Shown: positions 1 to 34,073 of the stretch, one piece after another
Numbering within the stretch: position 1 is the stretch's first letter
How the letters are laid out: each line of letters opens with the position of its first letter
DNA from: an uncultured Clostridia bacterium
GTDB lineage: Bacteria > Bacillota > Clostridia > Oscillospirales > Acutalibacteraceae
Length of the DNA: 34,073 nt
NCBI GenBank assembly: GCA_944380845.1
Contig: CALWIU010000034.1
Span: 1-34,073, forward strand
Direction of reading: 5' to 3'
Position numbers and translations under genes: made by a program
Notes under the pieces: generated by a model
Database searches by the model: none
What the model saw: only the letters and a program-made list of their open reading frames with translations
What the model was told of the DNA's origin: nothing

Positions 1-2020
1 TTACTTCGTCGCCGACATTGACGCAGTCTTCCACACGCTCAACGCGTTTGACATCCAACTGGCTGATATGAACCAGTCCTTCCTTGCCGGGTGCGATTTC
101 GACAAAAGCGCCAAAGCTCATCAGCCGGGTGACAACGCCCTTATAAATGGCGCCTACCTCCGGGTCGTTGGCAATGGTTTCTACCATATTCAATGCGCGC
201 TGTGCGTCTTCCAGCTCAGTAGAAGAAATAAAGATGCTGCCATCCTCTTCGACATCGATCTTACAGTTGCATTCCGCACAGATTTTTTGAATGACTTTAC
301 CCTGTTTGCCGATCACATCGCCGATCTTATCCGGATCGATCTTAGTGGTCAGCATTTTGGGTGCATATTTTGACAATTCGGCGCGCGGCTCAGAAATCAC
401 CGGCAGCATAACTTCATCAAGAATATAATTTCTTGCTTTATGGGTCTTAGCAAGCGCTTCCTTGATGATAGCGGGCGTCAGACCATGAATTTTCAGATCC
501 ATCTGAATGGCGGTGATGCCTTTCTTTGTACCGGCAACTTTAAAGTCCATATCACCGAAGAAATCTTCCAGACCCTGAATGTCAACCATCGTCATAAAAC
601 GATCACCTTCTGTGATCAAGCCGCAGGAAATACCCGCAACAGGCGCTTTGATCGGCACGCCAGCCGCCATCAGCGACAGGGTGGAACCGCAGACAGAACC
701 CTGAGAGGTAGAACCATTCGAGGACAGGACCTCAGAAACCACACGGATGGTATAGGGGAACTCTTCGACAGAAGGAATCACCGGCAGCAATGCGCGTTCC
801 GCCAGCGCTCCATGACCGATTTCGCGGCGGCCGGGGCCTCTGGACGGACGGGTTTCGCCAACAGAGTAAGAGGGGAAATTATAGTGGTGAATATAACGCT
901 TGCTGGTTTCATTGTCGATGCCATCCAAAAGCTGAGCATCTGCCATGGATCCAAGTGTCGTCACAGACAAGACCTGCGTCTGTCCTCTGGTAAACATACC
1001 GGAACCATGTACACGGGAAAGCAAGTCGATCTGAGCGTTCAACGGACGAATCTCATCAATACCGCGGCCGTCTACGCGCTTGCCTTCATCCAAAAGCCAG
1101 CGACGCACCACAAATTTCTGGGTCTTATACAGGCAATCATCGATCTTTTCTTCCATTTCAGGATAAATTTCATCGAATTTCGCATGCACCGCTTCATAAA
1201 CCGGCTTCAGCCGCTCATCACGGACACGCTTGTCGTCGGTATCCAATGCGGCGCGAATATCGTCGATGGCAAAGTTTTTGATTGTCTCCAACATTTCCGG
1301 ATCCGGATCATTGGAGGGGAAATCAATTTTCTTTTTGCCGATCTGGGCGGTAATATCCTGAATAAACTGAACAATTTTCTGATTTTCCTTATGGGCATAC
1401 ATAATGCCATCAAACATGGTTTCATCGTCCACTTCATTCGCACCGGCCTCGATCATCGCAACCAGATCGGCAGTGGAAGCAACGGTAACCGCCATATCGG
1501 ACTTCGCACGCTCTTCCTCCGTGGGGTTAATAACGAACTTGCCATCAACAAGCCCAACGGAAACGCCAGAAATGGGGCCATCCCACGGAATATCAGAAAT
1601 GGAAATGGCAATGGAAACACCAATCATCGCGGTAATTTCCGGCAAGCAATCCTGATCCACAGACATGATCGTCGCAACCACACTGACATCGTTGCGCATA
1701 TCCTTGGGGAACAGCGGACGGATCGGACGATCGATTACACGGGCGGCAAGCGTCGCTTTTTCACTGGCTCTGCCTTCGCGGCGCTGGAAAGAACCGGGAA
1801 TTTTACCGACAGAATACAGTTTCTCTTCATAGTCAACAGAAAGCGGGAAAAAATCTACGCCTTCGCGGGGCTTGTCCGACATGGTCGCCGTACAAAGGAT
1901 TTCTGTTTCACCATAGCGAATCAGGCAAGAACCATTGGCAAGCTGTGCCATTTTGCCGGTTTCAACAACCAGAGGTCGTCCGGCAAGCGTTGTTTCAAAT
2001 TTTCTGAAATCTTCAAACAT
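1..2020 (-). CDS. pnp: Polyribonucleotide nucleotidyltransferase (PNPase), 3' end cut by window
   Basis: PNPase is a phosphorolytic 3'-to-5' exoribonuclease that degrades mRNA in the cytoplasm. 673 codons are visible; the family is about 700-720 residues, so only the end of the S1 domain is lost at the left edge. The visible order is RNase PH domain 1 (from MFEDFRKFET, with the RNA-contacting loop GSFQRREG), a helical linker, RNase PH domain 2 (RPSRGPGRREIGHG, then GDMDFKVAGT carrying the conserved active-site Asp pair), a KH domain with the GKQG loop (VIGKQGKVIQKIC), and an S1 domain starting at GAIYKGVVTRLMSFGAFVEI. The start is the ATG at 2020, the first Met before the conserved N-terminus; AGGTTA upstream is a modest ribosome site. 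It lies 170 bases after rpsO on the same strand, the usual bacterial rpsO-pnp arrangement, and is probably co-transcribed with it. Confidence 0.97.
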   Translation of the reverse strand, partial: MFEDFRKFETTLAGRPLVVETGKMAQLANGSCLIRYGETEILCTATMSDKPREGVDFFPLSVDYEEKLYSVGKIPGSFQRREGRASEKATLAARVIDRPIRPLFPKDMRNDVSVVATIMSVDQDCLPEITAMIGVSIAISISDIPWDGPISGVSVGLVDGKFVINPTEEERAKSDMAVTVASTADLVAMIEAGANEVDDETMFDGIMYAHKENQKIVQFIQDITAQIGKKKIDFPSNDPDPEMLETIKNFAIDDIRAALDTDDKRVRDERLKPVYEAVHAKFDEIYPEMEEKIDDCLYKTQKFVVRRWLLDEGKRVDGRGIDEIRPLNAQIDLLSRVHGSGMFTRGQTQVLSVTTLGSMADAQLLDGIDNETSKRYIHHYNFPSYSVGETRPSRGPGRREIGHGALAERALLPVIPSVEEFPYTIRVVSEVLSSNGSTSQGSVCGSTLSLMAAGVPIKAPVAGISCGLITEGDRFMTMVDIQGLEDFFGDMDFKVAGTKKGITAIQMDLKIHGLTPAIIKEALAKTHKARNYILDEVMLPVISEPRAELSKYAPKMLTTKIDPDKIGDVIGKQGKVIQKICAECNCKIDVEEDGSIFISSTELEDAQRALNMVETIANDPEVGAIYKGVVTRLMSFGAFVEIAPGKEGLVHISQLDVKRVERVEDCVNVGDEV

Positions 2021-2148
2021 AAGCGTAACCTAACCTTTCATTCAATTTTATATGAATCCGGGTGGTTTTAACAATAACACAAAGCCTTTTGCAAAGGGGA
2101 AAAGGCTCTCTGTTAACTGCTAAAACCGAACCGGAAACGAACAAAGCA

Positions 2149-2179
2149 CGGCGGCAAACCGCAAAGCGCTCTGCCGCCG
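2149..2179 (-). terminator. Stem-loop between rpsO and pnp
   Basis: On the minus strand CGGCGGCA (2179-2172) pairs with TGCCGCCG (2156-2149), an 8 bp perfect stem with a 15 base loop, just after the rpsO stop. Only TGCTTTG follows, so it is a weak terminator at best. In other bacteria a hairpin at this place in rpsO-pnp transcripts is an RNase III processing site through which PNPase limits its own synthesis; that role here is inference. Confidence 0.6.
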
Positions 2180-2190
2180 GATGAACCAAA

Positions 2191-2454
2191 TTATTTACGA
2201 ATACCGAGCTTCGCGATGATCGAACGATATCTTTCAATATCCACCTTCTGCAAATAAGCAAGAAGATTTCTTCTGTGACCAACCATCTTCAAAAGGCCTC
2301 TTCTGGAATGATGATCCTTTTTATTTACCTTCAGATGCTCAGTCAGGTTGTTGATGCGCTCAGTCAACAGCGCAATCTGAACCTCGGGCGAACCGGTGTC
2401 ACCCTCATGGGTTGCGTAGGTCTTGATGATCTCCGCTTTTCTTTCTGCTGTCAT
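2191..2454 (-). CDS. rpsO: 30S ribosomal protein S15
   Basis: S15 binds the central domain of 16S rRNA early in 30S assembly. The 87-residue product matches the family length (about 89) and carries the conserved features: TAERKAEII at the N-terminus, the [19 protein letters not shown] segment, [21 protein letters not shown] (the basic rRNA-contacting helix with the paired His) and a C-terminal [12 protein letters not shown]. The chosen start is the ATG at 2454, with AGAGGTG six bases upstream. A GTG three codons earlier in frame (2463) overlaps that ribosome site and is unlikely. The gene has its own sigma-A-like promoter at 2554-2582 and a structured leader that can mask its ribosome site, as expected for a self-regulated S15 gene. 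Confidence 0.97.
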
Positions 2455-2458
2455 ATTT

Positions 2459-2547
2459 TTCACCTCTTTAATATTTTTGCGAAAGCCGCAGAACAGGGTA
2501 GGTGAACTCCCGTTGGGCGTGCGCCCCGCTCCGAGAACTCCGCAAGC
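2459..2547 (-). promoter_or_regulatory. rpsO mRNA leader with ribosome-site sequestering helix
   Basis: The predicted leader is about 93 bases. It begins with a hairpin AACTTCG-CTTG-CGGAGTT (7 bp, one G-T pair), followed by a GGGC-GCAC-GCCC hairpin. TTCACCT (2506-2500) is an exact complement of AGGTGAA (2465-2459), which contains the rpsO Shine-Dalgarno bases. Forming this helix would close the ribosome site. S15 genes in several bacterial groups have unrelated leader structures bound by S15; assignment of that role here is inference from position and complementarity. Confidence 0.5.
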
Positions 2548-2553
2548 GAAGTT

Positions 2554-2582
2554 ATTTTATCACACTTTGCTTCATTTGTAAA
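2554..2582 (-). promoter_or_regulatory. Promoter of rpsO-pnp
   Basis: Minus strand TTTACA (2582-2577), a 17 base spacer, then TAAAAT (2559-2554): one mismatch to each sigma-A hexamer. Start of transcription is predicted near 2547. Confidence 0.8.
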
Positions 2583-2593
2583 GTGTTTCCTTC

Positions 2594-2615
2594 AAAAAAA
2601 CAAAACTGCCTTTTG
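2594..2615 (-). terminator. Weak terminator after the SDR gene
   Basis: Minus strand CAAAA-GGCAG-TTTTG (2615-2601) followed by seven T (2600-2594). The stem is only five A/T-rich pairs, so termination may be partial. It lies 10 bases after the SDR stop and just before the rpsO promoter. Confidence 0.4.
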
Positions 2616-2625
2616 CGTCCACTGC

Positions 2626-3477
2626 TTATACGCCGGAATACGCGGAAAAGCCGCCGTCGATGGGAATGATCACGCCGGTCACAAAAGCCGAATATGTCTC
2701 GTCCGCCAAGAACAGAAGCGTTCCGGTCAAATCTTCGGGCGTACCGAAACGGCGAAGGGGCGTGTGGCTGATGATCTTTTCCGAACGAGCGGAAAGCGAG
2801 CCATCCTCATTGTACAGCAGGGTCTTGTTTTGGTTTGTAGAGAAAAAGCCCGGCGCCAGCGCATTGACTCGGATACCTACATCGGCAAAATGAACCGCCA
2901 TCCACTGGGTGAAATTAGATACACCGGCTTTGGCTGCGGAATAGGCAGGAATCCGGGTCAAAGGACGAAATGCGTTCATCGACGAAACATTGATGATGGT
3001 CGTATTCTCTCTGCCAACCATATCCAGCGCGAAAACCTGTGTGGTCAGCAAAGCGCCGAGAATATTCAGATTAAACACAAACTGAATCCCTTCCGGTTTC
3101 AGATCAAAAAAGGTCGTCACGCCTTCCTTTTTATCTGTCAAATCGGAAAGTTCCAGCGTATCCTTGGTGGTGGTTCCCTTTGGGTTGTTGCCGCCTGCGC
3201 CGTTCAACAGCAAATCGCAGGGGCCGAGCGACTCGTTAACAACCTTTCTTGCCGCCTTCAGGCTATCGGAATCCAAAACATTGCACGCCACGGCAATCGC
3301 ATTGCCGCCGGAAGCAACAATTTCATCCGCAACTTTTTTTGCAGCGTCCGGATTCAGATCCAAAACAGCCACTTTCATGCCCTGGGCTGCCAGATCTTTC
3401 GCGAAACCACTGCAAAGCACCCCGCCGCCGCCGGTAATGACCGCAACACGGTTTTTTAAATTGGTATGAGAAAACAT
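2626..3477 (-). CDS. SDR-family oxidoreductase, fructuronate reductase (D-mannonate oxidoreductase)-like
   Basis: A 283-residue classical-type short-chain dehydrogenase. Near the N-terminus ITGGGGVLCSGFAKDL is the Rossmann glycine motif, with an acidic residue at VAVLDLNP suggesting NAD(H) preference. NGAGGNNPKGTT replaces the usual NNAG; this extended segment resembles the YjmF/UxuB-type SDRs that interconvert fructuronate and mannonate. The catalytic set is the Ser of NVSSMNAF and Tyr/Lys of YSAAK. A long insert (about residues 105-135, charged) follows the GGNNPKG motif. The start is the ATG at 3477, nine bases after GAAAGGA; an upstream in-frame TTG (3495) overlaps that site. It follows the isomerase gene by 29 bases, so the two are probably co-transcribed and act on the same acidic or keto sugar. 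The substrate is inferred by family resemblance only. Confidence 0.8.
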   Translation of the reverse strand: MFSHTNLKNRVAVITGGGGVLCSGFAKDLAAQGMKVAVLDLNPDAAKKVADEIVASGGNAIAVACNVLDSDSLKAARKVVNESLGPCDLLLNGAGGNNPKGTTTKDTLELSDLTDKKEGVTTFFDLKPEGIQFVFNLNILGALLTTQVFALDMVGRENTTIINVSSMNAFRPLTRIPAYSAAKAGVSNFTQWMAVHFADVGIRVNALAPGFFSTNQNKTLLYNEDGSLSARSEKIISHTPLRRFGTPEDLTGTLLFLADETYSAFVTGVIIPIDGGFSAYSGV

Positions 3478-3506
3478 GGGTATCGATCCTTTCAATAAAT
3501 TCTCTT

Positions 3507-4373
3507 TTACACCTGCTGCAAAAGCGAAAGCAATGCTTTGGCAGCCGCATCAAATGCCGCACGGTTGGACGGATAGGTGTAATCGTCTTTGAGCGTATAA
3601 GCTGTGCCGCCTTCCTGCTCCAGTGCTTCCAGGCCGGCAAAGACCTTTAAATGCGGTTCGAGTGTCAAAAAACGCTTACCGTCTTTTTCCTTGAATCGGC
3701 GCAGTAAAGTTAAAATCTGCCCATCGCCTTTGCCTGCGGGAACGACCTTGCCGGAAGAAATCAGGCAGTCTTTTATATGCAAATAATCAATCCACGGCTC
3801 CAAAAGCGTATACGCAGCCGGGATATCGGTTACCCCGCACTGAATGAAGTTTGCCGGATCAAAAACGCCTTTTATTTTGCTTTCCAGCGACTGCAAAATG
3901 TCTTGGCAATGCTCCGGCGTATCACCGTAAATACCTTTTTCATTTTCGTGACAGCACCAAACGCCGCTTTTTCGCGCTTCATCACAGAACCGTTCCAATT
4001 TTTCCATGACGACATCGCGCATCTGCTCGTGGCTCTGCGTCTCATCAAAATAAAAGCTGTATTTCTTGTTTCGCTCTGTGCCAAGAATACAGGCATTTTC
4101 CACACAGCGTTTAAATTTTTCAAAGTGTGGGGCAAAATCTTCTGTAACGCCGATTTTTCCAAAAGGAGAACCAATGGCAGAAACACCGATTCCGCCGTCG
4201 TCCAAAATTTTACGCAGTTCACGACACTGTGACGGCGTGTACTCGGATATATTCCCCTCATCCAGCCCACGAGGCTCAATATGTGTCAATCCATTTTCCC
4301 GCAGCGCCCGAATCTGATCCGCGATGCCGCCGCCTGCCTCATCAGCAAAGGCTGATAAAAGCCATTCGGTCAT
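3507..4373 (-). CDS. Sugar phosphate isomerase/epimerase-like TIM-barrel protein
   Basis: A 288-residue protein of the xylose isomerase-like (AP endonuclease 2) TIM-barrel superfamily. These enzymes isomerise, epimerise or dehydrate sugars using a divalent metal. Likely metal ligands are spread as in the family: Glu in CCHENEKGIYGD, Asp in GVFDPANFI, His in DYLHIKD and Glu in LTLEPH. The N-terminus (LSAFADEAGGGIADQI...GLTHIEPRG) is the usual first strand and helix. The start at 4373 has GAGGAGG seven bases upstream. It lies 32 bases after glgA and 29 before the SDR gene. The SDR neighbour suggests a small acidic-sugar or inositol-type pathway, but the substrate cannot be read from sequence. 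No extra domain or signal peptide is seen. Confidence 0.8.
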   Translation of the reverse strand: MTEWLLSAFADEAGGGIADQIRALRENGLTHIEPRGLDEGNISEYTPSQCRELRKILDDGGIGVSAIGSPFGKIGVTEDFAPHFEKFKRCVENACILGTERNKKYSFYFDETQSHEQMRDVVMEKLERFCDEARKSGVWCCHENEKGIYGDTPEHCQDILQSLESKIKGVFDPANFIQCGVTDIPAAYTLLEPWIDYLHIKDCLISSGKVVPAGKGDGQILTLLRRFKEKDGKRFLTLEPHLKVFAGLEALEQEGGTAYTLKDDYTYPSNRAAFDAAAKALLSLLQQV

Positions 4374-4405
4374 GATATTTCCTCCTCTGCACAGGGGTGT
4401 GCCGC

Positions 4406-5830
4406 TTATTCACCGCTGATTTCTTTATACATTTTAATATATTCGCCCGCCGCATTTTTCCAGCTGTTATCGCAAGCCATCGCGCGTTTCACCAGAATTT
4501 CCCAACCTTCATGATTGGCATATCCCTCCAGCGCGCGGTAAATGGTGTGCAGCATATCATGCGCATTATAGCTGGCAAAGGTAAAGCCATTGCCTTTTCC
4601 GTCGCCACTGTCAAAAACCGTATCGTGCAATCCGCCGGTCTCACGCACAATGGGAATGCTGCCGTAACGCAGCGCTACCATCTGCGACAGCCCGCACGGC
4701 TCACTTTTAGACGGCATCAGGAAAATATCGGAACCGGCATATATTTTTTGTGCCAGATCCGGCAAAAAGCCCAACCGCAGCGAAAGTTTATCCGGATATT
4801 TCTCCTGCATCCGCTTAAAGAAATCCTCATACTGCCATTCGCCGGAACCGAGCACCACAATCTGTATGTCGTTGTTCCACAAAAGCTCATCAAAGACATT
4901 TGTAATCAGATCAAAGCCCTTATGCGCGACCAGACGGCTGACGATACTGAGCATCGGAACCTCCGGCCGGGTCGGCAAATTCATCTCTTCCTGCAAACAT
5001 TTTTTGTTTACCGCTTTGCCGGAAAGATCCTCAGCGGAATAATGAGCGTAAATAGCCGGATCGGTCTGCGGGTCATAAATATCCGTGCCGATACCGTTCA
5101 AAATTCCCTGCAACTTCCATTCGCGATCCCGCAAAATGCCATCCAACCCGTACGAATACCACGGATCCAGAATTTCCTTAGCATAGGTGGGACTGACCGT
5201 CGTGATCTTATTGGCGCACTCAATGGCGCCCTTCATATAATTCACGCAGTCGTCATACTCGACATAGCGCGCCTCTTCCGGTGACAGACCGACAACCTCG
5301 TTTAAAATTTCATGCCCATACTTTCCCTGATACTGGATATTATGGATCGTAAATACCGTCTTAATATTTTCAAAGCCCTCACGGTTGGCATAAAACAGGG
5401 AATAATAGACGGGCGTTAATGCGGTCTGCCAATCGTTGCAGTGAATAATATCCGGTTTAAAATCAATATACGGAATCACCTCAAGGATCGCCCGGGCAAA
5501 AAACGCGAAGCGCTCTGCATCGTCGTAATATCCATACAAGCCGTCGCGCTTAAAATAATACTGATTGTCGATAAAATAATAAATCACGCCATTATATTTT
5601 GCCTGAAAGATTCCGCAGTATTGTCTTCTCCACGCAACGGGAACCGTAATATGCGTAATAAATTCCATCGTGTCACGCAAATGCTGCGGAATGCTGCTGT
5701 ACAGAGGCATGATGACCCGACACCCGACCAGCCGCTTGCGCAGTGCCTGCGGGAGTGAACACGCAACATCCGCCAACCCGCCGCTGGCGGCAAAGGGTCT
5801 GGCTTCACTGGCTGCGAATAAAACTTTCAT
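4406..5830 (-). CDS. glgA: Glycogen synthase (ADP-glucose type)
   Basis: GlgA transfers glucose from ADP-glucose to the non-reducing end of alpha-1,4-glucan. The 474-residue length is normal for bacterial GT5. The N-terminal MKVLFAASEARPF leads into SGGLADVACSLP, equivalent to the KTGGL substrate loop of E. coli GlgA but with Ser at the Lys position. Further conserved parts are HCNDWQTAL, FTIHNIQYQGKYG, TVSPTYAKEI, LNGIGTDIYDP and the C-terminal SKSEPCGLSQMVALRYGSIPIVRETGGLHDTV, which holds the catalytic Glu of the GT-B fold. The start is the ATG at 5830, ten bases after AAAGGA; a longer in-frame form (5860) starts upstream of this site. A strong terminator lies between glgD and this gene, so it probably depends on read-through. 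Confidence 0.95.
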   Translation of the reverse strand: MKVLFAASEARPFAASGGLADVACSLPQALRKRLVGCRVIMPLYSSIPQHLRDTMEFITHITVPVAWRRQYCGIFQAKYNGVIYYFIDNQYYFKRDGLYGYYDDAERFAFFARAILEVIPYIDFKPDIIHCNDWQTALTPVYYSLFYANREGFENIKTVFTIHNIQYQGKYGHEILNEVVGLSPEEARYVEYDDCVNYMKGAIECANKITTVSPTYAKEILDPWYSYGLDGILRDREWKLQGILNGIGTDIYDPQTDPAIYAHYSAEDLSGKAVNKKCLQEEMNLPTRPEVPMLSIVSRLVAHKGFDLITNVFDELLWNNDIQIVVLGSGEWQYEDFFKRMQEKYPDKLSLRLGFLPDLAQKIYAGSDIFLMPSKSEPCGLSQMVALRYGSIPIVRETGGLHDTVFDSGDGKGNGFTFASYNAHDMLHTIYRALEGYANHEGWEILVKRAMACDNSWKNAAGEYIKMYKEISGE

Positions 5831-5877
5831 CCGAATCGCTTCCTTTCCGTTATCACACACTCGCCGTTGTCCGGCGT

Positions 5878-5923
5878 CTTCCTTCTGAAAAAAGCGGCAA
5901 AGACGGCTGTTTTCAGAAGGAAG
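5878..5923. repeat. 14-bp perfect inverted repeat overlapping the glgD-glgA terminator
   Basis: CTTCCTTCTGAAAA (5878-5891) and its exact inverse TTTTCAGAAGGAAG (5910-5923) are 18 bases apart. One arm is the loop of the terminator at 5888-5935 and the other contains its T-tract and the bases after it. The two helices are interleaved, so in RNA they either exclude each other or form a pseudoknot. Confidence 0.75.
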
Positions 5924-5935
5924 CCGTTTTGCCGC
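5888..5935 (-). terminator. Intrinsic terminator between glgD and glgA
   Basis: Minus strand GCGGCAAAACGGCT (5935-5922), a 13 base loop, AGCCGTCTTTGCCGC (5908-5894; one bulged base) and then six T (5893-5888). This is a textbook rho-independent terminator, 35 bases after the glgD stop and in the middle of an apparent operon. No good promoter is visible between it and glgA. Confidence 0.85.
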
Positions 5936-5970
5936 GCGCCGCTTTCGGCAAGAAAGCAGCTATGTTTGCA

Positions 5971-7086
5971 TCAAATAACCGTGCCTTTTGCAATATACAG
6001 CGGATAATTTTTTGCGCCGGAAAGACTCTGACGGGGCTTAATTACAACATTTTTATCAGAGATTACGCAATTAAGGGAACCATCTTCACCGACAAAAGTA
6101 CCCTGCATCAACACACAGTTTTTAACCACCGCGCCCTTTTCGACATAAACGCCACGGGACAGCACCGAATTTTCCACTTCGCCGTCAATGACGCAGCCAT
6201 CGGCGATCAGAGAATTTTTCACGCTGCTTTCCAACCCGTAGATTGTCGGCATATCATCCCGTACCTTGGTCAACACAGGACGATCGTCATTAAACAGCGA
6301 AACCCGGTTATTGTATTGCAGCAATTCCATATTGATATCATAATAGCTTTGCAGCGAATCAATGACCCGGCAGAATCCCGGGATCGGATAGGCGCAAACC
6401 GTCAAACGCTCAATATTTTTCTGAATAACATCACGGTCAAAATCCGTGTACCCGTGTCCACGCGCCGTGCGGAGCAAGGCAAGCAACAGATTTTTGCGCA
6501 TGAAGAACAGGTGGACGGCATAGGTTTTTTCGCCCTCTTCTTTGGAGACCAGTTCCATATCGGTCACTCGCTGTTTTTCATCGACAGACAAGATGGGAAC
6601 ATTGAGCAAATTCGGCACCTTACCGGTAACACAGCCAACGGTAATATCCGCATTATGATCCAAATGGAAATCACTCATCTCACTGACATCGAAGCTGCAA
6701 ACCAAATTGCAGTCACACAAGAGAACATATTCTTCTTTTGAATATTGCAAAAACTCTTCCGAACACAAATATGCTTCCAAACGATTGGTATAATCACCGG
6801 AAGTATTTGAATTAAAAGGCGGCAGCAAATAAATGCCTTCGCGTTTACGCGCCAGATCCCATGCTCTGCCCATGCCGATATGATCCATCAGCGACCGGTA
6901 ATTGTTTTTGGTTAGCACGCCAACCTTGGATATGCCGTCATTTACGATATTGGACAGCATAAAGTCGATCAACCGGTAACGCCCGCCGAAGGGAACAGAA
7001 CCCATGGTGCGCAGATTGGTCAATTCCGGAATGCAGTAGTCATAACTGTTGGAGTACAGCAAACCGACGATATTTTTTCCCATCAT
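5971..7086 (-). CDS. glgD: GlgD subunit of glucose-1-phosphate adenylyltransferase
   Basis: GlgD is the paralogous, largely non-catalytic partner of GlgC in Firmicutes; in studied cases it raises the activity of the ADP-glucose pyrophosphorylase complex. The 371 residues contain an N-terminal nucleotidyltransferase fold that has lost the glycine-rich GGxGxRL loop ([22 protein letters not shown] instead), but keeps [16 protein letters not shown] and [14 protein letters not shown]. The C-terminal part is a left-handed beta-helix with hexapeptide-like repeats ([26 protein letters not shown]). The ATG at 7086 overlaps the glgC stop as ATGA, with GGAGGG upstream inside glgC, so translation is coupled and a 1:1 supply is likely. 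A second ATG follows immediately (7083). Confidence 0.94.
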
Positions 7087-8303
7087 ACGCTTTCACCCTC
7101 CTGCACATCATTTTCACACATGATCTTCGGCGCAATCTTAGCGTTTTTACCGACCTTGACGCCGGTGCCAACAACTGCGATGCCCCATTTATCCAGATCT
7201 TCCATTTTTTCCGGGCACTCACCGATCACCGCGTTTTCCTCCACGGTAACATCTTCTGCCAGCATGGCGTATTGCACCACTGCGCCGCTTTTTACGACCG
7301 CACCGGGCATTACGATGGAATATTTTACCACCGCGCCTTCTTCTATGGTAACATTGGAGAACAGAACAGAGTAATCCACTTCGCCGCTGATCTCACACCC
7401 GGCACTGACCATGGAATTTTCCACGACAGCCGTATCAGACAAATAGTGCGGCGGCTGAGCAGGGTTATTGCCATAAATTTTCCATGAATCATCGCTCAAG
7501 TCCAAATTGACTTTGGGATTCAAAAGATCCAGATTGGCTTCCCAAAGGCTGTCAATGGTACCGACATCTTTCCAATACCCTTCAAACGGATAGGCAAAAA
7601 GCCGTTCTTTGGCACTGTGCATGGCAGGGATCACATCTTTGCCGAAGTCATTGGAAGAATTCGGATTGTCTTCATCCTCAATCAAATATTTACGCAGCTT
7701 TGACCATGTAAAGATATACACGCCCATGGACGCTTTGTTGCTCTTGGGATTTTTGGGTTTCTCTTCAAAAGCAGTGATTCGCCCGTCCTCGTCGGTAAAC
7801 ATCAAACCAAACCGCGAAGCTTCTTCCCACGGGACTTCCAGCATGGCGATGGTACAGGCAGCGTCCTTCTCCTTATGGAAATCCAACATTTTGGAATAAT
7901 CCATTTTATAAATATGGTCGCCGGAAAGAATGGCTACATATTCCGGAGAATACCGGTCAATAAAGTTGATGTTTTGATAAATCGCATTGGCGGTTCCCTT
8001 ATACCAGGCGGTGCCGGTAATCTGCTGATAAGGCGACAACACATGAACGCCGCCATCCGTGCGATCAAGATCCCACGCGTGACCGTTGCCGATATAGTCA
8101 TTCAACACCAACGGCTGATACTGTGTCAAGACGCCCACGGTGTCGATACCGGAATTGACGCAGTTTGAAAGCGGGAAATCGATAATGCGGTATTTCCCGC
8201 CGAAGGGAACAGCGGGCTTTGCCAATTTATGGGTAAGAATACCCAGTCTGCTTCCCTGCCCGCCGGCAAGAAGCATGGCGATACATTCTTTCTTTCGTGC
8301 CAT
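7083..8303 (-). CDS. glgC: Glucose-1-phosphate adenylyltransferase, catalytic subunit
   Basis: GlgC makes ADP-glucose from ATP and glucose 1-phosphate, the committed step of bacterial glycogen synthesis. The 406-residue protein has the intact glycine loop [13 protein letters not shown], the [19 protein letters not shown] activator/substrate segment, [10 protein letters not shown] (metal and sugar phosphate binding Asp), FEEKP and [10 protein letters not shown], followed by a C-terminal beta-helix of hexapeptide repeats. The start is the ATG at 8303 with GGAGGT six bases upstream; an in-frame ATG at 8351 overlaps the end of glgB and lacks such a site. It follows glgB by 47 bases and overlaps glgD by four. 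Together with glgD it encodes the heteromeric pyrophosphorylase. Confidence 0.96.
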
Positions 8304-8350
8304 ATACTGACCTCCGTTCATTTTTCCGTCAAGTGAGAAAGGGGAATCCA

Positions 8351-10315
8351 TTATGTCTCTTTGCTGTTTTCTGTTTTTTCGATTTTGGCAGTTGCTTGCG
8401 CTTTTCCCGTTTTGCCGCTGCGGGATCTGGTTTGTTTTTTAGCCAGATACAGGACGGAAAGAGGCGGCAGCGTCAATTCAATTGCCTGTTCCTGACCATG
8501 TATGGCCAAAGGCATGGTTTTGTACTGTTTTTTTCTGAGAATACCTTCGCCGCCAAAAGCGCGGTCGTCCGAGTTAAAAAGAATCTCATATGAGCCTTTT
8601 TCCGGAACGCCGACTTTGTAGAAATCACGACGCACCTTTGTAAAATTACAAATGGCGACGATCGTATCGCCCTTTTCATTACGCCGCATAAAGGCAACGA
8701 CCGAATTGGTATTATCGCCGCTAATCAGCCACTCGAACCCCTCCCAGGAATCATCGATTTCCCACAAAGGCGAATGTTCGAGATAAAAATGATTCAGCGC
8801 GCGGCTGTACTCTTTCAATTGACGATGCCGGTCGTATTGCAGCAGTAGCCAATCCAGTTCCTTTTTCTCGTTCCACTCAATAAACTGACCGAATTCCTGC
8901 CCCATAAACAACAGTTTTTTACCGGGATGTGCGTACATATACCCTAAAAACGCACGCACCCCGGCAAATTTTTCCTCATATTCACCGGGCATTTTATTGA
9001 TCAACGAGCATTTTCCGTGCACCACTTCATCATGAGAGATCGGCAGCACAAAATTTTCGGAAAAAGCATAGAAGAACGAGAATGTCACCAGGTCGTGATT
9101 GTACTTTCTGAAATATCCGTCCATGGAAAAGTATTTCAGGATATCATTCATCCAGCCCATGTTCCATTTGAAATTAAAGCCCAAACCACCCATGTAAACG
9201 GGTTTGGAAACCATCGGCCAGGAAGTGCTTTCTTCAGCGATCATCATTACACCGGGAAAATCACGAAAAACCGACTCGTTGATTTTACGAAGAAGGGCAA
9301 CCGCTTCCAGGTTTTCCTTGCCGCCGTCCTTATTGGGGATCCACTGTCCGTCGTCCCTGCCGTAATCCAGATACAGCATGGAAGCAACAGCGTCCACCCG
9401 CAATCCATCGATATGGAACTTATCGAACCAGAACGCAGCATTGGACATCAGGAAACTGCAAACTTCTGTTCTGCCGTAGTCAAAGACCTTTGTTCCCCAC
9501 TGATAATGCTCGCCTTTTTTCGGGTCTTTATATTCATAACAAGCCGTACCGTCAAATTCCGCAAGCCCGTTGGCATCCTTTGGGAAATGGGCAGGCACCC
9601 AGTCCATGATTACGCCCAAACCGGCTTCATGACATTTATTGACCAGATACATAAAGTCCTGAGGCGTTCCATAACGGGAGGTAACCGCGTAATAACCGGT
9701 CACCTGATACCCCCATGAGCCATCGAACGGATGCTCAGCCAGCGGCAAAAACTCAATGTGCGTATACCCCATCTCCAGCGCATAGGCAACCAGTTCATCC
9801 GCCAAATCACGATAAGAAAAAAAGTTATCATCCGCATATTTACGCCAGGAACCGGCGTGAACCTCATAGATATTGACCGGTGAATGATAAATGACCTGTT
9901 CGGTTCGCCGTTTCATCCACGCGTCGTCAGTCCACGAAAAACCATCCAGTTCATAAAACTTTGTTGCGTTGTCCGGACGCGTTTCCATATGATAACCATA
10001 CGGATCGCTTTTCATAAGGATCCTGCCGTCTTTCGCAGTGATTCGGTATTTATAAGCGTCATATTCCTTGACGCCCTTCACGACAGCCTCCCAAACTCCC
10101 TGATCGTTGATACGGCGGCATTTTGCTTCGTCGGCTTTCCAGCCGTTAAAATCCCCTGCTACGCCGACCGTTACAGCGTTCGGCGCCCAAACGCGAAAAG
10201 TGACCTCATCTTTTCCCGTGCGATGCGAACCCAGAAATTCATAGGCACGGGCATTATTCCCCTGATGAAACAGAAAAAGCGGATATTCCAGTTCTTTTTC
10301 GGATTTTCTTGCCAT
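8351..10315 (-). CDS. glgB: 1,4-alpha-glucan branching enzyme
   Basis: GlgB cuts alpha-1,4 chains and re-attaches them as alpha-1,6 branches in glycogen. The 654 residues comprise an N-terminal CBM48/isoamylase-type domain (about 20-110, [23 protein letters not shown]), a GH13 barrel and a C-terminal beta domain ending in a basic, low-complexity tail ([20 protein letters not shown]). GH13 signatures are [18 protein letters not shown] (nucleophile Asp about 308), the acid/base Glu of [10 protein letters not shown] (about 361) and ISHDEVVHG. The start is the ATG at 10315, seven bases after GAGGAGGT; an upstream in-frame ATG (10339) would overlap the start of the transcript. It is the first gene of the glycogen cluster with its promoter just upstream. 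Confidence 0.96.
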
Positions 10316-10348
10316 ATCAAACACCTCCTCACGCTTCATTATAAAGTT

Positions 10349-10377
10349 ATTTTAACAAACTTTCCCTTGCTTTTCAA
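10349..10377 (-). promoter_or_regulatory. Promoter of the glg cluster
   Basis: Minus strand TTGAAA (10377-10372), 17 bases, TAAAAT (10354-10349). The predicted leader is only about 27 bases and contains GAGGAGGT. No operator is evident. Confidence 0.8.
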
Positions 10378-10514
10378 GCGGTTTTGATTATTTTGTTCAG
10401 AAATTGCTTGAATTATTTTTGCAATCGTAGATATGTTGCACAAAAAACAAGTATTTCAAATGACAAATCTTACAAAATCGCAAACACGGCATTTCTTACC
10501 ATACAAGCAAGCAT

Positions 10515-10548
10515 GATAAAGGGCTGCCGACTCAAAATGCGGCAGCCC
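10515..10548 (-). terminator. Terminator after the dockerin-parvulin gene
   Basis: Minus strand GGGCTGCCG (10548-10540), a ten base loop, CGGCAGCCC (10529-10521), then TTTATC. It has a 9 bp perfect stem and lies 12 bases after the stop codon. Confidence 0.8.
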
Positions 10549-10560
10549 AAGCGATGGATA

Positions 10561-12369
10561 TTAAGCGAAATAACCGGATATGCTCTGCATGGCAAAATCA
10601 TAAGCGGCATCGGTGTCTTCCGATGAATAGACCGCCGTACCGGCATACTTTTCATCAAGATCAGACAAATATTCTTCCGTTTCCTCCGAAGCCAGTTCAG
10701 CACGGATGGTTGCCTTCCATTCCGGCTCATCTTCACGGCCGCAGAAATACATGATATGATAACCGTACTCGGTTTCCACAATGCCGGTATCACCCACCTG
10801 GCGGGATTCGTCGTATGCCCAGTCCTCAAACGGTTTTACATACTGTCCTCTTGGGATCTGCGTATACAATCCCCCTTCGCCGCCCTGGCCGCCGGAAGAA
10901 AGAGATGCGGTATCTTCACTGTATTTTTCCGCCAAAGCGGCAAAGCTTTCTTCTGTACGATCGCCTCGTTTGAACTCTTTTAAATAATCCTCACAAAGTT
11001 TGTAGGTTTCGGCTTTTGACAGAACACGCTCTCCGGAAAGATTTGTCACACCCTCTTCGGAAGTAACTTCTTCCGAATCATCGAAAGTTACCAGAATGTG
11101 GCGCACCGACGGCAAATGTTCTTCGTTGCGCGCCGCCGGTTCACAGACAAACAGCACATAGACATACATTCCCGTGCTGAAAATCTGCATATCGCCGGTT
11201 TTACGGTCAGAAGAAAAGGCCCAGTCGGCGGCATCTTCGCCGATGTTTTGCGAAATGGTATTATAATCGGCATCTTCTTCCAGCGAATTGATATCTTCCG
11301 AAAAATTCTCGGGATCCGTCTCAGCAGCGATTTTGACAAAAGATGCTTCATCCGTTACCTTGCTCATAAAATCGGCAGCGGCAGCCTGCTGCTGTTCGGC
11401 GTCAGAAGATCCATCTTCATTTTGAGAAATGCTGAAACGCATGGCGCGAAGAGTCACACGATTATATTCCTCCGGATCTTCATTATAAACCGCTTCGATT
11501 TCTTCATCGGTGATCTTTTGCGCCAGATCTTCAGAAATCTTATCCTGATACTTCTGCGCAAAAAGCTGATCTTTGATTACCTCTGACAAAACATAAGAGT
11601 TGATGCCTTCGCCATACTGCTGCAAAAGGAACTCATCGGTGCTGACGCCATAGGAAGCCGCTGCTTCGTCAATCGATGCAAGATTTTCCTTTACAAGCGC
11701 CAGATCATCTTCCGTAAGCGTCAATCCCATCGCTTTTGCCTGGCCGGCATAGTAGGAATACTGCTCCATGGTGGCAACCGTCAGCTCGCGGAAATATTCT
11801 GCATAAGAAATCTGGGAACCGTCTGCGGCGGATAAATATTGCTCCTCCGGCGACACACGGTAATCAAACCCCGTTAGCATTGCGCCGTAGCCTTCGCCAT
11901 AATAATAATCATAATAATAGGCCTGCTGGGCGTATGACATATACAGCGCCGAATAATAATAGCTGTATTCAGCAGCAGAAAAACTGCTGCCGTTGGCAAA
12001 CAAAATGCGGTCATTGACTCCCAATCCGTTCTTTGACAGGGGATCGGACAAATCAAGAGAAGCAGTCGGCTCTGTCCCGGCGGCGGCACGCAGTAAAATT
12101 TTGGCATCTGCCAAATCTACCTTGCCATCCATGTTATAATCACCCTGTTCGGCGGAAATCTTGCCCGACTGTGCCTCTTTTGCCAATGCACGGGCATCCG
12201 CAGCGGAAAGCGCGCCGTCACTGTCCACATCTCCGGTACCGGTATTGGTGACGCCCTCTTCCGTTTTCGCCGTTGTACCGGATTCCGAAGCAAAGGCAGG
12301 CAGCATACTGCTGACCGCAAGGGTCAATGAAAGCACTGCAATTAAAAAAACACGAAAAAATCGTTTCAT
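10561..12369 (-). CDS. Secreted parvulin-type peptidyl-prolyl isomerase with N-terminal dockerin-like domain
   Basis: A 602-residue exported protein. Residues 1-27 are a Sec signal peptide ending in LPAFA; no lipobox Cys is seen, unlike PrsA. Residues about 46-97 hold two dockerin-type calcium loops, DVDSDGALSAAD and DYNMDGKVDLAD, each followed by a short helix. A Tyr-rich SurA-N-like helical region follows (about 130-290), then two parvulin-like parts: a divergent one (about 300-412) and a canonical PpiC domain (about 420-545) with VRHILVTFDD, FAALAEKYSED, GGEGGLYTQIPRGQ and VETEYGYHIMYF. The likely role is folding of exported proteins at the envelope. The start is the second Met (12369), eight bases after AAAGGA. 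It lies 59 bases after zapA on the same strand. The dockerin-foldase fusion is unusual; whether a cohesin partner exists is unknown. Confidence 0.88.
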   Translation of the reverse strand: MKRFFRVFLIAVLSLTLAVSSMLPAFASESGTTAKTEEGVTNTGTGDVDSDGALSAADARALAKEAQSGKISAEQGDYNMDGKVDLADAKILLRAAAGTEPTASLDLSDPLSKNGLGVNDRILFANGSSFSAAEYSYYYSALYMSYAQQAYYYDYYYGEGYGAMLTGFDYRVSPEEQYLSAADGSQISYAEYFRELTVATMEQYSYYAGQAKAMGLTLTEDDLALVKENLASIDEAAASYGVSTDEFLLQQYGEGINSYVLSEVIKDQLFAQKYQDKISEDLAQKITDEEIEAVYNEDPEEYNRVTLRAMRFSISQNEDGSSDAEQQQAAAADFMSKVTDEASFVKIAAETDPENFSEDINSLEEDADYNTISQNIGEDAADWAFSSDRKTGDMQIFSTGMYVYVLFVCEPAARNEEHLPSVRHILVTFDDSEEVTSEEGVTNLSGERVLSKAETYKLCEDYLKEFKRGDRTEESFAALAEKYSEDTASLSSGGQGGEGGLYTQIPRGQYVKPFEDWAYDESRQVGDTGIVETEYGYHIMYFCGREDEPEWKATIRAELASEETEEYLSDLDEKYAGTAVYSSEDTDAAYDFAMQSISGYFA

Positions 12370-12428
12370 GTCTTTCATCCTTTCTACTTATGGAAGCGTC
12401 CGCTTCCGGATTTCTATTTGAACCGCAC

Positions 12429-12767
12429 TCAGTTTTTTTTGCCTGTTCCTGATTTTGCGGTCAATTGTTCATACGCTTCTTTATAATGATCGCGCTCCGC
12501 CTTAATTTTGGCGGCGTCATCCAAATAGGATTTGAGCTGCTCTTTTATATTATCCAAAATATTTTCCTTGCGGCGGTTTTCATCTGCATATTCCATTGCG
12601 GTCAAAATCGCAGCCTGTGTTACCGACACGCCTGCGCTTTCCTGTACATATTTTTCGATTTTTTCCTCCGTACCGGAAGCAAGCGACAAAATATACTCCT
12701 CTTTATCATTGGTCACAATACAAAAATCACAACCGCATACGGTAAAGCGTATTTTTTTCTTATCCAT
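12429..12767 (-). CDS. zapA: Cell division protein ZapA
   Basis: ZapA bundles FtsZ filaments at the division site. The 112-residue protein has the family pattern: a beta-hairpin head (KIRFTVCGCDFCIVTNDKEEYI), a dimerising helix (LASGTEEKIEKYVQ...SVTQAAILTAMEYADE) and a C-terminal coiled coil (about 70-105). Three Cys in the head are not typical. The chosen start is the ATG at 12767, with GGAAAGGA ten bases upstream. The frame stays open for another 48 codons upstream to an ATG at 12911 that has no ribosome site. The promoter at 12933-12961 implies a leader of about 160 bases. Confidence 0.88.
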   Translation of the reverse strand: MDKKKIRFTVCGCDFCIVTNDKEEYILSLASGTEEKIEKYVQESAGVSVTQAAILTAMEYADENRRKENILDNIKEQLKSYLDDAAKIKAERDHYKEAYEQLTAKSGTGKKN

Positions 12768-12932
12768 ATCATTCCTGTCCTTTCCGGAAAACGCCGAAAG
12801 TGCCGTTTCCCGCCTTCGTTCCAATCTGCTGCAAAACAATTGACACGCAGCGCGAACCATTGCATCCAAACAAAAAGAAGCCGATTTTTCAGAAGATTTT
12901 TTCCAGTTCATCTTTTGTTGTTATGTGAAGCT

Positions 12933-12961
12933 ATTATATCGCAAAGTCCCGGATTTCGCAA
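12933..12961 (-). promoter_or_regulatory. Promoter of zapA
   Basis: Minus strand TTGCGA (12961-12956), 17 bases, consensus TATAAT (12938-12933). Confidence 0.8.
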
Positions 12962-13041
12962 GTATTTTCCTTGTCGTGTTCTTTAGAATCTTATGAATCT
13001 TTCCTGTTTTTGGAAAATATAATTTATTTCTGGTCTGACTC

Positions 13042-13070
13042 TTGCAAGATCATTCATATTCTTTTATAAT
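13042..13070 (+). promoter_or_regulatory. Promoter of the radC-like gene
   Basis: TTGCAA (13042-13047), 17 bases, consensus TATAAT (13065-13070). Start predicted near 13077. Confidence 0.8.
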
Positions 13071-13147
13071 ATTAAAGTTCTCTGAAAGTGTTTGCTTCTC
13101 TCATACCATTCTTTTGCACAGAACAAGACAAAAAAGGACGGTTTGCT

Positions 13148-13900
13148 ATGCCAGAAAAAACCAATCCATTTGCTTTTCAAGACGGAGACGCCGCTATAGA
13201 ATTTGATCCTTCCGGTCACCGTCAGCGCATGAAAAACCAATATCTGCAAAAGGGGCTGGAATCCTTCCGTGATTATGAACTGCTGGAAATGCTGCTATTC
13301 TTTATCATTCCCAGAAGAGATACCCGCGTGCTGTCCCGCCGGCTTTTAAACACTTTCGGAGATTTGGACAGCGTTTTCCGCGCGTCTCCGGAACAGCTGT
13401 GCTCTGTCGCCGGCATCGGTGAGAAAACCGCTTCTTTTCTTGTCTTTTTTCAGCAGCTTGCAGAAGAATATCTGACAAGGCTTTCAGCAGAATATACGCC
13501 GTGTGAAAAAGCGCGTTTTGAAAAAACCGTTTCTCCCCTTTTTGCGCAGCAGTACCTTGCCGCAGCCTTTTCCGATGAAAAGCCGCCTTTTTATTCCATC
13601 CTTTGCCAGGACAATGTCGGCGCCATTCTTTGCTGCCAAAAGATCACCGCATCTGAACCGCTGGATATTCGAGAGATTGGTTTATTGATTTCTGAAAAAG
13701 CGGCAGCCTTTGTTACGGTCGGGCATCATCTGCCCTGTGCTCAGGAAGAACTCAATGCAAACGAGATCGATACCGCTGAGCAAATCGCCACCATTGCCTG
13801 CAATCTGAAATCCTGGCTTCAGGATTACATTCTTTTCACACCGGAAACCTTATTTTCTTTTCGCGATGAAGGCTATCTGGATGATTTTTATTTTGAATAA
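13148..13900 (+). CDS. RadC-like protein with degenerate JAB/MPN domain
   Basis: A 250-residue relative of the RadC (UPF0758) family, whose function remains unsettled. The N-terminal part is clear: GHRQRMKNQYLQKG, then FRDYELLEMLLFFIIPRRDT and a helix-hairpin-helix SVAGIGEKTASFL. The C-terminal MPN fold is eroded. Where RadC proteins have the zinc-binding HxHPSGD...S..D, this one reads VGHHLPCAQEELNANEID: the second His is Leu, and the Ser and Asp positions are Asn and Glu. Zinc hydrolase activity is therefore unlikely, though the end (FRDEGYL) still matches the SLREEGLL of RadC. The start is the ATG at 13148, nine bases after AGGA; an in-frame GTG at 13088 lies too near the promoter. It is followed by a strong terminator and stands as a single-gene unit. 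Confidence 0.8.
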   Translation: MPEKTNPFAFQDGDAAIEFDPSGHRQRMKNQYLQKGLESFRDYELLEMLLFFIIPRRDTRVLSRRLLNTFGDLDSVFRASPEQLCSVAGIGEKTASFLVFFQQLAEEYLTRLSAEYTPCEKARFEKTVSPLFAQQYLAAAFSDEKPPFYSILCQDNVGAILCCQKITASEPLDIREIGLLISEKAAAFVTVGHHLPCAQEELNANEIDTAEQIATIACNLKSWLQDYILFTPETLFSFRDEGYLDDFYFE

Positions 13901-13931
13901 ATGCCGCAAAAAATGGATGCGTTCCCCACCG

Positions 13932-14036
13932 AATCTCTGAATGCACCGTGAAACCGATCAGAGATTACCGATATTTATCATATACGAACCAGAAGTTCGC
14001 TATTCCCTCTGTTTTTCGGCGTTGCCATCGAATACA
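13932..14036 (+). other. Structured 3' region after the radC-like gene
   Basis: AATCTCTGA (13932-13940) pairs exactly with TCAGAGATT (13958-13966), followed by a CGAAC-CAGAA-GTTCG hairpin near 13994-14008. An alternative pairing CAGAG/CTCTG is possible. These precede the terminator at 14042. This may be a structured 3' UTR or a small RNA; no family was recognised. Confidence 0.4.
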
Positions 14037-14041
14037 ACAGA

Positions 14042-14079
14042 AAACCGGCTGTCAGTTTTCAGGAACAGCCGGTTTTTTT
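14042..14079 (+). terminator. Terminator of the radC-like gene, possibly bidirectional
   Basis: AAACCGGCTGT (14042-14052), a 12 base loop, ACAGCCGGTTT (14065-14075) and a run of seven T ending at 14079. It sits between two converging genes. The minus-strand T-tract is short (TTTTCTG), so the reverse function is weaker. Confidence 0.88.
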
Positions 14080-14101
14080 GCTTTTGTGGGTTTTCAGCAA
14101 C

Positions 14102-15019
14102 TCAGACCCTGCTTTTCAAAAACCGCAGGAATGCTGCCATACATTTTTTCGCTTCCAGCGTTTGAAAATTCAAATGGTAGCAATGGTTGTTCAACAGCCC
14201 GCCGCAATGGTAGCTTTCCACTGTTTTACAGGTGTTTCTGAGTTTTTCTTCCATTACCGCACCCTGACCGACACAAATCAAATCATCCTCTGCCCAGGCA
14301 ATAAATACCGGGCACCAGTTTGCATTGACATAATCAATAGGCGCGACATACTGAATATAGGGATAATCTTTCAAATTGTTTAACTTCCGGTCTACATGGT
14401 ACCCAAAAAGCATACTTGCCGTATCCTGGATCAAATCCGGCGGAAGGGTGCCGCTTGTTAAAGTTTGCACATCATAAATTCCGCAAAAGGGAGCGATAGC
14501 TGCTAAATTAACCTGAAGTTCATGACCGCCGACTGCTTTGCGCAACTCGTCGTCATAGGCCAGCGCCGCTACATAAGCGGTCAAATATCCGCCGGACGAA
14601 TCGCCGGTAACAATGATTTTATCAAGGTCGATCGGATATTCCTTTGCCAGGACCGGTAAAAAATTCAACGCATCGATACAGTCGTTGCAAAGCACCGGAA
14701 AAACCACATCAGGCGGCATCCGGTAATTGATATCAAAGACAAAATAACCGTTATGCGCGTAAAACTCACAGAGGGATTCGCGATAGTCCTTATCCCCCAT
14801 GACAAATCCCCCGCCATGAATATTAACAATAATCGGGAATTTCACCCCGGACGCCATCCGATTCTTATCATAAAATATGTTTCCGGATGTCGCCCGGCCG
14901 CCCTGATCGCTGTACGGCACATTCGGCACCTGTTCAATCAAAGGGAAGTGCACATGATTCTGCATCTGATAACAAAGAATATCGACTGCTTTGAACACAA
15001 GCTGAGATTTGGAAAGCAT
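14102..15019 (-). CDS. Alpha/beta hydrolase, esterase/lipase of the HSL type
   Basis: A 305-residue cytoplasmic alpha/beta-hydrolase fold protein of the hormone-sensitive-lipase/acetyl esterase group. The oxyanion-hole motif HGGGF is at about 68-72 and the nucleophile elbow GDSSGG at about 139-144 (Ser 141). The acid is probably Asp in AWAEDDLICVG and the His is in NHCYHLNF near the C-terminus, completing a Ser-Asp-His triad. It likely hydrolyses short acyl esters, such as acetyl groups on sugars, but the substrate is unknown. The start is the ATG at 15019, six bases after AGGAGG; earlier in-frame Mets overlap or precede this site. It converges with the radC-like gene and diverges from guaB. 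Confidence 0.85.
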   Translation of the reverse strand: MLSKSQLVFKAVDILCYQMQNHVHFPLIEQVPNVPYSDQGGRATSGNIFYDKNRMASGVKFPIIVNIHGGGFVMGDKDYRESLCEFYAHNGYFVFDINYRMPPDVVFPVLCNDCIDALNFLPVLAKEYPIDLDKIIVTGDSSGGYLTAYVAALAYDDELRKAVGGHELQVNLAAIAPFCGIYDVQTLTSGTLPPDLIQDTASMLFGYHVDRKLNNLKDYPYIQYVAPIDYVNANWCPVFIAWAEDDLICVGQGAVMEEKLRNTCKTVESYHCGGLLNNHCYHLNFQTLEAKKCMAAFLRFLKSRV

Positions 15020-15068
15020 AACCATCCTCCTGAAGAAACGGCGTTGTCTATTGCCGCAGAACACGCCG

Positions 15069-15096
15069 ATCATATTTGCATTAGTTTACCAGTAAA
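15069..15096 (-). promoter_or_regulatory. Possible promoter of the hydrolase gene
   Basis: Minus strand TTTACT (15096-15091), 16 bases, TATGAT (15074-15069), about 50 bases before the start codon. A TTCGTT/AACGAA dyad lies 13 bases upstream (15109-15129) and could bind a regulator. Confidence 0.4.
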
Positions 15097-15254
15097 ATCA
15101 TGCGTTTGTTCGTTGTTACTGTGAACGAAACATGAATAAGAATTCTTTATTTGGAATGAGAGAAAAGCCTCGATTCAAAAAGGCAAACAAAACAGCCTTC
15201 ACACAGGGATATTTTATTCTTATCGTTTACGGCAAGAGAATATGCAAAAACAGA

Positions 15255-15294
15255 CAAGGAAAAAGGGCGGTCTTACGACCGCCCTTTTTCCTTG
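15255..15294. terminator. Perfect 18-bp terminator-like hairpin with no evident gene
   Basis: CAAGGAAAAAGGGCGGTC (15255-15272), TTAC loop, and its exact inverse (15277-15294). The A-rich and T-rich flanks of the GC core lie within the stem, as in bidirectional terminators. It lies between two divergent genes, so neither neighbour should end here. Confidence 0.75.
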
Positions 15295-15357
15295 GGGAAG
15301 AGAAAATAAAATGAAAAGGAATTAGCAAAAAAAATAATTGATTACGGTATTTATTAT

Positions 15358-15401
15358 AGACATGGCACATCGCGAAATGTTTACCGAAGTATGTCTTTTT
15401 T
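15358..15401 (+). terminator. Second terminator-like hairpin upstream of guaB
   Basis: AGACAT (15358-15363) pairs with ATGTCT (15391-15396), with an inner ACAT/ATGT pairing (15367-15380), and six T end at 15401. The stem is imperfect. It is 107 bases upstream of the guaB promoter. Confidence 0.4.
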
Positions 15402-15507
15402 GTAAACAATGGAATGGATTCCCTGTGTTTTCTGTCGAACCAGCAAGACCCAAAATCACAAAAGCATTTTAGGAAACGCGAAAACAGGAAAAAGAGAGAT
15501 CTTTTTC

Positions 15508-15536
15508 TTGCAAAGGGGAGCAAAAAAGAGTATACT
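15508..15536 (+). promoter_or_regulatory. Promoter of guaB
   Basis: TTGCAA (15508-15513), 17 bases, TATACT (15531-15536). The leader would be only about 25 bases, too short for a riboswitch downstream of this promoter. Confidence 0.75.
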
Positions 15537-15565
15537 ATATAAAATACCTGAGAAAAGGATGATGA

Positions 15566-17044
<1,479 letters not shown>

Positions 17045-17087
17045 TCTCATGGCATTTCTACGGCTTCGCCGCACGGCGCGCCGCAAG

Positions 17088-17128
17088 CCCGCCGGCGGCA
17101 AATGATTTTTGCCGCCGCGCGGGTTTTT
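17088..17128 (+). terminator. Terminator of guaB
   Basis: Inner stem GGCGGCAAA/TTTGCCGCC (to 17116), outer CCCGC/GCGGG with small bulges, then five T (17124-17128). It ends 29 bases before the next start codon, so the next gene relies on read-through or an unseen promoter. Confidence 0.85.
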
Positions 17129-17157
17129 CATTTCACTGCAAGAGTGGGGGGCTACTT

Positions 17158-18792
17158 ATGAAAATGGTTCATGCCGCTGATTTCGGTCTGTTGCCCGGTC
17201 GGGATATAGCCGAAAAGCTGTCAGGGCTGTTAAAAGACCTGAGTGAATCGAACGAAGAAACCACGCTGTACTTTCAGCAGGGCACCTATTACATCAATGC
17301 CCATGCCTGTCCGAAGCACACCCTTTACATCACCAATACCGTCGCAGACGATGAATTTTCAGAAGAGGAAACGCCGCATCTGCAACAGGTTGCTTTCTAC
17401 CTGAAAGGCGCAAAGCATCTGACAATAGACGGTGCAGAATCGATTTTTATGATAGACGGCCGCGCGACTCACTTCGCGCTGGAAGACTGTGAAGACATCA
17501 CCCTGAAAAACATCGAACTGCGAACCATTCATCCGCCAATGCACGATTTACGCGTAACCGCCGTTAATTTATTCAGTGTCGATTTTCTGTTGGACAGCGA
17601 TACGCTTTATACCGTGGAAAAGGGAAGGCTTTATTTTTACGGGAACGGTTATCATGTTCGCGCGGACAAAGACGCGTCTCGCGCCTTTTGGATCGCCCGC
17701 ATATGCCAAAACACGCCCGAGCTGGTCAAGCGGAACCGTCATCCATTGGCAGACGCCGGAAGGGTGGAAGATCTGCACAATGGCTGCATACGCGTTCATT
17801 ACCTGAACACCGCGCGATTCCATGTTGGTGACTGCTATACCATTTATGATGTACGCCGGCAATATGTGGGAATATTTTTAAACCGATGCCGGGATATTCA
17901 ATTAGACAACATAAAACAGCGCCATAACGAATCGCTGGCGCTCGTTGTACAGGATTCTGAAAACATCACCCTGTCACGGTCGGAGTTTGCACCGGAACCG
18001 GGCTGTGTCCGGCAATTGGCTTCTGCTGCCGACTTTATGCAGTTTTGCATGTGCCGCGGAAAAATTACCATTCAAAATTGCCGCTTCAAAGGTGCCGGCG
18101 ACGATTGTCTGAATGTTCACGGCATTCACTTTCTTATCACTGAAGTTCAGGATAATCACTGGACAGTTCGTTTTATGCACCCGCAGACCCATGGATTTAA
18201 TCCACTGCGGGAAGGCGATACAGTAGCACTGATCCACCCGCAAACACTTTTAGAATTCGGCAGAGCAACCATTTTATCCTCTGAATTGATCAGTGAAACC
18301 GAAATTCTTTTGTGTGTCGATCATGCAGCCGATGGGATCAAAGGCGCGGTAATTGAAAACATCAGTGCCTGTCCGGATCTTTTCTTCCATGACAATACAC
18401 TCACAAAAATAATCACCCGTGGTCTTCTGATCACTACCAGAGGAAAAGTTGAAGTCAAGAACAATCACTTCGTCTGCACGGCCATGAGCGGTATTTTACT
18501 GTCTGATGATGCAAAAAGCTGGTATGAAAGCGGGATGTGCCAGGATGTGTTGATTCAGGGGAACCGCTTTGCTTTTTGCGGAGAAACGCCGATTCTTATC
18601 AAGCCGGAAAACAACCGGCATGAAGGAGCCGTTCACCGGAATATTACAATTATCGACAACAGTTTTGAGCAATACCCCGATCCGGCGGTTGTTGCACGAT
18701 CCACCGATAACCTTACGCTATCAGGCAATCGGCTCAGCCACGGCAGCCTACTGAAAACCGAGCATTGCACCCATGTAAAAACCAACGACTGA
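17158..18792 (+). CDS. Right-handed beta-helix protein, GH110-like alpha-galactosidase
   Basis: A 544-residue protein whose repeated patterns (DITLKNIEL, RDIQLDNIKQRH, NITLSRSEF, KITIQNCRF, KVEVKNNHF, DVLIQGNRF, NITIIDNSF) indicate a right-handed parallel beta-helix. The motif GAGDDCLNVHG (about 312-322) with paired Asp, plus an inserted beta domain after it, resembles GH110 exo-alpha-galactosidases, which remove alpha-1,3-linked galactose as in blood group B and related glycans. No signal peptide is visible, so the enzyme would act on imported oligosaccharides. GTGGGGGG precedes the ATG at 17158 by six bases. The assignment to GH110 is by recalled motif resemblance; another beta-helix hydrolase or lyase remains possible. 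A terminator follows directly. Confidence 0.7.
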   Translation: MKMVHAADFGLLPGRDIAEKLSGLLKDLSESNEETTLYFQQGTYYINAHACPKHTLYITNTVADDEFSEEETPHLQQVAFYLKGAKHLTIDGAESIFMIDGRATHFALEDCEDITLKNIELRTIHPPMHDLRVTAVNLFSVDFLLDSDTLYTVEKGRLYFYGNGYHVRADKDASRAFWIARICQNTPELVKRNRHPLADAGRVEDLHNGCIRVHYLNTARFHVGDCYTIYDVRRQYVGIFLNRCRDIQLDNIKQRHNESLALVVQDSENITLSRSEFAPEPGCVRQLASAADFMQFCMCRGKITIQNCRFKGAGDDCLNVHGIHFLITEVQDNHWTVRFMHPQTHGFNPLREGDTVALIHPQTLLEFGRATILSSELISETEILLCVDHAADGIKGAVIENISACPDLFFHDNTLTKIITRGLLITTRGKVEVKNNHFVCTAMSGILLSDDAKSWYESGMCQDVLIQGNRFAFCGETPILIKPENNRHEGAVHRNITIIDNSFEQYPDPAVVARSTDNLTLSGNRLSHGSLLKTEHCTHVKTND

Positions 18793-18807
18793 AAAAACGA
18801 AGAAATA

Positions 18808-18840
18808 CCGGACAGCCGTCTTTTTTGTGCGGCTGTCCGG
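18808..18840. terminator. Terminator between converging GH110-like and amidase genes
   Basis: CCGGACAGCCG (18808-18818), 11 base loop, CGGCTGTCCGG (18830-18840), followed by TTCTTT on the plus strand. On the minus strand TATTTC and more T follow, so it may serve both genes. Confidence 0.8.
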
Positions 18841-18844
18841 TTCT

Positions 18845-20278
18845 TTATGCAATATTCAGCTGTTCTGCGATCCCATCTGCAATGGCGTCTGCAATTTGCA
18901 GTCTGCCGGCTTCACTCATCAAAAAGTCACAATCTGTTTCGTTGGAAAGATAACCGCATTCCACCAAAACCGACGGACAATTTTCTGTTCTTGTCACGGC
19001 AAAAGGATAAAACTTGATGCCGCGGTTACTTTCCGCAGCCTTTGTCGGATCCGACTGATAAAGCGCGGCATATACATCTGCCATTTTCTGCTGAATGCTG
19101 TTTGCCAATGGCTGTGAAAAGTTTTCATAGTAAAATGTATGCGTGCCGAAAAGCGAGGGAGTTTCCGAACTGTCACAATGGATGGAGACAAAGAGCGTCG
19201 GAGAGTATTTCCGAATCATAGCGATCCGCGTATCCAAACTGACATCTGATTCTTCCCGGCGTGTCATCAGAACCTTAACCCCACGGGCGGCAAGATTGTC
19301 AGCGACCTTTTCCGCGATACTCAGGGTCACGGTGCTCTCATATTCCTCTGACAAACTGGAAGCCCCCGGGTCGCTGCCGCCGTGCCCCGGATCCAGCATG
19401 ACGACCGGTGAAGTATCGGTTCTGATGTTTTGCTTGATAACAAATGCAAACCGACCGTTTTTATCTAAAGAGTAGGAGACACCGTAAAAGGCGCCTTTCT
19501 CTTTCAAATTCAAACGCAGTGTTCCGCCATCTTCTTCCAGGATCCATTTCCAGGATCGAATGACATCACTTGACGAAAAATCCAGTTTACCGGAAAACTC
19601 CGTTGTGCGTGCGAAATGAATATCCAGGTATTCCGCCGTATACTCCTGCACATTATAGGCACGCTCTAAATAGCCCACAAAGTACTCCTGCGGCTCGGTT
19701 TTCATTTGCACCGGCACTGCCCATTTGGTATCCAGCGTAAATTTGACACCGTTTGCTGATTCCTCACAAGTACTGACCGCAAGTGCGTTATCAGGCAGCA
19801 AAAATCCGTTTTCCGTAATTTTCAGATATTCATCGTTTACTTTTACGCCGCTTTCCAATACATAAACAGGATTATCCGCACCTCCGACAGAAGAAACCAC
19901 CCGATCCACCGTTCCTCGTGTCAATGCAGAACAAAGCGGAGACGACCGGTTATCGCTGATTGCCCCGTCTGTGCATTCCGCATACGGAACAATCACCTCC
20001 GCCATCATTCCGGTTCCCAGCCCATGATCCTGATCGGGCGTCAGCAGCGAACCGCCATTGTTTTCATAATAAGAATATGTGGTTTCATCATCAGTTACTT
20101 TTGCCGTGGAAATTTTTCCGATTCCAATTAAAACATTTTTTGCATCGCTGTTCCAAACAACAATCAACGCTGCCAGCAAAAGAACAATAATAACAAGCAT
20201 GACAAAAATCAATTTTTTATAAGATATCTTTTTGGTTCGATACAAACCTTTTTTTGTTTTCTTCAAAAAAGTATTCAC
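18845..20278 (-). CDS. N-acetylmuramoyl-L-alanine amidase, membrane-anchored
   Basis: The enzyme cleaves the bond between MurNAc and L-Ala in peptidoglycan. It has 477 residues, with a basic N-terminus and one membrane segment at about 22-43, so the rest lies outside the cell. The C-terminal amidase_3 domain (about 290-475) shows the zinc set: His of VMLDPGHGGSDPGA, Glu of SEEYEST and His of FVSIHCDSS, with the catalytic Glu in VLVECGYLSN. The middle part (about 60-280) is of unknown fold and may target the wall. The start is uncertain: GTG at 20278 lacks a good ribosome site, whereas TTG at 20266, four codons later, has AGGTGA eight bases upstream. An extended -10 element lies upstream at 20397-20405. 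Confidence 0.9.
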   Translation of the reverse strand: MNTFLKKTKKGLYRTKKISYKKLIFVMLVIIVLLLAALIVVWNSDAKNVLIGIGKISTAKVTDDETTYSYYENNGGSLLTPDQDHGLGTGMMAEVIVPYAECTDGAISDNRSSPLCSALTRGTVDRVVSSVGGADNPVYVLESGVKVNDEYLKITENGFLLPDNALAVSTCEESANGVKFTLDTKWAVPVQMKTEPQEYFVGYLERAYNVQEYTAEYLDIHFARTTEFSGKLDFSSSDVIRSWKWILEEDGGTLRLNLKEKGAFYGVSYSLDKNGRFAFVIKQNIRTDTSPVVMLDPGHGGSDPGASSLSEEYESTVTLSIAEKVADNLAARGVKVLMTRREESDVSLDTRIAMIRKYSPTLFVSIHCDSSETPSLFGTHTFYYENFSQPLANSIQQKMADVYAALYQSDPTKAAESNRGIKFYPFAVTRTENCPSVLVECGYLSNETDCDFLMSEAGRLQIADAIADGIAEQLNIA

Positions 20279-20396
20279 CTACTTTTGGCGATTCTCCGAA
20301 ACGACTACTTCTTCTGTAAAAACATATGAAGCAACGCCGCATACAAGCACAAAAAACAAAAACTGCCTTTTCCATTTCTGTTTGTCACTTTCTCAC

Positions 20397-20405
20397 ATTT
20401 TAGCA
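20397..20405 (-). promoter_or_regulatory. Possible extended -10 promoter of the amidase gene
   Basis: Minus strand TGCTAAAAT (20405-20397) matches the extended -10 pattern TGnTATAAT at eight of nine. No good -35 is seen at 17 bases. It is about 120 bases before the start codon. Confidence 0.45.
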
Positions 20406-20487
20406 CAGATCCCGTCGCTTTGGGTCACTTATTAACAAAATTTAATAAAACCTTTTTCTTTTGCACTTTTCTGTTTTTAATAAGTTC

Positions 20488-20518
20488 AAAAAAAGCGGGA
20501 TAGCCTTTGCTATCCCGC
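20488..20518 (-). terminator. Terminator of the rimP-proA operon
   Basis: Minus strand GCGGGATAGC (20518-20509), AAAG loop, GCTATCCCGC (20504-20495), seven T (20494-20488). It has a perfect 10 bp stem and lies 15 bases after the proA stop. Confidence 0.9.
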
Positions 20519-20533
20519 TGTGTTTTCATGAAA

Positions 20534-21784
20534 TCAGGTACGGATTTGTCCTTTCCCGCGAATCAGATACTTCTGCGTCACCAGTTCAGGCAAACCAACC
20601 GGTCCTCTGGCATGTAACTTTTGGGTTGAAATGCCAATTTCCGCGCCGAATCCGAACTCGCCGCCGTCTGTAAAACGCGTGCTGGCGTTTACATAAACTG
20701 CCGCCGAATCGATTTGCGCAAGGAATTTTTCTGCACTGTCATAATTTTCAGTAATGATTGCCTCGCTGTGATGCGAGCTGTAATGGTTGATGTGACGGAT
20801 CGCCTCATCGATGTTTTTTACAACCTTGACTGAAATCTTATAGTCCAGATACTCTTTGCCCCAGTCCTCTTCCGTAGCCGGCGCAATATCCTTTAAAATG
20901 GCGCAGGCAGCCTGATCGCCGACAATCTCAACATGGCCGGCACGAAGCCGTTCGGCAATAATCGGAAGCGCCCAGCGGGCAACCCGTTCGTGAACAACAA
21001 GGCTTTCTGCCGCGTTGCATACCGAAGGACGGCTTAGCTTTGCATTACAGACGATATCAGCCGCCATGGCAATATCGGCATTTTCATCAACATAAATATG
21101 GCAGTTGCCTGTACCCGTTTCAATGACCGGAACAGACGCATTTTCCGTAACGGATCGGATCAATCCGGCGCCCCCGCGCGGGATCAACACATCAATGTAC
21201 TGGTTCAGGCGCATCATTTGCAAAGCAGATTCTCTGGTTGTATCTTCCACAAGCTGGATGCAATCTGCCGGCAGACCTGCTTGCTCCAATGCGCCGCGCA
21301 TGACCTGGACAATGGCAACATTCGATTGGATCGCCTCGCTGCCGCCGCGCAAAATGACCGCATTGCCGGCTTTCAGACAAAGGGCAGCCGCGTCGATCGT
21401 AACATTGGGTCTGGACTCAAAAATCACACCGATTACGCCCAGAGGTGCTGTCACTTTTTCAATCGACATCCCGTTGGGATGAGTGCTGCCACCGGTAACT
21501 CGACCGACAGGATCCGGAAGCGCAATAATGTCCAGAATCGCGTTTGCGGTTTTTTCTACCCGCCGGACATCAAAAGTCAGGCGGTCTATCATGGCATCGC
21601 TCATTCCATTTCCTTTTGCGGCAAGAATATCCTGCGCATTCGCAGCAGCAATTTTTCCGGAGTTTTTACAAAAGGCTTCATACATCGTTTGAAGCGCCCG
21701 GTTTTTCAAAGTCGTTCCTGCCTGCGCTAAAACATACGACGCCTCCTTGGCTCGTGCTCCGATGTCGTTCAAATCCATAGTCAT
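20534..21784 (-). CDS. proA: Gamma-glutamyl phosphate reductase
   Basis: ProA reduces gamma-glutamyl phosphate to glutamate semialdehyde with NADPH, the second step of proline synthesis. The 416 residues are the usual length for this aldehyde-dehydrogenase-superfamily enzyme. Recognisable parts are PLGVIGVIFESRPNVTIDAAALCLKAGNA, ILRGGSEA, DVLIPRGGAGLI, VIETGTGNCHIYVD and the catalytic Cys in RPSVCNAAESLVVH, plus the C-terminal FGFGAEIGISTQKLHARGPVGL. The ATG at 21784 overlaps the proB stop as ATGA, with AAGGG eight bases upstream; another ATG follows at 21778. It is the last gene of a twelve-gene operon. Confidence 0.96.
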   Translation of the reverse strand: MTMDLNDIGARAKEASYVLAQAGTTLKNRALQTMYEAFCKNSGKIAAANAQDILAAKGNGMSDAMIDRLTFDVRRVEKTANAILDIIALPDPVGRVTGGSTHPNGMSIEKVTAPLGVIGVIFESRPNVTIDAAALCLKAGNAVILRGGSEAIQSNVAIVQVMRGALEQAGLPADCIQLVEDTTRESALQMMRLNQYIDVLIPRGGAGLIRSVTENASVPVIETGTGNCHIYVDENADIAMAADIVCNAKLSRPSVCNAAESLVVHERVARWALPIIAERLRAGHVEIVGDQAACAILKDIAPATEEDWGKEYLDYKISVKVVKNIDEAIRHINHYSSHHSEAIITENYDSAEKFLAQIDSAAVYVNASTRFTDGGEFGFGAEIGISTQKLHARGPVGLPELVTQKYLIRGKGQIRT

Positions 21785-22584
21785 TTGCTTTGCCCTTCTT
21801 TCTTCGCCTTAAAAAATGTACCAATGCTTCTCCCGTCCACCAGTTTATAAATGTCCTCAGGAGAATTCCCGTTCATAATCACGGTATCAATGCCGAAGCT
21901 CGTGGCAGTTTTTGCGGCATGGAGCTTAGTTACCATACCGCCGGTCCCCTGCTTGGTACCGCTTTCCCCTGCAAGGGCTTCGATTTCCGGCGTAATGTCA
22001 TCCACAAAGGGAATCAGCCGAGCTTCACTGTCCAGCTGCGGATTGCCTGTAAACAAACCGTCTGTGTCGGTCAGGATGACCAGCGCATCGGCATGAATCA
22101 GCTCAGCAACAATGGCGGATAAGCTGTCATTGTCCCCATAAGCAATCTCTTCAACGGCAACAGAATCATTTTCATTGACAATAGGGATCGCCCCGTAACG
22201 GAACATTTGCTCAAACGCGTTGATCAGGTTTTCCCGCCGTTCCTTATTTTCTACATCGCTTTTTGTCATTAAAAGCTGTCCGATGATTTTTCCATATTCA
22301 GAAAAGAATTTATCATAGGTAAACATCAATTCGCATTGCCCTATGCAAGCCGTCGCCTGACGGGATGGCATATCCTTCGGTTTTTCTGCAAGACTCAATT
22401 TACCTACGCCAACGCCGATCGCTCCGGATGTCACCAGCGCGATATCAATCCCGGAATTGGATAAATCCGAGAGCACGCGGACAATGGCTGCCAACCGCCG
22501 CAGGTTGGTCTTTCCCGTCGAATAGGTAAGAGTAGAAGTTCCCACCTTGAAGACAATGCGTTTTGCGTCTTTTAAATGATTCAT
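21781..22584 (-). CDS. proB: Glutamate 5-kinase
   Basis: ProB phosphorylates glutamate with ATP, the first and usually proline-inhibited step of proline synthesis. The 267 residues make up the amino acid kinase domain alone; the C-terminal PUA domain of E. coli ProB is absent, as in many Firmicutes. Motifs: IVFKVGTSTLT at the N-terminus, LVTSGAIGVGVGKL, PIVNENDSVAVEEI, YGDNDSLSAIVAEL, LTDTDGLFTGNP and GTGGMVTKLHAAK. The start is the ATG at 22584, overlapping the maf stop as ATGA. No strong ribosome site is adjacent, so initiation probably depends on translation of maf. A much longer frame (to 22659) lies inside maf and is rejected. Confidence 0.95.
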   Translation of the reverse strand: MNHLKDAKRIVFKVGTSTLTYSTGKTNLRRLAAIVRVLSDLSNSGIDIALVTSGAIGVGVGKLSLAEKPKDMPSRQATACIGQCELMFTYDKFFSEYGKIIGQLLMTKSDVENKERRENLINAFEQMFRYGAIPIVNENDSVAVEEIAYGDNDSLSAIVAELIHADALVILTDTDGLFTGNPQLDSEARLIPFVDDITPEIEALAGESGTKQGTGGMVTKLHAAKTATSFGIDTVIMNGNSPEDIYKLVDGRSIGTFFKAKKEGQSK

Positions 22585-23201
22585 AGCCGTTCTTTTCCCG
22601 CTTCCTCTGTAGTTTTTCTGCAATGGAACAGAAGTTTTTCGCCGCTTATGCGTTCGCACGCACGCACAGTTTCCGCCACCGGCAATCCCATGACAGAATA
22701 AAAATCCCCGTCAATTCGTTTAATCAGAAGTCTGCCGAACCCCTGAATCCCGTATGCGCCCGCTTTATCAAACGGTTCATCGGTTTTCAGATACGCTTCG
22801 ATTTGCTGTTCTGACAGAGGATAAAATTCCACTTCACTGACATTTACGAATTCTTCTTTTTTTCCTTCAAAAAGCACACATACACCGGTACAGACCTGAT
22901 GGATCTTGCCGGATAGCAAACGCAGCATATACGCAGCGTCCATTGCATTTGCCGGCTTGCCGAGAATCTGTCCCTGCAAAGCGACCACCGTATCCGATGC
23001 AATTATCAAATCACCCGGCTTTGCGTCTTTTTTGGCGCAAAGGGCTTTTCTTTCTGCCAGCAACCGCACGGCATTTTCCGGCGAGATCCCGGCGGGTAAA
23101 GTTTCATCTGCGTCAGTTGGTACAATCCGATCCGGCGCAAGCCCGATCTGCGACAGGATTTCCCGCCGTCTCGGAGAAGCGGAAGCCAAAACAATTCTCA
23201 T
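22581..23201 (-). CDS. maf: Maf-like nucleoside triphosphate pyrophosphatase
   Basis: Maf proteins hydrolyse non-canonical or unwanted nucleoside triphosphates (dTTP, UTP or modified bases) to monophosphates; the family has been linked to division control in Bacillus. The 206 residues carry LASASPRRREILSQIG at the N-terminus, SDTVVALQGQILGKP (catalytic Asp region), SGKIHQVCTGVC, and EPFDKAGAYGIQGFG followed by DGDFYSVMGLPV. The last ~15 residues are a charged tail beyond the usual fold. The ATG at 23201 overlaps the ribF stop as ATGA, with GGAGG seven bases upstream. It overlaps proB by four bases. Confidence 0.93.
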   Translation of the reverse strand: MRIVLASASPRRREILSQIGLAPDRIVPTDADETLPAGISPENAVRLLAERKALCAKKDAKPGDLIIASDTVVALQGQILGKPANAMDAAYMLRLLSGKIHQVCTGVCVLFEGKKEEFVNVSEVEFYPLSEQQIEAYLKTDEPFDKAGAYGIQGFGRLLIKRIDGDFYSVMGLPVAETVRACERISGEKLLFHCRKTTEEAGKERL

Positions 23202-24106
23202 AAATATGCCTCCGCGATCTGCTCAGCCAGTTTCGCATCCGCCGCGATCTGTGCCCCCAGATGCTCCAGAGATTGAAATTTGATTTCGGGACGTATATAT
23301 TTCAAAAGCGATACTTTTGGGTTCTTCCCGTATAAATCGCCCCGAAAACCTTTAATATATGTTTCACTGCGGGGTTTGCTGTGACCGATCGTAGGACGCA
23401 GCCCGATGTTGGTTACCGCCGCATAGGTTTTGCCCTGTGTCTGCACGATGGAAGCATACACGCCGTAACGAGGAATTAAAAGATTTTCCGGAAAAAACTG
23501 ATTGATGGTCGGCGCCCCCAAAAGCCGTCCGCGCTGATCGCCCAAAACCACGGTATAATCATAGGAATAGGGATCGCCCAGCATACCATTCGCGGTTTCC
23601 ATATCCCCGCGCAGCAACGCTTTTCGAATGGCAGTAGAGCAAACAGACTCTCCCTGCCAGCGGACCTCAGGACTGACCAGCACCTTGATTCCCCGCTGTT
23701 CACACAGAGAACGAAGCGTATCGGCATCTCCTGCCGCATCTTTTCCAAAACGATAATTGTATCCGCAGCTGACGGTTACCGCCCGCAGCTCTTCTTGTAA
23801 GATCTGTTCGACAAATTCTTCCGGGGATAAGAAGCAGACCGCGGAATAATCATAAGTCAGCACAAGAATTCCATGCTCGCGCAGCTTTTTTTCACAATCC
23901 TCTTCACTCATCAGCAAAAACGGCTTTGCGCCTTCAGATAAGGCAGGATGTTCACGAAATTTCAAAACGACCGGCACAGCGTCGCCGGCAGCATCCAGCA
24001 TCTGGTCAATCACCGCACGATGTCCGAGATGCAGCCCGTCAAAATTTCCGAGCGCCACCACCGTATTTTGTTGTTTAAGCTGTGCAAGATTATATACAAA
24101 AGGCAA
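23198..24106 (-). CDS. ribF: Bifunctional riboflavin kinase/FAD synthetase
   Basis: RibF converts riboflavin to FMN and then FAD. The N-terminal nucleotidyltransferase domain shows ALGNFDGLHLGHRAVI and VSCGYNYRFGKDAAGD, plus the C-terminal piece of that domain with STAIRKALLRGDME. The flavokinase domain shows GRLLGAPTIN (PTxN motif), YGVYASIV, TNIGLRPTIG and ETYI. The start is judged to be TTG at 24106 (about 302 residues), because AGGTGG lies eight bases upstream. Two in-frame GTG codons at 24118 and 24115 lie inside that ribosome site. It follows truB by about 40 bases, the common truB-ribF neighbourhood, and overlaps maf by four. Confidence 0.93.
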   Translation of the reverse strand: MPFVYNLAQLKQQNTVVALGNFDGLHLGHRAVIDQMLDAAGDAVPVVLKFREHPALSEGAKPFLLMSEEDCEKKLREHGILVLTYDYSAVCFLSPEEFVEQILQEELRAVTVSCGYNYRFGKDAAGDADTLRSLCEQRGIKVLVSPEVRWQGESVCSTAIRKALLRGDMETANGMLGDPYSYDYTVVLGDQRGRLLGAPTINQFFPENLLIPRYGVYASIVQTQGKTYAAVTNIGLRPTIGHSKPRSETYIKGFRGDLYGKNPKVSLLKYIRPEIKFQSLEHLGAQIAADAKLAEQIAEAYL

Positions 24107-24145
24107 TTCTGCCACCACCTGAGACCATTAACATCTGGTAAACCA

Positions 24146-25036
24146 TTATTCCGAAACAGCATAGAGTTTTTTCATTTTTACATCCTGATCTACCGTTTCG
24201 CCAATTGCCAAAAAAGAACCATCCGGTGCAAAAATACGAATATATCCCATCACAGGCAGCTTCGGCAACCGATTCAGCGCCAAACTGCCGCCATTCTGCA
24301 CGCGCTTAGCCTGCGCTTGTGAGACGGTAATTTTTGGATAACAATCCAACGCCTGCCAGACGGGAACCACACAATCGTTCAGCGTTTGATTTTCAACAGC
24401 CGCTTGTACATCTGACAGTGTCAACGCATTGCGCGCGAAAAAGCCGTTGGAAGCCGTTCGTTCCAATGCCGTCATCATCGCCCCGCAGCCGAGTTTTTCG
24501 CCTACATCAGCAATCAGGGAACGAATATAGGTACCCTTTCGGCAGCATACCCGAATGCGGTATGTATTGTCCGGCAAAGTCTCCAGCAATTCGATCTGAT
24601 CAATACGGATCCTGCGGGGCTGCCGATCGACTTCCAATCCCTGACGAGCCAATTCATAAAGACGAACGCCGTTCCGCGAAACCGCGGAATACATGGGCGG
24701 GAGCTGATCGCTTTCCCCAAGGAAAGACAAAAGCGCCTGTTTTACTTGCGCTTCTGTTGCCCTGACGGGACGCTTTTCAAGAACTTTACCGGTTCGATCC
24801 AGCGTATCCGTACAAATACCAAGCTGAAAAGCAGCAATATATTCCTTTGTGTTGTCCGGCAAAAACTCAATGAATTTGGCTGCTCTGCCAAACGCCACCG
24901 GTAAAACGCCGGTAGCCATCGGATCCAGCGTACCGCAGTGACCGAGTTTTTTTTCACCAGTCAGTTTTCTCAGCTTTGCCAGCGCGCCAAAAGAGGATAT
25001 CGCTTCCGGTTTATAAAAATTAAAGAATCCGATCAT
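24146..25036 (-). CDS. truB: tRNA pseudouridine(55) synthase
   Basis: TruB makes pseudouridine 55 in the T-loop of tRNAs. The 296-residue protein has the characteristic GHCGTLDPMATGVLPVAFGRA motif with catalytic Asp 38, then YIAAFQLGICTDTLDRTG, PPMYSAVSRNGVRLYELARQG and RVCCRKGTYIRSLIADVGEKLG. The C-terminal ~50 residues (GYIRIFAPDGSFLAIGE) form a PUA-like domain. The ATG at 25036 overlaps the nrnA stop as ATGA; TGGAAAG just upstream serves as ribosome site. The order rbfA-nrnA-truB-ribF is common in Firmicutes. Confidence 0.95.
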   Translation of the reverse strand: MIGFFNFYKPEAISSFGALAKLRKLTGEKKLGHCGTLDPMATGVLPVAFGRAAKFIEFLPDNTKEYIAAFQLGICTDTLDRTGKVLEKRPVRATEAQVKQALLSFLGESDQLPPMYSAVSRNGVRLYELARQGLEVDRQPRRIRIDQIELLETLPDNTYRIRVCCRKGTYIRSLIADVGEKLGCGAMMTALERTASNGFFARNALTLSDVQAAVENQTLNDCVVPVWQALDCYPKITVSQAQAKRVQNGGSLALNRLPKLPVMGYIRIFAPDGSFLAIGETVDQDVKMKKLYAVSE

Positions 25037-26001
25037 AAACTTTCCAATTCAGCAGCAACACTATCCAATATCGCTTGTTTTGCCTCAGCCAGTGTTTTTC
25101 CGGGCACATCACAACCCGCTGCCCGTTTATGACCGCCGCCGCCCAGTCTGGCACAAATGCGGCAGGCATCCGCCGGAGCGTTGGTGCGCACGGAGGCGCG
25201 GAACAAGCCGTCCGCATCTTCTTTCAGCGTCACGCCGGCCAAAACACCTTCGATCTGGCGGGGGATCGCCTTCAGCGAATGGGATTCGCTTTCATCCGAT
25301 CCGCTTTTATGATACATATCCTGCGTAATGGTAATCAACGCGCATTTTCCGTCAAAGTGCATTTCCATTGACGCCAGCGCCAGTGTTTCCAAAGCATTAT
25401 AGGTTTTTGTACGCGTTTCAAACATACGCTTGTTGACCATTTCAAAAGGAATGTCTTTGTCAACCATATCCGCCGCCATCCGCAGAGTGCGGGAAGTGGT
25501 GTTTGAATAGCGGAAACAGCCGGTATCGGTGGAAAGTCCCGTATAGATACATTCCGCGACCCCCGAATCCACATCGGCGCCGACCTCATACAGCACCAAA
25601 AGCAGAGTTTCTGCTGCGGCTGCCGCCTCCGGCTCTGTTTCCAACAGCGTATATTTGGCAAAATCCGTATTGGTTGTGTGATGATCGATGCAAAGATCCA
25701 CCCGATCGCGATATTTTTCCCGATACTCTTTTGAGCCGAGCAAATCAAAAGTCGCTACATCTACCGCAACAATCAGATCCGGCTCAAACTGCTGTACTTC
25801 AATATTATCGTTCATGTAATCAAAGCTATGGGGAATCACATCATCAATGCTGATCTTCGCCTTTTTTCCCATGCTTTGCAGCGCACGGCAAAGGGCGTAA
25901 GCGCAACCGAGGGTATCACCGTCCGGGCTTTTATGGCAAAGAATTTCAATTTGCGAATGCTCTTTTAACAGCTTTGCCGCGAAAGCAAAATCAATCCGCA
26001 T
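25033..26001 (-). CDS. DHH/DHHA1 phosphoesterase, NrnA-like
   Basis: DHH-family phosphoesterases of this type degrade short RNA oligonucleotides (nanoRNA), cyclic dinucleotide products or pAp. The 322 residues contain the manganese-binding set HKSPDGDTLG, Asp of VAVDVA, the namesake DHHTTN and Asp of STDTGCFRYSN, followed by the DHHA1 domain ending in GGGGHKRAAGCDV. It is the size of B. subtilis NrnA (about 310). The ATG at 26001 lies inside the end of rbfA, with GGAGG nine bases before it; it overlaps rbfA by 11 bases and truB by four. NrnA-like genes are found in this position in many Clostridia; the exact substrate is inferred. Confidence 0.9.
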   Translation of the reverse strand: MRIDFAFAAKLLKEHSQIEILCHKSPDGDTLGCAYALCRALQSMGKKAKISIDDVIPHSFDYMNDNIEVQQFEPDLIVAVDVATFDLLGSKEYREKYRDRVDLCIDHHTTNTDFAKYTLLETEPEAAAAAETLLLVLYEVGADVDSGVAECIYTGLSTDTGCFRYSNTTSRTLRMAADMVDKDIPFEMVNKRMFETRTKTYNALETLALASMEMHFDGKCALITITQDMYHKSGSDESESHSLKAIPRQIEGVLAGVTLKEDADGLFRASVRTNAPADACRICARLGGGGHKRAAGCDVPGKTLAEAKQAILDSVAAELESL

Positions 26002-26356
26002 GATCCTTCGCCTCCGTTTCGGATTTTTTCAGCTTAGCAAACATTTCAATGGTTTTCACAACGGAATCATCGGCTATAAACTTTATCTCCGGCGCTTTCC
26101 GGATTTTCAGCCTGACGCCTAATTCACGCCGGATGAAACCGGACGCTGCCTGGAGCGCCTTCACTGCCGTTTGAGCCGTTTCCAAACCATCCATGGAGCT
26201 GACATATACTTTTGCAAAAGACAGATCTGAGGTAACCTCTACCCGCACCACAGTCAAAATGGACGATGTGATGCGTGGATCCTTCATTTCCCGGATCAGC
26301 GCGGTAATTTCCCGCTTCATATCCTCAGCCGTTCGGCTGCTTTTGAAATTTGTCAT
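25991..26356 (-). CDS. rbfA: Ribosome-binding factor A
   Basis: RbfA is a small KH-fold protein that helps mature the 5' end of 16S rRNA and assists 30S assembly, especially in the cold. The 121-residue length is typical. Conserved segments are ITALIREMKDPRI, SILTVVRVEVTSDLSFAKVYVSS, ALQAASGFIRRELGVRLKIRKAPEIKFIADDS with the kinked RKAPEI turn. The start is the ATG at 26356, five bases after GGAAGGG. It follows infB after 88 bases containing a short hairpin and overlaps nrnA by 11. Confidence 0.95.
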   Translation of the reverse strand: MTNFKSSRTAEDMKREITALIREMKDPRITSSILTVVRVEVTSDLSFAKVYVSSMDGLETAQTAVKALQAASGFIRRELGVRLKIRKAPEIKFIADDSVVKTIEMFAKLKKSETEAKDHAD

Positions 26357-26407
26357 GTTATCCCTTCCGAAAGAGCATCAAAGATGCGCTTATCTCCAGA
26401 TTTCAAA

Positions 26408-26429
26408 GGGCAGGATTGCCATCCCGCCC
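26408..26429 (-). other. Hairpin between infB and rbfA
   Basis: Minus strand GGGC-G-GGAT, loop GGCA, ATCC-T-GCCC (26429-26408): eight pairs with one mismatch. TTTGAA follows, too poor in T for a firm terminator. It may mark an mRNA processing point or reduce read-through into rbfA. Confidence 0.5.
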
Positions 26430-26444
26430 ACACTTCGGAAAACC

Positions 26445-28835
26445 TCAGGCGTCTTGGTATTCCTCCGTAACAAAAGCTTCCAATATATCTTTTTCTTTGA
26501 TGTCGTTAAACTTCACCAGACCGATACCACATTCATAACCGCTGGCGACTTCCTTCACATCGTCTTTGAACCGGCGCAAAGACGCAATCTCGTCTTCGGC
26601 AACGACAATGCCGTCGCGAACCACGCGAACCTTGCAGTTGCGGGTGATTTTGCCATCCAGCACATAGCTGCCGGCAATGGTTCCGAAAGAAGACAGTTTA
26701 AAGACGCTGCGGACTTCGGCTCTGCCCATTTCCACATCACGGTATTTCGGCGCAAGCATACCCTTGATCGCCGCTTCGACATCGTTAATGCAATCATAAA
26801 TGACATTATACATCCGCATTTCCACACTGGAACGCTCTGCATAAGACAGGGCTGCCGGTTCGGGACGAACATGGAACCCGATAATGATCGCATTGGAAGC
26901 AGCGGCAAGCATAACATCGGATTCAGAAACCGCGCCTACCCCACCGTGAATCACACGGACGCGAACTTCATCATTAGACAATTTTTCCAAGCTCTGACGA
27001 ACCGCTTCAACGGATCCCTGAACATCCGCTTTGACAATCAAATTCAATTCTTTCATGCTGCCTGCCGCAATGGTAGAAAACAGCGTATCCAGCGTTACGC
27101 GCTGTACGGCGTTGAAATGCGCCTCTTTTTCCTTCTGCTGGCGCTGCTGTACCAATTCACGAGCCAGCTTTTCATCGGATACGGCGTCGAAAATATCACC
27201 GGCCTGCGGCGCTTCGTCCAGCCCCGTAATTTCCACAGGCACCGACGGTCCGGCTTCACTGACACGACGGCCTTTGTCGTCGGTCATGACACGAACTTTA
27301 CCCACAGAGGTACCCGCGACAATAATATCACCGGTATGCAGGGTTCCGTTTTGCACCAGAAGCGTTGCGACAGGGCCTCTGCCTTTATCCAGGCGCGCTT
27401 CAATGACAACGCCCTTGCCGGCGCGGTTGGCATTTGCCTTCAGTTCCAGCATATCCGCAACCAGCAGCACGGATTCCAGCAGCCGATCCAATCCCATCCC
27501 GGTTTTTGCGGAAACCGGCACGCAAATGACATCGCCGCCCCATTCTTCCGGTACAAGCTCATATTCGGTCAGCTGCTGCAAGATACGATCCGGATTGGCA
27601 TCCGGTTTATCCATTTTATTAATCGCAACAACAATGGCAATCCCCGCCGCCTTTGCATGGCTGATGGCCTCAATGGTCTGCGGCATGATACCGTCATCGG
27701 CGGCAACGACCAGAATGGCAATATCTGTTGCCTGAGCGCCTCTGGCTCTCATCGTCGTAAACGCCGCATGACCGGGCGTATCCAGGAAAGTGATATCCCG
27801 ATCCATCAAATGGACACGGTATGCACCGATATGCTGGGTAATGCCGCCTGCCTCCGTAGAGGTCACCGATGTATGACGAAGGGCATCCAGCAAAGAAGTC
27901 TTGCCGTGATCGACATGACCCATGACGCAAACGACCGGATCTCTGGGCTGCAAATCCTCTTCGGCATCCTCGTGATCGTCAATAATACGATCTTCAATGG
28001 TGACAACGACTTCCTTTTCCACCTTTGCGCCCAGTTCTTCGGCAACAATGGCGGCGGTATCATAATCGATGGTTTGGTTCTGGTTCGCCATCACGCCCAA
28101 AGACATCAGCTTTTTGATGACTTCCGTCGCCTTAAGTTTTAAGCGGGACGCCAGCTCGGCAACTGTGATTTCATCGCCGATGGTTACCGTAATATGCTGT
28201 TTGGCGCGAGCGGCGGCAATTCGCTGCAAACGCTCGGCTTCCGTCTCGCGCTTGCGCTGACGGGTACCCTGCTGTTTGCGGTATTGCTGCGATTTCTGCT
28301 TGATTTTCTGTTTGGTTGTTTCCCGGTCGCTGCGTTTGCCGCGCTCCGGTGCAATTTGTTCGTATTTCTCGTTATATTTATCCAGCTCAACAAAACCGGA
28401 ACGCGTATCCACCGTTTTGGTTTCCCCTTTTGTGCGGGACTGAATGTAGGGGGAATCCTGTTTTTTCTTCTTTTCCGGTCTTTTTTCAAAAGGCTTATCA
28501 GACTTTTGCGGCTTATCATCCTTTTTCCCGTCAGCCGGTTTTTCTGCCGCTTCCTGTTTCTGCTCAGGCTGCTGTTTGGTTTCGGCGTCCTGCTTCTCCG
28601 GCTTTTCCGACTGGCTTTCCTCGACCGGTTTTTCCATGGCAAAATAGCTGTCGAAGTTTTCCGACTCGTTCTGCTGCGTCAGCGTGTCAAAAATCACATC
28701 CAGCTCTGCGTTTTCCAGCGCCGTCTGATGCTTTTTCGTATCGCCGAAATATTTTGCAAGCAGATCAATGATGCTGTTGCTTTTAATTTTAAAATCCTTC
28801 GCGACTTCGTGAACTCTATATTTTATTACAGGCAT
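26445..28835 (-). CDS. infB: Translation initiation factor IF-2
   Basis: IF-2 is the GTPase that brings initiator tRNA to the 30S subunit and promotes subunit joining. The 796 residues comprise an N-terminal IF2_N domain ([21 protein letters not shown]), a charged Gln/Lys/Glu-rich linker (about 65-200), a second IF2_N-type domain, then the G domain with GHVDHGKT (about 306-313), [13 protein letters not shown] and SAKTG, and domains II-IV ending in [18 protein letters not shown]. The start is the ATG at 28835, six bases after AAGGAGG. It overlaps the ylxQ stop by ten bases, so it is coupled to that gene. In studied bacteria infB produces shorter forms from internal starts; not judged here. Confidence 0.97.
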
Positions 28836-29152
28836 TTTGTTTCCTCCTTGTTTTCCGCCGGACGGAGCGATTGACAAAGTCCCTTCGCAAATCCCGGATC
28901 ATTGACCGTCAGTACTGCCGCCTTTTTTCCAAAACGGGCGGCAACCTGCGTTGAATCAAACGGCAGCTCGATGACCGGGAGGCTCGCGCCCAGACCCTTC
29001 ATTTCTTCCCGCAGACGAGAAGACGCGTCTGTCGAAAAGAGCAGAACAAAGGCATTCTTTTGGCGAATATTCTGTTTTACCGCGTCGTGGCCGAAACTGA
29101 CCTTCCCCGCCCGGACTGCCAGTCCCAGCAGCGAATATCCCTTAGACTCCAA
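28826..29152 (-). CDS. ylxQ: L7Ae-family RNA-binding protein (YlxQ)
   Basis: A 108-residue member of the L7Ae/L30e/S12e/Gadd45 family, whose members bind kink-turn RNAs. Family features are [25 protein letters not shown] near the N-terminus and [18 protein letters not shown]. The start is a TTG at 29152: AAGGAG lies ten bases upstream and no ATG or GTG occurs nearby in frame. It overlaps ylxR by 11 bases and infB by ten, lying between them as in most Firmicutes. The cellular role is not firmly established. Confidence 0.9.
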
Positions 29153-29414
29153 TGGAAGTCAGCTCCTTTTCCACCGCTTCATAGACCTCATCCGGTATCT
29201 GAAGATCAAAAGCGCGCTCAAGCCGTTTCGCTTTTCTTGCTTTTTTCAGACATTCCGGATTCCGGCAAAGATACGCGCCTCTACCGTTCATTTTCCCTGA
29301 TAAATCCAGGCAAATCGTACCTTCAGGGGTTTTAACGATCCGCACCAGCTCTTTTTTTGGTTTGCTTTCACCACAGCCGGTGCATTTTCTGAGAGGGACC
29401 TTTTTTTGTTGCAT
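29142..29414 (-). CDS. ylxR: YlxR family RNA-binding protein
   Basis: A 90-residue protein of the YlxR (DUF448) family, always near nusA and infB. It carries the family signature VPLRKCTGCGESKPKKELVRIV and GRGAYLCRNPECLKKARKAKRL; the four Cys (CTGC and CRNPEC) look like a metal site. It has been proposed to bind RNA, and in B. subtilis it is reported to affect gene expression broadly. The start is the ATG at 29414, ten bases after AAAGGA; a longer in-frame TTG form is unlikely. It follows nusA by 50 bases and overlaps ylxQ. Confidence 0.92.
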   Translation of the reverse strand: MQQKKVPLRKCTGCGESKPKKELVRIVKTPEGTICLDLSGKMNGRGAYLCRNPECLKKARKAKRLERAFDLQIPDEVYEAVEKELTSIGV

Positions 29415-29464
29415 CGTGTCCGCGTCCTTTCCCTTGATCGGCGCAAACAAAACGCGCCGTCATG

Positions 29465-30547
29465 TTACGCTTCTTGATGAGACTGCTCCTTATTGGGAGA
29501 AACATAAAAACCGCTTTCCGGAACGATATCGACCTTCCAGCCTGTCAATTTGGCAGCCAGGCGCGCGTTTTGCCCCTTATTGCCGATGGCAAGGGAAAGC
29601 TGGTTGTCAGGCACCGTCACATGGCAAACCTTTTCCTCGTCCGGATCGATTTCCACCTTTAAAATTTCAGCAGGCGCCAAAGCGGCGGCGATAAATTTTT
29701 CCGGCTGGTCACTGTAGGGAATGATATCGATCTTTTCATTTCCGCCTAAGATCTCACGGATCTTATCCACACGGGTGCCGCGCTGCCCGATGCAGGCGCC
29801 GACGGCATCCACATCCGCATCGTGGGAAAGCACCGCCATTTTGGTGCGGGAACCTGCCTCACGGGCGATTCCCTTGATTTCCACGGTACCGTCATAAATT
29901 TCGGGAACTTCTGTCTCGAACAGGCGTTTTACCAAACCGGAATGGGTGCGTGAAATCATAACGCGCATTCCTCTTTCGCCCTCATGCACATCAAACACAA
30001 AGACTTTGATCACATCGCCCACGGAAAAGCTCTCGTCGGGGATCTGCTCGCCCTTGGGCAAAATGGCTTCATTTTTACCGAATTCCAGCGTCAAATTACC
30101 GGTTTTCGGATCAATGGACTGCACTTTTGCGGTAACGATCTCCTGCTTTTTGCGCTGCATTTCATCCATCTGCTGTCCGTGCTCAACCTCACGGATCCCC
30201 TGACGGATTACATGTTTCACCTTTTGCGCTGCGATTCTGCCGAAGTTTTTCGTTTCAAGGGGAATTTCAACAATATCACCGGGAACCGCACCGGGTTTAT
30301 ACTTCTGCGCATCCTCCGGCAGGATATCGACTAACTCATCGTCGATTTCGGAAACAACATTTTTCTGCACAAAGACCCGGATCTCCATATTGTCCGGATC
30401 GATTTCACAAGTAACAACATCTTTCCCGCCGTAGTCATGTTTTGCCGCCGTCACAATGGCATTGCTAATGGTGTTGTAAAGCTGCTCGGCGGAAATTCCC
30501 TTCTCCTTTTCCAATAGCTTTACCGCTTGAAAAAATTCTTCGTTCAT
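29465..30547 (-). CDS. nusA: Transcription termination/antitermination factor NusA
   Basis: NusA binds RNA polymerase and promotes pausing and hairpin-dependent termination. The 360 residues give an N-terminal polymerase-binding domain ([18 protein letters not shown]...), an S1 domain (about 130-200, [27 protein letters not shown]), then two KH domains ([18 protein letters not shown]... with [11 protein letters not shown], and [23 protein letters not shown]). There are no acidic C-terminal repeats, as expected for Firmicutes. The start is the ATG at 30547; the ribosome site AAAGGA is 14 bases upstream, which is rather far. It follows rimP after 129 bases that include an AT-rich patch. Confidence 0.97.
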
Positions 30548-30676
30548 GTTTCGCTGTTTCGTCCTTTCCGATGGTTGAAATACACGGCAACGCACATCGC
30601 CGCCAGCGGATCAACCGAAATCTATTACAATATATATTAGGAATAAAATATAACCTGTATTGATCTTGCGGCGAAT

Positions 30677-31168
30677 TTACTGAAAATCCCCCATATCATC
30701 CGCCTGTACGCGTGTCGTATCCGCCAGCGCAGCGGAAAAAATCTGTCCGTCCTCCAAGAGCAGGGAGATGACATCATTTTCAAACGACTGTAAAAGCCCC
30801 GCATAGTTTTTCCGTTCCTGCACCGCCTGCCGCAGCCGCAGTTTGACCGGTTTGCCAAGGTACTGCTGAAAATGCTCCGGCCGGATCAGCGTGCGTTCCG
30901 CGCCAGGCGACTGCACCTGAAGCCGGTACGCGCGGTCGATCAGATCCCATTCATCCAGCGGCTGATCCAGCGCATCGTTTACGGCGATACAATCTTCGAT
31001 CCCGATTCCGTCGGGCTTATCGATAATCAGGCGCAAGATCCAGTCCGCGCCTTCCTTCAGGAAGCGAACATCCCAGAGCTGAAGCCCCAGCGCATTGACG
31101 ATCGGCGTTGCTCTTTCCCGCACCGCGTCGGCAACACTCTGCTTTTTCTCGGTCGGCATCCGCCTCAT
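30677..31168 (-). CDS. rimP: Ribosome maturation factor RimP
   Basis: RimP is needed for 30S subunit assembly. The 163-residue frame has the family pattern: VADAVRERATPIVNALGLQLWDVRFLKEG, LRLIIDKPDGIGIEDCIAVNDAL (the usual D.L...D motif), YRLQVQSPGAERTL and a C-terminal SH3-like domain (KPVKLRL...NYAGLLQSF). Two starts are possible: ATG at 31168, which overlaps the stop of an upstream short frame as ATGA and has GAGG five bases before, or ATG at 31159, eight bases after AAAGGA. The first is used here because this operon couples genes by ATGA repeatedly. It is the first long gene of the twelve-gene operon. Confidence 0.95.
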   Translation of the reverse strand: MRRMPTEKKQSVADAVRERATPIVNALGLQLWDVRFLKEGADWILRLIIDKPDGIGIEDCIAVNDALDQPLDEWDLIDRAYRLQVQSPGAERTLIRPEHFQQYLGKPVKLRLRQAVQERKNYAGLLQSFENDVISLLLEDGQIFSAALADTTRVQADDMGDFQ

Positions 31169-31224
31169 CCTTTCCTCACATTTTGCATTTGAACAAACAA
31201 AAGAGCGGGTCGCCCCACTCTCAT
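31165..31224 (-). CDS. Putative 19-residue leader peptide upstream of rimP
   Basis: A short frame from ATG at 31224 to TGA at 31165 encodes MRVGRPALLFVQMQNVRKG. AGGAG lies seven bases before the ATG, an ideal ribosome site, and the transcript predicted from the promoter at 31251-31279 includes it. The stop overlaps the ATG at 31168 of rimP as ATGA, so translation would run directly into rimP. Codons 2-8 coincide with the hairpin at 31202-31221. A ribosome starting here would cover the hairpin. Expression and function are inference; the peptide itself matches no family I recognise. Confidence 0.5.
   Translation of the reverse strand: MRVGRPALLFVQMQNVRKG
31194..31221 (-). promoter_or_regulatory. 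Attenuator-like hairpin in the rimP-nusA leader
   Basis: Minus strand AGAGTGGG (31221-31214), GCGA loop (a GNRA tetraloop), CCCGCTCT (31209-31202), then TTTGTTTG. The stem has eight pairs with one G-T. The interrupted T-tract is the type that needs NusA for efficient termination. In B. subtilis nusA is known to be autoregulated by a NusA-dependent terminator in this operon's leader; the same is inferred here. Confidence 0.65.
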
Positions 31225-31250
31225 TGTCAAACTCCTATGCTTACGCAAGC

Positions 31251-31279
31251 AGTATACCACAAATAAAATCAAATAGCAA
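31251..31279 (-). promoter_or_regulatory. Promoter of the rimP-nusA-infB-proA operon
   Basis: Minus strand TTGCTA (31279-31274), 17 bases, TATACT (31256-31251), with TGG just before the -10 (extended -10). A short dyad TGCTT-ACGC-AAGCA (31238-31251) covers the likely start of transcription. Confidence 0.8.
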
Positions 31280-31372
31280 GCCTTTTTTTCAAGTCTTTGC
31301 GGGGGACTGCAAAGAAACGGAAAAAGCCCCAAAACGCACAAATGATTCCTGCCTGCGCCGGAAAACGCCTTG

Positions 31373-33319
31373 TTAAAATGCCGACAAAACCTTGGCGTCT
31401 TTTTTCACAAAGGCAGCGAATTCATGCACCGGCACGGTGATTTGATGAAAACCCTTATGATACTCTTTCCGATCCATTGTCAAGATCCAATGATCGGAGG
31501 GAAGATAAACGGTTTTTTCCGTTTGCCCTTCCTGTACGACAGGCGCAAAAAGGATATCGTCGCCGAACATATATTGTTCGCCTAAAGTATAGCAGATCTC
31601 GTCTTTCGGGAAATCAAAAAACATGGGACGCATCACGGGAATTCCCTTTTCCGAAGCGATCTTCATATGTTTTTCAATATACGGACGCAGTCTTTCCCGC
31701 AGGAAAACAAGATCTTTCAAGATTTTGAAATTTTCGTCCCCAAAGCTCCAAAGTTCGTTCGGGTCGCCGGAAGGTTCAAGCAGATCGCTTTTTTCGCCGT
31801 GGCGCTTTCGGTTGCCGTGAAGCCGCATGACCGGACAGAAAACACCATACTGGAACCACCGGACGATCAGTTCCCTGAAGGAATCGCTGTGGGTGTCGCC
31901 GCCGTAAAAACCGCCGATATCGGTATTCCACCAGGGGATGCCGCACATCGCCATATTCAGCCCGGCTTTTACCTGACAGGCAAGGCTTTGAAAAGTGGAT
32001 TGAATATCCCCGGACCACACCAGAGCGCCAAATTTCTGGCTTCCCAGATAAGCGCACCTTGTCAGCGTAACGATATCATCTCTGCCGGCCTGACGAAGCC
32101 CGTCATAGGCCATTTTTGCATAATAATAAGGAAACAGCAATCCGACTTCATCGCCTCGCCCCATATAAAAGCGAAGATTGTCAAAATGAACCGGATAAAT
32201 TTCCGGCTCGGCTTCATCGAACCAGACGCCGTCCACGCCGTTGTCGATGTAGTTTTCCCGGATGGCGCGCCACACATACTCTCTGGTCGCGGGATTGGTC
32301 GCATCGATTTCCGCCTGCCAGCCGTAAAAGGAAAACACTCTGTCGGAACCTCTCTCGGTTCTTATCAGCAAATTGTTATCGCTCATATACCGGTAATTCC
32401 GGCTGTTTTCGTTGATGGTCGGCCACACGGATACAACAAGTTTTGTCCCCATCTCGTGAAGTTCCCTTGCCATCGCCCTGACATCGGGCCAGTATTTCGG
32501 ATCAAATTCATAGTTTCCCTGCTCTGTCCAGTGGAAATAATCCGCGATAATGACCGCAAGCGGGATCCCCTCTTTGTGATACCGTCTTGCCACCGCCAAC
32601 AGTTCTTCCTGCGTTTCATACCGCAAGCGGCACTGCCAGAAACCGGTTGCCCAATGCGGCATGACAGGGGCGTGCCCGGTCAAATCGGCAAGCGTTGCCG
32701 TCACTTCTGCGGGAGAACCGGCGATGACGACATAATCGATCCGCCGGGCAGCGTCACTTGACCACCTTGTCCTGTTGTGGGACAAATCAACGCTTCCCGT
32801 GCCGGGGCTGTTCCAAAGGAATCCGTAACCCAGCGAAGAATAAACATAGGGTATCGTACATTTCGCATTGATGTTCCTGATATCAAAAGAACAGCCTTTC
32901 AGATCAAACCTGTTGTTTGGCTCGTGCCCCAGACCGTAAAAATGCTCGTTCTCATTGGGGTTAAAGGTTACCCTTGTTTTCCAGCAGCTGTTCCCGACGC
33001 TGACGCAGGGGCGGTACTCATTGTCAAAGGTCATTTCGGGCTGTTCTTCCAGCAGTTTCTCCCCATTTTTCCAAAAGGAAACGCTTCCGTCTCTGTTGAG
33101 TTTCAGCGCAAGATCCCCGTTGACGACCATGGCAAAAGAATCAAATACCTGCCTGTCGCAAGCCATGTCCAGTGGCATCAGGGTATAATTCTCTTCTTCC
33201 TCCCTACAGGACGGGAACCCCTGAAACCGGATCGCATTTTTCGCACAGGCGGTGATTTTGATCAGCTCGCCTTTTCGCATATAGTACAGCGCATTGCCTT
33301 TTGTAATGATATTATCCAT
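31373..33319 (-). CDS. Glycoside hydrolase family 31 protein (alpha-glucosidase/alpha-xylosidase type)
   Basis: A 648-residue GH31 enzyme, which removes non-reducing alpha-linked glucose or xylose with retention. An N-terminal beta-sandwich (about 1-215, with FYGLGHEPNNRFDLKG) precedes the TIM barrel. The nucleophile is Asp 368 in GVDGVWFDEAEPE (the WxDxxEP motif) and the acid/base Asp 438 in ALVWSGDIQSTF. Further conserved features are GIPLAVIIADYFHW, the WWNTDIGGFYGG segment, and PVMRLHGNR near the +1 site. No signal peptide is seen, so the substrate is taken up first. YFHW and the Trp-rich sites suggest alpha-xylosidase or alpha-glucosidase; sequence alone does not decide. The start is the ATG at 33319, six bases after AGGAGGT. 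It is a single-gene unit with a promoter at 33433-33461. Confidence 0.92.
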   Translation of the reverse strand: MDNIITKGNALYYMRKGELIKITACAKNAIRFQGFPSCREEEENYTLMPLDMACDRQVFDSFAMVVNGDLALKLNRDGSVSFWKNGEKLLEEQPEMTFDNEYRPCVSVGNSCWKTRVTFNPNENEHFYGLGHEPNNRFDLKGCSFDIRNINAKCTIPYVYSSLGYGFLWNSPGTGSVDLSHNRTRWSSDAARRIDYVVIAGSPAEVTATLADLTGHAPVMPHWATGFWQCRLRYETQEELLAVARRYHKEGIPLAVIIADYFHWTEQGNYEFDPKYWPDVRAMARELHEMGTKLVVSVWPTINENSRNYRYMSDNNLLIRTERGSDRVFSFYGWQAEIDATNPATREYVWRAIRENYIDNGVDGVWFDEAEPEIYPVHFDNLRFYMGRGDEVGLLFPYYYAKMAYDGLRQAGRDDIVTLTRCAYLGSQKFGALVWSGDIQSTFQSLACQVKAGLNMAMCGIPWWNTDIGGFYGGDTHSDSFRELIVRWFQYGVFCPVMRLHGNRKRHGEKSDLLEPSGDPNELWSFGDENFKILKDLVFLRERLRPYIEKHMKIASEKGIPVMRPMFFDFPKDEICYTLGEQYMFGDDILFAPVVQEGQTEKTVYLPSDHWILTMDRKEYHKGFHQITVPVHEFAAFVKKDAKVLSAF

Positions 33320-33426
33320 GTTGACCTCCTGTTTCACCCGAGGCTCCCTTTTTGCAGCAGGGAAAATCATTCCCGCAAAGGGGAATCCGCCGCCAGGACA
33401 GCAATCAGACGCCGCTGTCCGCCTCT
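33320..33426 (-). promoter_or_regulatory. Structured leader of the GH31 gene
   Basis: The predicted leader of about 105 bases has three hairpins in a row on the minus strand: GGACAGC/GCTGTCC with an 11 base loop, ATTCCC-CTTTGC-GGGAAT, and TCCCT/AGGGA. The GGGAA of the second can pair instead with TTCCC of the third, so the two are mutually exclusive. It does not match a riboswitch class I recognise. Confidence 0.4.
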
Positions 33427-33432
33427 GCTATT

Positions 33433-33461
33433 GTTATAGCATAAACACACCCATGTGACAA
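33433..33461 (-). promoter_or_regulatory. Promoter of the GH31 gene
   Basis: Minus strand TTGTCA (33461-33456), 17 bases, TATAAC (33438-33433), with TGC before the -10 giving an extended -10. Confidence 0.75.
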
Positions 33462-33602
33462 GAAATTTGATTCCTCGTAATCAAAAAAATAAAAAGGCGT
33501 ATGATAAAGCAACTTTTTTTACACTGTTGTGAAAATAATGATTACAAATGGAGCATTTGTTATAAGATCATAAATTAACTATCCCGTCTATGATTCAGGG
33601 TT

Positions 33603-34073
33603 GGGGAGCGACGGTCTGCTGCATTTAAAATGTGGTACGCTATCACATTTCAATCTACGCTCCCCGTGCGGGGAGCGACTGCTTCGATTGTGGCTCTGTG
33701 CTTAGCTTTTCGATTTCAATCCACGCTCCCCGTGCGGGGAGCGACGCAATATCCTTTGTGATTGCAATCGCCCGTTTGATTTCAATCCACGCTCCCCGTG
33801 TGGGGAGCGACGGACATGGCGGCAGTGATTCTGGCGCGACAAAAGATTTCAATCCACGCTCCCCGTGCGGGGAGCGACGATAACACCTGATTGTTATTGT
33901 TCACAGCCGCAAATTTCAATCCACGCTCCCCGTGCGGGGAGCGACTATCGGTCAAGAGTATCACCTCGCTTTCATAGCAATTTCAATCCACGCTCCCCGT
34001 ACGGGGAGCGACTGATGCTGGTAGAAAAGGTGGAACACACCTTTGCAATTTCAATCCACGCTCCCCGTGCGGG
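33603..34073 (-). CRISPR. Type I-C-like CRISPR array, trailer end, continuing past the window
   Basis: Seven 33 base repeats start at 33647, 33713, 33779, 33846, 33913, 33980 and 34048 (the last is cut by the window edge after 26 bases). They are separated by spacers of 33-35 bases. A truncated ten base repeat (GGGGAGCGAC) sits at 33603-33612 before the first full spacer. Read on the minus strand, the repeat begins GTCGCTCCCC and ends GTGGATTGAAAT, with an 8 bp stem CGCTCCCC/GGGGAGCG; this is the classic type I-C repeat. Transcription should run right to left, so the leader and cas genes lie beyond the right edge. Point changes are seen in repeats 1 (handle), 3 and 6 (loop); the stem is kept in all. 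Repeat degeneracy at the left fits the trailer end. Confidence 0.97.

Follow-up and report, generated by a model that had tools for sequence, protein, structure and literature searches.

A conserved rimP-leader hairpin, probably serving NusA feedback, precedes the rimP-nusA-infB operon of an uncultured Clostridia bacterium and its relatives

In this study, we report that the region in front of the rimP-nusA-infB operon of an uncultured Clostridia bacterium very probably carries the known rimP-leader, an attenuator of the intrinsic terminator type acting in negative feedback by NusA, and that a short reading frame lying across it is incidental. The window, which is the whole stretch of DNA analysed, comprises 34,073 nucleotides of contig CALWIU010000034.1. 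A conserved hairpin, covariation within its stem, a conserved weak tail, proximity to a promoter, and three genomes in which the hairpin stands before nusA without rimP were found. The preliminary description had placed a NusA-type attenuator hairpin in front of this operon, and the conserved hairpin, the covariation and the weak tail support that assignment; the part given to NusA here is suggested by published work in other Firmicutes. The comparison thus confirms, across relatives that are mostly uncultured, a widespread element that is likely to serve NusA feedback.

The genes are arranged on the minus strand of the window in the order rimP-nusA-ylxR-infB-rbfA. The rimP gene occupies 30677..31159 when read from the start codon better supported by comparison (RimP_N and C-terminal domain matches, in an open reading frame from 31168), followed by nusA at 29465..30595 (GTG start as listed; NusA_N and KH domains), ylxR at 29142..29450 (PF04296), infB, encoding IF-2, at 26445..28877 and rbfA at 25991..26356 (PF02033). 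Upstream of rimP, on the same minus strand, lies a glycoside hydrolase family 31 gene (31373-33370), and a CRISPR-like array of seven repeats of about 33 nt (ATTTCAATCCACGCTCCCCGTGCGGGGAGCGAC) with a period of 66-68 bases extends over 33647-34073, its last repeat being interrupted by the end of the window.

A promoter-like site on the minus strand at 31251..31279 consists, by sequence pattern, of TTGCTA, a 17-nt spacer and an extended -10 element, TGTGGTATACT; it is the one such site found before rimP, against a mean of 1.0 in shuffles. Transcription is predicted from spacing to start at 31244 (minus strand), the seventh base past the -10. Among relatives, a -10-like element assigned by a script rule precedes the hairpin in 132 of 134 leaders, and these 132, left after removal of G039 and G213 (no clear -10), form the leader set used below. 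The words GTAAG and GTAA occur near the predicted start in the window (31244-31240) and relatives, in 31/132 and 60/132 leaders, respectively. Counted from this start, the transcript of the window would carry AGGAG at +9, an AUG at +21 and the hairpin at +24 to +43, and then the tail UUUGUUUGUU.

The core hairpin, AGAGUGGG-GCGA-CCCGCUCU, was located on the minus strand at 31202..31221 by folding and comparison, and it carries the rimP-leader motif. The interrupted U-tract UUUGUUUGUU follows at 31192..31201 (minus strand), giving a predicted 3' end at about +50 to +52. In predicted folds the outer pairs GACAA/UUGUU extend the hairpin to 31196..31228 (minus strand), with a bulged U at 31223. The GNRA hairpin and interrupted U-tract over the reading frame were thus present in the letters as first described, and it was the extent of the hairpin that needed correction, the predicted outer pairs making the stem longer. 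The 141-nt leader folds moderately better than its shuffles (z -1.85; 8/200 shuffles as good), and a single predicted fold of the whole leader retains the hairpin. A search of the bacterium's own genome with the hairpin model gave one match at E 5e-8, the next-best being at 0.02. Rfam returned no gathering-score match for the leader; four weak matches, all unrelated, turned up at E<=10. The definition of the rimP-leader given in PMC2965389 does not call for an Rfam match.

Conservation was assessed in a sample of 40 genomes, including the bacterium's own, screened for RimP alone. All 36 RimP-bearing genomes had the hairpin no more than 330 nt ahead of the RimP domain, usually in the form GAGYGGG..CCCRCUC, the exceptions being G029 with a shorter GAGUGG..CCACUC and G037 with GAGUGAGG. 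In the pairing alignment of 35 of these (G006 was left out, being identical there to G002), 97.8% of cells hold standard pairs and both sides have changed at 3/9 pairs. The three G-C pairs of GGG...CCC are kept in 34, 34 and 31 of the 35 rows. None of 500 shuffles reached the covariation score and slid controls were lower, the shuffle and mismatch controls for leaders ignoring the relatedness of the genomes. A compensated G-C to A-U change in mid-stem was seen in four further genomes.

Among the matches listed, the hairpin model matched 192/200 family genomes at E<=0.1 and 94/101 genomes of the phylum at E<=0.01, leaving 8 and 7 genomes, respectively, with no match. RimP lay behind the hairpin in 26 of 29 new phylum loci checked and was not there in three. 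A larger locus set of 157 sources, counting the window and repeated places, contains 148 with RimP and 9 without, and in five of the 148 the hairpin departs from the pattern, four having GAGUAGG..CCUGCUC and the fifth being that of G029. At G018:C4:66485-67654, two RimP_N matches stand about 950 bases apart with a leader hairpin match at each, which may be a duplication or an assembly error. The 132 leaders are a hairpin-biased sample, 36 having been chosen on RimP and part by hairpin-model score, and their hairpins were picked by a script rule with only some picks inspected. Their loops are GCGA in 65, GCAA in 21, GUGA in 14, GAAA, GAGA and GUAA in one each, and others in 29. The tails are weak throughout, as six consecutive Ts within nine bases occur in 0/132 leaders, and the commonest tail is TTTTGTTTG (32/132). 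The stem can be extended outward by 5.03 pairs on average, compared with 4.04 for permuted halves and a maximum of 4.40 in 2000 permutations that ignore relatedness.

Genomes in which rimP is missing or has moved provide a natural experiment. Among the matches listed, RimP was not found in 13/200 family genomes; nor was it found in G031 and G038, which belong to the 40-genome set and lie outside the family. NusA was searched for in these 15 genomes and in G066, in which the hairpin precedes nusA, and was present in 9 of the 16, with rimP adjoining nusA in none of the nine. The hairpin stands directly before nusA with no preceding rimP in three of them, namely G184 (L125/L189), G066 (L129/L191) and G062 (L190), and in G066 rimP has been relocated to another contig (L199), where it lacks the hairpin. 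In the remaining six, the hairpin model found nothing before nusA at E values up to 1, and one of these, G176, has a different hairpin there. In G184, G062 and G066 the element appears to go with nusA and not with rimP, consistent with NusA feedback; the cases are few and the remaining six lend this no support, and three cases in nine lean towards NusA, not RimP, as the regulated target.

The reading frame that gave rise to a different proposal is also real in its letters. As the preliminary description had it, a 19-codon frame with its stop, MRVGRPALLFVQMQNVRKG, runs on the minus strand over 31165..31224 (ATG at 31224, TGA at 31167-31165) behind an SD-like AGGAG (31232..31236, minus strand) 7 nt before the AUG, and overlaps the hairpin. 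It was, however, the frame as a translated and novel part of the leader that did not withstand comparison. In seven genomes of the genus, including the window's, the core stem is common to all, together with the tail UUUUGUUU; the length of the frame goes from 19 codons in the window's genome through 11 in G003 to 4 in both G004 and G005, whose GUGA loop provides the stop. In G001, G002 and G006, ACG takes the place of the leader AUG and the core stem is identical. Other AUGs further upstream open frames of 13 and 1 codons in G002 and G006, neither with a Shine-Dalgarno (SD) sequence, and in G001 and G006 the GUG of the stem stands behind an SD-like word and opens a frame that enters rimP. No leader frame is common to all seven genomes. 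The start is thus lost in three of the seven and the frame cut in three others, with stem, GNRA loop and tail kept. The outer CAA/UUG pairs recur in 7/7 genus genomes around a bulge that is U or C and that corresponds to the middle base of the AUG (31223 in the window), so that in predicted folds, where the stem continues outward and the middle base of the AUG is a mere bulge, the AUG appears dispensable. Within the genus, as judged by these alignments, it is the structure that has been kept and not the start codon, the outcome that the preliminary description had itself named as telling against its frame.

The wider set gave the same picture. An AUG with an SD precedes the hairpin in 6/132 leaders, four of them from this genus, against 4.8 in shuffles (standard deviation 2.0), and one opening at least nine codons does so in 4/132 against 3.2 (standard deviation 1.7). 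A conserved upstream frame in any reading frame was therefore rejected, as none is shared and AUG with SD is not enriched in the 132 leaders. A run of control codons was not seen in the 19 codons, and a description of a leader frame over the rimP-leader was not found in open-access papers represented mostly by titles and abstracts. The hairpin is beyond chance and the 19-codon frame is not, and the frame looks incidental rather than a new sensor: the purine-rich 5' segment and the outer stem would simply happen to spell an SD and an AUG in this sublineage.

The 3' end of the frame required a similar correction. Its stop does overlap a downstream ATG (31168) as ATGA, as was first noted, but that ATG is probably not the start of rimP. 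Its counterpart in G003 does not share the frame of RimP, and the ATG at 31159 is equivalent in 7/7 genus genomes, with a shared N-terminus of MPTEKK, MADEKK or MAEKK, making 31159 the likely start. The stop of the frame ends five bases before it, and the ATGA overlap was accordingly rejected as a means of translational coupling to rimP.

The proposal that ribosomes loading at the leader AUG keep the hairpin from forming, making the element a joint sensor of translation initiation and NusA, would if true join translation initiation to NusA control. It draws on the operon encoding both IF-2 and NusA, on G000, G003, G004 and G005 each having an AGGAG or AGGA SD and, 4 nt ahead of the GAG of the stem, an AUG, and on the consideration that a 30S subunit on the leader AUG would cover the 5' arm at any frame length. 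AUG with SD is common to four of the seven genus members, and translation might still occur there. We nevertheless consider this model highly unlikely, as the comparison tells against it: ACG replaces the start codon in three genomes with an identical core stem, frame lengths vary, and the combination of SD and AUG is not enriched above shuffles. The leader AUG would, moreover, be buried in the extended predicted stem. If the AUG lies at +21 and transcripts end at +50 to +52, the RNA needed by a 30S subunit would emerge only at the termination point. About 14 nt of RNA is held inside the polymerase. Terminators release 7-9 nt after the stem, as reported in PMC8060035, so only the RNA to about +36 would be exposed at release, which is what a 30S subunit needs for an AUG at +21; on this argument from geometry ribosomes arrive late, and loading could compete solely during a long pause. 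Termination at 31 nt, as reported for the S. agalactiae leader (PMC4448216), likewise leaves no space for such a frame.

The 5' segment and the 3' arm invite two further readings. SD-like 4-mers lie between start and hairpin in 57/132 leaders (34 in shuffles, standard deviation 4.4), and the 5' segment contains an AUG in 92/132 (74 in shuffles, standard deviation 4.2), 32 of these AUGs being at -6, in a frame differing from the window's. The purine-rich segment, often AGGAUGAAA, could be read as a landing site for 30S subunits that would initiate at the GUG found in most stems, with no conserved peptide, and an SD-like match does precede the stem GUG in 38/132 leaders against 14.6 in shuffles (standard deviation 3.4). 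This too appears highly improbable. The frames from the stem GUG span anything from two codons to a fusion with rimP, 9/38 being in frame with rimP, and in 6/38 a GUGA loop ends the frame after two codons. The excess of SD-like words, moreover, falls mainly at one position, 23 leaders having such a 4-mer that starts at -9 relative to the stem and 18 having GGATGAAA abutting the stem, and may have been inherited once; AGGAUG might alternatively pair with UGUUU of the tail. The enriched 5' element as a whole may have been inherited once, may pair with the tail or may bind something. We regard as very unlikely the reading in which 30S binding just upstream delays folding of the hairpin, in G000, G003, G004 and G005 and, through a different arrangement, in genera whose stem is preceded by AGGAUGAAA, so that one attenuator reads initiation capacity and NusA level with no conserved peptide. 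A boxA-like NusB-S10 site in the 3' arm (CGCUCUUU) opposing the terminator is extremely unlikely: GYTCTTT, with which the gammaproteobacterial boxA consensus GYTCTTTAANA begins (PMC5725501), is found in 97/132 3' arms, but GYTCTTTAA occurs in 0/132 leaders, the G of the word is A in 9/35 rows (UA pairs), and the 3' arm would still lie within the polymerase when termination is decided.

Feedback by NusA through a rimP-leader remains the best explanation, and would operate as follows. The attenuator stands about 23 nt behind the predicted transcription start, so that RNA polymerase would have transcribed about 50 nt on meeting the interrupted U-tract. Interruptions of the distal U-tract are described in PMC8060035 as a trait of NusA-dependent terminators, and NusA would here assist the pause and the hairpin. 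The rimP-leader hairpin has been attributed to NusA feedback, with NusA as the best candidate regulator (Naville & Gautheret 2010, PMC2965389), and the same source describes its general form as having no visible antiterminator. More NusA would then cause more transcripts to end before rimP-nusA-infB, and the hairpin probably lets NusA limit its own production.

Leader-peptide attenuators of the trp, his and erm type have a short frame overlapping an RNA hairpin; in contrast to these, the leader described here lacks both a conserved frame and a run of control codons within its 19. Attenuation of nusA in B. subtilis, stimulated by NusA, was reportedly described by Mondal et al. in 2016. According to a review (PMC12288461), NusA of B. 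subtilis regulates its own synthesis by stimulating termination in the leader, and the likeness lies in intrinsic termination in a 5' leader controlling transcription into nusA, the NusA effect having been shown in B. subtilis and being proposed here by analogy. The rimP-nusA leader of S. agalactiae similarly gives a short terminated and a long transcript from one start, and NusA feedback was proposed for it; termination was placed by RNA-seq 31 nt after the start (PMC4448216), compared with about 50 predicted in the window. The closest likeness is to the rimP-leader as described in PMC2965389, which lies in the 5' UTR of the rimP-nusA-infB operon (from a predicted start in the window) and has a terminator hairpin with a G-rich 5' arm, a C-rich 3' arm (GGG..CCC) and a T-stretch, for which the interrupted tract of the window stands. 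Its GGGc..gCCC stem, reported in the majority of species, corresponds to GUGGG-GCGA-CCCGC in the window, where the capitals agree and the lower-case c and g do not. Nothing essential differs from that published description; what sets the present leader apart is an outer stem that contains an AUG with an SD upstream.
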